DNA of 64,000 nt, taken from Spelaeicoccus albus. Lineage in GTDB: Bacteria > Actinomycetota > Actinomycetes > Actinomycetales > Brevibacteriaceae. Below are positions 1 to 64,000 of this stretch, piece after piece. The stretch is taken from contig NZ_JACBZP010000001.1 of assembly GCF_013409065.1 (NCBI RefSeq), forward strand, positions 930,001 through 994,000, in the 5' to 3' direction. Under the pieces are notes generated by a model. It saw only the letters and a list, made by a program, of their open reading frames with translations, was not told where the DNA came from and ran no database searches. Position numbers and translations under genes: made by a program. The stretch's first letter is position 1. The number at the start of each line of letters is the position of its first letter.

Positions 1-2
1 TC

Positions 3-86
3 TCCGGCGACCGCCGCGGCGACCGCCACGACCCGGACACCGTCCGCGCCAGGCACGGACGCGATCAACGAGGAAAACACGAATGA
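3..86 (+). CDS. C-terminal end of an upstream gene (partial, unidentified)
   Basis: An open frame enters from the left edge and ends at a TGA whose last bases share the ATGA of the murJ start codon, the usual coupling in this kind of operon. Only 27 residues are visible; they are hydrophilic and rich in Arg, Asp and Gly, like a cytoplasmic tail. In many actinobacteria the gene before murJ encodes a DUF6049 membrane protein, so this is a plausible identity, but nothing in the fragment proves it. The other two frames are also open here, so the frame choice rests on the stop/start overlap alone. Confidence 0.4.
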   Translation, partial: SGDRRGDRHDPDTVRARHGRDQRGKHE

Positions 87-1714
87 CGGCTCCGGCGACC
101 GCCCGGTTCGGACGCGCTTCGGCGATCATGGGTGCCGGCTCCCTGGTCTCGCGGGTTCTCGGCCTCGTGAAGATCATGGTGCTGGCCACCGCCATCGGCG
201 TCACGTTCGGCCCGGCCAACGCGTTCGACGTCGCCAACAAGATCCCCAACACCCTCTATATGCTCATCGGCGGCGGTGTCATGAACGCCGTCCTGGTCCC
301 GCAGGTCGTCAGGGCATCGAAACGGCCGGACGGCGGACGCGATTACACCGACCGTCTGCTCACCCTTGCCATCGGCGCGTTGTTGATCATCACGCTGGTG
401 CTGACGGCGTGCAGCGCCGCCATGGTCTGGGTGTACACGTCGGTCGGCTCGGGCTCGTGGACGCCGGACCAGACGGCACTGGCCACGGCGTTCGCGTACT
501 GGTGCCTGCCGCAAGTCTTCTTTTACGGCCTGTACACGCTGCTCGGTCAGGTGCTCAACGCCCGCGGGTCGTTCGGACCGTACATGTGGGCGCCGGTCGT
601 CAACAACGTCGTAGCCATCGCCGGCCTCGTCACGTTCATCATCCTGTTCGGCCCGGGCAGCCACGGCCAGCACGGCATCCACGACTGGGATTCGGCCAAG
701 ATCGCCGTATTGGCCGGCACCGCCACGCTGGGCGTCGTCGCACAGGCGCTGATCTTGATTTGGCCGCTGCGCCGCGACGGGTTCGGGTTCACCCCGCGGT
801 TCGGCTGGCGCGGAGTCGGTCTCGGGACGGCGTCCCGCGTCGCGTCGTGGTCGATGGCCCGGTTGATCGTCGCGCAGGTGGGGTTTGCCGTCATTTCCAA
901 CGTCGCGGCCGGCGTCGGCCAAAGCGATGCGTCCAACTCGGCGTATTCGTACGGGTATCTCGTGTTCATGCTGCCGCACGGGCTGGCGACGGTGTCCATT
1001 TCGACGGCGTTGTTCACCGCGATGTCCGCACACGCCGCGGACGGCGACACGGCAAGTGTGCGCGCCAATTTATCCGTCGGGCTGCGCACCGTCGGAGTCA
1101 TGACGATTTTCGCCACGGCCGCCATCGTGGTCATCGGCGGCCAAATCGGCTTCACCCTGACCGGCGGTGCCGCCTCTCAAGGCGCCGCCGTCGGCAAGGT
1201 GATAGTGGCAATGATCGTGGGAATCGTGCCGTTCAGCGCGTCGTACCTGCTCAGCCGCGTGTTTTACGCGTACGAGGACGCTCGCACGCCCTTCTTCGTG
1301 CAAATCTGGACAATTCTCGTCACAACTGCGGGCGTCCTTGCCTCGAGCATGCTGCCCGACCAGTGGGTGGTCGTCGGCATTGGCGTGTCCATGTCGGTCG
1401 GCAACCTGGTTGGCGCCGTCATCGCGGCCGCCAAGGCCCGCAGCCTGCTGGGCGGGATCGACGGAGAGCGCACGCTCCGCACGCACGTGCGACTGGCCGC
1501 GGCCGCAATAGTCTCGGCCGTGGTCGGCGCCGCAATACTGTACTTGGTGCACGGCTTCGCCTGGTCCGGCCGGCTCGAAGCGTTCACTGCGGCAATCATC
1601 GTGGGCATTCCCATGACGGCGGTTTACTTTTTCATGTGTCTCGTCTTCAATGTGCGTGAGATTCGTGACCTAATCGGCCTTGTGCTTGGGAGATTCCGCC
1701 GGTCGGTTCGTTAG
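83..1714 (+). CDS. murJ: MurJ/MviN lipid II flippase
   Basis: Integral membrane protein of 543 residues, predicted to flip the peptidoglycan precursor lipid II to the outer face of the membrane (MATE/MVF superfamily). It is hydrophobic throughout, with about 14 candidate membrane helices, and the N-terminus carries the family-typical SRVLGLVK stretch after a short cytoplasmic leader. ATG 83 is preceded by GAGGA and overlaps the stop of the preceding frame. In Mycobacterium the orthologue MviN continues into a pseudokinase and an extracellular domain; here the flippase ends at 1714 and those parts lie in the next gene. The length is normal for a stand-alone MurJ. Confidence 0.93.
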   Translation: MTAPATARFGRASAIMGAGSLVSRVLGLVKIMVLATAIGVTFGPANAFDVANKIPNTLYMLIGGGVMNAVLVPQVVRASKRPDGGRDYTDRLLTLAIGALLIITLVLTACSAAMVWVYTSVGSGSWTPDQTALATAFAYWCLPQVFFYGLYTLLGQVLNARGSFGPYMWAPVVNNVVAIAGLVTFIILFGPGSHGQHGIHDWDSAKIAVLAGTATLGVVAQALILIWPLRRDGFGFTPRFGWRGVGLGTASRVASWSMARLIVAQVGFAVISNVAAGVGQSDASNSAYSYGYLVFMLPHGLATVSISTALFTAMSAHAADGDTASVRANLSVGLRTVGVMTIFATAAIVVIGGQIGFTLTGGAASQGAAVGKVIVAMIVGIVPFSASYLLSRVFYAYEDARTPFFVQIWTILVTTAGVLASSMLPDQWVVVGIGVSMSVGNLVGAVIAAAKARSLLGGIDGERTLRTHVRLAAAAIVSAVVGAAILYLVHGFAWSGRLEAFTAAIIVGIPMTAVYFFMCLVFNVREIRDLIGLVLGRFRRSVR

Positions 1715-1778
1715 GCTTACGGTACGGTCTCGATATTCTCGACCCGGAATTTTTGTTGCGCTCAAGGAAAAGTCGGAG

Positions 1779-4232
1779 GTGGTCGCGCTGAGCGGCGTCA
1801 CGCAGGGTGCGGTCATCGGCAACCGGTACAAGGTGTCGTCACGGCCGGCCGAATGGATCGCCGATTCCCCGGCCCCGGGCACCACGTGCCTGGCGGACGA
1901 CGAGATCCTGGGCCGCCAGGTGATGTTGTTCGCAATCGCCGGAGGAAGCGGCCCGGATCTGTTGGATGCGGCGCGCCGTGCCGCTCTTTTGGCCGATGAG
2001 CGGGTGCCGCGGATTCTGGACGTCGGTGTCGATGGCGACCTGGTGTACGTCATCACCGAACACCCCGATACGTTCCCGCTCTCCGAATTGCTCCGATCCG
2101 GCCCGTTGCGCCCGGACCAAGCACGCGCCGTCATTGGCGAGGCTTCGGAAGCCCTTGCGGCGGCGGACGCGCGCGGGCTCCACCACACGCGCCTGACGCC
2201 GTCCATGCTCGGCATCGACGGTTCCGGCGGAGTGCATTTGACGGGCGTGGCCATCGACGTGGCAGCGGCCGGAAGCGAGGTGCCGGGTGCCGGTGAGGCC
2301 AGCCACGCCGACGCGCTCGGCCTCGTGTCGCTGCTTTATGCCGCGTTGACGGCGCGCTGGCCCGATACCGACGGCGTCGACAGGCTTCAACCTGCCGAGA
2401 CGCGCGGCGGCGCAATTGCCCCGCCGGCCGAAGTGGTGTCGGGAGTTCCCAACGATCTGGACTCCCTTGCCGCAGCGGTGTTCTCCGGCAACGACGACGG
2501 ACCGCGCACCCCCAAGGAGGTCTCGAAGTATCTCGGGCCGTGGGAGAAGTCGGCATTGTCGGCGCTCGGCGACCGCGTAGACCGCGCGAAGTACGCCAAG
2601 GCCAAGGCAGTCAGCGCACTATCGGGGGGACTGCGGCCGCGGGCCTCGTACCCCGGCGCCGAACAGTCTCGCCCGGGCGCAGATCAGGCCGGCCGCGCCG
2701 GTGCATCGACCACGGAATCGCCTGCCGCGACGGCGTCCGGACCCGCTTCCGCCAATCGGGCCGCCGACGAATCGAACGCCGCCGGCGCCACTCCTCCGGC
2801 CTCGAATACCGGAGGATCGGCCGGGTTGGCCGGGGGCGCAGCAGCGGGTGCCGCCGCCGGGGCAGCGGGAGCGGCCGCAGCGGGCGCCGCCCGCACGCAT
2901 GGTGCCAAGAGGTCGGACGCCGAGTCGGACGCCCAGTCGGATGCCCACCGCAGTCGGCGTGCCCACTCGAATCGGCAAGGCAGTACCGGCGCTTCGGCCG
3001 GCAAGCCGTCCACCAACGATACCGACAAGCTCGATCCGGAGATCCGCGAAGCAATTGCCATGCGCGGGGCATCCCGGTTCCCGCTGGCGGGCAATGCCGT
3101 CCTACCGTCTCCCGGGCACGACCCGGAACCGCCGGCCGAGCGGCGGCAACCGTCGGCCCCGACGTCGTCACCGCACGAGGCCGCGGACAAGGCGGCGAAC
3201 ACCGGCGGACGACATGGTGATGAGCCAGCCGATCAACCCGAGGCTAGGCAGCAACTCCCGGCCAAGGACCAGCCGGCCGAGGACCAGCCGACGACAGTTA
3301 TTCCGCCGGTCGCCGGCGCGACGTCGCCGGCGCCCTCCGAGCCCGCCGGTTCACCCGGTTCCGAGGCTTCCCCCCAACAGCCGGATCGCGGCGAAAGCGG
3401 ATACCACCGGGGAACCGCCCAATTCCCCGTCGTCACCGAACGCCGTGACAACCGCGATCACGGCACCGACGAACGCGCCGCAGCCGGAACTGCCGCGGGT
3501 GCCGGAGCCGCGGCCGGGACGGGGGCAGCGGCGTCCCAGCATCCACCGCGCTCGCCGCGCCGCACCCAGGCAGCAGGGGCCACTCTTTCCGGCCGGCTGG
3601 GCAATCGGCTCGCTGTCATCGTCATCGCGGCAATCGTCGTGGTGGGGCTGATCATCGCGTTGACGACGCTATCGTCCATTGGCGACGACAAGACGTCGGC
3701 CGGTGCGGCGCCCTCGCCGTCCGAGTCGCCCTCGCCGTCCGCCAGCGGCACTCCCAGCACGACGCCGACCACGACGCCCAGCAAGACCTCCAAGCCGAAG
3801 CCCACACCGATCAAGCTCACCGATGCGACGTCGCTGGATCCCGAAGGCGACGGAGAAGAGCACAATGAGCTGGCCAAGAATCTCATCGACGGTTCGGCCT
3901 CGAGCGCGTGGATCTCGGAAACGTATTCGACCTCGAAGTTCGGCAATCTGAAGTCCGGGGTGGGATTCGACATCACGCTGGACAAGAAGTCGACGGTGCA
4001 CGCCGTGAAGCTCACGGCCCCCGCCGCCGGCGGAGACTTCGAAGTCCGGACGTCCGACGACGGCAAATATGACGGGTCCACCGAAGTCGGATCCGGAACC
4101 ACCAAGGACGGTGTGACGACCGTGAAGTTGAAGAAGCCCGCCAAGGCGTCTCACGTGGTGATCTGGTTCACCCAGTTGCCTCGCGGGTCGTCCGGTTACC
4201 GAGCCGAAGTCAGCAATATCGACATCTCGTAA
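1779..4232 (+). CDS. Membrane pseudokinase with extracellular discoidin-like domain (MviN C-terminal half as a separate protein)
   Basis: Predicted 817-residue single-pass protein. Residues about 10-260 resemble a protein kinase fold but lack the glycine loop, the VAIK lysine, the HRD aspartate (LHHTRLTP in its place) and DFG (LTGVAID), so it should not phosphorylate. A long Ala/Gly/Pro/Ser/Asp linker follows, including an AAGAAAGAAG run near 355-375, then one membrane helix near 610-632 (AVIVIAAIVVVGLIIAL). A C-terminal domain from about 680 is compatible with an F5/8-C discoidin or carbohydrate-binding fold. This matches the pseudokinase and extracellular part of mycobacterial MviN, whose phosphorylated form binds FhaA. 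GTG 1779 was chosen for the AAGGA at 1764-1768; an upstream in-frame ATG at 1680 would overlap murJ by 35 bp. Confidence 0.8.
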   Translation: MVALSGVTQGAVIGNRYKVSSRPAEWIADSPAPGTTCLADDEILGRQVMLFAIAGGSGPDLLDAARRAALLADERVPRILDVGVDGDLVYVITEHPDTFPLSELLRSGPLRPDQARAVIGEASEALAAADARGLHHTRLTPSMLGIDGSGGVHLTGVAIDVAAAGSEVPGAGEASHADALGLVSLLYAALTARWPDTDGVDRLQPAETRGGAIAPPAEVVSGVPNDLDSLAAAVFSGNDDGPRTPKEVSKYLGPWEKSALSALGDRVDRAKYAKAKAVSALSGGLRPRASYPGAEQSRPGADQAGRAGASTTESPAATASGPASANRAADESNAAGATPPASNTGGSAGLAGGAAAGAAAGAAGAAAAGAARTHGAKRSDAESDAQSDAHRSRRAHSNRQGSTGASAGKPSTNDTDKLDPEIREAIAMRGASRFPLAGNAVLPSPGHDPEPPAERRQPSAPTSSPHEAADKAANTGGRHGDEPADQPEARQQLPAKDQPAEDQPTTVIPPVAGATSPAPSEPAGSPGSEASPQQPDRGESGYHRGTAQFPVVTERRDNRDHGTDERAAAGTAAGAGAAAGTGAAASQHPPRSPRRTQAAGATLSGRLGNRLAVIVIAAIVVVGLIIALTTLSSIGDDKTSAGAAPSPSESPSPSASGTPSTTPTTTPSKTSKPKPTPIKLTDATSLDPEGDGEEHNELAKNLIDGSASSAWISETYSTSKFGNLKSGVGFDITLDKKSTVHAVKLTAPAAGGDFEVRTSDDGKYDGSTEVGSGTTKDGVTTVKLKKPAKASHVVIWFTQLPRGSSGYRAEVSNIDIS

Positions 4233-4314
4233 GGGCTTGACCGACCCGAGCCGGCCGGGAACATTACTGCCCGGTTTTCGGTTGAGCCTTGACGAGGACA
4301 GAAATGAGGACCAA

Positions 4315-5265
4315 TTGAGCGAACCCGCATCCAGCGCCGAGGTGATCCGCGATGTCGTCATCGTCGGTTCCGGCCCGGCCGGCTACACGGCCGGTGTCTA
4401 CACGGCGCGCGCAAATTTGAACCCGCTCGTCATAGCCGGATCGGTCACGGCCGGCGGCGAGCTGATGAACACCACCGAGGTGGAAAACTACCCCGGGTTC
4501 CCCACCGGCGTCATGGGTCCGGACCTCATGGAGGACATGCGGGCACAAGCCGAGAAGTTTGGCGCCGAGATCGTGTATGACGATGTCACGTCGATGGAAT
4601 TGACCGACGACGTCAAGACCCTCACCACGGGTAACGGCCAGTTGGTGCGCGCCCGCACGGTCATCCTGGCCACCGGATCGGCCTACCGCAAACTCGGAAT
4701 TCCCCGGGAAGACGCCTTGTCCGGCTTCGGCATCAGCTGGTGCGCGACGTGCGACGGATTCTTCTTCAAGGATCAGGACATCGTCGTCGTGGGCGGCGGC
4801 GACTCGGCAATGGAAGAAGCGACGTTCCTGACCAAGTTCGCGGCGACGGTCACCATCGTGCACCGCCGCGACGAATTGCGAGCCTCCCAAATCATGGCCG
4901 ACAGGGCCCGAAGCAATGACAAGATCAAGTTCCTGTTCGACTCGGAGGTTTCCGAAATCCTCGGCGAGAACAAGGTCGAAGGCCTCGTGATCAACAACAC
5001 CCGCACCGGCGAACACCAGCAAATCGATGCGACCGGCCTCTTCATCGCAGTCGGCTCCGATCCGCGTGTCGATCTGTTCGCCGACCAGCTCACGATCCGG
5101 CCGGACGGCTACCTGGCCGTCGAGGGTCGCAGCTCCCGCACCGGCGTCCCCGGCGTCTTTGCGGCCGGTGACGTGATCGATCCGGTGTATCGGCAAGCCG
5201 TCACGGCGGCCGGTTCCGGCTGTTCCGCAGCACTGGACGCCGAACACTACCTGGCGTCGATTTAA
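4315..5265 (+). CDS. trxB: Thioredoxin-disulfide reductase
   Basis: FAD- and NADPH-dependent flavoenzyme that keeps thioredoxin reduced in the cytoplasm. The FAD-binding GSGPAGYTAG lies near residues 17-27, the redox-active C143-A-T-C146 pair follows GISW, the NADPH Rossmann motif VVGGGDSAMEEA sits near 158-169, and the C-terminal GVFAAGDV FAD motif is present. TTG 4315 gives 316 residues, normal for the family, with GAGGA just upstream. A TTG at 4237 in the same frame would add 26 residues with no homology expected. trxA follows 34 bp downstream, so the pair is probably one transcript. Confidence 0.95.
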   Translation: MSEPASSAEVIRDVVIVGSGPAGYTAGVYTARANLNPLVIAGSVTAGGELMNTTEVENYPGFPTGVMGPDLMEDMRAQAEKFGAEIVYDDVTSMELTDDVKTLTTGNGQLVRARTVILATGSAYRKLGIPREDALSGFGISWCATCDGFFFKDQDIVVVGGGDSAMEEATFLTKFAATVTIVHRRDELRASQIMADRARSNDKIKFLFDSEVSEILGENKVEGLVINNTRTGEHQQIDATGLFIAVGSDPRVDLFADQLTIRPDGYLAVEGRSSRTGVPGVFAAGDVIDPVYRQAVTAAGSGCSAALDAEHYLASI

Positions 5266-5299
5266 GACGCCACCGCAAAGAAACTCGAAGGAGAATCAC

Positions 5300-5620
5300 A
5301 TGTCTGAAAAAGTCACCGACGCCACGTTCGACGATGTCGTCTTGAATTCCGATAAGCCGGTACTTGTCGACTTCTGGGCGGAATGGTGCGGTCCGTGCCG
5401 CCAAGTCGGGCCCATCGTGGATGAAATCGGCGCCGAAAACGCCGACAAGCTCAAGGTCGTCAAGCTCAACACCGATGAGAATCCGCAAAGTTCGGCCAAA
5501 TACGGCATCACGTCGATCCCGGCCATGTTCGTCTTCGACAAGGGTCAACACGTGAAGTCGATCATCGGCGCACGCCCGAAGCCGGACCTGCTGAGTCAGC
5601 TCAGCGACTACCTGTCCTAA
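5300..5620 (+). CDS. trxA: Thioredoxin
   Basis: Small cytoplasmic dithiol-disulfide oxidoreductase of 106 residues, the usual length. The active site W29-C-G-P-C33 and the cis-proline loop (TSIPAM) are intact. ATG 5300 has a strong GAAGGAG ribosome-binding site. It is paired with trxB upstream and with the cwlM-like gene downstream, as in Mycobacterium. A hairpin at 5638-5676 separates it from cwlM. Confidence 0.96.
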   Translation: MSEKVTDATFDDVVLNSDKPVLVDFWAEWCGPCRQVGPIVDEIGAENADKLKVVKLNTDENPQSSAKYGITSIPAMFVFDKGQHVKSIIGARPKPDLLSQLSDYLS

Positions 5621-5637
5621 GCTTTTCCCCTACGCTT

Positions 5638-5676
5638 GTTGCCGGGCGGCCGCCATTCGACGGCCTGCCCGGCAAC
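5638..5676 (+). terminator. Strong hairpin between trxA and cwlM
   Basis: Arms GTTGCCGGGCGGCCG and its complement (one bulged T at 5666) enclose an 8-base loop. No T-run follows on the plus strand, so it is either a terminator or attenuator without a U-tract or a transcript-stabilising stem. The downstream gene starts only 16 bp later. Confidence 0.5.
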
Positions 5677-5691
5677 CCGTGACAGTAAGGG

Positions 5692-6843
5692 GTGAGCGGA
5701 ATCAACCATCCGCAGTTGTGCCGGGGCGACCGTAGCGCGATTTTGCCGGCCATCCGGGAACAGCTGATCCGTGCCGGGTCGACATTTCCGGGCATCGCGC
5801 CCGCTGATGTCGCCGACCCCGAAAACTTTGACGATCACATCGATGCGGCCGTCCGCGCCTTCCAACAAGATCGCGGGCTGCTCGTCGACGGAATCGTCGG
5901 GCCCCAGACGATGGGGGGCCTCGAGAGTGCCCACTGGCGTCTGGGGGACCGCATCGTGCGATTCGTGCCGGCTCATGAACTGGTCGGGGACGACGTCCGC
6001 ACGCTCCAAACGCGCCTGCAGAGCCTTGGCATGCTGGACGGACAGATCGACGGCGCCTTTGGGGCGCAAACCGACGCCGCCCTCCGCGAACTTCAACGCG
6101 ATCTCGGCCTCGACCCGGACGGCGTGTGCGGGCCGGAGACGCTTCGCGGCGTGTCGCGGCTCGGCCGCGCCGTGACCGGCGGGAATCCGTTCGCGTTGCA
6201 CGAGCGCGCCCGCGTGGCCAGTTCCGGCAAGTCATTAGCGGGCCGGGTCGTCGCCATTGAAGTGGGCGGACTGGACGAACGCACCGGCAGCGGTCTCGTC
6301 GAGATCGACGTGACGTCCGATATTGCGCGGCGCCTCGAAGGCCGGCTCACGGCGGTCGGCGTGGCCTCGGTGATGACCACATTCACGGCCGGGGAATCCG
6401 GCTCATCCGACGGCGAGGTCGCCAACCGCATCGACGCCGACATGTTTTTATCGATTCGAGCCGATTCGCATCCGAACCCGACGGCATCGGGCTTTGCCAC
6501 TTTCTACTATGGACGCGCCCATCATTCGTCCGATGTTTCACCGGTTGGACATGCGCTCGCCGATTTCATTCAACGTGAGGTGGTGGCTCGAACGGACCTC
6601 TTGGACTGCCGCTCCCATCCGCGCACCTGGGAAGTGTTGCGCACCGTGCGCATGCCGGCCGTTCAAATCAGCACGGGATACCTCACTAATCCCGGCGACT
6701 CGCGCCGTTTGGCCGATCCGGCGTTTCGGGACACGATGGCCGAGGCGATTTTGATAGGCATTCAGCGTTTGTATCTTCCCGAAGAGGACGACCACACCAC
6801 CGGCACCCTCAAGATTGACGACGTGTTGAACTACCGCCCGTAA
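5692..6843 (+). CDS. cwlM: CwlM-like protein: two peptidoglycan-binding domains and a degenerate amidase_3 domain
   Basis: Protein of 383 residues. Two PG_binding_1 modules (about 3-80 and 95-160, with DGIVGPQT and DGVCGPET signatures) precede an N-acetylmuramoyl-L-alanine amidase_3 fold (about 182-370). There is no signal peptide, so it should be cytoplasmic. The zinc ligands appear lost: the DPGHGG equivalent reads IEVGG, SIHAN reads SIRAD, and the VEIGFLTN glutamate position reads QISTGYLTN. This fits mycobacterial CwlM, which acts as a PknB-phosphorylated regulator of MurA and of the MurJ/FhaA complex rather than as a hydrolase. GTG 5692 is the first start after an in-frame stop; the AAGG at 5687 is unusually close. 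Confidence 0.85.
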   Translation: MSGINHPQLCRGDRSAILPAIREQLIRAGSTFPGIAPADVADPENFDDHIDAAVRAFQQDRGLLVDGIVGPQTMGGLESAHWRLGDRIVRFVPAHELVGDDVRTLQTRLQSLGMLDGQIDGAFGAQTDAALRELQRDLGLDPDGVCGPETLRGVSRLGRAVTGGNPFALHERARVASSGKSLAGRVVAIEVGGLDERTGSGLVEIDVTSDIARRLEGRLTAVGVASVMTTFTAGESGSSDGEVANRIDADMFLSIRADSHPNPTASGFATFYYGRAHHSSDVSPVGHALADFIQREVVARTDLLDCRSHPRTWEVLRTVRMPAVQISTGYLTNPGDSRRLADPAFRDTMAEAILIGIQRLYLPEEDDHTTGTLKIDDVLNYRP

Positions 6844-7072
6844 CCCGATCTCCCCTCCTTGCTGGCCCCACCCAAGAGCTCGGATGTTTTTTCTCATCCA
6901 GCCACGCTCGAAAAATGGTCAACTCCGGTAGTCATTCAATGGCAAGCCGATATTTGGCGCGCAATTCGAACCTTTTGGAATTCGTTTCGGCACCCCGGAG
7001 CCGACTAATGTCGAAGTGATTCGGCGCCGCAATCGGCCGAACCACACACTTGCAAGAAACAAGGGGACATTG

Positions 7073-8269
7073 GTGCAGCACACATGGGCGGATAGGTTCG
7101 CGTCGCGGGCGTCGGGGCTCGTCAGTTCCGAGGTTCGAAGCCTCTTTTCGGTCGCTTCGGATCCTGCGTACGTCAATCTCGCCGGAGGTTCACCCGACGT
7201 CGGTGCGCTTGCCCTTGAAGAAATCGCCGAACTCACGCGCCACGTCGTCGCCACGCGCGGCGCCGAAGCCCTGCAATACGGCACCGGCCAAGGAGCGCCC
7301 GAGCTTCGCGAACAAATCCCGGTGGTCATGGCCGAGGAGGGCATCAGCGCCTCGCCCGACGAAATCATCGTCACCACCGGGTCTCAGCAGGCTCTTGACC
7401 TCGTCTGCAAAGTGTTCATCGACCCCGGAGACGTCATCATCGCCGAGGCTCCCAGTTACGTCGGTGCACTCGCCACATTCCGAGCCTATGAGGCCGACGT
7501 CGTCCACGTCGATCAAGATGCCGACGGCATTGTTCCGGACCTGCTTGCCGCCACACTCGCGTCCCTGCAGGCCACGCGCCGCACTCCAAAACTGCTCTAC
7601 GTGATTCCGAACTTTCAAAACCCATCGGGCAGCACCCTCGCCGGCGCTCGTCGCCGAGAAATTGTTCGCATTGCCGACCGGTTTGGCGTCATGATTGTAG
7701 AAGACAACCCGTATGGGTTGATTTCATTTGACACCGATCCCTTGCCGGCACTGAAAGAGCTCAACCCGGATGGTGTCGTCTACCTGGGCTCGTTTTCCAA
7801 GATCTTCTCGGCGGGCCTGCGGATGGGATGGGCCGCAGCGCCGCCGCCCGTGCTGGAAAAGCTCATTTGCGCCAGCGAATCCAGCGTCCTTTCGCCAAGC
7901 ATGTACAGCCAACTCACCGTTTCGTCGTACCTGGCCGGAAACAACCTGACACGTCAAGTGAAAGCCTTCCGGGAGATTTACCGCGACAAACGCGACGCGA
8001 TGATGCTTGCACTCGCCGACTATCTCCCCGAAGTGAGAGTCAACAGGCCGGCGGGCGGGTTTTTCACGTGGTTGACACTCCCGGACGGCATCGATTCCAA
8101 GGGCATGTTGGCCGAAGCCATGGCTGCTCACGTCGTGTACACGCCCGGAACCGGCTTTTACGCCGACGGGCGCGGACACTCGAACATCCGCCTTTCCTAC
8201 AGCAGCCCCACGCCGGAAAATATCCGCGCCGGCATCGAACGCTTAGCCGGAGTTGTCCGTCACGAATGA
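7073..8269 (+). CDS. PLP-dependent aminotransferase, class I/II (2-aminoadipate aminotransferase-like)
   Basis: Fold-type I aminotransferase of 398 residues. The Schiff-base lysine is in GSFSKIFSAGLRMGW (about residue 243). The substrate-binding NPSG, the VEDNPYG aspartate and the C-terminal NIRLSYS arginine are present. The fold matches the catalytic half of MocR and LysN-type enzymes, but no GntR DNA-binding domain is present. GTG 7073 is chosen for the AAGGGGA at 7061-7067; a frame extension to 7016 is unlikely to be translated. It is convergent with parB, with only 7 bp between stops. The amino donor and physiological role cannot be told from the sequence. Confidence 0.85.
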   Translation: MQHTWADRFASRASGLVSSEVRSLFSVASDPAYVNLAGGSPDVGALALEEIAELTRHVVATRGAEALQYGTGQGAPELREQIPVVMAEEGISASPDEIIVTTGSQQALDLVCKVFIDPGDVIIAEAPSYVGALATFRAYEADVVHVDQDADGIVPDLLAATLASLQATRRTPKLLYVIPNFQNPSGSTLAGARRREIVRIADRFGVMIVEDNPYGLISFDTDPLPALKELNPDGVVYLGSFSKIFSAGLRMGWAAAPPPVLEKLICASESSVLSPSMYSQLTVSSYLAGNNLTRQVKAFREIYRDKRDAMMLALADYLPEVRVNRPAGGFFTWLTLPDGIDSKGMLAEAMAAHVVYTPGTGFYADGRGHSNIRLSYSSPTPENIRAGIERLAGVVRHE

Positions 8270-8276
8270 CGGCTCA

Positions 8277-9416
8277 TCAGCCGCGATAGACGTCGTCGAG
8301 CTTCAATGCGGTAAGTATACGATTCAAATCATCGACACTAGCGAAGTCCACGCTCAATTTTCCCTTTTTGGCGCCCAAATTGATTTGCACGCGCGTGTCC
8401 AAGCGATCTCCCAGCCTGCCGGCCAGATCGTCCAGTTCCGGGTTGCGTCCGCCGGCACGCGCTCGATTCCGCTTGGGCTTATCGGCACCGCCGGACGCGA
8501 GCAGTACTTCCTCTTCGGTCGCGCGTACCGATAGCCCCTCCGCAACGATCCGCTGGGCAAGAACTTCGATCGCCGCGCCGTCATCCAAGCCCAACAGCGC
8601 ACGGGCATGACCCGGGGAGAGGACGCCCGCAGCGACCCGACGTTGGACAAGAGGCGGCAAGCGCAAAAGTCTCAGTGTATTACTGATCTGCGGACGCGAT
8701 CGGCCGATCTTCGCCGACAGTTCTTCTTGTGTGCATGCGAAATCGTCCATCAATTGTCGATAGGCCGCTGCTTCTTCGAGCGGGTTCAGTTCGCTTCTGT
8801 GCAGATTCTCCAACAACGCGTCACGAAGCATGTCCGATTGCGCCGTTTCCCGAATAATCGACGGGATTCTGTCGAGCCCGGCATCTTTCGCGGCGCGGAG
8901 GCGCCGCTCACCCATGATGAGCTCGTACACCCCATCCGAATCGGGGCTCGTCCGCACCACCACCGGTTGCAGCACTCCGACCTCGCCAATCGAGTGGACG
9001 AGTTCGGCGAGCTCGTCCTCGTCGAACACCGTGCGCGGCTGTTTTGGATTGGGGACAATCCGATCCACCGGTAGTTCGGCAAATTGAGCGCCGGGAACGG
9101 CCATCAGTTCCGATGTTTCACGTGAAACGCTTTCGGCTGTGGTTTCACGTGAAACATTATCGTCCCGAAGAGCATCGTCTCCGGCGGAGACCGCAGATGC
9201 TGAGCTCGATGTTTCACGTGAAACATTTGACCCGGAGTGTCCGCCGGCAGTGGTCGTCGTGTGAGCACCGTCGTCCGAACGAACCGACGTTTTTTCCTGC
9301 GGGACCGCGACTGTCGCGCCCGACGGAAAAAACACATCCACCGGGCGGTCCTTACCCCCGTTGGATGGGATCAATGCTCCGAGGCCCTTACCAAGACCCT
9401 TACGTTTTTCAGCCAT
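8277..9416 (-). CDS. parB: Chromosome partitioning protein ParB
   Basis: CTP-dependent DNA clamp that loads at parS and organises the origin for segregation; 379 residues. The N-terminal [12 protein letters not shown] peptide is the ParA-contact motif, [12 protein letters not shown] is the CTP-binding Arg-rich box, and [20 protein letters not shown] is the helix-turn-helix. Its linker contains the peptide VSRET three times because three parS sites lie inside the gene. ATG 9416 gives the canonical [11 protein letters not shown] start; GTG 9425 is an alternative. The start overlaps the end of parA, so the two are translationally coupled. Confidence 0.97.
9114..9129. promoter_or_regulatory. parS site 1 (inside parB)
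   Basis: Sequence TGTTTCACGTGAAACG, differing from the consensus parS palindrome only in the final base. It is a ParB nucleation site and encodes part of a VSRET peptide on the minus strand. Confidence 0.93.
9141..9156. promoter_or_regulatory. parS site 2 (inside parB)
   Basis: Sequence GGTTTCACGTGAAACA; the central 14-bp GTTTCACGTGAAAC palindrome is perfect. It begins 12 bp after the end of site 1. Confidence 0.93.
9210..9225. promoter_or_regulatory. parS site 3 (inside parB)
   Basis: Perfect 16-bp parS TGTTTCACGTGAAACA within the parB linker coding region. Confidence 0.96.
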
Positions 9417-10542
9417 TCGTTCCACGCTCCGCTATCTCTTCAGCCGCTTCGAGGTACGACAACGCGCCGCTCGACGATCGGTCGTACGTAATGACAGTTT
9501 GTGAATAACTGGGGGCCTCGGAAATCCGCACCGACCTTGGCACGGCAGCGCGAAGCACTTCGTTGGGAAAGTGTTCGCGGACCTCGGCAGCTACTTGAGC
9601 GGACAGATTCGTTCGACCGTCGTACATCGTCAGCAAAATCGTACTAATCGACAGCTGCGGGTTGAGGTGCTTTTGAATCAACGAGATGTTGTTGAGAAGC
9701 TGGCTCAGTCCTTCAAGCGCATAATATTCGCATTGAATCGGAATCAATACCTCTTTAGCCGCCACAAATGCATTGACCGTCAGCAGTCCCAGACTCGGCG
9801 GGCAGTCGATCAGCACATAGTCGACCCGGGAGCCTGCTTCTTCACGAGCACTGAGGTACGTATCGAGAGCTCGCGACAATCGTTGTTCGCGAGCAACAAG
9901 GGACACCAGCTCGATCTCGGCCCCGGCCAAATGGATAGTCGCGGGCGCACAGACCAAATTGTCGATCTCGGGAGACTGCTGCACTACATCGGCAAGCTCA
10001 AAATCACTCACCAGGACGTCATAAATGCTGTCGACCTCCGGGTTATGCGGTATTCCGAGGGCCGTGGAAGCGTTTCCTTGCGGGTCCGTGTCGATCACCA
10101 AAACAGAAAGCCCTGCTCCGGCCATCGCCGCTGCAATATTCACCGTCGTGGTGGTCTTGCCGACTCCGCCCTTTTGGTTGGCCACAGTCAGGACGCGAGT
10201 ACTTTCCGGCTTCGGAAAATTCTTGCCGTCCATCCGGCGTAACCGATTGGAGTCCCGCATGATCTCGGCGGCCAATGGGGTTGATTCGTCTAGCTCCGGC
10301 AAGGATATGTCTCCGTCTTCTTCTGAGGCGATTTCACCGGCTGTCGCCGGCCATGTTTCACGTGAAACATCCGGCGGCTCCGATGACGCACTGTCGGGCA
10401 GGTTCTCCTCCAGCCGCGCCCAGCCAAGAGGAACCGGGCTGCTGGGGGGATCCGGGATCGGCCATCCCAAACTTGCTGACGCCACGCTTACGCTCTTATC
10501 TCTCGTAGAAAAGCCTGTCCGTGCAACACCGGAGGGCTTCAC
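9409..10542 (-). CDS. parA: Chromosome partitioning ATPase ParA
   Basis: Deviant-Walker P-loop ATPase that moves the ParB-parS complex; 377 residues. The Walker A motif KGGVGKTTT is near residue 122, followed by [12 protein letters not shown] and the DCPPSLG switch. The 110-residue N-terminal extension is long but genuine-looking: mycobacterial ParA also has an extended N-terminus carrying a VSRET peptide encoded by an internal parS. The GTG start at 10542 shares a GTGA with the rsmG stop. Confidence 0.95.
10354..10369. promoter_or_regulatory. parS site 4 (inside parA N-terminal extension)
   Basis: Perfect 16-bp TGTTTCACGTGAAACA, encoding VSRET in the disordered N-terminal part of ParA. It lies about 1.1 kb from sites 1-3. 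Confidence 0.96.
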
Positions 10543-11228
10543 CCGGAATGCCGTTTCTTACGGCCCGGCACCTTCCCGCCGTTTTGTCCGACGCGCACGT
10601 GTATGACTCTAGTCGGAGTCTCCAGCACGGAGCCACCCGCCGTCTCGATCGACCACGACGTGGCGCCAAATGATCGTAGGGGTTGTCCTGCTTTGGCAAG
10701 TTCGGCCTCTGCAGCGGCGCCCTTGATGGCCAACACGCTCCCATGGGGCTCGGCCAATGGGAGCGTCCACGGCACGAGGCCGGCCAACCGCGCGACCGCA
10801 CGGGCCGTGACCACCGCAAAACGCCGAGTGCCGGCGATTTCTTCGGATCGCGCTCGGACAACCTCCACGTTGTCGAGTTCGAGCCCTGCGATTACTTCAT
10901 GCAGCCAGTCCACGCGCCGGCCAAGAGGTTCCAATAGGGTCATTCGCAGATCCGGACGTCGGATCGCCATGACCAGACCCGGCAGGCCCGCGCCCGATCC
11001 GACATCGACAACTGTGGCAGCCTCGTCGATGAGGTCCGTCACGACCGCGCAGTTGAGAATGTGCCGGTCCCACAACCGGGAGACTTCGCGCGGCCCGATG
11101 AGGCCGCGTTCGACACCCGACGTGCGCAGGTACTGCGCATACCGCGCCACAGTGTCACGGGTGTCCGGAAATACGGCCGCGGCTACGTCGGGGACGGCAA
11201 ATTCGTTCACTGAGGCAGAATCGTCCAC
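10539..11228 (-). CDS. rsmG: 16S rRNA (guanine(527)-N7)-methyltransferase RsmG
   Basis: SAM-dependent Rossmann methyltransferase of 229 residues (formerly GidB); it methylates G527 in the 530 loop of 16S rRNA. The SAM-binding VDVGSGAGLPGLVMAI motif and the downstream LEPLGRRVDWL acidic-loop region are clear. The GTG start follows the jag stop with no gap (TAA-GTG) and its own stop overlaps parA, so jag, rsmG, parA and parB look like one translationally coupled string. Confidence 0.95.
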   Translation of the reverse strand: MDDSASVNEFAVPDVAAAVFPDTRDTVARYAQYLRTSGVERGLIGPREVSRLWDRHILNCAVVTDLIDEAATVVDVGSGAGLPGLVMAIRRPDLRMTLLEPLGRRVDWLHEVIAGLELDNVEVVRARSEEIAGTRRFAVVTARAVARLAGLVPWTLPLAEPHGSVLAIKGAAAEAELAKAGQPLRSFGATSWSIETAGGSVLETPTRVIHVRVGQNGGKVPGRKKRHSG

Positions 11229-11771
11229 TTAAGCAGGGTAGACGACGACGTGCCGACCCGAGTCCTGGCCCGCCGATTCACTTCGGTAGCCGGCCTCGGC
11301 GACGGCGTCATGGACAACTTTGCGCTCATAGGCATTCATCGGTTTCAGTGCCACCGGTTCCTTGCCGGATTTGACGTCTTCGATTGCTTCGGCTGCCACC
11401 GACTCAAGCTCCTTGCGACGGTGATCGCGAAAGCCATCGACGTCCAACATCAACCTGCTGTGGTTGCCTGAGCTGGTTTGTACCGTCAGCCGAGTCAGTT
11501 CCTGAAGCGCGTCCAACACTTCGCCGTTCCGACCCACCAGGGTGCCGAGATCGGACGACGCGTCGTCGCTGACTATCGCGACCTGGGCACGGCCATTCTT
11601 CACATCGATGTCGATATCGCCGTCGATGTCGGCGATATCGAGAAGTTCCTCGAGGTAGTCGGCCGCCATCTCGCCTTCGTCCTCCAAAGACACTGCGGTG
11701 TCGTGTTCGGGCGCGGCGGCCGGATCGTTGCCGTCCACCGGCTCGACGCGATCGATGTCTTCGTTACTCAC
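11229..11771 (-). CDS. jag: Jag/KhpB-type KH-R3H RNA-binding protein
   Basis: Protein of 180 residues. An acidic N-terminal segment (1-60) precedes a KH domain with the loop VGRNGEVLDALQEL, then an R3H domain (ERKVVHDAVAEAGYRSESAG). It lacks the Jag_N domain of Firmicutes, as usual in actinobacteria. The family binds RNA and affects cell elongation, and the gene is conserved beside yidC. GTG 11771 has GGAGC upstream. Confidence 0.92.
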   Translation of the reverse strand: MSNEDIDRVEPVDGNDPAAAPEHDTAVSLEDEGEMAADYLEELLDIADIDGDIDIDVKNGRAQVAIVSDDASSDLGTLVGRNGEVLDALQELTRLTVQTSSGNHSRLMLDVDGFRDHRRKELESVAAEAIEDVKSGKEPVALKPMNAYERKVVHDAVAEAGYRSESAGQDSGRHVVVYPA

Positions 11772-11780
11772 GGCACGCTC

Positions 11781-13136
11781 CTAATCGTTACTGCGCGGAC
11801 TTTGCGGTTTGCTTTGCGATGGCCGCTTAGCACCCGATGGTTTGCTTTGGGATTTCTTTCCCGAATTCGCAGGGCGGCTTTGCGCGGGCTTACCCTGTGA
11901 CGGTTTGGCGGGGGCCGGTTTTCCGGAGGCGGGTTTGTTCTGGCCCGGCTTACCGGGAGCCTGAGCGCGGGCAGCCTTGGATGCACCGGACTTACTCGGC
12001 TGTGCGCGCTGACCCGGCGATTTCTGCCCGCCGGGATGCCCGGCGGCAGGCGGCTGCCCGGCCTTCCGGGCATCCGAATCGGCCGGCTTCCGGCCCGGCT
12101 GCTGTCCCGACGATTTCCCGGGCGTCTGTCCGGCAGGCCGCTGGGCCCCTTGTCTTGCACTTGTTTGCGGCGTCGTGGACGGTGGGCCGGATTTGGCACG
12201 GTCCTTGCGCACGGGCTGCTGGCGTTGGCCGCGCGGAGCGGCCGCCGGCTCCTCGTCGTCCGACTCCAATTTCTTCAGCCCGGGCAGCGGCGGAAGACCC
12301 TTCTTCTTCCGCTTTTCCATCAGTGCCTTCTCGGCGGGCGACCCGGGGGCCGGCATCCGCTCGATCTGATAGAACTGCTGGCCCATTGTCCACAGGTTCG
12401 AAATCACCCAGTAAATCAGCACACCGACCGGGAAGCTGACGCCGCCGAACACGAAGATCAGCGGGAAGAGATAGAGCATCATCTTCTGCTGCTTCATGAA
12501 CGGGTTGTTCATGGCAGCCTCGCTCATGTTCTTCGACATGATCTGCTTTTGCGTGATGAACTGGGTCACCATCATGATCACGATCATGATGGCGATCAGA
12601 ACCTTCACGTGCAGCTCAGGGCTGGACAGGAAGCTATCCGACAGCGATGCTCCGAAGAGCGACGATTTCTCGGCCTGTTGAGCAAGTCCCTGCGTCAAGC
12701 CGCCAATTGCGTCTTGATTGCCCGCAGCGATGTCCTGGAGCCCGCGGAGTACCCGGAACAATGAAAAGAAGATGGGCATCTGGGCCAGGATCGGCAAGCA
12801 GGACGACAGCGGATTGGTGCCGTGCCGTTTGTACAAGGCCATCTGCTCCTGGCCCATTGCCTGCCGGGAGAACGAGTCGGTCTTGCCCTTGTACTTGGCC
12901 TGCAGCTTCATCAATTCGGGCTGCAGCGCCTGCATGCCGCGCTGGGCCTTGATCTGGCGGAAGAACAACGGCACCAGTACCAACCGGATGACCACCGTCA
13001 GACCGACAATCGACAACACCCAGTTCAGGCCGGATGACGCATCCAGGCCGATGAACGTCATCCCATGATGGAATAGCACCAAAATCCAAGCGACTACCCA
13101 TTTGATGGGAAAGAGGATTGTGTCGATAAAGCCCAT
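11781..13136 (-). CDS. yidC: Membrane protein insertase YidC with long basic C-terminal tail
   Basis: Oxa1/YidC-family insertase of 451 residues for co-translational insertion of membrane proteins. It has five candidate membrane helices in the first 270 residues, with the conserved groove region and the IKAQRGMQALQPEL coiled-coil hairpin between the first two core helices. From about residue 300 the protein becomes a disordered tail of about 150 residues rich in Lys, Pro, Gly, Ser and Gln (repeated GKPA, SQSKP, PGQ). Such basic tails can contact ribosomes, but this one is very long. The RBS AAGGAGC sits 5 bp before ATG 13136. Confidence 0.96.
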   Translation of the reverse strand: MGFIDTILFPIKWVVAWILVLFHHGMTFIGLDASSGLNWVLSIVGLTVVIRLVLVPLFFRQIKAQRGMQALQPELMKLQAKYKGKTDSFSRQAMGQEQMALYKRHGTNPLSSCLPILAQMPIFFSLFRVLRGLQDIAAGNQDAIGGLTQGLAQQAEKSSLFGASLSDSFLSSPELHVKVLIAIMIVIMMVTQFITQKQIMSKNMSEAAMNNPFMKQQKMMLYLFPLIFVFGGVSFPVGVLIYWVISNLWTMGQQFYQIERMPAPGSPAEKALMEKRKKKGLPPLPGLKKLESDDEEPAAAPRGQRQQPVRKDRAKSGPPSTTPQTSARQGAQRPAGQTPGKSSGQQPGRKPADSDARKAGQPPAAGHPGGQKSPGQRAQPSKSGASKAARAQAPGKPGQNKPASGKPAPAKPSQGKPAQSRPANSGKKSQSKPSGAKRPSQSKPQSPRSND

Positions 13137-13145
13137 GGATGCTCC

Positions 13146-13484
13146 TTAGGCGCCGCGCGGAGCCGGGTCGGCGGCGTCGGTCAGGGTGGGAAGAGATTTG
13201 TCGTGCATTGCGGCGATTTCCCTGCCGGTCTTCTCGCTCTGCGAACCGTGGACATAGTCCACGCCGCCGGACGAAAACGGATTGCAGCGAACCAGCCTCC
13301 AGGCGGTCAATGCGAAACCGCGGAAGACGCCGTGAGTTTCAAACGCGTCGAGCGCATACTGCGAGCAGCTCGGATAGTACTTGCACACGTTGCCGTACAG
13401 CGGCGAAATGACTGCGCGGTAGGCCCGAAGCAGCCACACGAACGGGTACCGGGGTGCATGCAGGATCGTCTCGACCGCACTCAT
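13146..13484 (-). CDS. yidD: Membrane protein insertion efficiency factor YidD
   Basis: Small membrane-associated protein of 112 residues. The signature CKYYPSCSQYALDAFETHG and RCNPFSSGGVD are those of the YidD family, which aids YidC-dependent insertion. ATG 13484 shares an ATGA with the rnpA stop; an in-frame extension to 13523 exists but would overlap rnpA. A hydrophilic tail of about 40 residues follows the core. Confidence 0.93.
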   Translation of the reverse strand: MSAVETILHAPRYPFVWLLRAYRAVISPLYGNVCKYYPSCSQYALDAFETHGVFRGFALTAWRLVRCNPFSSGGVDYVHGSQSEKTGREIAAMHDKSLPTLTDAADPAPRGA

Positions 13485-13837
13485 CGCCGCAACCATCCCG
13501 CGCGGCCCAGTTTGGCCAAGCACGAATCGAGGTCCGCCGACAGCTCCCGGAAATCCGCGCGGGCAGACGCCGGCAAGGCCCGTACCACCATCAGCGCTCC
13601 CTCCGGAACTTCGCCCATCCGCGAACTCACCGCTGCACGGAGCCTTCGTTTCACCCGGTTCCGCACCACCGCGTTACCGACGGCCTTGGATACGACGAAT
13701 CCCACGCGCGAAGCGTGGGTGCCGTCGTCCGGCGTATACACATGCACGACGAGCCGCCTGCTACCGCAGCGTCGTCCGCGTCGGAAAGCGAGAGTGAACT
13801 CGTTTCCTAGACGAAGCCGATGCTCGCGGGGCAGCAC
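13481..13837 (-). CDS. rnpA: Ribonuclease P protein component
   Basis: Basic protein subunit of RNase P (118 residues), which supports the RNA subunit in tRNA 5' maturation. The RNase P signature VVRNRVKRRLR is intact. GTG 13837 directly abuts the rpmH stop, so it is translated from the rpmH transcript. There is a 4-bp overlap with yidD. Confidence 0.95.
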   Translation of the reverse strand: MLPREHRLRLGNEFTLAFRRGRRCGSRRLVVHVYTPDDGTHASRVGFVVSKAVGNAVVRNRVKRRLRAAVSSRMGEVPEGALMVVRALPASARADFRELSADLDSCLAKLGRAGWLRR

Positions 13838-13975
13838 CTAGGCTGACAGTTCGCTGCGGCCTTTACGCCGCCGCGCAGCCAGGATCGCCCGGCCCGCACG
13901 CGTACGCATACGAAGTCGGAAGCCGTGCGTCTTGGCACGACGCCGGTTATTGGGCTGGAAAGTCCGCTTGCTCAC
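13838..13975 (-). CDS. rpmH: 50S ribosomal protein L34
   Basis: 45-residue ribosomal protein, easily missed because it is so short. It reads [19 protein letters not shown] and continues through [17 protein letters not shown] to RSELSA, the standard actinobacterial L34. It starts with GTG at 13975 and has GGAGA upstream on the minus strand. It is the first gene of the rpmH-rnpA-yidD-yidC-jag-rsmG-parA-parB string, divergent from dnaA. Confidence 0.97.
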
Positions 13976-14265
13976 AGTTTTTCTCCGCTTTGCTTCTCGC
14001 CGGCAGCTGCCGACGTCATGACAACGATTGGGTGGGCCCGTCGAGTTCCCGATTTTGCTCTATTTCTCGACAGCCACGTAGACGTCACAACGGTACGGCC
14101 CGGCGGCGGTCCAGTCAAATGGGCCGGACGTCGCTTGCCCAGTGATTCCGTGGCATCCACAAGGTTCTCCACAAGAGTGGAACGCGGATTGGACACCTCG
14201 ATGGCCCATTATCAACAATCTGTGGAAAACTGTGTGGACGACCCGATGGACCGATAAGGCAGGCG
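13976..14265. promoter_or_regulatory. rpmH-dnaA divergent intergenic region with DnaA-box-like sites
   Basis: This 290-bp gap must hold the divergent promoters of rpmH and dnaA. Near the dnaA start are TTATCAACA (14209-14217) and TGTGGAAAA (14221-14229), each one mismatch from a DnaA box and pointing toward each other. They could serve dnaA autoregulation or form part of a bipartite origin. No clear -35/-10 pair could be assigned by eye. Confidence 0.55.
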
Positions 14266-15696
14266 ATGATGGCAGACGAAGAATCAGCCCTTGAAGAAGC
14301 GTGGGCAAATGTTCTGGCCACCTTGTTAGCCGATGATTCGATCACCCGCCAGCAAAAGGGATTCCTGGCCAATGCCAGGCCGCGGGCATTCATCGACGAC
14401 ATGGTCGTGCTCGTCGCGCCCAACGAACTGACCAAGAAGATGCTCGAAGAGCGCCTCCGCGAGAAGCTCCGCTCCACCTTTGCCGCGGAACTCGGCCGCG
14501 AGGTCAGTTTCGCCATCGCGGTCGATCCGCAACTGGCGGTGGCCACGCCGCCCGCACCCACCGAGGACGCGCCGGCCGACGTCCCGCCGGAACCCGCCAT
14601 CACCCGGACGCCGTTCACACAGCCTTCAGCGCCGCCGGACCCCGACGCGGCGGCCAGCAGCCGGCTGAACTCCAAATACAGTTTCGACAATTTCGTCATC
14701 GGCGCCTCCAACCGCTTTGCCAACGCCGCCGCCGTTGCCGTCTCGGAAGCACCGGCTCGCGCCTACAATCCGCTCTTCATCTACGGCGACTCGGGACTGG
14801 GGAAGACGCATTTACTGCACGCCATCGGTCATTACGCAATGACTTTGTTCCCCGGGACGAGAGTGCGATACGTCAGCAGTGAAGAATTTACCAACGACTT
14901 CATCAATTCCATCCGAGACAAGTCGACATCGTCGGCCTCGTCATTCCAACGCCGATATCGAGATGTCGACGTACTTCTGATCGACGACATCCAGTTCCTG
15001 CAAGGCAAAGAAGGAACCGTCGAAGAGTTCTTCCACACGTTCAACGCCCTGCACAACCAGGAAAAGCAGGTAGTCATCACCTCGGACGTGCCGCCGAAAC
15101 AACTCTCGGGCTTCGAAGATCGCTTACGCTCTCGATTCGAATGGGGCCTCATCACCGACGTCCAGCCGCCCGATCTGGAAACGCGCGTGGCGATCCTGCG
15201 TAAAAAGGCCGCTGCCGAGAACCTCGATGTCCCGGCCGACGTCCTGGAATACATCGCCAGCCGGATCTCATCGAACATTCGCGAGCTCGAAGGCGCGCTC
15301 ATCCGAGTGACGGCGTTCGCCAATTTGAGTCAGCAGCAAGTGAACCTGGCACTTGCCGAAATCGTGCTGAAAGACTTGATCAGCGACGAGAACACCCCCG
15401 AAATCACTGCTGCCTCGATCATGGGGCAAACCGCCGCGTACTTCCAGCTCACCCTCGAGGACCTCTGCGGCGCCTCCCGCTCGCGCACCTTGACGACGGC
15501 GCGCCAGATCGCCATGTATCTGTGCCGGGAGCTGACCGATATGTCATTGCCGAAGATCGGTCAGGAGTTCGGCGGCCGCGACCACACAACGGTGATGCAC
15601 GCCAACAAAAAGATCAGTGAACAAATGGCCGAACGGCGCGCCATCTTCACCCAGGTCACCGAATTGACCAACCGCATCAAGCAGCATCACCGGTAA
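14266..15696 (+). CDS. dnaA: Chromosomal replication initiator DnaA
   Basis: AAA+ initiator of 476 residues that binds DnaA boxes and opens oriC. Domain I is at about 1-90, followed by a Pro/Ala-rich linker. The AAA+ core has Walker [12 protein letters not shown] and Walker [10 protein letters not shown]. The C-terminal helix-turn-helix carries the DnaA signature [14 protein letters not shown]. There are two adjacent ATG codons (14266 and 14269); either may be used. Confidence 0.98.
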
Positions 15697-16177
15697 ATTT
15701 CACCAATGTTATTCACACCTGTGGATAAAACTGTGGATGCCCTCTGGACGGCGGCCGGGACCTTGCGGAAAACGTGGCCGGTTCCGGTGGACCGCTCCGG
15801 GCGCATTCCCCCGATTCCACAACCGTCCACCCCGCCCCTGTAATTCGTCCACAGCTGCGTGCACACCCGTCGGCGGTGGTTTTTGCCGCGCATAAAGGGC
15901 CGCCCGACCCGTTATCCACACCATCCACAGTTGCTACTACCACTACGGGATCAATTAATTAGTCTTTTCAACACGTGACGTACCGCCCAATCGAACTACA
16001 TGGATCACGCAAACGGTATCGATGAGGCAATTGCCGAGCGGGGTGATTGCAGGAGCCGGAATCCCGCCCCTGAGGTTTCCCCATCGCCCATCGAGCCGGT
16101 AGCCTACAAAGGCAAGTCGCGCGCCTGCGACGAGCCCGGAACCAACGAAACCGGACGAACGAAAGTTGAGGATTGCC
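15697..16177. other. oriC: oriC: dnaA-dnaN intergenic region with DnaA boxes
   Basis: Non-coding gap of 481 bp with the composition of an origin. Perfect or consensus-range DnaA boxes are TTATTCACA (15709-15717), TGTGGATAA (15720-15728, reverse) and TTATCCACA (15912-15920). Near-matches include TGTGGATGC (15732-15740), TCGTCCACA (15845-15853) and CCATCCACA (15921-15929). Boxes cluster at both ends of 15709-15929. A short AT-rich patch at 15951-15967 (TCAATTAATTAGTCTTT) immediately follows the last boxes and is a candidate unwinding element. The dnaN promoter should lie in the remainder, 15970-16160. Confidence 0.88.
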
Positions 16178-17296
16178 TTGAAGCTGAGGGTTGATCGTGA
16201 TGTTCTGGCCGAAGCCGTCACGTGGGCTGCCAGGTCACTGCCGCAGCGTCCGGCCGTCCCCGTACTCGCCGGTCTGCTTCTTGAGGCCGACCCCGCCGGA
16301 GCGCTGCGCTTTGCCAGCTTCGACTACGAGGTGTCCGCAAAGGTCGAGGTCGCCGCCGACGTCAGTGATGGCGGACAAGTCCTCGTCTCCGGCAAACTGC
16401 TTGCCGACATTTGTAAGGCGCTTCCGGCTGCACCCGTCGAAATGACCACGAACGGTTCGAAAGTCGACGTGACGTGCGGATCGAGTCGATTCACCTTGAT
16501 GTCAATGCCCGTTGATGAATATCCGGCGCTGCCCGAATTGCCGGATTCGTCCGGCAGCGTGCCGGCCGATGTGTTCTCCGAGGCCGTCAGCCAAGTCACT
16601 CTTGCCACCAGCCGCGATGACACGCTGCCCATCCTCACCGGCGTGCGCGTCGAGATCGAAGGCGAAAAAATGACGCTGTTGGCGACCGACAGATACCGGT
16701 TGGCCGTGCGCGAGCTGAATTGGCGTCCGGCCCGGCCGGATTTGAGCGCCGTAGCGTTGGTGCGCGGACGCACCCTGTCCGACGTTGCCAAAACCCTGGG
16801 TGGCGATGTCACGGTCGCGCTCAGCAGTGAGGGCGGCCGCGAGCTGATCGGGTTCTCGTCGTCGGGCCGCCAGACGACGTCACTGCTCGTCGAAGGCGAA
16901 TATCCGAAGGTCCGGTCGCTTTTCCCGGATTCGGCGCCAATTCACGCAGTCATCGAAACAGCCCCGTTGCTTGAAGCGGTCCGCCGCGTGGCACTGGTGG
17001 CCGAGCGCAACACGCCGATCCGGTTTTCGTTCACGGAAGGCACAGTCACTTTGGAAGCGGGCGCCGGGGACGACGCGCAGGCATCCGAGGCCATCGAAGC
17101 AACGGTGTCCGGCGACGATATCGCAGTGGGCTTCAATCCGAGCTTCGTGATCGAAGGTCTCGCGGCTCTGACTTCTCCGTATGCCCGTTTCTCGTTCACG
17201 ACACCGATGAAACCGGTAGTGATGACCGGTCAGGCCGAAGCCGAGGGCGACGACGATCTGGGGTACCGGTACCTGATCATGCCGATCCGTATCTGA
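16178..17296 (+). CDS. dnaN: DNA polymerase III beta sliding clamp
   Basis: Ring-forming processivity clamp of 372 residues with three repeated clamp domains; the conserved C-terminus ends YRYLIMPIRI. TTG 16178 gives the usual MKLRVDRDVLAEAV start and has GAGGA five bases upstream; an earlier in-frame TTG at 16166 lies within that ribosome-binding site. recF follows after 9 bp. Confidence 0.96.
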   Translation: MKLRVDRDVLAEAVTWAARSLPQRPAVPVLAGLLLEADPAGALRFASFDYEVSAKVEVAADVSDGGQVLVSGKLLADICKALPAAPVEMTTNGSKVDVTCGSSRFTLMSMPVDEYPALPELPDSSGSVPADVFSEAVSQVTLATSRDDTLPILTGVRVEIEGEKMTLLATDRYRLAVRELNWRPARPDLSAVALVRGRTLSDVAKTLGGDVTVALSSEGGRELIGFSSSGRQTTSLLVEGEYPKVRSLFPDSAPIHAVIETAPLLEAVRRVALVAERNTPIRFSFTEGTVTLEAGAGDDAQASEAIEATVSGDDIAVGFNPSFVIEGLAALTSPYARFSFTTPMKPVVMTGQAEAEGDDDLGYRYLIMPIRI

Positions 17297-17305
17297 AATC
17301 GCAGG

Positions 17306-18529
17306 ATGTACGTCTCGCATTTGGGATTACTCGACTTCCGGTCGTATCCGCGCGCCGATGTACGTCTCGACGAGGGAGTCACCGTCTTTGTCGGCGCCAA
17401 CGGCCAAGGAAAGACGAATCTCGTCGAATCCATCGGCTATCTGGCCGGCTTGCACAGCCACCGAGTGTCGGCGGATCTGCCGCTCGTTCGGCACGGGAGC
17501 GATGCCGCGTTCGTGCGGGCCAAGGTCGTCCGGGGCGAGCGCACCGCCATCGAAGAAGTGCAAATTGCGGCATCGGGATCCAACAAGGCGCGGTTGAACG
17601 GTAATCCGGTCAAGCCGCGCGATTTGCTGGGGGTGCTCACGGCCGTCACCTTCGCGCCCGAGGATCTGGGCCTCGTCAAGGGCGATCCGGGTGAACGGCG
17701 ACGCTTCCTCGACGACCTCCTGACGGCCCGGCGTCCTCGGTTCGCCGCGGTGCGCAGCGAGTACGACAAAGTTCTCAAACAGCGCAATGCGTTGTTGAAG
17801 ACCGCGAAGCTGGGCGGTGGAGCAAGGAACAAAGAAGCAACTCTCGAAGTCTGGGATCACCACTTGGCCAGGGCGGGTGCGGCGCTGTTGGCCGGGCGGA
17901 TCGGTCTGACCGATGAATTGACGGGCCCGGTGGCTCGCGCGTATTCGACGGTGTCGGGTTCCGGCGGCGCGGACGATCCACGGCCGGCCGGACTGCGGTA
18001 TCGACGGTCGACCGGGACAGCCGGAGACGGGGTGTCGGACGGGTCGGCGCCGACCGTATCGCCCTCCGAAGACGCGTTGTTCGACGAGCTCATGAGCGCG
18101 TTTGCGGCAAACCGGCGACAAGAGACCGAGCGCGGCATCACATTGTTCGGTCCGCACCGCGACGATCTGGAACTATTGCTCGGGCCGGCCCCGGCCAAGG
18201 GATATGCCAGCCACGGTGAATCGTGGTCGTTTGCATTGGCGCTGCGGTTGGCCAGCTTTGAGCTGCTGACTCATGATGCCGGTGACCGGATGCACTGGCC
18301 GGTGTTGATCTTGGACGACGTGTTTGCCGAATTGGATTCCGGGCGACGCCGCCGGCTTGCCGGGATGGTGGCCGAGGCCGAACAGGTACTTGTGACGGCG
18401 GCAGTGCCGGGAGACGTCCCGGAGGAATTGACCCGGCACGCTGCCGGCCGCGTCATCCCGGTACGGCTTGGTGAAGTCGGCGAAGCCGGCGAAGGCGCCG
18501 GTGGCACCACCGACGGGGACCCGGTATGA
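17306..18529 (+). CDS. recF: DNA replication and repair protein RecF
   Basis: SMC-like ATPase of 407 residues that loads RecA at gaps. Walker [13 protein letters not shown] is near residues 32-43, and the signature and Walker B region [10 protein letters not shown] is near 335. A Gly/Ser-rich insert around residues 215-245 ([12 protein letters not shown]) looks like a lineage-specific loop. The stop overlaps dciA by 4 bp. Confidence 0.96.
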
Positions 18530-19068
18530 CGACGTCCTCGGACCGGGAATCCGGGGCGCCCGATGAGGAGCGGGTGGACGAATTGGCGGTGCTGGCACTC
18601 GGCAGAATCCGCGCGGCCGCCCGCGAACGAGGTTTCAAACCCGGTCGGGTCGGTAAGCGCATCCGGCGGCTGAATGCTCCGGGCAAACGCGCCGGAGCAC
18701 ATCCCGACGACCGCGACCCGCAGTCCGTGACGAGCGTGTTGGGGCGGATGGTCGCCGAGCGCGGCTGGGAAACCTCCGTAAACGTCGGGGCCGTGTTGGG
18801 CAGGTGGCCGCAGATCGTCGGACCGCAGGTCGCCGACCATTGCGTCCCCGCCGAATTCGAAAGCGGCGTACTGACTCTTGCCGCTGATTCGTCCGCGTGG
18901 GCGACCCAACTAAAACTGATGGAGCAAAAGCTGCGCGAACGGCTCGATGCCGAACTCGGTGTCGGAGTCGTCACGGAGATCCGCGTCCAAGGCCCGGCCG
19001 CCCCGACATGGCGCAAGGGAAAATACCGTGCCCGCGGGTTCCGCGGACCGCGGGACACGTATGGCTAG
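18526..19068 (+). CDS. dciA: DciA-type DUF721 protein (replicative helicase-associated)
   Basis: 180-residue DUF721 protein located between recF and gyrB, as Rv0004 is in M. tuberculosis. DciA proteins interact with the replicative helicase DnaB and replace the DnaC/DnaI loaders in most bacteria. The C-terminal half ([19 protein letters not shown] ... [17 protein letters not shown]) is the conserved KH-like DUF721 domain; the first 60 residues are variable. Translation is coupled to recF by an ATGA overlap. Confidence 0.87.
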
Positions 19069-19332
19069 ACGTCCGTAGGAGCGCCGGACCGTCCCGTCGA
19101 CACATTCCACCTTGCATGGAGGGGAGAAATCGGCAGAAATATGCCCTGAACGGCCTCTCAGGGCAGAAGTTCGGCGCCGGGTTAGGTAAGATAGTACGTA
19201 GATACGTTATCCGCACCTGCCGCGCACCGCGGCCGGTGCGATCCCACTCGCTTCGACTGCCCTCGATTCCGTGCGGCCGTCATGCGGGTTCGTATCGTCA
19301 TGATACGTCCAGACAAGGAGCATGAGCTGCCG
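19069..19332 (+). promoter_or_regulatory. gyrB upstream region
   Basis: 264-bp gap. A perfect inverted repeat GCCCTGA (19143-19149) / TCAGGGC (19158-19164) could end the recF-dciA message or act as an operator. TAAGAT at 19187-19192 is a candidate -10 but lacks a convincing -35. This leaves a leader of about 130 nt before gyrB. Confidence 0.35.
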
Positions 19333-21327
19333 ATGACAGCCGACGAGAACACGCATTACGACGCAACCGACATCACTGTTCTCAAAGGCCTCGAGGCGGT
19401 ACGCAAAAGGCCGGGCATGTACATCGGCTCCACCGGTGAACGCGGGCTGCACCACTTGGTGCAGGAAGTCGTCGACAACTCCGTCGATGAAGCAATGGCC
19501 GGATACTGCGACCACATCGAAGTCACCTTGCAAATGGACGGCGGAGTGCGCGTCGTCGACAACGGCCGCGGGATCCCCGTCGGCGTGCTGCCGTCCGAAG
19601 GAAAGCCCGCCCTCGAGGTCGTGCTGACCTCGCTGCACGCCGGCGGTAAGTTCGGCGGCAGCGGCTACGCCGTGTCCGGCGGCCTGCACGGCGTCGGGGT
19701 CTCGGTGGTCAACGCCCTGTCGACCCGGCTCGAAGCCGAAGTCAAGGTGGACGGTTACGTCTGGCGGCAGTCGTTCAACCGCGGCGCGCCGTCCGGCCCT
19801 ATCGAAAAAGGCGAACCGGCCACCGAAACCGGAACGACCATCACTTTTTGGGCCGACGGTGAGATCTTTGAAACGACCGAGTACTCGTTCGAAACGCTGC
19901 GCAGCCGGTTCCAGCAAATGGCCTTCTTGAACAAGGGCTTGAAGATCAGCCTGACCGACGAACGCGTCGCGGACGACTCCGCCGACGAAGATATGGACAC
20001 GGAGGCCGGCGACGACACCGACGCGCATTACGCGGTCTTCAAATACGATCGCGGCCTGCTGGACTACGTCGAACACTTGAACAAGGCAAAGCGCGTCGAA
20101 CTCATCCATCCCGACATCATCGCGTTCGAGTCCGAAGACACCGAGAGGAAAATTTCGGCCGAGGTCGCCATGCAGTGGACCTCGGGGTATTCCGAAGGCG
20201 TGCACACCTACGCCAACACGATCAACACGCACGAGGGCGGTACCCACGAAGAAGGCTTCCGCGCAGCGCTCACGTCGCTGATCAACAGGTATGCGCGCAC
20301 CAACGGTCTGTTGAAGGACAAGGACGAGAATCTCGCGGGCGAGGACGTCCGGGAGGGGCTGACGGCCGTCATCTCCGTGAAACTCGGCGAGCCCCAGTTC
20401 GAAGGACAGACCAAGACGAAGCTCGGCAACACGGAAGCACGCACGTTCGTTCAACACGTTGTCTGGGACGAGCTCAGTGATTGGTTCGAACGCAATCCCA
20501 GCCAGGCCCGCGATGTCATCCGCAAGGCACAGCAGGCCTCGCAAGCCCGAATGGCAGCCCGCAAGGCCCGCGAGGCCACGCGCCGGAAGGGTCTGTTGGA
20601 AACCGGCGGGATGCCGGGCAAACTCAAGGACTGCCAGTCGAACAACCCCGAGATCTGCGAAGTGTTCATCGTCGAGGGGGACTCGGCCGGCGGCTCGGCC
20701 ACGCAGGGCCGCGAACCGGAGACCCAGGCCATCCTGCCAATTCGCGGCAAGATCCTGAACGTGGAAAAAGCACGGCTCGACAGGGCGCTGGGCAATAACG
20801 AGGTGCAAGCACTCATCACGGCGTTCGGCACCGGCATCGGCGAAGAATTCAACATCGACAAGCTTCGCTATCACAAGATCATCCTGATGGCGGACGCCGA
20901 TGTGGACGGGCAGCACATCGCTACCCTGCTGCTCACCCTCGTCTTCCGGTACATGAAACCGCTCATTGAGCGCGGCCACGTGTTCTTGGCTACTCCGCCG
21001 CTCTACCAGCTCAAATGGTCGAATGCTCCGCACGAGTTCGCCTATTCGGACGCCGAACGCGATGTCCTCCTCACGGACGGGCGGGCGCAGGGGCGCCGAC
21101 TTCCCAAGGAAAGCGCCATTCAGCGGTACAAGGGCCTGGGCGAGATGAACTACCACGAGCTGTGGGAGACCACCATGGACCCGGATCACCGCCTGCTCAA
21201 GCAAATCACCTTGGATGACGCGGCGGCCGCCGACGAGATCTTTTCCGTCCTGATGGGCGAAGACGTCGATTCGCGCCGCAATTTCATTCAACGCAATGCC
21301 AAAGACGTCCGGTTCCTGGACATCTGA
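19333..21327 (+). CDS. gyrB: DNA gyrase subunit B
   Basis: ATPase subunit of DNA gyrase, 664 residues. The GHKL ATPase has [11 protein letters not shown] and [21 protein letters not shown]; the TOPRIM domain has EGDSAGGSA and DADVDGQHI; and the C-terminal YKGLGEMN contacts GyrA. ATG 19333 ([19 protein letters not shown]) is preferred on homology, although AAGGAG at 19315-19320 is 12 bp away. In-frame ATGs at 19300 and 19282 would be longer alternatives. Confidence 0.97.
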
Positions 21328-21357
21328 TCGGCTCGTGACGGAACTTAAAGGACAACT

Positions 21358-24063
21358 GTGAGCGAACAAACTCCGCCCGTGGGCGAAACCAACCGGATCG
21401 AACAAGTCGATCTCCAATTGGAGATGCAGCGCAGCTATCTCGACTACGCCATGAGCGTGATCGTCGGACGCGCGTTGCCCGACGTGCGAGACGGCCTCAA
21501 GCCGGTGCACCGCCGCGTCATCTACGCCATGTTCGACGGCGGCTACCGGCCCGAACGCTCGTTCAACAAGTGCTCGCGCGTCGTGGGCGAGGTAATGGGC
21601 CAATACCATCCGCACGGCGACTCGTCGATCTATGACGCGTTGGTGCGCTTGGTGCAGCCGTGGTCGTTGCGGTACCCGCTCGTTGACGGGCAAGGGAACT
21701 TCGGATCGGCCGGCAACGACTCGGCGGCCGCGCCCCGGTACACCGAGTGCAAAATGCAGCCGTTGGCCATGGAAATGGTCCGCGACATCGACGAGGACAC
21801 GGTCGATTTCCAGGACAACTACGACGGCAAGAACCAGGAACCCGTCTACCTGCCGTCGCGCTTCCCTAACCTGCTCGTCAACGGCTCGGCAGGCATCGCC
21901 GTCGGGATGGCCACCAATATTCCGCCGCACAACCTGCGTGAGGTCGCCAGTGGCGCGCAGTGGATGCTCGCCAACCCCGAAGCATCCCGCGAAGACACGC
22001 TCGAAGAGCTTCTGAAGATCATCCCGGGCCCGGATTTCCCGTCCGGTGCGCTGCTGCTGGGACACAAGGGCATCGAGGACGCCTACCGCACGGGCCGCGG
22101 GTCCATCACCCAGCGGGCGGTCGTCAACGTGGAGGAAATCCACGGCCGCACGTGCTTGGTGGTCACGGAGCTTCCCTACCAGGTCAACCCCGACGTGCTT
22201 GCCGCAAAGATTGCCGACTACGTCAAGGACGGACGCGTTGCGGGCATCGCCGACCTGCGCGACGAGACCTCCGGACGTACCGGGCAACGGCTCGTGATCG
22301 TGTTGAAGCGCGACGCCGTCCCGAAGGTCGTGCTCAACAACCTCTACAAGCACACCCAGCTGCAAGAGAATTTCTCCGCGAACATGCTGGCGCTCGTCGA
22401 CAACGTGCCGCGCACCATGAACATCGAAGCGTTCCTGCGACACTGGGTCACGCATCAGATCGAAGTGATTGTGCGGCGCACGCGGTTCCGGCTGCGCAAG
22501 GCCGAAGAACGCGCGCACATCTTGCGCGGACTGCTCAAGGCGCTCGATGCGCTCGACGAGGTCATTGCGTTGATTCGTCGTTCCCCGACCGCCGACGAGG
22601 CGCGCGAAGGGTTGAAGGACCTGCTCGACGTCGACGACGCGCAAGCCACCCACATCCTCGACATGCAGTTGCGGCGTCTGGCGGCGCTGGAACGCCAGCG
22701 GTTGCAAGACGAATACGAGCGGCTCGAAATCGAGATCGCCGACTACAACGACATCCTTGCCAAGCCGGAACGTCAGCGGCAGATCGTCAGCGAGGAGCTC
22801 GGCGAGATCGCCGATAAGTACGGCGACGACCGGCGCAGCCAGATCATGTACGGCTACGACGGCGACGTGTCGATGGAAGACCTCATTCCGCAAGAAGACG
22901 TGGTCGTGACAATCACGCGCGGCGGCTACGCCAAGCGCACCCGCACCGACAGCTACCGGTCGCAGCACCGCGGAGGCAAGGGGATCCGGGGCGCGACGCT
23001 GCGCGGCGACGATCTGGTCGACCACTTTTTCGTCACGACCACGCACCACTGGTTGTTGTTCTTCACGAACAAGGGCCGGGTCTACCGGGCCAAGGCCTAC
23101 GAATTGCCCGACGCCAGCCGCGAATCCAAGGGTCAGCACGTGGCGAACCTGATGGCATTCCAGCCGGGTGAGCAGATCGCCCAGGTGCTGGCCATCAAGG
23201 ATTACGAGGAATCACCGTACCTGGTGCTGGCCACCAAGGCAGGGCTGGTGAAAAAGACCCGGCTGAGCGAATACGACTCGAACCGGTCCGGCGGCGTCAT
23301 TGCCATCAATCTGCGCGAAGACGCAGACGGCAACCCGGACGAGCTCGTGTCGGCACGGCTCGTGGCGGACACCGACGACGTCCTGCTGGTCTCGCGCAAG
23401 GGACAGTCGGTGCGCTTCACGGCGACCGATGAAACGCTGCGCCCGATGGGCAGGGCGACGTCCGGCGTGACCGGCATGAAGTTCCGCGATTCGGATTCGC
23501 TTTTGGCCTTGGACGTGGTGACCGACGGCTCGTTCGTGTTCACCATCACGGACGGCGGCTGGGCCAAGCGCACCGAGGTGGGCGAATACCGGGTGCAGGG
23601 CCGCGGCGGGCTGGGCATCAAGGTGGCCAAGCTTTCCGACGAACGCGGCGAATTGGTCGGAGCACTCATTGTGGAAGAAGACGACGAGGTCCTCGTCGTG
23701 ATGGAACGCGGCAAGGTGGTCCGGTCGGCCGTGACCGAGGTGCCGGCCAAGGGACGCGACACGATGGGCGTCGTCTTTGCCAAGCCCGGCAAAAAGGACC
23801 GCATTATCGCCGTCACGAAGGGTGCCGAACCCGGCGACGAGGAGGTCCTCGACGAAATCGAAGCCGAAGTCACGGCCTCGGACGGCATCGATGAAGTCTC
23901 CGAAGACGCTGAGAATAATGCAACAATCGGGCTTCAGTCGGGTACGTCGGCAGGTGTCGAGCCTGCAAATGCGATACCGTCGAACGATGATTCCGGCGAC
24001 GCCGATTCCGGCGATGCCGACCCGCAGGACGCGACAAATGACGATGGAGGTAGCCGGCAGTGA
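21358..24063 (+). CDS. gyrA: DNA gyrase subunit A
   Basis: DNA-cleaving subunit of gyrase, 901 residues. The catalytic tyrosine is in AAPRYTECK (about Y128). The quinolone-resistance region reads [12 protein letters not shown], with the serine and aspartate of sensitive enzymes retained. The C-terminal beta-pinwheel contains the GyrA box QRGGKG-type motif ([10 protein letters not shown]). An acidic Asp/Ser/Ala-rich tail of about 70 residues extends the C-terminus. GTG 21358 follows AAAGGA; the gap to gyrB is 30 bp. Confidence 0.97.
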
Positions 24064-24608
24064 GTAATTCCTCCTCTGGTTCGGCGCGCACCGCGAAAAC
24101 GCAGACGGTTCCGCGCAACAAGGCCGAAGAGCACTTGACTCAGGCCATGGAAGGCGGATCCGGCACGAACGCAGCCGGAACCGAGACATCGGGCGGCAAG
24201 ACGGCGTCCGGCGGCGTCAAAACGCCCGGCCGCCCGGCCGGACCGCGCAAAGTCAAGCTGACTGTCTCGAAGGTCGATCCGTGGTCGGTCATGAAGTTGT
24301 CGTTCCTGCTGTCCGTAGCATTGGGCATCGCCATGGTCGTGGCCACCTTCGTGATCTGGGTCGTACTCGATCGCGCCGGGGTCTTCGACACCATTTCCAC
24401 CGCGCTTTCCGAGATTGCCGGCGGCGAATCGTCCGCCAGCCAAACGATCACCAGCATGTTCGAACTCGGCCGGGTCATTTCGATAGCGACGGTGCTGGCC
24501 ATCGTCGACATCATCCTGATCACGGCGATTTCCACGCTGGTGTCGCTGTTGTACAACCTGGGTTCGACGCTTGTGGGCGGGCTCGGGCTGACGCTGACCG
24601 ACGACTGA
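24060..24608 (+). CDS. DUF3566 membrane protein
   Basis: 182-residue protein conserved immediately after gyrA in actinobacteria. Residues 1-75 are low-complexity (Ser, Thr, Lys, Gly). A DUF3566 domain then has two membrane helices, around 82-105 ([20 protein letters not shown]) and 140-165. The conserved [17 protein letters not shown] entry motif is present. It starts at GTG 24060 overlapping the gyrA stop. The function is not established; the position suggests co-expression with gyrase. Confidence 0.88.
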
Positions 24609-24670
24609 AAAGCCGATTGGAAATACCGGGCGGCCTTAGGGTAAAGTCAATCCTCGGGTCACCCCGGTTG

Positions 24671-24744
24671 GGGCCTATAGCTCAGACGGTTAGAGCGCTT
24701 CCCTGATAAGGAAGAGGTCACTGGTTCAAGTCCAGTTAGGCCCA
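24671..24744 (+). tRNA. tRNA-Ile (GAT)
   Basis: 74 nt. The acceptor stem pairs GGGCCTA with TAGGCCC and has an A discriminator. The anticodon loop CTGATAA carries GAT, and the T-arm has GGTTCAAGTCC. CCA is not encoded. The location after gyrA is typical of actinobacteria. Confidence 0.97.
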
Positions 24745-24770
24745 CCGCACGACTGAAATAGGATGTAACC

Positions 24771-24890
24771 ATGAAGAAGTTGATCGGCATCCTGGCTGCG
24801 GCGGCCGGAGCCGCGTACGTGTGGCGGGCACGCCGCCGGCTCGAACGCGGCAGGCAGGATTGGGCCGGTTCGACGGACACCGTGGACTGA
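24771..24890 (+). CDS. DLW-39 family small protein
   Basis: 39-residue peptide between tRNA-Ile and tRNA-Ala. It begins MKKLIGILAAAAGAAYVWRA with a short hydrophobic N-terminal helix and ends in an acidic segment (QDWAGSTDTVD). Length, position and composition match the actinobacterial DLW-39 family, which is named for its length and a conserved C-terminal motif; here that motif is DWA. AGGATG precedes ATG 24771. The function is unknown; it is likely a membrane-associated micropeptide. Confidence 0.85.
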   Translation: MKKLIGILAAAAGAAYVWRARRRLERGRQDWAGSTDTVD

Positions 24891-24906
24891 CAACGATCAA
24901 CCCTAC

Positions 24907-24979
24907 GGGGGCGTGGCGCAATTGGTAGCGCACCTGCTTTGCAAGCAGGGGGTTACGGGTTCGAGTCCCGTCGTCTCCA
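24907..24979 (+). tRNA. tRNA-Ala (TGC)
   Basis: 73 nt. The acceptor GGGGGCG pairs with CGTCTCC (two G-U pairs) and is followed by an A discriminator. The anticodon loop TTTGCAA carries TGC, and the T-arm has GGTTCGAGTCC. CCA is not encoded. Confidence 0.97.
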
Positions 24980-25023
24980 CCGATCTCCCCTCCACCCTTT
25001 TCCTTCCACCACCCCGTCCACTC

Positions 25024-25093
25024 GCAAAACGCGCCGGCGCGTCAGGAACGCGCCGTCAGAACGGCGCGTTCCTGACGCCGCGGCGCGTTTTGC
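25024..25093. repeat. Palindromic repeat family, copy 1
   Basis: A 33-nt arm from GCAAAACGCGCCG to GGAACGCGCCGT, loop CAGA, and the complementary arm ending CGCGTTTTGC; only a 2-nt internal mismatch. The same sequence recurs at 30821, 45725 and 54120. It lies 44 bp after tRNA-Ala in a convergent gap. Possible roles are a bidirectional terminator or a REP-like mobile palindrome. Confidence 0.9.
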
Positions 25094-25109
25094 GGAAGTT
25101 TGATGGCAT

Positions 25110-25152
25110 AAAAAACCGCTGAGCCCGATCGAGTCGACGGGGCCCAGCGGTT
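25110..25152 (-). terminator. Rho-independent terminator of the LEA-like gene
   Basis: Read on the minus strand: an 11-bp stem CCGCTGGGCCC / GGGCTCAGCGG (one G-T pair) with a 13-base loop, followed by six T residues. It begins about 20 bp after the stop of the gene at 25171. Confidence 0.9.
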
Positions 25153-25170
25153 CTTTGACGGACGAACGTC

Positions 25171-26259
25171 TTACTTGCCGTCTTGCTCCTTGGACTTGCG
25201 GGCCGCCTCATCGATCTTGGCCGCAGCCTTTGCTGCATCTTCCTTGGACTTCTCGGACACCGAAGCGGCATGCGCACCGCCGGTCGAGTCGACAGCAGCA
25301 CCGTCGGCCGCGTCCTTGGCCGACTCGGTCGCGTCGTCGGCCGCGTCCTTCGTCTTGTCCGCGTTGTCGCGCGCCTTGTCCGCCGCATTATCGGCGGCCC
25401 GCGAAGCACCGGCCGCAGCACTGCTCGCCGCAGTCTTGGTGCTTTCCGCGGCGTTGTCGGCGGCGCGGGAAGCGGAGCCCGCGGCCTTGTCGGCAGCGCT
25501 CTTGACCGAATTGGCCGTCGTCTCGGCCTTGTCGGCGGCCGCATCGGCCACGTCCTTGACTTTCTCGCCGACTGTGCCGGCCACGTGCTTAGCCTTTTCG
25601 GCGGCCGTTTGCGCGGCCCTGGACGTCGAGCCGACCGGACGCGCGTCGTCCGGCCTGGAATTGATCGGAGTGGCCCACGGATCCTCGGCCGGCTGCGACT
25701 TCTTCCACACGACGGCTGCGGCAACCGCGGCACCGCCCAGCAGTGCCAGGCAAATCAACGTGCCCTTAGCGCGGCTCTTCTTCTGCGCCTTCAATTCCTT
25801 GCTGGCGCGGCGCAGAGCCTTGGACGCCTTCTTGCCGGTGACGGCCGTGGACGCCTTGTCGACCGAGTTCGGTACCGACACTCCGGCCAGGGCTTCCCCG
25901 GCGGACGACGCGACGTCGCCGACCTTGTCGGAAAGCCGCGGCAGGTAGTCTTCGCTCAGCCGGCGGCCGGCCGCATCAAGCCGGGGGCCCACGCGGTCGA
26001 GCGCGTCTTGAATCTTCGGCGTGGCATACGCGAGCCCCTTTTCCAGACGCGGGGCCGCGTACGAGACGCCCCGTTCGATCTGCGGGCCGGCGTAGGCACG
26101 GGCGCCCGCGACGCCGCGTTCGATCTGCGGGCCCGCCCATTCACGGGCGTTCTTGGCGCTGCTGACGACGGAGTCGACTGTGCCGTCCAGGCGCCCCGAA
26201 ATCTGGTCCTTTCGGGACTTCAAGTTCTTCTCCAACTGCTTCTTGGACTTACGCGACAT
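25171..26259 (-). CDS. Membrane-anchored LEA/apolipoprotein-like alanine-rich protein
   Basis: 362 residues, unrecognised function. The N-terminal part (about 40-120) holds repeats of the type GPQIERGV / APRLEKGL / TPKIQDAL / GPRLDAAG. A basic stretch (KKASKALRRASKELKAQKK) precedes one membrane helix near residues 165-185 (GTLICLALLGGAAVAAAVVW). The remaining 170 residues are Ala, Lys, Asp and Thr repeats such as KDAADDATESAKDAAD and ADNAADKARDNAD, typical of amphipathic LEA or apolipoprotein-like helices. A stress-protective, cell-wall or membrane-shaping role is inference only. It has its own terminator (25110-25152). Confidence 0.8.
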   Translation of the reverse strand: MSRKSKKQLEKNLKSRKDQISGRLDGTVDSVVSSAKNAREWAGPQIERGVAGARAYAGPQIERGVSYAAPRLEKGLAYATPKIQDALDRVGPRLDAAGRRLSEDYLPRLSDKVGDVASSAGEALAGVSVPNSVDKASTAVTGKKASKALRRASKELKAQKKSRAKGTLICLALLGGAAVAAAVVWKKSQPAEDPWATPINSRPDDARPVGSTSRAAQTAAEKAKHVAGTVGEKVKDVADAAADKAETTANSVKSAADKAAGSASRAADNAAESTKTAASSAAAGASRAADNAADKARDNADKTKDAADDATESAKDAADGAAVDSTGGAHAASVSEKSKEDAAKAAAKIDEAARKSKEQDGK

Positions 26260-26421
26260 ATCTACCTCCGAGATCGGTGGAATCTTAGGTCTATCCTGCC
26301 TGCCGTGCTACGTCAATTGGACAGCAGGGGCGACGATGGGCGCAAATACCCCCGTCATACTTCACGAAGAGCGAACGAGTCGGCGTGCCGGTTCCGGTGT
26401 CCGGCATGAGAAAATGAACAA

Positions 26422-26967
26422 ATGACTGCACAGCCGACACATAAAGCGATCCTGCATACCAACCACGGCGACATCTCCGTCGACCTTTACGGCAATCACG
26501 CGCCCAAGACCGTCGACAACTTTGTCGGGCTGGCGACCGGGTCGAAGGAATGGACAGACCCGTCGTCCGGCGAGACCAAGCAGAACACGCCGTTCTACAA
26601 CGACCTTGTGTTCCACCGGATCATCCCGAACTTCATGATTCAAGGCGGCTGCCCGCTGGGAACCGGCACCGGCGGCCCGGGTTACGCCTTCGATGACGAG
26701 ATTCACCCGGAACTCGACTTCACATCGCCGTACATCCTGGCCATGGCGAACGCCGGTATCCAGATGGGACACGGAACCAACGGCAGCCAGTTCTTCATCA
26801 CGACGGCGCCGACCACGTGGTTGCAGGGCAAGCACACGATCTTCGGCGCGGTCACCGACGACGCCTCGCGGAAAGTCGTCGACGAGATCGGCAGCGTGCC
26901 GACGGGCCGCGGCGACCGCCCCACGAACGATGTCACTTTGTCGAGCGTTGAAATCGTCAACGCGTAA
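26422..26967 (+). CDS. ppiA: Cyclophilin-type peptidyl-prolyl cis-trans isomerase
   Basis: Cytoplasmic cyclophilin of 181 residues that speeds proline isomerisation. Active-site motifs FHRIIPNFMIQGG and NGSQFFI are intact, as is the tryptophan-containing WLQGKHTIFG. No signal sequence is present. The rhomboid gene begins immediately after the TAA stop with no gap, so the two are co-translated. Confidence 0.95.
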   Translation: MTAQPTHKAILHTNHGDISVDLYGNHAPKTVDNFVGLATGSKEWTDPSSGETKQNTPFYNDLVFHRIIPNFMIQGGCPLGTGTGGPGYAFDDEIHPELDFTSPYILAMANAGIQMGHGTNGSQFFITTAPTTWLQGKHTIFGAVTDDASRKVVDEIGSVPTGRGDRPTNDVTLSSVEIVNA

Positions 26968-27885
26968 ATGACGTCCGCGAGATCCGGCTCGAACGGCGGC
27001 GGCCCGCCGGAGCCGGCGAACCCGAACGCCCCGGTGTGCCCCCGCCACCCGGGCCGGATCTCGTATGTGAGCTGTCAACGGTGCGGGCGGCCGGCCTGCC
27101 CCGATTGCCAGCGTCCGGCAGCCGTCGGCATTCAGTGCGTCGACTGCGTCCGGGAAAACAAGAACGCGCAACGAAGCGCCCGGACGCAATTCGGCGGAAC
27201 CGTACGCACCGGACAACCGATAGTGACCTGGGTGATCATCGCCCTGTGCGTGGTAGTCCTCATCCTCGAATACGTGCTTGGTCAGCGGTTCGAATTCAAA
27301 TTCGCGTACATTCCGGCCGCCACGCTGGCGGAGCCGTGGCGAATGCTGACGGCAAGTTTGCTGCACGACACGAGCTTCCTGCCGCACCTGCTGTTCAACA
27401 TGTATGCGCTCTGGCTTCTCGGTCAGGCTCTTGAGCCCGCACTGGGGCGGATCCGCTTCCTGGCCGTCTACGTCGTTTCGGCGTTGGGCTCGTCGGTTGC
27501 CGTGCTGCTGATGGCCGCGCCGGAGAACGGCGGAGCGTGGGTCACGCCCGTGATCGGCGCATCCGGCGCGATCTTCGGCCTGTTCGGCGCGCTCTTCGTC
27601 ATCTTCCGCCGACTGGGGCGTTCGACCAAGCAGATCCTCATCATCATCGGCATCAATGCGGTGCTCGGATTCCTTGTGCCGCACGTGGCCTGGCAAGCGC
27701 ATCTGGGCGGCCTCATCACCGGCGCCCTGCTCGGAGTGGTGCTGGCCTATGCGCCAAGGAATCGGCGCACCGTGCTGCAGGTGGGCGGCATCATTGCGGT
27801 AGTTGTGCTCTTAGGACTGCTGACGCTGGCCAAGGTGCTCGTGACGAGTCCCATGTACTTGCCGACGTCCTTGGTCTTTGCGTGA
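26968..27885 (+). CDS. Rhomboid intramembrane serine protease with N-terminal zinc-binding segment
   Basis: 305 residues. An N-terminal cysteine-rich B-box-like segment (CPRHP...CQRCGRPACPDC...CVDC) precedes the rhomboid domain. Six or more membrane helices carry the catalytic serine in GASGAIFG and the partner histidine in HLGGL. The protein should cleave transmembrane substrates within the membrane. The gene directly abuts ppiA. Its native substrate is unknown. Confidence 0.92.
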   Translation: MTSARSGSNGGGPPEPANPNAPVCPRHPGRISYVSCQRCGRPACPDCQRPAAVGIQCVDCVRENKNAQRSARTQFGGTVRTGQPIVTWVIIALCVVVLILEYVLGQRFEFKFAYIPAATLAEPWRMLTASLLHDTSFLPHLLFNMYALWLLGQALEPALGRIRFLAVYVVSALGSSVAVLLMAAPENGGAWVTPVIGASGAIFGLFGALFVIFRRLGRSTKQILIIIGINAVLGFLVPHVAWQAHLGGLITGALLGVVLAYAPRNRRTVLQVGGIIAVVVLLGLLTLAKVLVTSPMYLPTSLVFA

Positions 27886-27967
27886 CGAACCGCCATTCCC
27901 GTTCGGCAATCAACCGGCGATATGGCCGTGCGCGCACTCATCCACGGAATCTGTCCACATGCCGGCA

Positions 27968-28001
27968 AGTTACACACATGTAACTCCACAGCTGTGGATA
28001 A
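27968..28001. promoter_or_regulatory. Inverted repeat followed by a perfect DnaA box
   Basis: AGTTACA (27968-27974) and TGTAACT (27979-27985) form a 7-bp inverted repeat with a 4-base spacer. A perfect reverse DnaA box TGTGGATAA follows at 27993-28001, in a convergent gap between the rhomboid gene and crgA, 12 kb from oriC. Confidence 0.6.
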
Positions 28002-28024
28002 CTTGTGGCGGCTAAAAGGCCGCG

Positions 28025-28276
28025 TCAGCGCCAGCGGGTGGCCATGATCAAGCCGGCCACCAAAATGCCGAAGCCGGCCAATATGTTCCAGTTACCCCAT
28101 GCCTCAACGGGCCAGGCGCCCTGCGACACGTAGAACGTGACGACCCATGCCAGGCCGATGAGCAGCACCGTCAGCATGGCCGGCAGGAACCACCGGGCGT
28201 TCGGTTTCTTGACGGCGGACCCGGACGAGGCCGTATACGCCGCCTTCTTGCGTACCTTTGACTCGGGCACGTCCAT
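28025..28276 (-). CDS. crgA: Cell division protein CrgA
   Basis: 83-residue inner-membrane protein with two helices (WFLPAMLTVLLIGLAWVVTF and WNILAGFGILVAGLIMATRW); the C-terminal NWNILAGFG...MATRWR is the CrgA signature. It recruits and stabilises divisome proteins such as FtsZ, FtsQ and FtsI partners in actinobacteria. It is transcribed away from the DUF881 gene. Confidence 0.95.
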   Translation of the reverse strand: MDVPESKVRKKAAYTASSGSAVKKPNARWFLPAMLTVLLIGLAWVVTFYVSQGAWPVEAWGNWNILAGFGILVAGLIMATRWR

Positions 28277-28352
28277 GCTCCTTCACGAAATCGACTAGTT
28301 GTGGCTACGCTACGATTCTACGTTAGTTCCGTTGTCTGGTCGAAAGGTGCGA

Positions 28353-29090
28353 ATGATGCGCCGTCAACGCCGCTTTCGCGCCTCGCGACTTGGCGTGATG
28401 GCCACGCTTGCCGTTTGCGGTCTGCTGCTTGCGACCAGTGCGCGGGTGTCGGGCGGAAACGATTTGCGTCAAGCGGACGGCGACCTTGCCCAGCTGGCTG
28501 CCGCGCAGACCCGATCGGCCGCGCGAAAGAACTCCCGCATCATCGACTTGCAGCATCAGGTGGACCGGCTCACGGCCGCCGAGGGCGTGGCCGACGGGCG
28601 AGTGCGCGCCGCAACGAATCGCGCCGAAGCGCGAGGCCGTGCGGCAGGTCTCGACGCTGTCCACGGGCCGTCGCTCACCGTGACGCTGGACGACGCTCCG
28701 CGCGGCCGGCCGCAGCCGTCCGGGGTGACCAGTGACGACGTCGTCATCCACCAACAGGACGTGCAGGCCGTTGTCAACGCGCTGTGGGCCGGCGGCGCCG
28801 AGGCGGTGGCCATTCAGGGCAAGCGGCTCGTCTCGACGTCCGCCGTCCGCTGCGTCGGCAACACGCTGCGCTTGCAAGGCCGCGTTTACTCACCGCCCTA
28901 CGTCATCAGCGCCGTCGGGGACAGGGCGGCCATGCGCTCGGCGCTCGGAGCGTCGAAGCAGCTGACGATTTACCGGCAGTACGTAGACTGGGTAGGGCTC
29001 GGATGGAATGTGACGAGCAAGGACTCCGACACCGTCGACGGGTACGAGGGGCCCACCGAGTTGAAGTACGCGACCGTGCCGCACCGCTAG
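28353..29090 (+). CDS. DUF881 family exported protein
   Basis: 245 residues. An N-terminal signal anchor (ASRLGVMATLAVCGLLLA) precedes a coiled-coil (residues about 50-90) and the DUF881 domain, with GPSLTVTLDDAP, IHQQDVQAVVNALWAGGAEAVAIQGKR and PYVISAVGD. It has the same neighbours as Rv0012, between crgA and pabA/trpG. ATG 28353 has AAAGG upstream. The function is not established; an extracytoplasmic role near the division machinery is inferred from position. Confidence 0.88.
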   Translation: MMRRQRRFRASRLGVMATLAVCGLLLATSARVSGGNDLRQADGDLAQLAAAQTRSAARKNSRIIDLQHQVDRLTAAEGVADGRVRAATNRAEARGRAAGLDAVHGPSLTVTLDDAPRGRPQPSGVTSDDVVIHQQDVQAVVNALWAGGAEAVAIQGKRLVSTSAVRCVGNTLRLQGRVYSPPYVISAVGDRAAMRSALGASKQLTIYRQYVDWVGLGWNVTSKDSDTVDGYEGPTELKYATVPHR

Positions 29091-29144
29091 GCGGCACCGA
29101 CCGGAGCGAAACCACCGAACGGCGCCAGCGCCAGTCAAAGAGAT

Positions 29145-29183
29145 CCAGTGAAAGAGGCCAGTGAAAGCGGCCAGTGAAAGGGG
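29145..29183 (+). repeat. Three tandem 13-bp repeats in front of the sortase gene
   Basis: Unit CCAGTGAAAGNGG occurs three times back to back (29145, 29158, 29171), differing only at N (A, C, G). A fourth degenerate copy lies at 29131. The last unit supplies the sortase ribosome-binding site (AAAGGGGAA), so each unit carries a Shine-Dalgarno-like core and a GTG. Confidence 0.85.
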
Positions 29184-29187
29184 AACG

Positions 29188-29973
29188 ATGCCAGGCCGAC
29201 GTTCCCATACCGCGCGCGAAAAGATCGGGCCGGTGCGCTTCGGCATCCAGGCGTTTGGGGAAATCTGCATCACGCTCGGCATCATCTTGCTGTTGTTCGT
29301 CGCATGGCAGCTGTGGTGGACGGATATTGGCGCCAACAAGAACAACACCCGGCTGGCGCACTCGCTGGCCGAGAAGTGGCATCGTGATGGCACGCAGCCG
29401 GACGCCGCGGCTCCGCCCGTGCAAGACGACTCGGCGGGCAATCTCGGCAAGCTGCCGGCCGTCAAGGAGCCGGATTTCGCCACCGCATTCGGCATCATGT
29501 ATGTGCCCCGATTCGGCAACGATTACTATCGCACCATTGCCGAGGGGACCGCGTTGAATCCGGTTCTCGACGAAATGGGTCTGGGACACTACGAGGGCAC
29601 TGCCATGCCGGGCCGGCGCGGCAATTTCGCTGTTGCCGGGCACCGGACGACGTACGGAAAGCCGCTCAACAAGATCGCCGATCTGCATCCCGGCGATAAA
29701 ATCGTCGTCGAGACCAAGGCGGGCTGGTACACGTACACGTTCCGCAACTTCAACATTGTGTTGCCCGATCACGTGTCCGTGGTGGGCCCGGTGCCGGACG
29801 CCCCGACCATGAAGCCGACGGACCGGTTCATGACCTTGACGGCATGCAACCCGATGTATTCGGCGCGTGAACGGTATATCGCCTACGCCGTCCTCACGGG
29901 ATGGTCGTCGGCGTCGCACGGCCCGCCGAAGACCATTGCCGGCACTCCGGCGTATCGAAAGGCGCATTCGTAA
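29188..29973 (+). CDS. Class E sortase
   Basis: Membrane-anchored transpeptidase of 261 residues, expected to attach LAXTG-type substrates to the cell wall or polymerise pilins. One N-terminal membrane helix (about 25-45, CITLGIILLLFVAWQLWW). Catalytic His in VAGHRTTYG, Cys in TLTACNP and Arg in ARERYIAYA are all present, and the TLTAC form is typical of class E. ATG 29188 has AGGGGAA; an in-frame GTG at 29161 lies in the tandem repeats. No obvious sorting-signal substrate is encoded in the window. Confidence 0.92.
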   Translation: MPGRRSHTAREKIGPVRFGIQAFGEICITLGIILLLFVAWQLWWTDIGANKNNTRLAHSLAEKWHRDGTQPDAAAPPVQDDSAGNLGKLPAVKEPDFATAFGIMYVPRFGNDYYRTIAEGTALNPVLDEMGLGHYEGTAMPGRRGNFAVAGHRTTYGKPLNKIADLHPGDKIVVETKAGWYTYTFRNFNIVLPDHVSVVGPVPDAPTMKPTDRFMTLTACNPMYSARERYIAYAVLTGWSSASHGPPKTIAGTPAYRKAHS

Positions 29974-30137
29974 TGTACGCATGGATCTGGCGGCGTCTGC
30001 CGGGCCCCTGGCCCGCCCGGCTGCTCATCAGCCTGGCGCTGATTGCGGCTGCCGTATTCGTCTTGATGCAATGGGTATTTCCGGCCATCGCCCCCTATAT
30101 GCCGTTCAACGGCGGAACCGTAAGGACATCGCAATGA
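29973..30137 (+). CDS. Small membrane protein between sortase E and glutamine amidotransferase
   Basis: 54 residues: MYAWIWRRLPGPWPARLLIS, then one hydrophobic helix (LALIAAAVFVLMQWVFPAIA) and a short polar tail. It starts with TAATG overlap on the sortase stop and ends with ATGA overlap on the next gene, which supports real translation. Proteins of this type are widely seen at this position in Micrococcales. Function unknown. Confidence 0.8.
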   Translation: MYAWIWRRLPGPWPARLLISLALIAAAVFVLMQWVFPAIAPYMPFNGGTVRTSQ

Positions 30138-30799
30138 CAGCCACCGACCGGCCGCGGATTCTCGTCGTCGACAACTACGACAGCTTCGTCTACACCCTTG
30201 TCGGATATTTACGCCAACTCGGGGCGCGCGCCGAGGTCGTGCGCAATGACGTGTGGTCGGCGCATGCGATTCCGGGCCGGCTGGACGGGGTGGACGGCGT
30301 CCTGCTCTCACCGGGCCCCGGCACCCCGGCGGACGCCGGCATCTGCGCGCCGGTGATCGAATACTGCGCGCGGGCCGGACTGCCGATGCTGGGCGTCTGC
30401 TTGGGTCACCAAGTGCTTGCCGAAGTGTACGGCGGCACGGTAGCGCACGCCGAACAGCTGATGCACGGTAAGACCAGCATGATCACGCACGGCGGGACAG
30501 GCGTGTTCGCCGGCCTCCCCAGCGAGCTCGAAGCGACGCGCTATCACTCGTTGTCCGTCGTCCCGGGGACCGTCGATTCCGACCAGCTGGAGGTCACGGC
30601 GCAGACGTCCGATGGAGTCATCATGGGCCTCGAGCACCGTCATGCTCCGCTTTTCGGCGTCCAATTTCACCCGGAGTCGGTGCTGACGAACGGCGGCTAT
30701 CGGCTGTTGGCCAACTGGTTGGCGCTCGCCGGCGGCGACGACCCGGAAAAGGCGTCGGCCGGATTGAAGCCGTTGGTGTCGGCCTCCGTAGCCGACTAA
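30134..30799 (+). CDS. Class I glutamine amidotransferase (PabA/TrpG type)
   Basis: 221 residues; supplies ammonia from glutamine to a partner synthase for anthranilate or p-aminobenzoate. The nucleophile is in GVCLGHQ (about C88), with His and Glu in QFHPESVLT. No partner component I gene lies nearby. It corresponds to Rv0013 (annotated trpG/pabA) in the same syntenic block, so the pathway assignment stays open. It starts with a 4-bp overlap on the small membrane protein. Confidence 0.88.
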   Translation: MTATDRPRILVVDNYDSFVYTLVGYLRQLGARAEVVRNDVWSAHAIPGRLDGVDGVLLSPGPGTPADAGICAPVIEYCARAGLPMLGVCLGHQVLAEVYGGTVAHAEQLMHGKTSMITHGGTGVFAGLPSELEATRYHSLSVVPGTVDSDQLEVTAQTSDGVIMGLEHRHAPLFGVQFHPESVLTNGGYRLLANWLALAGGDDPEKASAGLKPLVSASVAD

Positions 30800-30820
30800 C
30801 CGCTCACCCGCACCCGAATC

Positions 30821-30890
30821 GCAAAACGCGGCGGCGCGTCGGGAACGCGCCGTCAGAACGGCGCGTTCCCGACGGCGCGCCGCGTTTTGC
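30821..30890. repeat. Palindromic repeat family, copy 2
   Basis: Arms GCAAAACGCGGCG...GTCGGGAACGCGCCGT and complement, loop CAGA. Relative to copy 1 the C/G at arm position 11 and the A-T at position 21 are changed on both arms, keeping the pairing. It ends 2 bp from the pknB stop codon, which places it as the operon terminator; it is also 21 bp after the amidotransferase stop on the other strand. Confidence 0.9.
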
Positions 30891-30892
30891 AG

Positions 30893-32851
30893 TTACTCTC
30901 CGTCGCCCTTGCCGCCATCGTCCGGTGGCGACGTGGTGGCTGGGTCGGTTGGGCTCTCGGTGGGCGACGTCGTCGGGCTCTCGGTGGGCGATTCCGTCGG
31001 TGAATTGGTCGGACTGTTCGTCGGTTTCTCAGGCGGTACTGCGACAGTGATGGTGATCGTCGAATGCTGCGGGACCGCTTCACCTTGCGACGTGCTTTGC
31101 TTGACGACCGTGCCGGCCGGGTACTTGTCCGGATCGCTGACGCGGGTGGTGACGTCGCAGGAAAGCTGGTAATCGCTGCTCTCAAGGATGTGGCATGCGT
31201 GCTTCTTCTTTTCTCCGACGACTCCCGGCACCCGAACTTGACCGTTCGAGAGCACCAGATCGACTGTCGAACCGCCATCGACCTTCTTCCCGGCACGAGG
31301 ATTCGACCGGAGCACCTTGCCCTTCTCCAGGCTCGGGCTGTAATCCTCGGAATCCGAACCGGCGACCAAATTGCTCTGTTCCAGCAGCTGGCGCGCATAC
31401 GTCTCGGTTTGGCCGTCGACATCGGGCACCGTGACGCTCTTCGGTCCGGACGAGACGACAAGGGTGATCACGTCGCCGCGGTGGACAATCGTCTTCGGCT
31501 TCGGTTTCGTGGCAATGACGGTGCCCTTGGGGACGCTCTTGTCCTTCTTTTTGGTCTCCTTGACCTTCAAGTGACGCCCAGTGAGAATCGACTTGGCTTG
31601 ATCGGCGTCGATGTTCGTCACGTTGTCGAGCTTGAACCCGGGCGGCTGCTCGGGCTTCTGCAACGTGTAGACGTAGTAGCCGAGTCCGCCGAGCACCAGC
31701 ACCAGCAGGATCGACAGGAACCAGATCCACCCCTTGGCGCTCTTGTGCTTTTTCGGCGGTTCCTCGTCGTCACCGTCGGAGACCGGCGTTTCGGCGGTGG
31801 ACGGCGAGTCTCCGGCGAACGCAGCCACGCCCGTCGCCTCCGCGACGTCGGCACGATGCGACGGCGTGTGCGTCTGCTGAACCGTCGTGGCGGCCGTTTG
31901 CGCGCCCATGGCCTGCGTCATGGCCTCGGTGGGTGCGGGCGCGGCTGCGCCCATGACGGTTGTGGAGTCGTCGTCGGGCCCGTCAATACTCAAGGGACGC
32001 CCGCCCTGCGCGGCCAGCAGATCGGCGCGGAAGGTGCCGGCGTCCTGATATCTGTCGCCGCGTTCCTTGGCCAGCGCATGCATGAGCACCCGGTCGATCG
32101 CGGGCGGCACGTCGTCGTTGTGCACGCTCGGCGCGTCCGGCTCTTCACGCACATGCTGGTAGGCCACGGCCACCGGAGAATCACCGACGAACGGCGGGCG
32201 GCCGGTCAACAACTCGAAGAGCAGGCACGCTGCCGAATACAGGTCGCTGCGCGCATCGACGACCTCGCCGCGAGCCTGCTCCGGCGACAAATATTGCGCG
32301 GTTCCGACGACTGCGGACGTTTGAGTCATGGTGGCCGACGTGTCGGCCAGTGCGCGAGCAATGCCGAAGTCCATCACCTTGACATCGTCGGACGGCGTGA
32401 TCATCACGTTGCCGGGTTTGATGTCGCGGTGCACGATGCCGGCCCGGTGGCTGTATTGCAGGGCCGAGAGCACGCCGGCTGCGGCGTGCACGGCCTGATC
32501 GACCGGCAGCTGTCCCTCGCTCTTGAGCAGATCGCGCAGCGTGTGCCCGCGTACGTACTCCATGACGATGAACGGTACGTGCACTTCGCCGCCGCCCGAC
32601 TCGTGTAATACTTCTTCGCCGGAATCGTAGACCGCGACGATCGAGGGGTGGTTCAATGCGGCGGCGGACTGGGCCTCGCGGCGCAGCCTGGCCTGGAACG
32701 ACGGGTCGCGGGCCAAATCGCTGCGCAAGAGTTTGATGGCGATCGACCGGCCAAGGCGGGTGTCGAGCCCTTCATGGACCTCGGCCATTCCCCCGCGGCC
32801 GAGGAGGGCGCGAACCTCGTAGCGTCCGGCCAGAATGCGGCGGTCACTCAT
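30893..32851 (-). CDS. pknB: Serine/threonine protein kinase PknB with three PASTA domains
   Basis: 652-residue receptor kinase that senses muropeptides or lipid II and controls growth. The N-terminal kinase has glycine loop LGRGGMAEV, lysine in SIAIKLL, HRDIKPGN, DFGIA and a TQTSAVVGTAQY activation loop with phosphorylatable Thr. One membrane helix near residue 375-400 (WIWFLSILLVLVLGGLGYYV) precedes three PASTA modules. The C-terminus is a Thr/Ser/Pro/Glu tail of repeated NSPTESP units (about 45 residues), probably disordered or glycosylated. Its start overlaps the pknA stop by 4 bp. Confidence 0.96.
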   Translation of the reverse strand: MSDRRILAGRYEVRALLGRGGMAEVHEGLDTRLGRSIAIKLLRSDLARDPSFQARLRREAQSAAALNHPSIVAVYDSGEEVLHESGGGEVHVPFIVMEYVRGHTLRDLLKSEGQLPVDQAVHAAAGVLSALQYSHRAGIVHRDIKPGNVMITPSDDVKVMDFGIARALADTSATMTQTSAVVGTAQYLSPEQARGEVVDARSDLYSAACLLFELLTGRPPFVGDSPVAVAYQHVREEPDAPSVHNDDVPPAIDRVLMHALAKERGDRYQDAGTFRADLLAAQGGRPLSIDGPDDDSTTVMGAAAPAPTEAMTQAMGAQTAATTVQQTHTPSHRADVAEATGVAAFAGDSPSTAETPVSDGDDEEPPKKHKSAKGWIWFLSILLVLVLGGLGYYVYTLQKPEQPPGFKLDNVTNIDADQAKSILTGRHLKVKETKKKDKSVPKGTVIATKPKPKTIVHRGDVITLVVSSGPKSVTVPDVDGQTETYARQLLEQSNLVAGSDSEDYSPSLEKGKVLRSNPRAGKKVDGGSTVDLVLSNGQVRVPGVVGEKKKHACHILESSDYQLSCDVTTRVSDPDKYPAGTVVKQSTSQGEAVPQHSTITITVAVPPEKPTNSPTNSPTESPTESPTTSPTESPTDPATTSPPDDGGKGDGE

Positions 32852-34665
32852 GGGGCCTCACCACTTTGCCCGCTGGTCGGAACGTCAGCGGCGCCGGAAT
32901 CATCGGAGTTGGTGTTCTGGTTGGGTTCCGGCGAGGCGTCCTGGTCGGAGTCGTCTTGATCGGCGTCCGTCCCGCCGGACTTGCCCGTGTCGGAGTTCCC
33001 GGTGTCGGACTTGCCCGAATCGCCCGAATCGGACTTGCCCGTGTCGGAGTTCCCGGTATCCGACTTGCCCGAATCGGACGTGTCCGAATCGGGACTGCTG
33101 GTATCGGAGGAGCCCTCATCGCCGGATGTGCTTGGCGCACTCGGCGCGGTCGTGCTCGAGCCGGACGAGTCCTCGTCGCTTGGCCGACTGGTCTTGGCGG
33201 GGCCCTTCGACACCGCCATCGTGACGGTGGCGCCTTCGTCGAACGTGTAGCCGTTGCTACCCGGGCTGACCCGTACGACGGTGCCGGATTCGCTCGACGA
33301 CGTGACCTCGATGAAATGGGCTCCCAAACCGAGCGATTGCAACGACGTTCGGGCATCGGACGAGCTTTGGCCGATGTAGTCGTCCGGGTCGATCGTCACG
33401 GTCTGCGGCGAGCTGCTCGGCGAGTTCGTCGGCCCGGTCGAGGACGGGGCCGAGGACGACGGCGTGTCGGTCGGCGCCGCACTTCCGGCCGGATCCTTGA
33501 ACACCGTGGCCATCAGGACGAACACGATGATAGCCAGCGCAATGACGATGCCGATGATGATCCCGGCAATCCTGCCGCCGCGGCCGGACTTCTCCGCATC
33601 GTCCCGCGTCGTGCCGTCGGCGCCCGCCACAGCAGCGGCCCCCGCGCCGGCGCCGTCGGCTGCTCGGGAACGGCGGCGCTCGCCGACGACGGGCATTTGC
33701 GCCGTATCGCTGGTCGGGCGCGGCTGAGGGCTCACGGTGGTTGCTATTGATGTCGGAGCCGAGCCGCTCGTGATGGGGCTCGCGACGGTCGGGGCGTCCG
33801 AGCCGGCCTGGGCCATCTCGGGGACGGCGTATTCTGCGGCCGCGACATCATGGCGGCGAAGAGCGTCGGCCGCCAGAGAAAGATGATAGGCGTCCTTGGG
33901 ACGTTCGGCCGGGTTCTTGCGCAGCAGCGTGGCAATGAGGGCACGCACCGGTTCCGGCACATTGGCAGGCAGTTCCGGTGCCGGTTCGTTGACCTGTTTC
34001 ATGGCGATGGCGACTTGTGTGTCGCCGCTGAACGGGCGCTCGCCGGCCAAGGCTTCGTAACCGATGATCCCCAGCGCGTACACGTCGCTGGACGGAGCAG
34101 CCGTCTTCCCGGTTGCCTGCTCGGGGGCCAGATACTGCGCCGTGCCCATGACCTGCCCGGTCTTCGTCAGCGGCACCTGGTTGGTCACCCGGGCAATGCC
34201 GAAGTCGGTGAGTTTGACCCGTTCGTCCGGGGTCACCAGGATATTGCCCGGCTTGACGTCGCGATGCACCACGCCCGCGGAATGCGCGGCATGCAACGCC
34301 AGTGCTGCCTGCGAGAGGTACGAAAGCGTCCGATCGGTGCTGAGCACTTTTTCGCGCTCGAGAATGTCCGACAGCGGCTTGCCCGGCACATACTCCATGA
34401 CCAGGTACGGCGACTCGTTGTCTTCGCCGAAGTCGAACACATTGGCAATGCCGGGGTTCGACAGCGACCCCATATTGCGCGCTTCGGCGCGGAAACGCTC
34501 CAAGAACGTCGGATCGGCCGCGTACTCCTCTTTGAGGATCTTGACGGCCACAACCCGGTCGAGCGACATGTCGTCGGCCTTCCAGACCTCGCCCATGCCG
34601 CCGATCGCAATCCGGTCGGTCAGCTTGTAGCGCCCGCTCAGCACGACACCGCTTGACGGCCTCAT
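32848..34665 (-). CDS. pknA: Serine/threonine protein kinase PknA with one PASTA domain and repetitive tail
   Basis: 605 residues. Kinase motifs: IGGMGEV, VAVKILK, HRDVKPGN, DFGIA, TKTGQVMGTAQY. A membrane helix is near 365-390 (IAGIIIGIVIALAIIVFVLM). A single PASTA-like module follows, then a tail of about 110 residues with repeats of DSGKSDTGNSDTGKSD. M. tuberculosis PknA lacks a PASTA domain and such a tail, so the ectodomain is a lineage feature. It lies between pbpA and pknB with 4-bp overlaps on both sides. Confidence 0.95.
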   Translation of the reverse strand: MRPSSGVVLSGRYKLTDRIAIGGMGEVWKADDMSLDRVVAVKILKEEYAADPTFLERFRAEARNMGSLSNPGIANVFDFGEDNESPYLVMEYVPGKPLSDILEREKVLSTDRTLSYLSQAALALHAAHSAGVVHRDVKPGNILVTPDERVKLTDFGIARVTNQVPLTKTGQVMGTAQYLAPEQATGKTAAPSSDVYALGIIGYEALAGERPFSGDTQVAIAMKQVNEPAPELPANVPEPVRALIATLLRKNPAERPKDAYHLSLAADALRRHDVAAAEYAVPEMAQAGSDAPTVASPITSGSAPTSIATTVSPQPRPTSDTAQMPVVGERRRSRAADGAGAGAAAVAGADGTTRDDAEKSGRGGRIAGIIIGIVIALAIIVFVLMATVFKDPAGSAAPTDTPSSSAPSSTGPTNSPSSSPQTVTIDPDDYIGQSSSDARTSLQSLGLGAHFIEVTSSSESGTVVRVSPGSNGYTFDEGATVTMAVSKGPAKTSRPSDEDSSGSSTTAPSAPSTSGDEGSSDTSSPDSDTSDSGKSDTGNSDTGKSDSGDSGKSDTGNSDTGKSGGTDADQDDSDQDASPEPNQNTNSDDSGAADVPTSGQSGEAP

Positions 34666-36131
34666 GAATTCAACACCGCCTTGGTGATGGCTGTCGCGAC
34701 GGGCCCTGCCGTGCGGGCGCCGGTCGACTCGCTCCCGGCGCTACCGCCGTGTTCGACGACGACCGCGACAGCTACCTTCGGGTCGTCCGCCGGTGCAAAC
34801 GAAGTGAACCATGCGTGCGGGGCCGCGCCGGCGACGTTTTGCGCCGTCCCGGTCTTTGCCGCCACCTTCACGCCTGGGATCTGCGCCACGGTGGCGGTGC
34901 CGTTTTGCACCACTGCCTCCATCATGTCGGTCATCTCCGAAGCGGTGTTCTCGGAGATCGGATTGCCGTAAACCTGCGGGGACGGCCGCTGCAGCACGTC
35001 GAGCGAATTCGACGAGCGCACAGTTTTCACCAGATTGGGGACCATCTCGGTTCCATTATTGGCGATCGCCGCCGCGACCATGCACATTTCCATCGGCGTC
35101 GCCTTCACATCGAACTGGCCGATTGACGACTGGGCGAGCTGAGCCTCATTGAGGTCGTCCGGGAATGTGCTGGGGGTGACGGGCATCGGCACGTCGATAT
35201 TGTCCTCAAAGCCGAACTTCTGCGCCTGCTTCCGGACGGCGTCCGCGCCCAGATCCATGCCCAGCGAAGCGAAAGCCGTATTGCACGAGATGGCGAGCGC
35301 ATGCGTGAGGGACACCTTGTCGCCGGCGCCGCACGCCTGCCGGTTGTCATTGCGCAATTGAGTGGACGTGTGCGGCAGCGTGATGGATGCCGGCCCCGGA
35401 AGCGTGGAATCCGGAGTGTAGTTGCCCGATTCGAGCGCGGCCGACGCCACAATCATCTTGAACGTCGAACCCGGCGGATACAGGTTGCCGGCGATGGCGC
35501 GGTTGTACATCGGCTTGTTCTCGTCGGCTATCAACGCGTCGTAGGCGTTGGTGGCCGCCTTGGTGTCGTGCGTGGCCACCTTGTTCGGGTCCCAGCCCGG
35601 TTTCGAGACCATCGCCAAGATCGCCCCCGTCTTGGGGTCCATGGCCACTGCCGCGCCCTTTTGATTGCCCAACGCGTCCCAGGCCGCCTTTTGGGCCTTC
35701 GGATTGATGGTGAGCGACACGGCGGCCCCGGCCGGCTGCGTACCCGTGACGAGTGACGACAGTTTGTGGAAGAACAGCGAATCGGCAGTACCCGACAGCC
35801 GCGCATTCTCGGCAAGCTCCAGACCGGTCGGCTTTCCGATCACCGAATAGACGCCCGTGATGGCCGAATACATTTCCGGGTCGATGCCGTTGCCGCCGTA
35901 CTTGCGGAGATATTTGTAGTTGTCGTGGCTCGGGACCGACTGCGCGATCGGCGTGCCGTCGACAAGGATCGGTCCGCGGTCGCGGCCGAGTTCCTTGTAC
36001 AGGGTCCGCGAGTTGAACTTGCTGGCCTGGAGTTTCGGGGCGTCGAAATACTGCGTGTAGGTCGTCGATGCCAGTAGTACCGCGAACAGCACGAACGTGA
36101 CGACTGCGATATGCCGTAACTGCTTGTTCAT
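34662..36131 (-). CDS. pbpA: Class B penicillin-binding protein PbpA
   Basis: 489-residue transpeptidase, membrane-anchored by an N-terminal helix (IAVVTFVLFAVLLASTTYT). The three catalytic motifs are STFK (in PPGSTFKMI), SCN (in AISCNTAF) and KTG (in AAKTGTAQN). It cross-links peptidoglycan together with the SEDS polymerase RodA encoded just upstream (4-bp overlap). It is about the size of mycobacterial PbpA. Confidence 0.95.
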   Translation of the reverse strand: MNKQLRHIAVVTFVLFAVLLASTTYTQYFDAPKLQASKFNSRTLYKELGRDRGPILVDGTPIAQSVPSHDNYKYLRKYGGNGIDPEMYSAITGVYSVIGKPTGLELAENARLSGTADSLFFHKLSSLVTGTQPAGAAVSLTINPKAQKAAWDALGNQKGAAVAMDPKTGAILAMVSKPGWDPNKVATHDTKAATNAYDALIADENKPMYNRAIAGNLYPPGSTFKMIVASAALESGNYTPDSTLPGPASITLPHTSTQLRNDNRQACGAGDKVSLTHALAISCNTAFASLGMDLGADAVRKQAQKFGFEDNIDVPMPVTPSTFPDDLNEAQLAQSSIGQFDVKATPMEMCMVAAAIANNGTEMVPNLVKTVRSSNSLDVLQRPSPQVYGNPISENTASEMTDMMEAVVQNGTATVAQIPGVKVAAKTGTAQNVAGAAPHAWFTSFAPADDPKVAVAVVVEHGGSAGSESTGARTAGPVATAITKAVLNS

Positions 36132-37558
36132 TGGGCCACCGCCTCCGTGGGTCCGGATCCGTCTCGTTTACGCGACCGTTCGTCGTCCGGCAGCACCGAC
36201 AACACGCCGGTGGCGAACTCGTCGAGCGGACGGCGCGCGTTGTCGGAAATGCGTAAGAGCAACGCCACGATGATCCAGTTGGCGAGCAGCGACGAGCCGC
36301 CCGCCGCAAGGAACGGCGTCGTCAGCCCGGTCAGCGGGATGACGCGGGTGACGCCGCCGACCACAATGAAGCACTGCAGCCCGATAGTGAAGCACAGGCC
36401 CGCCGAGAGAAGTTTGCCGAAGCCGTCCCGGACGGCAATGGCGACCCTGATGCCGCGCTCGACGAAGATCACGTACACCAGCAGGATCGCGAACAAGCCG
36501 ACAAGGCCGAGCTCTTCGCCGAGGGACGTGATGATGAAGTCGGAATCGGCATGCGGGACTATATCGGGCCGTCCGAGCCCGAGGCCCGTCCCGGTCAGTC
36601 CGCCGTTGGCAAGCCCGAACAGCCCTTGGACGAGCTGATAACTGCCGCCGTATTCCTGGTTGTAGACGGACGGGTCGAGCGCGTGGATCCAGATGTTCAA
36701 TCGTTGGCCCACGTGTGAGATGAACATGCCGGCCAGGACGGCGCCGCCGGCGAACAGGATCAAGCCGATGATTATCCAACTGATCCGCTCGGTGGCGACG
36801 TACAGCATGGCGACGAACAGGCCGAAGAACAACAGTGACGTGCCGAGGTCGCGCTGGAACACGAGCACGCCGAGGCTGGCCAGCCAGGCGATGACGAGCG
36901 GTGCCATATCGCGGATCCGCGGCAGTTGCAGGCCCAGTACCTTGGGGCCGGCCAGGCTCAGGGCGTCGCGATTCGACACCAGGTACCCGGCGAAGAAGAA
37001 CGCAAGCAGCAGCTTGGCGATCTCGCCGGGCTGGAACGACATCGGACCGACGTGGATCCAAATGCGAGCGCCGTTGATCGTGGTGCCGATTCCCGGGGCC
37101 AACGGCAGCAGCAGCATGAGGATGCCGGCGAGTCCGCTCACATACGTGTAGCGACGCAGCAGACGGTGGTCCTTGAGCAGGATGACTATGACTGCCAGGA
37201 CGACGAGGCCCAACGATGTCCAAATCAACTGTTTGGTGGCGACCGAGGCCATCCCGGTGCGGTGCTCGGCCAAGTCGAGCCGGTAGATCATGGCCAGGCC
37301 GATGCCGTTGAGAAACACGGCGATCGGGAGGATGACCGGATCGGCGTATTTGGCCCGGATCCGGACGACGATGTGCCCGAACGCGGCAAGGACGAACAGC
37401 CAGCCGGAGTACACGTACACATTGGGCGGCAGTTCGCCTTTGACGCCGAGGCCGACAAGGCAATACGCGGCAATCGACACGATGAGGGCCAGGATCAGCA
37501 GCCACGCCTCGATCCCGCGGCGGGTCTTGAGTTTGGGCAATCCTGCGGTGGAGCTCAC
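36128..37558 (-). CDS. rodA: SEDS peptidoglycan glycosyltransferase RodA/FtsW
   Basis: 476-residue polytopic membrane protein with about 12 helices, which polymerises lipid II. SEDS motifs such as the periplasmic-loop region GGTGLGLG-like LTGTGLGLGRPD and the C-terminal PLTGLTTPFLAAGGSSLLANW are conserved. GTG start overlaps the pstP stop. The position between pstP and pbpA identifies it as RodA of the elongasome operon. Confidence 0.95.
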   Translation of the reverse strand: MSSTAGLPKLKTRRGIEAWLLILALIVSIAAYCLVGLGVKGELPPNVYVYSGWLFVLAAFGHIVVRIRAKYADPVILPIAVFLNGIGLAMIYRLDLAEHRTGMASVATKQLIWTSLGLVVLAVIVILLKDHRLLRRYTYVSGLAGILMLLLPLAPGIGTTINGARIWIHVGPMSFQPGEIAKLLLAFFFAGYLVSNRDALSLAGPKVLGLQLPRIRDMAPLVIAWLASLGVLVFQRDLGTSLLFFGLFVAMLYVATERISWIIIGLILFAGGAVLAGMFISHVGQRLNIWIHALDPSVYNQEYGGSYQLVQGLFGLANGGLTGTGLGLGRPDIVPHADSDFIITSLGEELGLVGLFAILLVYVIFVERGIRVAIAVRDGFGKLLSAGLCFTIGLQCFIVVGGVTRVIPLTGLTTPFLAAGGSSLLANWIIVALLLRISDNARRPLDEFATGVLSVLPDDERSRKRDGSGPTEAVAQ

Positions 37559-38982
37559 GGCGTGTCACCCCCTGTCCCGGTCGGTTTCGCGGACGTCGAC
37601 GGGCCTGCGGACGGTGTCGACGACGGCTCCGTCGTCGGTTCGGTCACGCCCGGGCGTGTCTTCGGGTTCTTTGGCTGAGGAATTTTGACGGGGTTGGGGT
37701 TGATCTCGCCGCGCAGGTTCGACACGATCTTGCGGGCGGCCCTCAAATTGCCGGCCGGGATCGTCTCGCTGACGCGTTGTTGTGCGAAATCGGGCAATTC
37801 GGCCAGGCCGATGTTCTGCTTCTTGTACAAGTGGCCGAGCTGAATGGGTCCGAGGTTTTGTGAGATTCCCTTGTAAATGGCGATCTGGCCCTGATACGAG
37901 CCCACGTAATATTGCTTTTGGGTGTACGCGTAGCCGGCCCAGCCGGCGCCGATCAGCACGATGATCACGAGCAGTCCGACGAGAGCTCGACGTACGCGTC
38001 CGCGGCGGTGAGCGCGTTCGTCCTCCTCGTCGGAAAAGTCCGGCAGTTCGCCGCCTTCGTCGCTCGGGCCGGATGCCGAGTGGCCGTTCGCGGTCAGGCC
38101 GTATGGTTCGCCGGGTGCCGCGCCCATCGACTCGGACGTCTTGATTTGCGCCGTATCCGGCGTGTGCGTGGACGGCGTGTGCGGATTGAGCGCGGCCGAG
38201 CCGACGATATCGGGATCCGTCCGGTCATCGTCGGTGATCGGCTCGTCGCCGGCGACCACGTCGGCAATCACAACTGTGATGTTGTCGGCGCCGCCGCCGT
38301 CGAAGGCCAACCGGATGAGCTTGTCGGCGCACGCGTCGAGATCCGCGACGTCTCGCAGAGTACTTTCGATCTTGGCGTCGGTGGTGAACCCGGACAGCCC
38401 GTCCGAGCAGAGCAGCCACCGGTCTCCCGGCACTGCCGCGCGCACCGACAGATCCATTTCGGGCTGAGTGCCGACGTCCCCGAGCACGCGCATGACGACC
38501 GACCGCTGCGGATGCCGCTCGGCCTCCTCGGCACTGATCCGGCCCTCGTCGACCAGTAGCTGGACGAACGTGTGGTCGTGCGTGACTTGGATGAGTTTGC
38601 CGTCGCGCAGCAAATAGCCGCGAGAATCGCCGATATGGGCCAATGCGAACCGGTCGCCGTGGCGGAGCAGCGCCGTGAGGGTCGTGCCCATGCCGGCGAG
38701 TTTGGGTTCGACGGCAACTCGGGCGCTGACCTGCTCATTGGCGTGCATGATGGCCAGACGCAGCGCTTCAAGGGCGTCGGCGCCATGCGATTCGTGGTCG
38801 AGATGGCTGATTTCGCCAATCGCGATCGACGATGCGACGTCGCCGCCGGCATGACCGCCCATACCGTCGGCCACGACCAGGAGGTTCGGCCCGGCATACC
38901 CGGAGTCCTGGTTATTGGAACGTGTCAGACCCACATCCGACCGGGAAATATACCGGTAGCGGGGCGCGGCGGTCTCACTCAA
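37555..38982 (-). CDS. pstP: PP2C-family Ser/Thr phosphatase PstP
   Basis: 475 residues. The N-terminal PP2C domain (1-240) has the metal-binding DGMGGHAGGDVAS, GDSRGYLLRDG and CSDGLSGF and DNITVVI motifs. A linker leads to one membrane helix near residue 335-355 (ALVGLLVIIVLIGAGWAGYAY) and an extracytoplasmic domain with a Pro/Thr/Ser tail. It reverses phosphorylation by PknA and PknB. The start is TTG 38982 in a TTGA overlap with fhaB. Confidence 0.95.
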   Translation of the reverse strand: MSETAAPRYRYISRSDVGLTRSNNQDSGYAGPNLLVVADGMGGHAGGDVASSIAIGEISHLDHESHGADALEALRLAIMHANEQVSARVAVEPKLAGMGTTLTALLRHGDRFALAHIGDSRGYLLRDGKLIQVTHDHTFVQLLVDEGRISAEEAERHPQRSVVMRVLGDVGTQPEMDLSVRAAVPGDRWLLCSDGLSGFTTDAKIESTLRDVADLDACADKLIRLAFDGGGADNITVVIADVVAGDEPITDDDRTDPDIVGSAALNPHTPSTHTPDTAQIKTSESMGAAPGEPYGLTANGHSASGPSDEGGELPDFSDEEDERAHRRGRVRRALVGLLVIIVLIGAGWAGYAYTQKQYYVGSYQGQIAIYKGISQNLGPIQLGHLYKKQNIGLAELPDFAQQRVSETIPAGNLRAARKIVSNLRGEINPNPVKIPQPKNPKTRPGVTEPTTEPSSTPSAGPSTSAKPTGTGGDTP

Positions 38983-39473
38983 GAGCGCAGCTCCAGGACG
39001 GTGCGGCCGATGGCGATGGGCTGACCGACGCCGAGCTGCACTTGCCCGGTGACGTCGTTGCCGTTCAGTTTGGTGCCGTTCGTGGAGCCGAGGTCTTCAA
39101 GCATCCAGCCGTTCTGGCCGGGGAAGATGCGCGCGTGGCGGCTGGACACGAAATCATCTCCCAGCACCAAGGTGCTTTCGGGCGAACGGCCGATCATGAT
39201 GGGCACGGTGCCAAGTGCGACGACGGCACCGGCCAGTGACCCTTCGGTGACGACGAGGGTGCGCGGCGGTCCGGACGGCGGCGGAGGGGTGGAGCCGTGG
39301 CCGGGCCGTTGTGGGGCGGGCGCGGATGCGCTGCGTTCACGGGAGCGTTTTTTACGCCCCCTGGACGTTGTGCCGAAGATATCGCGGCGGAGCGTCGATG
39401 CGACGCTGAGGACGAAGACCCACATCAAGACCAGCAGGCCGAGACGCAGCGCGGTGGCAGTCAGTTCGCTCAT
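38979..39473 (-). CDS. fhaB: FHA-domain membrane protein FhaB
   Basis: 164 residues: an N-terminal helix (LRLGLLVLMWVFVLSVAS), a basic and Pro-rich linker, then an FHA domain with IGRSPESTLVLGDDFVSSRHARI and DLGSTNGTKLNG. It reads phosphothreonine marks, linking the kinases to cell-wall synthesis or division. ATG 39473 starts directly before the membrane helix as in mycobacterial FhaB; an in-frame ATG at 39497 would overlap fhaA by 14 bp. Confidence 0.93.
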   Translation of the reverse strand: MSELTATALRLGLLVLMWVFVLSVASTLRRDIFGTTSRGRKKRSRERSASAPAPQRPGHGSTPPPPSGPPRTLVVTEGSLAGAVVALGTVPIMIGRSPESTLVLGDDFVSSRHARIFPGQNGWMLEDLGSTNGTKLNGNDVTGQVQLGVGQPIAIGRTVLELRS

Positions 39474-39483
39474 CAGGGAAAAG

Positions 39484-40485
39484 TCACCGGGCCGCATTCG
39501 TGGCGAAATGGAAGACCACGTCGATGCGGCCGGCCGTGAGAACGGCGCCTTCCGTCAGTGCCACCTTGTTGATGCGCTGGCCATGGATTGTCGTCCCGTT
39601 CGTGCTTCCGAGATCTTCCGCGGTCGCGCGGGTGCCGTCGACGACAATTTGAAAGTGCTTGCGGGAGATGCCCGGATCGTCCAGCGTGATGTCGGCCTCG
39701 GTCGAGGAGCGGCCGAAAACCGTTACCTCATTCGTCAACAGATGCTGGATGCCGTCGATCTCGACCATGCCGCGCACTGCGCTACCGGGCGCCGGGGCGT
39801 TGCGTCCGCTGGAGCCGACCGAACTCGAACCGGCTGAACTCGAACCCGCGGCGGCGCCGGCGGAGGTGCCGGAGGCGAGGGACCCCGGGCCCACGGTGTC
39901 GCTGCCGGACGACGCTTGGCCGCGGCCGGCGTCCGGAGTCGGAGAGGCCGCGGACGGCTGGGGCGAGCCGTAGGGGGGTGACGTGGGGGTGACCGGGCGG
40001 CCCGTTGGGACCGCCGGCCTGGCGCTGGTCATGGTGCCGGTGGCCGGGCGCGAGGAGCGGGCGCCGGGATCGTATCCGCCGCGGTCGGCCGGTTGCGCGG
40101 CCGAACTGCCGTCGGGACGCTGGGTTGTCGAGCGGACCCGGTACATGCCGGTGTCCAAGTCGCCGACCGCTTCGAACTCGACGGTGACCGGGCCGACGAA
40201 GCTGTAGCCCTGTGATGCAGCGTGTTCGCCGACGACCTGCCGGAGTTCTTGCGAAAGAGTGCCGGACATTTCGCCGATCCGCGCGTAGTCGTTATCGGAG
40301 AGTTCGATGGTGAACGAGTTCGCCGTCAGCGTGCGTCCGCGCGAAACCACTGCAGCGCGGCCGTCGGCTTCGCGGCGCAGCGCGCCGGCCAATTCGACGG
40401 GTTGAACCTCTGACCGGAATGCTTTCGCGAAGGCACCGTTCACGGCACGCTCAATGCCTTTTTCGAAGCGGTCTAAAACTCCCAC
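39484..40485 (-). CDS. fhaA: DUF3662/FHA-domain protein FhaA
   Basis: 333-residue cytoplasmic protein. The N-terminal DUF3662 domain (1-125, starting MGVLDRFEKGIERAVNG) is followed by a disordered Pro/Ser/Gly linker, then a C-terminal FHA domain (FGRSSTEADITLDDPGISRKH, DLGSTNGTTIHG). In mycobacteria FhaA binds phosphorylated MviN pseudokinase and CwlM. GTG 40485 has a perfect AGGAGG six bases upstream, which sets the start; the longer open frame is not used. First gene of the fhaA-fhaB-pstP-rodA-pbpA-pknA-pknB operon. Confidence 0.95.
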   Translation of the reverse strand: MGVLDRFEKGIERAVNGAFAKAFRSEVQPVELAGALRREADGRAAVVSRGRTLTANSFTIELSDNDYARIGEMSGTLSQELRQVVGEHAASQGYSFVGPVTVEFEAVGDLDTGMYRVRSTTQRPDGSSAAQPADRGGYDPGARSSRPATGTMTSARPAVPTGRPVTPTSPPYGSPQPSAASPTPDAGRGQASSGSDTVGPGSLASGTSAGAAAGSSSAGSSSVGSSGRNAPAPGSAVRGMVEIDGIQHLLTNEVTVFGRSSTEADITLDDPGISRKHFQIVVDGTRATAEDLGSTNGTTIHGQRINKVALTEGAVLTAGRIDVVFHFATNAAR

Positions 40486-40725
40486 TTCGTGCCTCCTCGT
40501 CGTTCGTCGTTCATGTCGTGCGGGCTTGTGCAGATGAGTCCGCCGGTGCTCCTTCTCTCCCCGCCGTCCGTGCGGCGAACAATATTCAACTCTCCATGCT
40601 ACTGGTTGTGGCTGATAATCGGCTGCTAGCACCATCATCACGGCCCGGCATTTTTGCCGCGCGTCAATGGCCCACCCCGCCGATTCGAGCTCGGACCCTG
40701 CCCCATGCTAACGTTTTATCTGCTT

Positions 40726-40809
40726 GCGCGAGTGGCGGAATTGGCAGACGCGCTGGCTTCAGGTGCCAGTGCTCGAAAGGGCGTGGGGGTTCAAGTCCCC
40801 CCTCGCGCA
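40726..40809 (+). tRNA. tRNA-Leu (CAG)
   Basis: 84-nt class II tRNA. The acceptor GCGCGAG pairs with CTCGCGC; the anticodon loop TTCAGGT carries CAG; there is a long variable arm and the T-arm GGTTCAAGTCC. CCA is not encoded. The same gene follows fhaA in other actinobacteria. Confidence 0.97.
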
Positions 40810-40814
40810 CAAGT

Positions 40815-40849
40815 AAAACGCTCCCGGTCGTTCTCGACGGGGGCGTTTT
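40815..40849 (+). terminator. tRNA-Leu terminator
   Basis: Stem AAAACGC-TCCCGGTCG / CGACGGGGGCGTTTT with loop TTCT, ending in TTTT, six bases after the tRNA. Confidence 0.85.
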
Positions 40850-40875
40850 GTGTTGGAAAGGCGTCTCTGCCGGGC

Positions 40876-40996
40876 GCCGAGTGGCGGCGAATGGCTGTCC
40901 CCTTCCGCCGAGTGGCGGTGAATGGCTGTCCCCTTCCGCCGAGTGGCGGCGAATGGCGGCAAAATCGACGATTTTGCCGCCATTCGCCACCACTCG
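40876..40996. repeat. 31-bp tandem repeats running into a 28-bp-arm hairpin
   Basis: Motif GCCGAGTGGCGGCGAATGG recurs at 40876, 40907 and 40938 with an exact 31-bp period. The third copy becomes the left arm of a palindrome (40940-40967, one-base loop, 40969-40996) with one mismatch in 28 bp. Another inverted copy lies beyond the insertion element at 42442-42458. No coding function is seen. Confidence 0.85.
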
Positions 40997-41011
40997 AGGT
41001 GGCGGGCCGGG
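40997..41011 (+). repeat. Target-site duplication, left copy
   Basis: AGGTGGCGGGCCGGG immediately before the left end of the IS481-type element; identical to 42418-42432. Confidence 0.92.
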
Positions 41012-42417
41012 TGTTATGTCGCAGGACACCGGTGACAGTTGTGTATCAGGACATCGGTGACAGTCCCTGCGGGTTTGGTGGTGACACTTCTCGGGTCGGA
41101 TTGACGGGTGACGAAAAATGAGCCTGTTGATCCTGCTGTCCGTCTTGCAATTTCTCAGTGGCCTCGCGATGCCCCACGCGGTGCGGTCACGACGTTCTGT
41201 ACTGAACACCAGATCTCACGCAAAACGTTCTACCAACTACGCGCTCGGGCACGCCGGGAAGGCCCCGCGGCCGTGCTGGAACCGAAGTCCCGTCGGCCAA
41301 AGACAAGTCCTTCCCAACTCGACGAACAGACGAAACAGCAAGCCGTGGACGTGCGTGGCGCGCTCGAACGCTCGGGCCTGGACCACGGACCGATCAGCGT
41401 GTTCGAGAAAATGAAAATGATGGGCCTGAAACCCCCGTCGGTAGCGTCCCTGGCCCGGCTCTTCCGGGAAAAGAACATCGCACGATCCGAACCGAAGAAA
41501 AAGCCACGCGCGGCCTACCGCAGATTTGTCTACCCCGCACCGAACGCGTGCTGGCAACTCGACGCGACCGCGTACGTCCTTACCGGCGGACGCACCTGCG
41601 TGATCTTCCAACTGCAAGATGATCACTCCCGACTCGCAGTCGCCACACATGTCGCCGACGGGGAAACGTCCGCCGCGGCTATCGCCGTGGTGACAAAGGG
41701 CATCACCGCGCACGGGGTCCCGCAACGACTCCTAACCGATAACGGGCTCGCCTTGAACCCGGCCCGCCGGGGCATCACCGGGCAACTCATCACGCACGTG
41801 AGCCGGCTAGGTATCGAGGCGATTACCGGCAAACCGTACAAGCCGACCACGCAAGGGAAGAATGAACGCTTCCACCAGACCCTTTTCCGATGGCTGGACA
41901 AGCAGCCACTGGCCGACTCGATCGAACAATTGCAAGAACTCGTCGATCAGTTCGACATCATCTACAACACCGAACGCTCCCATCAAGGCCTACCGGGCCG
42001 GATCACCCCGCAACAAGCCTGGGACGCGACCGACAAAGCCGTCGCACCACGGCCACGACCACGCGAAAACACCAGCAGCGGTGAAGCCACCCGCACTGTC
42101 TACGGCAAAGGCCAAGTCCACATCGATGGCGTCCGCTATCAGCTCGGCAAGCAATACATCGGACAACAAGCCCACGCGATCTGGGACCTCAACACGATCA
42201 CGTTCTTCGACCGGCACGGAACCGAAATCATCAGCCACCCCAGACCCGACCCAGGAACGAATTACGTCGGCAACGGCAAGCCCCGCGGCTTCCTCAACAA
42301 GAACAACGAAAAACCGTGACCCTACCCCTGACACGCCGACTGTCACCGATGTCCTGAGACATCAACTGTCACCGATGTCCTGATACAAAACTGTCACCGA
42401 TGTCCTGAGACAAGACA
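41012..42417 (+). mobile_element. IS481-family insertion sequence, complete
   Basis: 1406 bp. It begins TGTTATGTCGCAGGACACC and ends with the inverse of TGTCTTGTCTCAGGACATC, so the ends are imperfect inverted repeats starting TGT. Inside the ends, the box CAGGACAYCGGTGACAGT is repeated: twice on the left (41022, 41047) and three times on the right (42339, 42365, 42390, inverted), spaced 25-26 bp. One intact DDE transposase gene fills the middle. A perfect 15-bp duplication flanks it, indicating a recent, precise insertion. Confidence 0.94.
41108..42319 (+). CDS. IS481-family DDE transposase
   Basis: 403 residues. The N-terminal helix-turn-helix region (ISRKTFYQLRARARREG) precedes an integrase-like core with acidic triad D in WQLDATAY, D in LLTDNGLA and E in GKNERFHQTLFRWL. 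A C-terminal beta segment (KGQVHIDGVRYQLGKQY) is family-typical. It starts with GTG 41108. No frameshift or stop is seen, so the element is potentially active. Confidence 0.95.
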   Translation: MTKNEPVDPAVRLAISQWPRDAPRGAVTTFCTEHQISRKTFYQLRARARREGPAAVLEPKSRRPKTSPSQLDEQTKQQAVDVRGALERSGLDHGPISVFEKMKMMGLKPPSVASLARLFREKNIARSEPKKKPRAAYRRFVYPAPNACWQLDATAYVLTGGRTCVIFQLQDDHSRLAVATHVADGETSAAAIAVVTKGITAHGVPQRLLTDNGLALNPARRGITGQLITHVSRLGIEAITGKPYKPTTQGKNERFHQTLFRWLDKQPLADSIEQLQELVDQFDIIYNTERSHQGLPGRITPQQAWDATDKAVAPRPRPRENTSSGEATRTVYGKGQVHIDGVRYQLGKQYIGQQAHAIWDLNTITFFDRHGTEIISHPRPDPGTNYVGNGKPRGFLNKNNEKP

Positions 42418-42432
42418 AGGTGGCGGGCCGGG
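42418..42432 (+). repeat. Target-site duplication, right copy
   Basis: AGGTGGCGGGCCGGG immediately after the right end of the element; perfect match to 40997-41011. Confidence 0.92.
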
Positions 42433-42481
42433 CGGGAGTAACCATTCGCCGCCACTCGATGCGGCGATCGACGGTCCCCGG

Positions 42482-43816
42482 CTACTTGATCGCCTTGTTC
42501 GCGGCTGCCTGCGCCTTGGTCAGTCCCTCTTTGACGCTCAGCCGGCCAAGGAACATCTCCTTCAAGATCGGATTGGCCTTGATATCGGCGTTATTGGCCT
42601 TGGGCCCGTGCGGCGCGCCAATTGATTTGCCGCCGGCCGCCTCGATGAACGGCTTCGTGTCGACACCTTCCTTTTTCCAGTGTTTGGTGTACGACGGCGC
42701 TGCCGACGTGACGGCCGGGAACGCCGAACCATCGGCGGCGATGATGTCGGCCGACTCCTTGCTGCCGATCCAGTCGAGCACCTTTTTCGTAGCGTCTGCG
42801 TTCGTGGACTTGGCATTGCCGGCCGCAATAATCCCGTTGACGACCGACACCCTGCCCGTCGGGCCCGCGGGGATGTGTGCGATTCCCCAGTCGAACTTCG
42901 CGGCGTCCGCAATGTTTTTCAAGTTGTACGTGCCCGATTCGAACAAGGCCATCCGGCCTCGGTTGAATTGATTCAAGCTATAGTTGCCGTCGTCATTGGT
43001 GTCCGCCGCGGACGGCGCGACGTGATACTTGTTGATCAGATCGACCACATATTGTATGGCCTGCACGGTTTTCGGATCGTCCGCGTAGACGTACGTATCG
43101 TCTTTTGCCTGCCAGGCCCCGCCGTTGGATCCGACGAAGTTGTAAAAGATGGCTTGGAGGTCGAATGCCGCATTGAAGCCGTACTGCTTGATCTCTTTCG
43201 GTTTGAATCCCGGTTGGTCGGCAGCCGTGCCGGACTTGTCGATCGTCAGCTTCTTGGCGGCTTTGATGAAATTGTCGTTCGTGCCGGACGGATCCCACTG
43301 CAGGTTGCTCGGGTCGATGCCCGCCTTTTTCACCATTGCCTTGTTGTAGAACAGCGCGATCGAGTCGGACAGCTGCGGGACTCCGTACAGCGCGCCGTCC
43401 CGCGTAAATTGCTTGACCACGGACGGCTGCCAGTCTTGGTGCTTGCCCGGCAGCGCCTTCGAGATATCGACTAGCCGGCCGGCGTCCGCGTAATTGCCGA
43501 AATTTGAGCTGTTGAGCCAAAAAATGTCGTCGGCGTTTCCGCCGGCCAGATCGGTCGGAAGCTTCGTCCAGTAGGTGTCCCACGGGATGACGTTGATGCG
43601 TACGTCGATGTCCTTGTTCTTCTTGCTGAATTCGGCGAACGACTTCTTGTACGACTTGGCCACCTGCTCGTCCCACAGCCGGAACGTGACTGTCTTCTTT
43701 CCGCTCGAACCGCCGGAAGAGCCGGACTGGGACGGCGAGCACGCGGCCAGTGCCGCGAGTGCGGCGACTCCGGTCGTACCCGCCGAAACCCGAATGAACT
43801 GCCTACGCGACGTCAT
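42482..43816 (-). CDS. Extracellular sugar-binding lipoprotein of an ABC transporter
   Basis: 444-residue family-1 solute-binding protein. The N-terminus SRRQFIRVSAG has a twin arginine and leads to a lipobox ALAAC with the lipidated cysteine at 26, so export may be by Tat. The fold signature TVTFRLWDEQVAKSY and DDIFWLN fits the carbohydrate (CUT1) group. ATG 43816 has GGGGGAG; the open frame extends further up but without support. It is last of three minus-strand genes after two permeases; the bound sugar cannot be told. Confidence 0.9.
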   Translation of the reverse strand: MTSRRQFIRVSAGTTGVAALAALAACSPSQSGSSGGSSGKKTVTFRLWDEQVAKSYKKSFAEFSKKNKDIDVRINVIPWDTYWTKLPTDLAGGNADDIFWLNSSNFGNYADAGRLVDISKALPGKHQDWQPSVVKQFTRDGALYGVPQLSDSIALFYNKAMVKKAGIDPSNLQWDPSGTNDNFIKAAKKLTIDKSGTAADQPGFKPKEIKQYGFNAAFDLQAIFYNFVGSNGGAWQAKDDTYVYADDPKTVQAIQYVVDLINKYHVAPSAADTNDDGNYSLNQFNRGRMALFESGTYNLKNIADAAKFDWGIAHIPAGPTGRVSVVNGIIAAGNAKSTNADATKKVLDWIGSKESADIIAADGSAFPAVTSAAPSYTKHWKKEGVDTKPFIEAAGGKSIGAPHGPKANNADIKANPILKEMFLGRLSVKEGLTKAQAAANKAIK

Positions 43817-43904
43817 ACCGGACGCTCCCCCTTTTTCCGCAAGACCGACTACCTCTTTGAGAATACCGAACGGCCCGGCGCGCACGGCCGGGGTCCGGGC
43901 CCGC

Positions 43905-44753
43905 TTACTTGAATCCCGTCAGCGAGATCGAGTTCACGATGTTGCGCTGCGTCAGCAGGTACAGCGCCACCAGCGGGGCCATCGACAAGGTCGTGGCTGC
44001 CATCACGAGCGTCCAATTGTCGGTGTACTGGGTTTGCAGGTTCTGGGTGGCGACTGTCAGCACCTCCCAGGTCGGACCGGACGTGACGAACAACGGCCAC
44101 ATGAAGTTGTTCCACTGCGAGACCACCGTGATGACGACAAGGGTCGTCAGGATAGGCCGGGACATCGGCACGATGATTGACCACAGAATCCGCAGCGTGC
44201 CGGCACCGTCGAGCCGAGCGGCGTCCTCGATATCGTCCGGAATGCCGCGAAAGTGCTCGCGCAGCAAGAAGATGGCGTACGGCGATCCGAAAAGGGTCGG
44301 CAGCACGAGGCCCCAAAAGGTGTTGCGCAGCCCGACCGACGACATCATCACGTACAGGGGGACGACGGTCGCCACCTGCGGGATCAGCATCGTTCCCAGG
44401 TAGATCCAGAACACGGCGTCCCGACCCGGAAAGGTCAGCCTGCCGAACGCATACGCGGCCATCACGGAGAAGACCATTTGGCCGACCAGGATAAAGGCGG
44501 TCATTTCGAACGTGACCACCAGCGGCGTCAGGAAACTGTGCGAGCCGGTGAACAGCTGCACGAAGTTGTCGAAGGTGAAAGGGTGCGGCAGGGTGAGGGG
44601 GCCTTCGGTGGCGGCCTGTTCGGGCGTTTTCAGCGCCGTCATCAGGCTGAGTGCGAACGGGGCAAGCGTGAGCAGTGCTCCGGCCCCCAACACCATGTAG
44701 ACGCCGGCGGCACCGACCGGGCGCACGCGCATCGAGGACGACGCCATGGTCAC
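43905..44753 (-). CDS. Carbohydrate ABC transporter permease (MalG type)
   Basis: About 282 residues and six membrane helices. The coupling motif EDAARLDGAGTLRILWSIIVPMSRP (EAA loop) contacts the ATPase. The GTG at 44753 overlaps the preceding permease stop (GTGA); ATG 44747 is an equally possible start. Partner of the permease at 44750-45673. Confidence 0.92.
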   Translation of the reverse strand: MTMASSSMRVRPVGAAGVYMVLGAGALLTLAPFALSLMTALKTPEQAATEGPLTLPHPFTFDNFVQLFTGSHSFLTPLVVTFEMTAFILVGQMVFSVMAAYAFGRLTFPGRDAVFWIYLGTMLIPQVATVVPLYVMMSSVGLRNTFWGLVLPTLFGSPYAIFLLREHFRGIPDDIEDAARLDGAGTLRILWSIIVPMSRPILTTLVVITVVSQWNNFMWPLFVTSGPTWEVLTVATQNLQTQYTDNWTLVMAATTLSMAPLVALYLLTQRNIVNSISLTGFK

Positions 44754-45673
44754 TGCATCCCGTAGGTCATGCGGCGGCGGAAGAAGAGGTTCTGAGCGAG
44801 TGTGACGAGTACCAGCACCACCATCAGCGCGAGCGACAACGCGGCGGCGCTGCCCAATTGAGGCGCCAGGAATACGTCTTGGTAGATGTGCGTGGCGACG
44901 ACGTCCGTGCGGCCGGCCGGGCCGCCGGCAGTCATCGAATAAATCTGATCGAACGCTTGGAAGCTGGCGATGAAGCCGGTGACAAGGACGAAGAACATGG
45001 TCGGACGCAGCAGCGGCACTGTGATGGACCAAAAGACCTGGGTTCCTGTCGCGCCGTCCAGCCGGGCGGATTCGTAAAACTCGCCGGGAATGTTCGACAG
45101 GCCGGCCAAGAAGAACAGCGTCACGTATCCGACGTTCGTCCAAATGCTCACAAACGCCACCGACGGCAACGCGAAGCTGTACGACGACAGCCATGCCACA
45201 TGGGTACCGAGAATGGTGTTCAGCGCGCCACCGGTCGGCGCGAAGATCCACTTCCAGACCACGCCAAGGGCCAGCGGTGCGCAGATCCACGGGATGAGGA
45301 ATACGGCCCGGAAAAATGTCGACCCGCGCAGCCGTTTAGCCAGCAGCACCGACAGCCACAGTCCAAGCGCGGTCTGGCACGGGATGACGATGATGACGAA
45401 GAGGAGCGTGACGCCGAACGAGTTGAGGATGGCCGGGTCGGTGAAGAGTGCGCCGAAGTTGGCCAAGCCCGCCCAGGTCGGTTTGCTGACGAGGTCCCAA
45501 GAATGGAAGCTCAGCCACACGCTCACGATCGCCGGGACGATGAGAAAGATTCCAACGCCGATGAGGCTGGGCGCGAGCAGCGAATATCCGGTGGCCGACT
45601 GGCGGCGACGGCGCATCCGCCGATTGGCTGGTGCCGTAGCGCGGCGCGACGGGGCGTCGGTCAGTCCGCTCAT
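44750..45673 (-). CDS. Carbohydrate ABC transporter permease (MalF type)
   Basis: 307 residues, six membrane helices after a basic N-terminus (RRMRRRRQSATGY). The EAA coupling loop reads ESARLDGATGTQVFWSITVPLLRP. First gene of the three-gene transporter. No ATP-binding subunit is encoded beside it, so it probably uses a shared MsiK/UgpC-type ATPase encoded elsewhere. Confidence 0.92.
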   Translation of the reverse strand: MSGLTDAPSRRATAPANRRMRRRRQSATGYSLLAPSLIGVGIFLIVPAIVSVWLSFHSWDLVSKPTWAGLANFGALFTDPAILNSFGVTLLFVIIVIPCQTALGLWLSVLLAKRLRGSTFFRAVFLIPWICAPLALGVVWKWIFAPTGGALNTILGTHVAWLSSYSFALPSVAFVSIWTNVGYVTLFFLAGLSNIPGEFYESARLDGATGTQVFWSITVPLLRPTMFFVLVTGFIASFQAFDQIYSMTAGGPAGRTDVVATHIYQDVFLAPQLGSAAALSLALMVVLVLVTLAQNLFFRRRMTYGMQ

Positions 45674-45724
45674 TGGGCCTCCCCCACGCCGTTCGATTTC
45701 CGCTTACCGAGTGTATCCACACGT

Positions 45725-45790
45725 AAAACGCGCGTCGCCGTACAGCCCGCCCCGTTATGACGGCGCGTTCCTGACGCCGCGGCGCGTTTT
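45725..45790. repeat. Palindromic repeat family, copy 3 (left arm degenerate)
   Basis: The right arm (45760-45790, ACGGCGCGTTCC ... CGCGTTTT) is identical to copy 1, but the left arm keeps only AAAACGCG and scattered bases, and the loop is TATG. It lies 21 bp downstream of the MFS gene stop on the minus strand. Confidence 0.8.
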
Positions 45791-45811
45791 GCGGTGCCGG
45801 GGCATTCCGCG

Positions 45812-47017
45812 TTACACCGAGAGCGGCGGCGTGCGGACGCGTTGGAACAACGCGACAAGGGCCCCGGCCACGAGGATTCCGACCGACAGTGCCAAGCCGG
45901 CAAAGACTCCGTGCGGGCCGTCCGATACTCCGCCGCCCAAGATCGGACCGATGCACTGCCCCAGCGCGAACGTGACTGTCATGGTGCCGATGGCCGCCGT
46001 CCAATGTCGAGGATGCAGGCTTTGGCGCGCAACGGTGGTGATGGCGGTGACCAAGGAGAGGAACGACCCGCCGAACAGCAGGGCCGAGGCAAATGCGGCC
46101 CACATCGACGTCCAGATGAGCGGCACGGCCGCGCCGACCGCGACGACGAGGAGCACCAATGCCGGTCCTCGGCCGCCGCGCAGCCGGCCGAGCACCGGCC
46201 CCCAGAGATACGTGGCCGCTATCGACGTCGCGCCGAGCACCACCCAGAACCACGTCACCTCCGCGCCGCCGGCGCCGCCCTGTTTCAAATACGCCACGAT
46301 GAACGTCATATACGAGATGTAGCCGACGCCGAACAGCAAATACGCTCCCATCAGCGGCACGAGACGGGACGCCGGCCAGCGATCACCGCGCGACCTGGCC
46401 AACTCCGGTTCGGATAACCGCCGCGATGCAGCAACCGAGATCGCCGCGGCAATCACGGACAACCCGCCGAGAACCAGCCAGCCGATGCGCCACCCGCTGC
46501 CGACCGTCGTATGCGCCAGGACGGGGTTGACGATGAGCCCGGACAGCACGATTCCGGCTCCGCCGCCGCAAAAATACACGCCCAGCAGCAATGCGGACCG
46601 ACTCGGCTGGTGCCGCTTCGAGGCGCTTGCCGCCAATCCGCCGCCCACGACGAAGCTCACGGCGCCGGCGATGCCCGCCACCAAGCGCAATGCCAAGAGG
46701 AACGCCAGATTGCCGGACGCCGCAGACGCCAGCAATGCCGCCGCCGTCACCACGATGCCGAGGGTGAAGGCCCGTCGGGAACCGGTGGCTCGGGCGATGG
46801 GAGTCGCCAGGACTGCCCCGATCAGATACCCGACGGCGTTCACGGCGTTCATCGCGCCGGCCGTGATGAACGACCAACCCAGGTCGGCCTGCATCGGCGG
46901 CAGCAACAATGCGTAGGCGAACCGTGCGAATCCGAGCCCGACGACCGGCCCGAGGGCGAGCGCCGCAACGGTGCCGAGATCGGAGTGGTGTGGCGGCTCC
47001 GCCGCGGCATTCGGCAT
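45812..47017 (-). CDS. MFS transporter, YbfB/YjiJ-like
   Basis: 401 residues with 12 candidate helices. It has the YbfB/YjiJ-type layout: N-terminal GLGFARFAYALLLPPMQADLGW, then the loop ARATGSRRAF in place of the classic DxxGRR. The substrate is unknown. It stands alone, ending at palindrome copy 3. Confidence 0.85.
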   Translation of the reverse strand: MPNAAAEPPHHSDLGTVAALALGPVVGLGFARFAYALLLPPMQADLGWSFITAGAMNAVNAVGYLIGAVLATPIARATGSRRAFTLGIVVTAAALLASAASGNLAFLLALRLVAGIAGAVSFVVGGGLAASASKRHQPSRSALLLGVYFCGGGAGIVLSGLIVNPVLAHTTVGSGWRIGWLVLGGLSVIAAAISVAASRRLSEPELARSRGDRWPASRLVPLMGAYLLFGVGYISYMTFIVAYLKQGGAGGAEVTWFWVVLGATSIAATYLWGPVLGRLRGGRGPALVLLVVAVGAAVPLIWTSMWAAFASALLFGGSFLSLVTAITTVARQSLHPRHWTAAIGTMTVTFALGQCIGPILGGGVSDGPHGVFAGLALSVGILVAGALVALFQRVRTPPLSV

Positions 47018-47113
47018 ACGTGCCAGTATCGTCGCACCACGAGGACGGGCACAATCGAAGCGCTCCGGGGTGCCGGAGAAGCCCGCCCCCGAGCCGGCGT
47101 CAGGCGTCAGGCG

Positions 47114-48955
47114 TCAGCCGAGCTTGATGGTCGGCTTGTACATGTCGAACCACAGCCCGAGGTCAAGGGCACGCTCCAGCCCAAAGCGCGATCCCTGCGA
47201 GACCTTGTCGGACTGCTCCGTCACGGCACCGGCCAGCCAGTCGTGGTCGATGAGCTCAAACAGCTGATGCGACGGATCGGCCACGTACCGCCGCGCATTC
47301 TCCTGCAGTTGGACGGCGTACGCCGGGTCCTGGGTCGACGGATACGGCGATTTCACCCGGTCGGCCACCGACTTCGGCAGGACGTCGGCGGCTGCGGCCC
47401 GCAACAGCGACTTCTCCCTGCCATCGAACGTCTTCATCGACCACGGCGTGTTGTAGACGTATTCCACAAGACGGTGGTCACAGAACGGCACGCGCACTTC
47501 GAGACCGGTGGCCATGCTGGCGCGGTCCTTGCGGTCGAGCAGGACGCGCACGAACCGGGTCAGATGCAGGTAGCAAATCTTGCGCATTTGATATTCGTGT
47601 TCGCTCTCGCCGTCCAAGCGTTCGATCTGCGCGACGGCGTCGGAGTACGAATTCCGGACATACCCTCCGAGGTCGAGCTGCTCGAACAGACGCGAGTTGA
47701 AGATGGACGCCATGCCGGACTCCATCGACGAGAACTGCGCCATCCACGGGAACGTTTCCCCCTTGCGCGCTTCGTCGTTGAAGAACCATTTGTACCCGCC
47801 GAACACCTCATCGGCCGATTCCCCCGACAACGCGACGGTCGAATGTTTGCGGATCTCGCGGAACAGGAGGTAGAGCGACGAATCCATATCGCCGAGCCCC
47901 ATCGGCAGGTCGCGGGCCCGGATGACCGTGGCACGCACCTCCGGGTCGGCAAGCTCGGCCGAGCTCAGCACGATGTCCTGATGGTCGGTCCGGGCCAGGT
48001 CGGCGACGTCGTGCACGAACGGCCCGTCCGGCGTCCCGCGCAGGTCGTCGGGGATGAAGTTGTCCGATTGGCCGGCGAAATCGACGGCGAAGGAGCGCAC
48101 CGTCTCGCCGTGCTGGGCCAGCTGGTCGGCCGCCAGGCCCGTGAGCACCGACGAGTCGAGGCCGCCGGACAGCAGCAGGCAGCGCGGCACGTCGGCCACG
48201 AGCTGGCGCTCGGTGATGTCGTCGAGCAGCTCGCGCACGTGGGCGACCGACGAGTCCTGGTCGTCCGGGTGCGGTTTGGTCTCGAGCGTCCAGTAACGGG
48301 TTTCCTTGACGCCGGACGTCGTGACCGTCACGACGGTGCCCGGCTCCACCTCGCGCATGCCTTCCCACACGGCGTGCCCCGGAGTCTTGACGAACGAGAA
48401 CATCTCACGGAGCCCGTCCAAGGTGACGGCTCGCTCGGCCAGCGGGTTTTCCAAAATGGCCTTGGGTTCGGAGCCAAAGAGCACGCCGTCCGCGGTCGGG
48501 TAATAATAGAGCGGTTTGATGCCCATCCGGTCGCGGATCATCACGAGCTTTTGACGCTCGGTGTCCCAAATTGCAAAGGCGAACATGCCGTTCAATTTCT
48601 CGGCGACGGCTTCGCCCCATTCGAGGTACCCGGTCAGCACGACCTCGGTATCGGAGTCGGTGTTGAATCGGTGGCCCCGCCGGCGCAATTCGTCGCGGAG
48701 CTCGGAAAAGTTGTACGTCTCCCCCGAATACACCATCGCTGCCTTGCCGGCATCCGACTCGGTCGCCATCGGCTGCGAGCCGCCCGGAAGGTCGATGATG
48801 GCAAGGCGCCGGTGGCCGAGTGCGGCGTGCGTGTCGAACCAGGTGCCGGCGGCGTCCGGGCCCCGACAGGCCATGGTCTCGGTCATAGCCTCGACGGTGG
48901 CCCGCTCCTTTCGCAAATCCCTATCGAACGACACCCAACCGGCAACACCGCACAT
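47114..48955 (-). CDS. asnB: Asparagine synthase (glutamine-hydrolysing)
   Basis: 613 residues. The class II glutaminase domain begins with the nucleophile Cys2 (MCGVAGW) and has RGPDAAGTW and HRRLAIIDL. The synthetase domain has the PP-loop LLSGGLDSSVLTG. It converts aspartate to asparagine using ATP and glutamine; related enzymes amidate cell-wall peptides (LtsA/AsnO type), a possibility in an actinobacterium. A strong GAGGAGG ribosome-binding site precedes ATG 48955. Confidence 0.93.
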   Translation of the reverse strand: MCGVAGWVSFDRDLRKERATVEAMTETMACRGPDAAGTWFDTHAALGHRRLAIIDLPGGSQPMATESDAGKAAMVYSGETYNFSELRDELRRRGHRFNTDSDTEVVLTGYLEWGEAVAEKLNGMFAFAIWDTERQKLVMIRDRMGIKPLYYYPTADGVLFGSEPKAILENPLAERAVTLDGLREMFSFVKTPGHAVWEGMREVEPGTVVTVTTSGVKETRYWTLETKPHPDDQDSSVAHVRELLDDITERQLVADVPRCLLLSGGLDSSVLTGLAADQLAQHGETVRSFAVDFAGQSDNFIPDDLRGTPDGPFVHDVADLARTDHQDIVLSSAELADPEVRATVIRARDLPMGLGDMDSSLYLLFREIRKHSTVALSGESADEVFGGYKWFFNDEARKGETFPWMAQFSSMESGMASIFNSRLFEQLDLGGYVRNSYSDAVAQIERLDGESEHEYQMRKICYLHLTRFVRVLLDRKDRASMATGLEVRVPFCDHRLVEYVYNTPWSMKTFDGREKSLLRAAAADVLPKSVADRVKSPYPSTQDPAYAVQLQENARRYVADPSHQLFELIDHDWLAGAVTEQSDKVSQGSRFGLERALDLGLWFDMYKPTIKLG

Positions 48956-49158
48956 ACGGCCTCCTCATTCTTCGCGTGGATTGCCGCTCCATCGTCGGGC
49001 GGCTCTGCGACGCTACGCCTCGGAAATGAACGCGCGATGAAAAACATTGGAGAACTATGTATATTCGGCGTGGCGAGTGGCATTGTCGTCGCCGACCGCC
49101 TACAACCGGGTGCTGTGGGGTTGGACGGGCCACTTCAAGTGCGAATGCCGCCCCGGCT

Positions 49159-49608
49159 TCAGGCACTCGGCATGTCGTACGTGATCCACGATGTCCGGGT
49201 GGCCACCTGGTCGTACTTGCCGCGCGCACGGTAGTTGTCGTCGGCCGTCGTCCACCGCACAATCGGCCAGTCGCGCTCGCGGGCGATCTCGCGCAGCCGG
49301 GCCAGCAGCGCATCGGCCGCCCCGGTCCCGCGGTAGTCGGGATCGACGAAAAGGTCGTCGAGGTACCCGCACCAGGCGGCATGCAGCGGACGAGGGTAGG
49401 GCCGATAGTGCGCCAGGCCGACGAGCCCGCCGTCCTCGGATTCCGCGACGAGCGCCTCGAGCGGGTGGTCGGGGTCGAGCAGCCACGCCCATACCGTGTC
49501 GCGCATGTCCGCGGACTGTTCGGTCCGGTAAAAGACCGCATACCCGGCATACAGGCGATCCCAGGCCGGACGATCGGCGGCGTGCGGCGTTCTGATTGTT
49601 ATCTGCAT
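49159..49608 (-). CDS. GNAT family N-acetyltransferase
   Basis: 149 residues; acetyl-CoA dependent. The central GYLDDLFVDPDYRGTGAADALL contains the acetyl-CoA binding R/QxxGxG/A loop (YRGTGAA). The substrate is unknown. Its start codon lies within a 7-bp inverted repeat (49605-49628), suggesting regulation. Confidence 0.9.
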   Translation of the reverse strand: MQITIRTPHAADRPAWDRLYAGYAVFYRTEQSADMRDTVWAWLLDPDHPLEALVAESEDGGLVGLAHYRPYPRPLHAAWCGYLDDLFVDPDYRGTGAADALLARLREIARERDWPIVRWTTADDNYRARGKYDQVATRTSWITYDMPSA

Positions 49609-49628
49609 GAGTCAACTGTGGCTCATGC
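49605..49628. promoter_or_regulatory. Inverted repeat over the GNAT start codon
   Basis: GCATGAG ... CTCATGC with a 10-base spacer; could be an operator or a hairpin sequestering the start. Confidence 0.4.
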
Positions 49629-49660
49629 GCGGGTTCGGGCGCCAGGTTTGTCGAGCCGCC

Positions 49661-49676
49661 AATCAAACTTTTGATT
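49661..49676. promoter_or_regulatory. Palindrome upstream of the MMPL gene
   Basis: AATCAAACTTTTGATT: 7-bp arms with a 2-base centre, AT-rich in a GC-rich setting, about 110 bp before the MMPL start. A candidate operator in the divergent GNAT-MMPL gap. Confidence 0.4.
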
Positions 49677-49784
49677 GATACCCGCGCGGTCGTTTGCACG
49701 ATGGAACGGCCCGCCACAGTCAATAAATTCGCTCATAGGGCAGTTGTGGCTGCCGTCGAATCGCGAATTCAGAGGGGCTGCACC

Positions 49785-51875
49785 ATGTGGCATTGGCTAT
49801 CGGGGAAGATTGTGGCCCGCAAGGGCGCGTGGGCGACATTATTGATCGCGCTGATCGTCGCGGGCGGAGCCATCGGCGCCATGAGCAAAAGCGATCCGCC
49901 CGGAGCCGTGAATTCGCTTCCGTCCGCCGCCGAGTCCGCCCAAGTGCAAAAGCTGCGCGATGAGTTCCCCGGCAGCGAGCTGTCGCCCGTGCTTGCCGTG
50001 TTTTCCCGCGGCGGCGACGCATTGACGACTGCCGATAAGGCCACGGCGTTGGACGTCGGCAAAAAGCTAGCCGCCGACGTGGGCCACCGGGCCGGTCGTC
50101 CGATCATGTCGAAGGACGGCGAGGCCGCGATCGTCAGCGTGCCGATCAACGCGGATCGTTCGAACAGCGAGATCGCCGACACTGTTGACAAGCTGCGAAC
50201 GACTGCGCGTGACGCGACGTCCGGCGGCCTGCATGTGCAGATCACCGGCGGTCCGGCGTTTGGCGCGGACATCGCCTCGGCATTCGACGGCGCGAACTTC
50301 ACTTTGTTGGCCGTCACAGTGGGAATCGTCGCCATCCTGCTGCTGACGTATCGGTCGCCGGTGCTCTGGCTCGTTCCGCTGGCGGTTGTCGCGTTTGCCG
50401 ATGAGGCTGCAAACGTCGTCACCGCAAAGGTGGGTGACGTGTGGAACCTGCAATTCGACGCCGGCATCATCAGCGTCCTCGTATTCGGCGCCGGCACCAA
50501 CTATGCGCTGTTGCTGATTTCGCGCTACCGGGAGGAATTGCGCCGCAAGTCCGACCACCGCGTTGCGCTGCGTACCGCGCTTCGGGCCACGGCGCCGGCG
50601 ATCGTGGCCAGCAACGTCACGGTAGTCCTGTCATTGCTGACGCTCGTGCTGGCCGCCATGCCGAGTTCGCGCGGGCTTGGCATTGCGTCGGCCATCGGCC
50701 TCGCGATCGCTCTGGGATTTGCGTTGCTCGTATTGCCGCCGTTCCTTGCCGTCTGTGGACGGAGACTTTTCTGGCCGTTCATACCGCGGGTCGGCGACGA
50801 GGAGAAATCCGAGCGCGGCGTCTGGTCGACAATTGCCCGCACCGTCACCGCCAAGCCGGTGCTGACGATCGGCATGTCCATTATCGTGCTGGCCGTGCTG
50901 GGCTCCGGACTGATCGGCACAAAAGTCGGCTTGTCGCAGACGCAACAGTTCCGTGTCGCCAGCGAATCGGCTCAGGGCTTCGAGACGCTTGCCGATCATT
51001 ATCCTGCCGGCGAGTCCGAGCCGATGATTGTCATGGCCCGCACCAATCAGGCGGGCGCCGTTCTGGAGGCCATCTCCGGGGTGGACGGCGTCGAGCGCGC
51101 CAACCCGATCAAGACGTCGACGAGCGGGTGGACCGAAATCAACGTCGTGGGCAAGGCCGATCCGCAGACCGACGCCAGTTACCGGACGGTGCGAGAGTTG
51201 CGGACGGCGGTGCACGACGTCCCGGCTGCCCGCGCCGCGGTCGGCGGCCAGATCGCACGGAGCCTTGACGTCAAGACCTTTTCGACACGAGACCTGCGGC
51301 TGATCGCGCCGATCATTTTGGGCCTCGTATTCATCGTTCTGGTGATTCTGCTGCGTTCGCTGCTTGCGCCCATCCTGCTGGTCGCCGTCAACGCAGCCAG
51401 CGCCGTAGCCGCGATCGGAGCCGGCACGTGGGTGGGTAAGCACGTGTTCGGGTTCCCGGCACTCGACGTGAACGTGCCGTTGCTGGCGTTCCTCTTCCTT
51501 GTGGCGCTCGGCATCGACTATACGATCTTCATTGCGCACCGGGCCCTGCACGAATCGCAGTTGCACGGCACGCGCGAAGGCATGGTGATCTCGATCAGCC
51601 GTACCGGCGCGGTCATCACGAGCGCCGGCGTCGTCCTGGCCGCGGTGTTCGCGGCGCTCGGCGTCCTTCCGCTTGTGACGCTGGGACAGCTCGGTCTCAT
51701 CGTTGGGCTCGGCGTGCTCGTCGATACGCTCTTCGTCAGGACGGTCTTCGTCCCGGCGATTTTCGCGGCAATCGGTGACCGGATCTGGTGGCCGCGCACG
51801 CCCGTACGCACAGCCGGTTCTTCCTCGGGCACAGGAAACACTCAGTCAACACCGAGATTCGTAGCTCGGACATAG
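49785..51875 (+). CDS. MMPL/RND-family membrane transporter
   Basis: About 696 residues with two repeated halves, each with a membrane helix, a periplasmic domain and a five-helix bundle. The helix regions TNYALLLISRYREELRR and LGIDYTIFIAHRAL are the conserved GX4DY-type elements of MMPL proteins (the first lacks the usual DY, reading TNY). Likely exports a lipid or drug using proton flow. ATG 49785 (MWHWLSGKIVARKG) follows AGAGGGG; the frame is open upstream to 49671 without support. Confidence 0.9.
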   Translation: MWHWLSGKIVARKGAWATLLIALIVAGGAIGAMSKSDPPGAVNSLPSAAESAQVQKLRDEFPGSELSPVLAVFSRGGDALTTADKATALDVGKKLAADVGHRAGRPIMSKDGEAAIVSVPINADRSNSEIADTVDKLRTTARDATSGGLHVQITGGPAFGADIASAFDGANFTLLAVTVGIVAILLLTYRSPVLWLVPLAVVAFADEAANVVTAKVGDVWNLQFDAGIISVLVFGAGTNYALLLISRYREELRRKSDHRVALRTALRATAPAIVASNVTVVLSLLTLVLAAMPSSRGLGIASAIGLAIALGFALLVLPPFLAVCGRRLFWPFIPRVGDEEKSERGVWSTIARTVTAKPVLTIGMSIIVLAVLGSGLIGTKVGLSQTQQFRVASESAQGFETLADHYPAGESEPMIVMARTNQAGAVLEAISGVDGVERANPIKTSTSGWTEINVVGKADPQTDASYRTVRELRTAVHDVPAARAAVGGQIARSLDVKTFSTRDLRLIAPIILGLVFIVLVILLRSLLAPILLVAVNAASAVAAIGAGTWVGKHVFGFPALDVNVPLLAFLFLVALGIDYTIFIAHRALHESQLHGTREGMVISISRTGAVITSAGVVLAAVFAALGVLPLVTLGQLGLIVGLGVLVDTLFVRTVFVPAIFAAIGDRIWWPRTPVRTAGSSSGTGNTQSTPRFVART

Positions 51876-51947
51876 GAAGGCCACAGCGCGCTGATTCCTT
51901 CGTGCGCTTACCTGGATGTAGTGAAAATCAGGAAGTGATGAGGGAGC

Positions 51948-53450
51948 ATGATGAACGATTCATCGCAGGTGCCGCCCCGGCCGTCCGAACAGCCGAACTT
52001 TGGACCGACGCCGCACGGCAACCAGCAAATCAACCCGCAACAGCCGCAGGGCCGGGGCCCGGACACGTTCGGCCCGCAGCCGGGGCCGGGCCCGTACGTC
52101 CCCTCCGCACACCCCGCGGGCCCGGGTGGCGCGCCGCGGGCTAAGAAATCGCGGCGGCACCACAAAGCCGGCATCGCGATTGCCGCGTCCATCGTGGCAG
52201 CAGCCCTTGTCGGATTCGGAGGCGGATATTTCGCCGGGCCATCGCATGTGACGGTGGAGTTCGGCGCACAAGCGGCGCCGAACTCGCAGGGCTCATCCGG
52301 CTCCGGGTCATCCGGCCAAGGGTGGACCGGTAACGGTTCGTCCGGGCAGGGTTCGTCCGGGCAGGGTTCGTCCGGGCAGGGTTCGTCCGGGCAGGGCTCG
52401 TCCGGCGGCCAATACGGGTACGGCGGACAGAACGGCTTCCCGGGAACCGGTCAAAACGGCGGCACGCAAAATGGCCAAAGTAGCGAAAACGGCCGGAACG
52501 GCGCCGACACCTCGCGTGCAACCAAGGCGCAATCGCGAGGCATCGTCGAAATCACCACGGTTCTGAAGTACGAAGGCGCCAAAGCGGCCGGAACCGGCAT
52601 GATCCTGACCTCCAACGGCGAAATCCTCACCAACAACCACGTCGTCGAGGGCTCGACCTCCATCAAGGCGACAGTGGCATCGACCGGCAAGACGTACAAG
52701 GCACGAGTCGTCGGCACCGATAAGAAGGACGATGTCGCAGTGCTGAAACTGACGAACGCCTCAAGCTTGAAGACGGTTCGGACGGATACCGACCAAGTCG
52801 ACGTCGGAGACCAGGTCGTCGGTATCGGCAATGCCGGCGGCACAGGTAGCTTGACTGCCGCCGCAGGCAAGGTGACGGCGTTGAACCAGCAGATCACCAC
52901 CATGAGCGAAGGCACCGCCGATTCGGAAACGCTGGCCGGGCTGATCCAAACGAGTGCGAACGTGCAGGCGGGTGACTCCGGCGGGCCGCTCGTGGACACG
53001 GACGGCGAAGTCGTCGGCATGGACACGGCCGCTTCGACGAACAGTCAGACCGGCGCGTCGACGAGCGGATACGCCATTCCCATCGCGTCGGCGCTCAAGA
53101 TCGCCGACACCATCGAATCGGGACATGAGACGAACACCGTGTCGATCGGGTACCCGGCATTCTTGGGGATTGAACTCGGAAGGGCGACCGGCGAAACGAC
53201 CGGGCGGTCCTCGCGGGTCGATGGCGCCCTCGTGGCCGGCGTGATTCCGTCGACGCCGGCCGCTGCAGCGGGATTACAGGCCGGCGACGTGATTACGCAG
53301 GTCGGCAATACGTCGATCGGGTCCGCCAAGAAACTCTCGGCCACGCTGGACGGATACGACCCGGGCCAGTCCGCCGTCGTCCATTGGACCGACGTGGCCG
53401 GGGCAACCCACCAGGCCACCGTCACGCTGGTGAACGGCCCCGTCGAGTAA
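51948..53450 (+). CDS. HtrA/DegP-like membrane-anchored trypsin-like protease with PDZ domain
   Basis: 500 residues. A Pro/Gln/Gly-rich cytoplasmic N-terminus is followed by a basic KKSRRHHK and one membrane helix (about 75-97), a Ser/Gly/Gln repeat linker, and the protease domain with triad His (TNNHVV), Asp (KKDDVAVLKL) and Ser (GDSGGP). A PDZ domain (GALVAGVIPSTPAAAAGLQAGDVI) is C-terminal. It probably performs envelope protein quality control. AGGGAG precedes ATG 51948 (a second ATG follows at 51951). Confidence 0.93.
   Translation: MMNDSSQVPPRPSEQPNFGPTPHGNQQINPQQPQGRGPDTFGPQPGPGPYVPSAHPAGPGGAPRAKKSRRHHKAGIAIAASIVAAALVGFGGGYFAGPSHVTVEFGAQAAPNSQGSSGSGSSGQGWTGNGSSGQGSSGQGSSGQGSSGQGSSGGQYGYGGQNGFPGTGQNGGTQNGQSSENGRNGADTSRATKAQSRGIVEITTVLKYEGAKAAGTGMILTSNGEILTNNHVVEGSTSIKATVASTGKTYKARVVGTDKKDDVAVLKLTNASSLKTVRTDTDQVDVGDQVVGIGNAGGTGSLTAAAGKVTALNQQITTMSEGTADSETLAGLIQTSANVQAGDSGGPLVDTDGEVVGMDTAASTNSQTGASTSGYAIPIASALKIADTIESGHETNTVSIGYPAFLGIELGRATGETTGRSSRVDGALVAGVIPSTPAAAAGLQAGDVITQVGNTSIGSAKKLSATLDGYDPGQSAVVHWTDVAGATHQATVTLVNGPVE
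52336..52410 (+). repeat. 15-bp in-frame tandem repeat in the protease linker
   Basis: Four exact copies of GTTCGTCCGGGCAGG (52336-52395) plus a fifth degenerate unit, encoding repeated SSGQG. Being exact at the DNA level, the array is prone to length change by slippage without breaking the frame. Confidence 0.9.
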
Positions 53451-53501
53451 AAAGCGCCTGTGCGGCGTCCGCGTAACCTGGACCTCGAGGAAGGGAACGC
53501 C

Positions 53502-54074
53502 ATGAGCACGAACGAACCGATCACCAACGAATCGACCCCGGCCGACCTGCCGAAACCAGTCGATGACGGCGCGGCCGACCATCTGACGGGGGTGGCCGTG
53601 CCGCACCTGACGCTGCCGTCGACGAGCGGCGACGCCGTCGAGCTTGCTGCGGTTCGCGGCACCTGGGTGTTGTTCGTCTATCCGAGCACGGGCGTACCGG
53701 GGCAAGAGCTGCCGGAGGGATGGGACGACGTGCCGGGCGCTCGCGGATGCACCCCGGAGGCGTGCGGGTTCCGGGACAATTTCGAGGCCTTGCAGTCGAC
53801 CGGGATCGCCGCGGTCTACGGCTTGTCGATGCAGTCGACGGATGTGCAGACGGAGGCTGCGGAACGGCTCCAACTTCCGTATCCGCTGCTGTCCGACTCC
53901 ACGCTCGACCTGGCCGGATCGCTCGGCCTTCCGACATTCGTCTTACACGGCATCACCTACTATCGCCGGCTGACGTTGATCATCGGCCACGGTGTCATCG
54001 AGCATGTGTTTTACCCGGTGTTCCCGACGGCGACCCACGCGTCCGACGTCACCACATGGCTGCACGCGCGATGA
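53502..54074 (+). CDS. Peroxiredoxin-like protein (AhpC/TSA family)
   Basis: 190 residues with a thioredoxin fold. The motif GCTPEACGFRDNFEAL resembles the Bcp-type peroxidatic site, with the two cysteines four residues apart (C-TPEA-C). The preceding loop (YPSTGVPGQELPEGWDDVPGAR) is longer than in classic Bcp. Likely reduces peroxides with thioredoxin. GAGGAAGGGAA precedes ATG 53502. Confidence 0.8.
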   Translation: MSTNEPITNESTPADLPKPVDDGAADHLTGVAVPHLTLPSTSGDAVELAAVRGTWVLFVYPSTGVPGQELPEGWDDVPGARGCTPEACGFRDNFEALQSTGIAAVYGLSMQSTDVQTEAAERLQLPYPLLSDSTLDLAGSLGLPTFVLHGITYYRRLTLIIGHGVIEHVFYPVFPTATHASDVTTWLHAR

Positions 54075-54119
54075 CTGCTTCGCCCTCGGCCGGACAATCG
54101 GCCGGGCAATAGGCGCAAT

Positions 54120-54185
54120 AAAACGCGGCGGCGCGTCAGGAACGCGCCGTCAGAACGGCGCGTTCCTGACGCCGCGCCGCGTTTT
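54120..54185. repeat. Palindromic repeat family, copy 4
   Basis: 31-nt arms AAAACGCGGCG...GTCAGGAACGCGCCGT and complement, loop CAGA, two internal mismatches. It combines the position-11 pair of copy 2 with the position-21 pair of copy 1. It lies 45 bp after the peroxiredoxin-like gene. The rest of the 396-bp gap to 54470 shows no clear gene or promoter. Confidence 0.9.
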
Positions 54186-54470
54186 GCGAAAGGTGGGCCG
54201 GATGGTGTGGGCCGGAGCGGTGGGCCGGGCGTGAGGGACAGGGCGGTCATACTGTACGCAGGCGCTATGAAGAGATAGTTCAGGAAGCACCGATAGCGTC
54301 GATCAAATACCGCGCCGTCGTGATGGGCTGCTTACCGCCCGTTCGGAGGCGTCGCGGGCTATTTGCAGCATGTTTCGCGGCGCTGCTAGTGTCGCTGCGC
54401 ATACTCGCCGGCGATGGCGGACGCACTGTCCGACACTTCCACCTGCCGGTCCATTGGGGGAATTCTTCGC

Positions 54471-55283
54471 ATGATCCGGAAAGTCATCACCTTGCTCATT
54501 GCCGGGTTCGTCGCCCTGGGCGCCGCCGCGTGCGATACGCAAGGCACGTCGTCCGGCGGGTCCGGCGGGTCCGGCGGATCCGATAAGGCAAGCGCCTCGG
54601 GGCAGTCCGATGCCGCTAGCGGCCAGTCGGGTATTCAAGGCAAGGTCAAAGGCAGTAAGACTGTTGCGACAGTCAACGGCGAGGACATCAAGGGCATCGA
54701 CTACAACGGGATGCTCCAGCAATTGCAGACGCAGGCGCAGCAGCAGAGCCAGCAGCAAGGCCAGCAGGCCGCCCCCATGAAAGGTGCGGCGCTGAAGCAG
54801 GTCAAGAAGCAGGCAATTAAGGCGCTGGTCAGTAATCAACTCATCTTGCAGGACGCAGACAAACGGGGCATCGAACCGTCCAAGGACAAGGTGCAAAAGC
54901 AGATCGACGCGACCAAAAAGCAGTACAAGACCAAAAAGAAGCTGGACGCCGCGTTGAAGTCGAGCAATATGACGATGAAGCAGTTCCGTTCGCGCACCAC
55001 GGACCAGGTGCAGGTGCAGGCCTATGAAAAGAAGGTCATTGGGCCGATCCACGTCTCGGATGCGCAGGTCAAGAAGTACTACCAGCAGTACGCCGCGCAG
55101 GCCAAGGCCCAGCAGGCGCAGCAAGCCCAGCAAGGTCAGCAGGCTCAGAGCAGTCAGGTTCCACCGCTGAAGAAGGTGAAGCCGCAGATCAAGCAGCAGC
55201 TCCAGCAGCAAAAACAGCAACAGGAGCTCAGCAAGATCGTGAAGAAGCTCAAGGCAAAAGCCAACGTGAAGGTATTCGTCTAA
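54471..55283 (+). CDS. SurA N-terminal-domain lipoprotein, glutamine-rich
   Basis: 270 residues. A signal peptide ending in lipobox GAAAC lipidates Cys21; a Gly/Ser linker follows, then a SurA_N-type chaperone region (TVATVNGEDIKGIDYNGMLQQL ... ALKQVKKQAIKALVSNQLILQDADKRGI). The parvulin isomerase domain expected in PrsA/SurA proteins is missing. In its place is a Lys/Gln-rich coiled region (KAQQAQQAQQGQQAQ, QIKQQLQQQKQQQEL). It is probably an extracytoplasmic holdase-type chaperone. ATG 54471 was preferred over upstream frame extension because it gives the signal peptide. Confidence 0.82.
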   Translation: MIRKVITLLIAGFVALGAAACDTQGTSSGGSGGSGGSDKASASGQSDAASGQSGIQGKVKGSKTVATVNGEDIKGIDYNGMLQQLQTQAQQQSQQQGQQAAPMKGAALKQVKKQAIKALVSNQLILQDADKRGIEPSKDKVQKQIDATKKQYKTKKKLDAALKSSNMTMKQFRSRTTDQVQVQAYEKKVIGPIHVSDAQVKKYYQQYAAQAKAQQAQQAQQGQQAQSSQVPPLKKVKPQIKQQLQQQKQQQELSKIVKKLKAKANVKVFV

Positions 55284-55374
55284 CCACGCGTACCGTGTCG
55301 ATTCAGTTGTCTCGGGCTATCTAGACTCAAACGTAGACAGCCGCAGACAGCAGAATCGGCTCACTGAACTGAAC

Positions 55375-55408
55375 GCCGAACGGGGCCAGTCGACAGGCCC
55401 CGTTCGGC
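55375..55408. terminator. Bidirectional hairpin between convergent genes
   Basis: Perfect 13-bp stem GCCGAACGGGGCC / GGCCCCGTTCGGC with loop AGTCGACA; no long T-run on either side. Probably ends both the SurA-like gene (+) and the small membrane gene (-). Confidence 0.7.
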
Positions 55409-55429
55409 AGATCTGGGGGTCGGGGAGTC

Positions 55430-55714
55430 TCAGCGCTCCGCCGGTTTGTTCTTTGCCCGGGGCCCTTCCGGCTTGCGCCCCTTCGGCTTCTCCAGTGGTG
55501 AACGGAACGCGAAATACAGCGCCATGAATCCGAAGACGGCCGGCGCGGCGAGCCCAAAGAAGATGCCGACCGCGCTATTGCTCCCGGGAAGGATGTTGTA
55601 GGGGATCAAGATCACGGCGAGAATGTCCCAGGCGATCAGCACAATGCCGATGGTCAACATACCCATTTTGTCGCGACGGCTGATCGGCTTCCATTTATCC
55701 CAACTGGCTGCCAT
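55430..55714 (-). CDS. Small two-helix membrane protein
   Basis: 94 residues: two hydrophobic helices (MLTIGIVLIAWDILAVILIP and AVGIFFGLAAPAVFGFMALYF) between a polar N-terminus and a very basic tail (KPKGRKPEGPRAKNKPAER). An AAGGAGA ribosome-binding site precedes ATG 55714. No family recognised; the topology suggests both ends in the cytoplasm. Confidence 0.78.
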   Translation of the reverse strand: MAASWDKWKPISRRDKMGMLTIGIVLIAWDILAVILIPYNILPGSNSAVGIFFGLAAPAVFGFMALYFAFRSPLEKPKGRKPEGPRAKNKPAER

Positions 55715-55897
55715 TGGATTCTCCTTCCAATACCCTCTTTGCTCGAGTGTAACCCCGTGCGGCGACGTTCGAACGGTGGTGAAAGCAGATCGTTATTGGG
55801 GTCGGGTCGGCCCGGCATGCCGACGAGCACGGCCGATCGGACACTATTCAAGTATCTACGCAATAGGCTAGAAAGCCTTAGACAAAGCAATCGGGTA

Positions 55898-57925
55898 CTA
55901 GCGTGCAGCCTGCGTCGACCCGTTGAGAGTGTCGAACAAGAAGGTGTAGCTGGCAGCCAGGTAATGCGCCATTTGCTTATTGTCCGAGCCGCCGCCGTGT
56001 CCGCCTTCGCGGTTTTCGTACACCCACACATTCGGCACTCCGAGCGCTTGCATGCGCGCCGCCATCTTGCGCGCCTGCACGGGCCCGACCCTGTCGTCGC
56101 TCGTCACCGTATAAAACAATGTCGGCGGATAGTCGGTGCCGGCGTGCAAATTGTGATACGGCGAAAACCCGCGGATGAATTCCCAATCCTCCGGCACGTC
56201 CGGATCGCCGTATTCGGCTATCCAGCTGGTTCCGGCCGAGAGCTTCGTGTACCGCTTCATGTCCAGCAGGGGCACCCCGCACGAAATGGCGCCGAACAAC
56301 TGCGGATATGTCGTGAGCATGTTGCCGACCAGCAGGCCCCCATTGCTCCGACCCTCGCACCCGAGCCGTTCCGGCGTCGTGACGCCGCGGGCGACGAGAT
56401 CGTCGGCGACCGCGGCGAAGTCTTCGTAGGCACGCGGCCGGTTCTCCCGTAGCGCAGCATGGTGCCACTCGGGCCCGTATTCGCCGCCGCCGCGGATGTT
56501 TGCGCTGACGTATACACCGCCGCGCGACAGCCACGCTCGCCCGATCGTGCCGCTGTAGGCCGGCACCCTCGAGTTCTCGAAACCGCCGTATCCCGACAGC
56601 AGCACCGGCCCGCCGGCCGCGCCGGCCGGCGATACCTGGAAATACGGCACCCGGGTACCGTCCTTCGACGTGGCGAAATGCTGTTCGACGCTCATATCGG
56701 ATGCATCAAAGAAGTCCGGCGCCGACTTTAACGCCGGCGCCGAGCCGCCGACAGTGCCCAGGTGAAGTGTGGACGGCGTGAGAAACCCGGTCACGATCAT
56801 CCAGTAATCGTCGGTTTCCTCATCATCGACCCCCGATACCGTGATCGTGCTGAGATCCGGGGCGTCTGCCAGCTCGGCACGGGACCACCCGTCGTCCGGC
56901 GAAAGTACCTCGACCCGCGACGAAACGTCGTGCAACAGGGTGAGCATCAAATAATGACGCGTCCATGCCCAACCCTGCAACGAAGTCTGCGCGTCCGGCG
57001 TGAACAGCACCGTCAAATCGCGCGACCCGGCCATGAAATCGTCGAAATCGACTGCCAGAAGTGATCCGGCCGGATACCGACGTCCGCCGACGTCCCAGGC
57101 CGAACGCGGACGGACGACGAGCCACTCCCTGTGCACGTCGATGCTCGCGTCGTCCGGCACCTCGATATGCGCGCTGCCCGAGTCGCCGAGCAGATAGGTA
57201 CGCGACGTGTAGAAATCCCGGGCGCCGTAGACGAAATCGCGCTCGAATCCGGGCGTGTGATCGTGCGCGGCTCCGGCAGTGAGCTGGTCGACCGGCACCT
57301 CGATGACGATTTCGGCATCGCCGAGGGCCTGCCCGCGGCGCCACCGGCGCGCTTGACGCGGATAGCTCGACGTCGTCATGGTGCCCGGCCCGAAATCGGA
57401 CGCGATGAAGAGCGTGTCGGCATCGATCCAGGACGCGTGCGTCTTGGCGGCCGGCACGTCGAATCCGCCCGGGACGAATTGCCTCGTCGGCACGTCGAAT
57501 TCGCGCAGCGCGACTGCGTCGCCGCCGTCCGGGGAGAGCCGGATCAACGCCCTGTCGTAGTCGGGATAGCGCAACTGGGCGCCGGCGAAGACCCACTCGG
57601 CATCCTCGGCCCGACAAAGTTCATCGACGTCGAGCAGGATCTCCCAGTCGGGCTCGTCTTGTCGGTAGCTTTCCGGGGTGGTGCGCCGCCACAGCCCCCG
57701 CGGATTGGCTTCGTCGCGCCAGAAGTTGTAGTAATAATCGCCGCGTTTGGCAGGCATCGGGATGCGTCCGGCGCCGTCGAGCACCTCGAGGATGTCGGAC
57801 TGCATGCTTTCGAACATCGGCCCGGCCAACATCGCTTCGGTGCGCTCGTTCTGCTCCGCGACCCATTCGAGCTGGCGCTCACCGTAGATGTCCTCAAGCC
57901 ATTGGAACTCGTCATTGTCCGTCAT
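55898..57925 (-). CDS. Prolyl oligopeptidase family (S9A) serine peptidase
   Basis: 675 residues. The N-terminal beta-propeller begins at DNDEFQWLEDIYGERQLEWV. The C-terminal alpha/beta-hydrolase domain has the nucleophile in GRSNGG (about residue 525), Asp in TVTSDDRVGP and His in EGGHGGG. It cleaves short proline-containing peptides; no signal peptide is seen, so it is cytoplasmic. ATG 57925 was chosen for AGGATGA upstream; 57934 is a near alternative, and the long open frame above overlaps the DUF5302 gene. Confidence 0.92.
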   Translation of the reverse strand: MTDNDEFQWLEDIYGERQLEWVAEQNERTEAMLAGPMFESMQSDILEVLDGAGRIPMPAKRGDYYYNFWRDEANPRGLWRRTTPESYRQDEPDWEILLDVDELCRAEDAEWVFAGAQLRYPDYDRALIRLSPDGGDAVALREFDVPTRQFVPGGFDVPAAKTHASWIDADTLFIASDFGPGTMTTSSYPRQARRWRRGQALGDAEIVIEVPVDQLTAGAAHDHTPGFERDFVYGARDFYTSRTYLLGDSGSAHIEVPDDASIDVHREWLVVRPRSAWDVGGRRYPAGSLLAVDFDDFMAGSRDLTVLFTPDAQTSLQGWAWTRHYLMLTLLHDVSSRVEVLSPDDGWSRAELADAPDLSTITVSGVDDEETDDYWMIVTGFLTPSTLHLGTVGGSAPALKSAPDFFDASDMSVEQHFATSKDGTRVPYFQVSPAGAAGGPVLLSGYGGFENSRVPAYSGTIGRAWLSRGGVYVSANIRGGGEYGPEWHHAALRENRPRAYEDFAAVADDLVARGVTTPERLGCEGRSNGGLLVGNMLTTYPQLFGAISCGVPLLDMKRYTKLSAGTSWIAEYGDPDVPEDWEFIRGFSPYHNLHAGTDYPPTLFYTVTSDDRVGPVQARKMAARMQALGVPNVWVYENREGGHGGGSDNKQMAHYLAASYTFLFDTLNGSTQAAR

Positions 57926-57971
57926 ATGACTCATCCTATGGGCGGCATCCGACGGCGCCCTCACCCGCTCT

Positions 57972-58208
57972 TCAGCCGCTCTTTCGGCGGAATTCCCGCT
58001 TGTGGCCGGCAGGGCGCTGCGTGCCGTGCACTTTCGACCGGCCGGGGCCCGCGGACGACGAATCGTGCGCAGGCTGCTCGTGCTTCTTGGCAAGCGCTTC
58101 GCGGAATTTGGCCTTGATCTCTTCCGGCGTCTGCCGGTTGGCGGGATCCGGAGTGGTCTCCGGAGTGTCGCGGGGCTGCGGGGAAGCACCCGGATGCGTG
58201 TCAGTCAT
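57972..58208 (-). CDS. DUF5302 family small protein
   Basis: 78 residues: a disordered acidic/Pro N-terminus, then PEEIKAKFREALAKK and a basic C-terminus KVHGTQRPAG...EFRRKSG, the pattern of actinobacterial DUF5302 proteins. GGAGG precedes ATG 58208. The function is unknown; the basic end could bind nucleic acid. Confidence 0.85.
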   Translation of the reverse strand: MTDTHPGASPQPRDTPETTPDPANRQTPEEIKAKFREALAKKHEQPAHDSSSAGPGRSKVHGTQRPAGHKREFRRKSG

Positions 58209-58279
58209 GGCGTCCTCCACGAGTTGACCATTGAACGGTTGTCCATTGAGAGTAGCCCGGTCGCCGTGAAATCGTCGCC

Positions 58280-58564
58280 TTATTTTCCGCCGGTCCCAAG
58301 TGCGGCAAGAAGGCACGGCTGCTGACCGATCGTCCAGGCGTCCACGGCAAGATCGAGCCGGACGACGTCGCCGGCCGCACAGTGCTCATCGGGGCAGCCG
58401 GGCATCCGAACGGCGAGCGTGCCGGAGATGACAAGGGCCGCGGCCGGAATGGCGGGGCAATGATCGCTCCGGCGCCAATGGGCAAGGACGGCGCCGGACG
58501 GCATCTCGAAGTCGACGACGGCCGCGCGCGATTCGGCGCGCGTTCCCTGCGTCAACTGCGTCAC
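58280..58564 (-). CDS. Small hypothetical protein, possibly cupin-like
   Basis: 94 residues starting at GTG 58564 after GGGGG. The pattern of short strands (AAVVDFEMPSGAVLAHWRRSD, ALVISGTLAVRM, AGDVVRLDLAVDAWTIG) is suggestive of a small cupin barrel, but the two cupin metal motifs are not clear. Antisense frames overlap, so reality as a gene is only moderately supported. Confidence 0.5.
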   Translation of the reverse strand: MTQLTQGTRAESRAAVVDFEMPSGAVLAHWRRSDHCPAIPAAALVISGTLAVRMPGCPDEHCAAGDVVRLDLAVDAWTIGQQPCLLAALGTGGK

Positions 58565-58674
58565 GTGTCACCCCCATCGGACTCTCCCGACAGTAGGACG
58601 ACGACCGGGCGGAAGGGGCCGGGAACGTCACGAAACGTCACACGCCGAACGGTTCTCGGCGGGGGCAGCGACCG

Positions 58675-59310
58675 TCAATGCAGGGCGGCGCCGGCGATCT
58701 GCACGGGCGCCGACTGCCCTGCCCACGTGGCGGTCAGCGCCGGTTCGATGTCGATCCGGCCCGTGGTGTCGATGACGCGGAAAATGGAAATGTCGATGTC
58801 GCCCGCCGAGACGGTCGTGACGGCGCCGTCGGTTTTGGGCGTGACGTCGCGGATCGGGGGCAGTTCGGCGTCCAGGGTTCCGCTGGAATCGATGTGCGCC
58901 GTTTCGGGTGCCCGTTCGAGCCCGCCGTTGACGGCGAAGAACTGCTCGGCCTGCGGCATCCTGTCCAAGATCGCTGCCGCAAGCCCTGTCCAATAGGTCG
59001 GGTCCCAGGCGGCGTCGTAAATCCAGCGCGTGCCGAGCACCGAATGTTCCATCGTGCCGAGCAGTCCGGGCTCGGCACCGTCCAGCGGGGCACCCCGGTA
59101 CGACAACGGCACGTGCGCCACCGTGCCGGCCAGCCGGGCCAGGTGCGTCTCCAAGCCGACCTCGCCGTCCGGATCGTCGAACCGGAAGGAGCCGAGGAGC
59201 TGCAGATTCGCGTCGTCCGCGGCCGCCGGCATCCATTGCTGCAGCGGGAGCCACCGGGCAATGAGCTCGGCCTTTGTCGGAGATAAGTCGGCCTTGTACA
59301 TGATCGCCAT
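58675..59310 (-). CDS. Maltokinase N-terminal-cap-like domain protein
   Basis: 211 residues. The start MAIMYKADLSPTKAELIARW and the segments GSFRFDDPDGEVGLET, PLSYRGAPLDGAE and EHSVLGTRWIYDA are those of the cap domain found at the N-terminus of maltokinases (Mak_N_cap), but the kinase domain is absent. Stand-alone proteins of this kind are common in actinobacteria and of unknown role. No other trehalose or maltose gene is adjacent. Confidence 0.8.
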   Translation of the reverse strand: MAIMYKADLSPTKAELIARWLPLQQWMPAAADDANLQLLGSFRFDDPDGEVGLETHLARLAGTVAHVPLSYRGAPLDGAEPGLLGTMEHSVLGTRWIYDAAWDPTYWTGLAAAILDRMPQAEQFFAVNGGLERAPETAHIDSSGTLDAELPPIRDVTPKTDGAVTTVSAGDIDISIFRVIDTTGRIDIEPALTATWAGQSAPVQIAGAALH

Positions 59311-59363
59311 GGATCCACCCTAAGCGTCGTCCGCTCGGCTTGTCCGAAATGCTGCCGCTCTCG

Positions 59364-59404
59364 GATTGTTGACAATCGACATCGGACACGAACAAGATTA
59401 GTCC
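59364..59404 (+). promoter_or_regulatory. Promoter and palindromic operator of the aminotransferase gene
   Basis: A consensus -35 TTGACA (59369-59374) lies inside a perfect palindrome GATTGT-TG-ACAATC (59364-59377). CAAGAT (59393-59398) is a possible -10 at 18 bp. A start seven bases later would be at or next to the ATG (59405), and no ribosome-binding site is visible, which fits a leaderless message. Confidence 0.5.
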
Positions 59405-60667
59405 ATGACCTCTCTCAGCCCCCTTCTCAAGCAAGCCACCCCGGTAGTCGTCGACACGGCCCTGGGCTCCTGGATCAACGCCGACGACGGCAAGCGGTAC
59501 CTCGATTTCACGTCCGGCATCGGCGTGACGAGCACCGGCCACTGCCATCCGGACGTCGTGGCGGCCGCAAGGGAGCAGACCGGCAAGATCATCCACGCCC
59601 AATACACGACGGTGATGCACAAACCGCTGCTCGAACTCACCGAGAAACTCACCGGCGTGCTGCCGGCCGGCCTGGACAGCGTTTATTACGCCAACTCCGG
59701 CTCCGAGTCGATCGAAGCATCGATCCGCCTGGCCCGGATGGCCACGGGCCGGCCGAACATCATTGCGTTCCACGGAGGTTTCCACGGCCGCACCGTGGCC
59801 GCCGCATCGCTGACGACCGCCGGCACCAAATTCCGGTCCGGCTTTTCGCCCATCATGGGCGGCGTGCAGATTGCGCCGTTCCCGTACGCGTTCCGGTACG
59901 GCTGGGACGAGGACACCGCCGTCGACTTCGCCCTCCGTGAGCTCGACTACCTACTGAAATCAATATCCAGCCCGGAGGACACTGCAGGATTCATCATTGA
60001 ACCCGTGCTTGGCGACGGTGGCTACCTGCCCACGCCGCCGCGGTTCCTCGAAGGAGTGCGCGAGCGCGCCGACCGGATCGGCGCCGTCCTCATCATCGAC
60101 GAGGTGCAGGCCGGCGTCGGGCGGACCGGCAAATTCTGGGGTCACGAGTACTCGGCCGCGAAGCCCGACATTCTCATCACCGCAAAGGGCCTGGCCAGCG
60201 GGTTTCCCATTTCGGCCATGGCTGCCGGCGAGGATCTGATGGCGAAGGGATGGCCCGGGTCGCAAGGCGGCACCTACGGCGGCAATGCCGTCGCCGCTGC
60301 GGCAGCCGTGGCCACGCTCGGCGTGGTCGAGCGCGAAGGCCTCGTCGAGAACGCCCGCGTCCGCGGCGACCAGCTGCGCGCCGGCCTGGAGAAACTCCAG
60401 GCCTCCCGCCCCTTCATGGGCGACGTGCGCGGTCTCGGGCTGATGCAGGCAGTCGAATTCGTCGATGAAGACGGCGAACCCGATGCGCCCGCCGCGGCAG
60501 CCGTCCAACAGGCGGCCGTCGACCAAGGCCTGCTGCTGCTCACCTGTGGGGCGTTGGGCAACGTGGTGCGAATCATCCCGGCGTTGGTGGCGACGGAGGC
60601 GGAAATCGATAGCGGCCTGTCGCGATTCGAAGGGGCACTGGACGCCGTCCGCGACGTCTCGCACTAG
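59405..60667 (+). CDS. Class III aminotransferase (4-aminobutyrate / omega-amino acid type)
   Basis: 420 residues. The PLP lysine is in ITAKGLASGFP (about residue 262), with ANSGSESIEAS phosphate binding and IIDEVQAGVGRTG. It transfers the amino group of an omega-amino acid (GABA, 5-aminovalerate or similar) to 2-oxoglutarate. The exact substrate is not fixed by sequence. It is the first gene of a cluster with an FAD-FeS oxidoreductase and a GntR regulator. Confidence 0.9.
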   Translation: MTSLSPLLKQATPVVVDTALGSWINADDGKRYLDFTSGIGVTSTGHCHPDVVAAAREQTGKIIHAQYTTVMHKPLLELTEKLTGVLPAGLDSVYYANSGSESIEASIRLARMATGRPNIIAFHGGFHGRTVAAASLTTAGTKFRSGFSPIMGGVQIAPFPYAFRYGWDEDTAVDFALRELDYLLKSISSPEDTAGFIIEPVLGDGGYLPTPPRFLEGVRERADRIGAVLIIDEVQAGVGRTGKFWGHEYSAAKPDILITAKGLASGFPISAMAAGEDLMAKGWPGSQGGTYGGNAVAAAAAVATLGVVEREGLVENARVRGDQLRAGLEKLQASRPFMGDVRGLGLMQAVEFVDEDGEPDAPAAAAVQQAAVDQGLLLLTCGALGNVVRIIPALVATEAEIDSGLSRFEGALDAVRDVSH

Positions 60668-60687
60668 AAGGGCCACACTGGGTAAAT

Positions 60688-63615
60688 ATGAGCGAACTTC
60701 TTTCGGCAGCGCCCACGTACCTTGATCGGCTGGCCGGGCAGGGCATCGACGTCGAGACGGGCGCCCGCCGGCTCGCCGAGTACTCGTATGACGCGTCGAA
60801 TTACCGGATCAAACCGTCCGCCGTGATCTTTCCCCGGACGCCGGACGACGTGGTGGCCGTCGCGCGCGAATGTCACGCCGCCGGCGTGCCCATCGTGTGC
60901 CGCGGCGGCGGCACGTCGATGGCCGGCAATGCCGTCGGCTCGGGCGTCGTGCTGGAATTCTCGCGCCATATGAACCGCGTCGATGACATCGACGCCGACG
61001 CCCTGAGGGCGCGCGTGCAGCCCGGGATGGTCATCTCGGCGCTGGCGGACGCGGCGTCGGCAGCCACCGGCGGCGCGCTCACGTTCGCCCCGGATCCGTC
61101 CAGCCGCACCCGCGCGACGCTGGGCGGCGCCATTGCCAACGACGCCTGCGGCAATCACTCGGTGCGTTACGGCCGCACCACCGACCACGTGATTGCGCTG
61201 GATCTGGTGACGGCGGACGGCGTCCGGCTCACTGCCGAGCGCACCGGCGTGCGCGCCACCGATCCGGGCGATGGCCGAGCCGCGGCGCGCGCAGCCGAGC
61301 TGACCGAGCAGCTGACTGCGCTGCGAGACGAGAATCTTGCCGACTTCCGGGTGGAACTCGGTCGGATTCAGCGCCAGGTGTCCGGATACCACCTGGACCA
61401 TTTGCTTCCCGAGCACGGATTTGACGTGGCACGCGCACTTGTCGGCACGGAGGGCACCTGCGCCATAGTGGTCGGCGCCACGGTGCGGCTGGTGCGCTCG
61501 CCGGCCGAGAGCAAATTGTTTTGCCTGGGCTACGACGACATCGTCGAGGCCGCTCGCGACGTCGAGCTGCTTCGCGAATTCGACCCGTCGGCCATCGAGG
61601 GCATCGACGAGGCGATAGTGAAGACCATGCGCCAGCTGGTCGGCGAGGATTCGGTGACCGGGCTGCCGGCGGGCCACGCTTGGCTGTACGTCGTGCTCGA
61701 CGGCGACGACGCCGCCCGCATTGACGAGACGGGGCGGGCCATGATGGACCGGCTCGAGGCGGCCGGGCACATGCGCGAGGGTCTCACCATCGAGGACACC
61801 GGGCAGCGCGCGCAGCTGTGGCGGGTGCGCACCGAGGGAGCCGGGTACGCCGCGCATCTCTACACCGGCCACGAGGGCTGGCCCGGCTGGGAGGACACGG
61901 CTGTCGCGCCGGAGAAGCTGGCCGACTATTTGACCGATTTCCGCGAACTGCTCGCCGAATTCAACATGCCGTGCGTCATGTACGGCCACTTCGGCGCCGG
62001 CTGCATGCATACCCGGCTGGCCTTCGAATTGCGCACGGACGCCGGGCGATTGCGGATGCGCGAATTCATGGAGGCAGCGGCCCGGCTCGTTGTGCACCAC
62101 GGCGGATCGCTGTCGGGTGAACACGGTGACGGCCGTGCCCGCTCGGAGTTGTTGCCCATCATGTATTCGTCGCGGTTGCGCGCGGCGTTCGCGGATTTCA
62201 AGCGGATATGGGACCCGGCAGGCCTCCTGAACCCCGGGACCATCGTCGATCCGGACTCGCTCGATGACAACCTCGCCTTGGCCGGCGTTCCCGAACGCGA
62301 ATGGCGCACCAGCTTCCATTTGGAGGAAATGACGCACGGCCACCGCGTGGATCCGTTCGTGCGCGCCGCGCAAAGTTGCGTGGGCATCGGAAAATGCCGG
62401 ACGACGTCCGGCGGGGTCATGTGTCCGAGCTACCGGGCCACGCGTGACGAGAAGGACTCGACCCGCGGCCGCGCCCGAGTGCTGCAGGACATGGTGCGCG
62501 GCGCGTCCACGCCGGAAGAAGGCTGGAAGTCCGACGAGGTGCGCGATGTGCTCGACCTGTGCCTGTCGTGCAAGGCGTGCTCGACGGACTGCCCGGCCGG
62601 CGTCGACATGGCCACGTACAAGTCGGAATTCTTCGACCATTATTACTCCGGCAGGGTCCGCCCGCTTTCGCACTATTCGTTGGGATGGCTTCCGACGTGG
62701 CTGAAACTGGCAGGCAAGGTCGCGCCGCTGGTCAACGCCGTGCTCGCCACCCCCGCTGCCAAGGTCGCCGCGCGCGCCGGTGGGCTGACCGACAAGCGAC
62801 GGATGCCGAAATTCGCGTCGTCCGCGGCATTGCGCCGTGCGCTGGGCAAATCGGCGCTGGGCAAATCGGCGACGAACCGTCATGCCGACACTGTGCTCGT
62901 GATCGACTCGTTCACCAAGGGCTTCCGCCCGCACGTGGCCGAATCGGCCAGACGGGTGCTCGGCTCGGCAGGGCGCACCGTCGAGTGCAACGCCGATGCG
63001 TGCTGCGGCCTGACGTGGATCTCGACGGGGCAGCTCGACAAGGCCAAGGCGCAGATGCGCCGTGCCGTCAAGACGCTGGACGACGGCACCGACAGGCCGG
63101 TCGTCGTGCCCGAGCCCAGTTGCGCGGCGGCCTTCAAAAAAGACATGCCCGAACTTGTGCAGACCGATGCGTCGCGCCGAGTGGCCGGCCGGGTGCGCAG
63201 CTTTGCGGCGTATGTCGGCGAACTGGCGGACGGTGGATTTACACCGGAGTGGCGCGAAGGGCGGGCGCCGGAAGCCGTCACCGTGCAAACGCATTGCCAC
63301 GAGTACTCGGTGTTCGGGGCAAAGACGCAAGAACGCACGCTGAAGTCCATCGGGGTGGGTGCGGTGCGCGAGGCCACCGGCTGCTGCGGCGTAGCCGGCA
63401 ACTTCGGGTTTGAAAAAGAACACTTCGACGTGTCGGTACAAGTCGCCGAACAAGCGCTCGCCCCGGCGCTGCGCGAGACCGGCCGGCAGACGCCGGTGCT
63501 CACCGACGGGTTCAGCTGTCTCATGCAGGTGGACTATCTCGAGCCGAATCGGGTGCCGTTGCATTTGGCCGAACTCATCGACGAGCGAACCACGGATTCC
63601 GGGAGGCGGAACTGA
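60688..63615 (+). CDS. FAD- and (Fe-S)-binding D-2-hydroxyacid dehydrogenase (YdiJ-like)
   Basis: 975 residues. The FAD_binding_4 domain (about 40-260, RGGGTSMAGNAVG) is followed by an FAD-oxidase C domain (to about 530), a 4Fe-4S ferredoxin-like part (C-X5-C...MCP, CLSCKACSTDCP), and two CCG cysteine-rich motifs (CNADACCG, ATGCCG). This is the architecture of E. coli YdiJ (D-2-hydroxyglutarate dehydrogenase) and of D-lactate dehydrogenases. Membrane-associated electron transfer to quinone is likely. The stop overlaps the GntR start (TGATG). Confidence 0.88.
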   Translation: MSELLSAAPTYLDRLAGQGIDVETGARRLAEYSYDASNYRIKPSAVIFPRTPDDVVAVARECHAAGVPIVCRGGGTSMAGNAVGSGVVLEFSRHMNRVDDIDADALRARVQPGMVISALADAASAATGGALTFAPDPSSRTRATLGGAIANDACGNHSVRYGRTTDHVIALDLVTADGVRLTAERTGVRATDPGDGRAAARAAELTEQLTALRDENLADFRVELGRIQRQVSGYHLDHLLPEHGFDVARALVGTEGTCAIVVGATVRLVRSPAESKLFCLGYDDIVEAARDVELLREFDPSAIEGIDEAIVKTMRQLVGEDSVTGLPAGHAWLYVVLDGDDAARIDETGRAMMDRLEAAGHMREGLTIEDTGQRAQLWRVRTEGAGYAAHLYTGHEGWPGWEDTAVAPEKLADYLTDFRELLAEFNMPCVMYGHFGAGCMHTRLAFELRTDAGRLRMREFMEAAARLVVHHGGSLSGEHGDGRARSELLPIMYSSRLRAAFADFKRIWDPAGLLNPGTIVDPDSLDDNLALAGVPEREWRTSFHLEEMTHGHRVDPFVRAAQSCVGIGKCRTTSGGVMCPSYRATRDEKDSTRGRARVLQDMVRGASTPEEGWKSDEVRDVLDLCLSCKACSTDCPAGVDMATYKSEFFDHYYSGRVRPLSHYSLGWLPTWLKLAGKVAPLVNAVLATPAAKVAARAGGLTDKRRMPKFASSAALRRALGKSALGKSATNRHADTVLVIDSFTKGFRPHVAESARRVLGSAGRTVECNADACCGLTWISTGQLDKAKAQMRRAVKTLDDGTDRPVVVPEPSCAAAFKKDMPELVQTDASRRVAGRVRSFAAYVGELADGGFTPEWREGRAPEAVTVQTHCHEYSVFGAKTQERTLKSIGVGAVREATGCCGVAGNFGFEKEHFDVSVQVAEQALAPALRETGRQTPVLTDGFSCLMQVDYLEPNRVPLHLAELIDERTTDSGRRN

Positions 63616-64000
63616 TGGGCGGAATAGACGTTTTATCGGCCCTGGAAGGCAGGCCGACGTCGGTGCTGATCGCCGACCAGTTGCGCGATCGCATCATCGA
63701 CGGTTCCTTCCACCCGGGAGAACAAGTCACCGAAGCCCAGCTGGCCGCCCGGCTCGAAGTGTCCCGCGGTCCGGTCCGCGAGGCCCTGCAACGGCTGAGC
63801 CAAGAAGGTCTGCTGATCAGCCACCGCAATCGCGGCGTCTTCGTCCTCGACCTCGAACCGGCCGACGTGGCCGAGATCTACTCGGCGCGCGCTGCCGTCG
63901 AACTCGGCGCGGCCGAAGACATCCTGGCCGGCGGCGACGAGACAATCGAAGCGGTGTCCGATGCGCTGGCCGGCGTGCTGGAACGAATGCCGGCAGTCGT
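63615..64000 (+). CDS. GntR-family (FadR/FCD type) transcriptional regulator, truncated by window end
   Basis: 128 residues visible. The winged helix-turn-helix (LRDRIIDGSFHPGEQVTEAQ, LAARLEVSRGPVREALQRL) is intact and the start of an FCD effector domain follows (EIYSARAAVELGAAE). It probably controls the cluster starting at 59405 in response to a hydroxy or amino acid. The C-terminus lies outside the window. Confidence 0.92.
   Translation, partial: MGGIDVLSALEGRPTSVLIADQLRDRIIDGSFHPGEQVTEAQLAARLEVSRGPVREALQRLSQEGLLISHRNRGVFVLDLEPADVAEIYSARAAVELGAAEDILAGGDETIEAVSDALAGVLERMPAV

Follow-up and report, generated by a model that had tools for sequence, protein, structure and literature searches.

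The main chromosomal parS sites of Spelaeicoccus albus are very probably four palindromes that lie inside its parA and parB genes, with selection acting on the DNA and the peptide VSRET, which each of them spells, carried along as a tolerated passenger. The sites were found in a window of 64,000 nucleotides (positions 930,001 to 994,000 of contig NZ_JACBZP010000001.1), and coordinates below refer to this window unless the contig is named. Once bound to a parS site, ParB loads CTP and becomes a sliding clamp, which is moved by ParA and which recruits SMC. By analogy, ParB would bind and load clamps at the four palindromes, which would serve as its landing sites and so act as the chromosome centromere of S. 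albus. The most likely reason for their unusual position is that long, disordered linkers in ParA and ParB can tolerate five extra residues, while the operon offers no intergenic DNA in which the sites could otherwise reside. Selection would then act on the DNA, and as the amino acid composition of the linkers favors VSRET, the same passenger peptide would appear in both proteins.

The four sites and their operon

The window was searched with the 16-bp palindrome TGTTTCACGTGAAACA, allowing up to three mismatches, and none of 100 shuffled windows contained four such matches. Two of the sites are perfect 16-mers, at 9210-9225 (ParB residues 68-72) and 10354-10369 (ParA residues 59-63, within the N-terminal extension). 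The other two, at 9114-9129 (TGTTTCACGTGAAACG; ParB residues 100-104) and 9141-9156 (GGTTTCACGTGAAACA; ParB residues 91-95), deviate at one end base only, and their 14-bp cores are exact. All four (no strand assigned) are in frame and read VSRET, three in parB and one in parA, so that the original prediction of four parS sites within the two genes was confirmed, and its division into two perfect 16-mers and two core matches was reproduced by the pattern search. Pairs of in-gene sites separated by 24-27 bp, as at 9114-9156, recur in three other loci (L141, L142 and L160).

Within the 4.03-Mb single-contig genome, exact 14-bp parS cores occur at these four places and nowhere else. When the 16-mer was searched across the whole genome at up to three mismatches, 8 matches were recovered and a reversed-pattern control gave 7; by number, then, the four weaker matches do not stand out from background. 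One of these (contig positions 836562-836577) deviates from the core at a single base and may represent a fifth parS site, weaker than the other four. The site codons are rare in the window genome and, given the peptide VSRE, the chance of finding GTT TCA CGT GAA is about 1e-4 per site, a post hoc figure that is based on the codon use of the 49 called window genes and assumes independence. Together with the shuffled windows and the absence of exact cores from the rest of the 4 Mb, this makes it extremely improbable that the palindromes are a product of chance or codon use and not ParB sites. They have the properties of the parS class, namely a 16-bp palindrome or close variant, clustering near a likely oriC, and a cognate ParB with a parS-type DNA-binding domain.

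The operon lies on the minus strand and comprises gidB/rsmG (10539-11228; NCBIfam TIGR00138), parA (9409-10542; start codon inferred) and parB (8277-9425). In these gene calls, parA shares 4 bp with gidB and 17 bp with parB, and parB is separated by 7 bp from the end of a convergent aminotransferase gene, leaving no intergenic room. The likely oriC is the dnaA-dnaN gap at 15697-16165 (no strand assigned), which carries DnaA-box words at 15720 and 15912 and is about 5-7 kb from the parS sites; dnaA (14266-15696, plus strand) and dnaN (from 16166, plus strand) were recognized by eye from the sequence and not by family search.

All three domains expected of ParB were identified by Pfam and NCBIfam, ParB_N at residues 114-209, HTH_ParB at 212-307 and ParB_C at 328-374. 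In a register counted by hand, R244 and G272 correspond to R173 and G201 of Caulobacter ParB (available text of PMC7383237), and the protein looks to be of the parS type. The Pfam ATPase domain of ParA begins at about residue 116. AlphaFold modeling from 25 and 23 sequences returned pLDDT values below 50 for the greater part of ParB 1-105 and for ParA 4-77, and of about 50 or less at all four VSRET copies, in agreement with the earlier claim that the peptides of both proteins fall in predicted disordered regions.

A possible TTG start for parA was noted by eye at 10302-10300 (minus strand), with GGAG 8 bases before it (window 10300-10314); were this start used, the parA site, being upstream of it, would fall outside the coding sequence. 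Both G000 and its relative G003 have LGW motifs upstream of the site, which speaks for translation of the extension. With a loose pattern, one or two LGWP-like motifs were found in 19 of 86 ParA extensions of at least 40 residues, including those of the window (10250-10542, minus strand), L020, L024, L034, L042, L050, L131, L138 and others, and this motif is a better short-linear-motif candidate than VSRET. ParA extensions can also matter for other reasons, since the N-terminus of Mycobacterium smegmatis ParA is involved in DivIVA binding (PMC9298525, available text).

Placement of parS in related par loci

The distribution of parS was examined across 160 par loci, consisting of the best 80 matches together with 40 of 59 and 40 of 149 genomes, the latter 80 being a hand-chosen, non-random sample. 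No identical parA cores were shared among them, and two loci (L048 and L157) were without an assigned parB. Gene boundaries were set by tblastn and open-frame extension, so that parA starts are often too far upstream; the codon-usage gene finder trims starts and undercalls genes.

Exact in-frame parS sites were present in parA or parB of 67 of the 160 loci, and in both genes of 15. Among the 132 loci with any exact site, there were five in which the in-gene sites made up all exact sites of the region examined, and the window genome has the most (4) of these five. Over the full set, exact sites in the parA extension numbered 63 for frame 0 and 20 for frame 2, those in the parA core 7 (all frame 0), and those in parB 46 (all frame 0), with 409 found elsewhere; the one-mismatch sites of parB include 3 of frame 1 and 1 of frame 2. 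Of the 20 frame-2 cases in parA, 17 have ATG or GTG immediately before FHVK, so such a site may overlap the true parA start.

When the in-frame parB sites (n=66, 20 with one mismatch) were mapped on the window ParB, 47 fell in the N-linker and 19 in the C-linker, and none of the 66 in ParB_N, HTH or ParB_C. Seven exact and two near sites were located within the ParA core or at its margin, and not in a linker. Six exact sites lie within the conserved ParA helix ELVSLVSRETRL, a position that reads VARE with ordinary codons in most of the 147 loci examined, and here the constraints on protein and DNA do genuinely overlap. VSRET sites in parA were also seen in L160-L162, of a family (f22) in the same class as the window genome.

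Many relatives house their sites 1-5 kb downstream of parB. Across 24 loci (21 of the window's family, taken from 21 of 37 genomes considered for it, and three of Brevibacterium), those with more downstream sites (counted with up to one mismatch) had fewer exact in-gene sites, with a Spearman coefficient of -0.83 (p ~4e-7, kinship ignored); for the Brevibacterium loci, 2.0-2.7 kb after parB was covered and the downstream counts are lower bounds. Loci with 3-4 in-gene sites had 0-2 downstream, and those with 7-12 downstream had 0-1 in-gene. This is read as two apparent ways of housing one centromere, and the inverse relation makes both centromere relocation and a possible self-regulation of ParB testable.

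Such self-regulation could arise if ParB clamps within the operon hindered transcription of parA and parB, allowing the centromere to measure and limit ParB dosage; the sites might then be retained in the operon for this purpose. The 250-bp bin richest in exact sites (80 in the 160 loci) immediately precedes the conserved ParA core, and the ATG or GTG preceding FHVK in the frame-2 parA cases raises the possibility of overlap with a start codon. In the available text, Casart et al. 2008 propose that transcription or translation of parA may be blocked by ParB at the parS within the gene (PMC2346475), and the title of PMC5521831 describes repression of promoters adjacent to parS3 and parS4 in P. 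aeruginosa. The downstream placement seen in many relatives speaks against such a role, and autoregulation is considered possible but rather unlikely, even though it can be compatible with the sites being the main centromere. Less probable again is a self-limiting centromere, in which the whole canonical set is written into parA and parB, ParB clamps loaded on their own genes cut parAB transcription and the family switches between in-gene and downstream-array modes. If true, this would tie the dose of ParB to the number of loaded origins.

A very different distribution of parS cores was seen in another family of the same phylum (f40), where 4 of 40 genomes (G197, G206, G223 and G231) hold 110-129 exact 14-bp cores each, with 0 for the reversed control. 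Among the listed places in G197 (L215-L234), cores span 0.10 to 2.29 of 3.38 Mb, with some pairs 34-35 bp apart, and 36 of the 38 sites examined were non-genic. A literature search combining Eggerthella, parS and ParB, the family name of f40 being a guess, returned nothing on abundant cores by title.

Selection on the DNA site or on the peptide

A like arrangement in mycobacterial ParA had originally been taken to suggest that DNA site and protein sequence were co-maintained, and this part of the original prediction was not supported by comparison with relatives. In the 160 loci, 126 of the 127 VSRET peptides of ParA and ParB are within one mismatch of parS (116 at exact sites, 10 with one mismatch, and 1 with three). 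After the sites were masked, VSRET was found in 0 of 106 ParA and 118 ParB linker sequences. Nor is the place of the peptide constant, as it shifts between the ParA extension, the ParA helix, and the N- and C-linkers of ParB. A literature text search for VSRET found no paper that was, by title, on Par proteins.

Near-parS sites show how freely the peptide changes, with 41 of 51 single-mismatch in-frame sites altering it (VPRET, VSRGT and VSRAT) and 10 being synonymous. The same base changes as in the synonymous class account for 18 of 160 single-mismatch sites outside genes (Fisher p = 0.15). When the two commonest palindromic classes were pooled, synonymous changes appeared in excess (10/32 in genes versus 18/139 outside, p = 0.017), but stratification by locus removed this excess entirely (8 observed versus 8.1 expected, z = -0.08), and the pooled value is taken to reflect confounding by loci that have a parS variant of their own. 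Mirror-image base changes are equal for a palindrome and very different for a protein. Those giving S to P and E to G were found 12 and 10 times in genes, and 56 and 57 times outside, and the spectrum of variants in genes resembles that outside genes.

The constraint on codons is well illustrated by a degenerate site, TGTTTCACGTGCAAC, which has one mismatch, lies in the ParB C-linker and reads VSRAT in 12 Brevibacterium-type species (L009, L011, L139, L140, L145, L146, L148 and L150-L154; the genus, g2, was inferred to be Brevibacterium by its likeness to L009 and L011). Its codons, AAT GTT TCA CGT GCA, are identical in 12/12 species, while the 27 surrounding codons examined all vary. With 5/5 site codons and 0/27 flanking codons invariant, this linker comparison upholds the view that codon choice is constrained at the level of DNA. 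The base change in TGTTTCACGTGCAAC is shared by 2 of 160 single-mismatch sites outside par genes, and it is possible that this is an asymmetric ParB site. Another Brevibacterium-type genome (G034, locus L115) is without any exact core and has nine single-mismatch sites downstream of parB. At the position of the degenerate site it reads VPRAT, the second change belonging to a class common to 6 of its own nine downstream sites.

The uniform reading frame also bears on this question. An in-gene parS can be read as VSRET or xFHVKx, the third frame containing a stop, and the product of linker amino acid compositions favors VSRET over FHVK by 54-fold in ParA and 36-fold in ParB. With a 36-fold preference, about one FHVK would be expected among the 46 parB sites, so that its absence is not surprising. 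Exact sites within other called genes of the 160 loci were likewise all VSRET (5/5), and of the one-mismatch sites there, 6 were in frame 0 and 1 in frame 1. A frame bias special to Par proteins was rejected, because a 36- to 54-fold preference follows from composition by itself and other genes also read VSRET in 5/5 cases.

In three further genomes (17/22, 14/18 and 38/114 sites used), 65 of the 69 exact sites lay outside genes, and the remaining four, placed in called genes, comprised 1 VSRET and 3 FHVK, a genic-frame control outside par genes that is small and mixed and for which gene calls are approximate. All three FHVK calls follow an ATG or GTG that might be a start codon, and one of them is in the same doubtful gene as the VSRET site. 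The FHVK reading outside par genes indicates that frame choice is not absolute, and some preference for the peptide could be concealed by the complete VSRET bias of parB. In a tblastn control with the 49 window genes, eight sites were recovered, including two in the parA region of L053, a number too small to use alone.

It is very unlikely, then, that VSRET is itself a functional linear motif, for example in contacts between ParA and ParB or with a partner, and maintained by dual selection. Its occurrence in both proteins, the complete frame bias in parB and the pooled synonymous excess count in favor of such a motif, but the peptide is absent without parS, is freely altered at near-parS sites and changes its place, the excess is gone on stratifying, and the bias is expected from composition. 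Neither sign of dual coding, a peptide that outlasts its DNA site or a preference for synonymous variants, was found, the pooled p-value notwithstanding. Peptide-level selection on VSRET was rejected, given how nearly the peptide is confined to parS DNA, the spectrum of its variants and the result of stratification, and no peptide-level constraint was detectable in relatives. Judged from these sequence comparisons, it is the DNA that constrains the peptide and not the reverse, and VSRET is a passenger. The par genes provide a clean case of a DNA-binding site running through coding sequence, in which comparative data can part the DNA code from the peptide it spells, and a warning against taking VSRET for a protein motif.

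Comparison with known partition systems

Sites within partition genes have been described previously, although the statements that follow are limited to the available text of each source. In M. bovis BCG, one of the two parS sites lies inside parA (Casart et al. 2008, PMC2346475), which agrees with the original prediction of a similar arrangement in mycobacteria. As in the window, the par genes of M. bovis BCG are downstream of gidB near oriC, but its second parS is upstream of gidB, whereas all four exact sites of the window are in parA and parB (PMC2346475). Bacillus subtilis carries parS-359 within parB (spo0J) (PMC4442127), but this is one of 10 parS sites (PMC7022226), while in the window the whole canonical set is within the operon.

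Centromere sites within or next to partition genes also occur in some repABC replicons, where parS occupies the 5' end of repB, although the palindrome is different and the system is one of plasmid or chromid partition (PMC9040568). Corynebacterium glutamicum shares the actinobacterial 16-bp parS in the oriC region, but nine of its ten sites are intergenic and one is in trpCF (PMC7083940). A single parS inside parA or parB is, therefore, already published, for M. bovis BCG and B. subtilis. Less usual are the confinement of the whole canonical set to two par genes and the finding that, within one family, in-gene sites and a downstream array are inversely related. The operon of S. albus is an extreme example of an already known type of arrangement.
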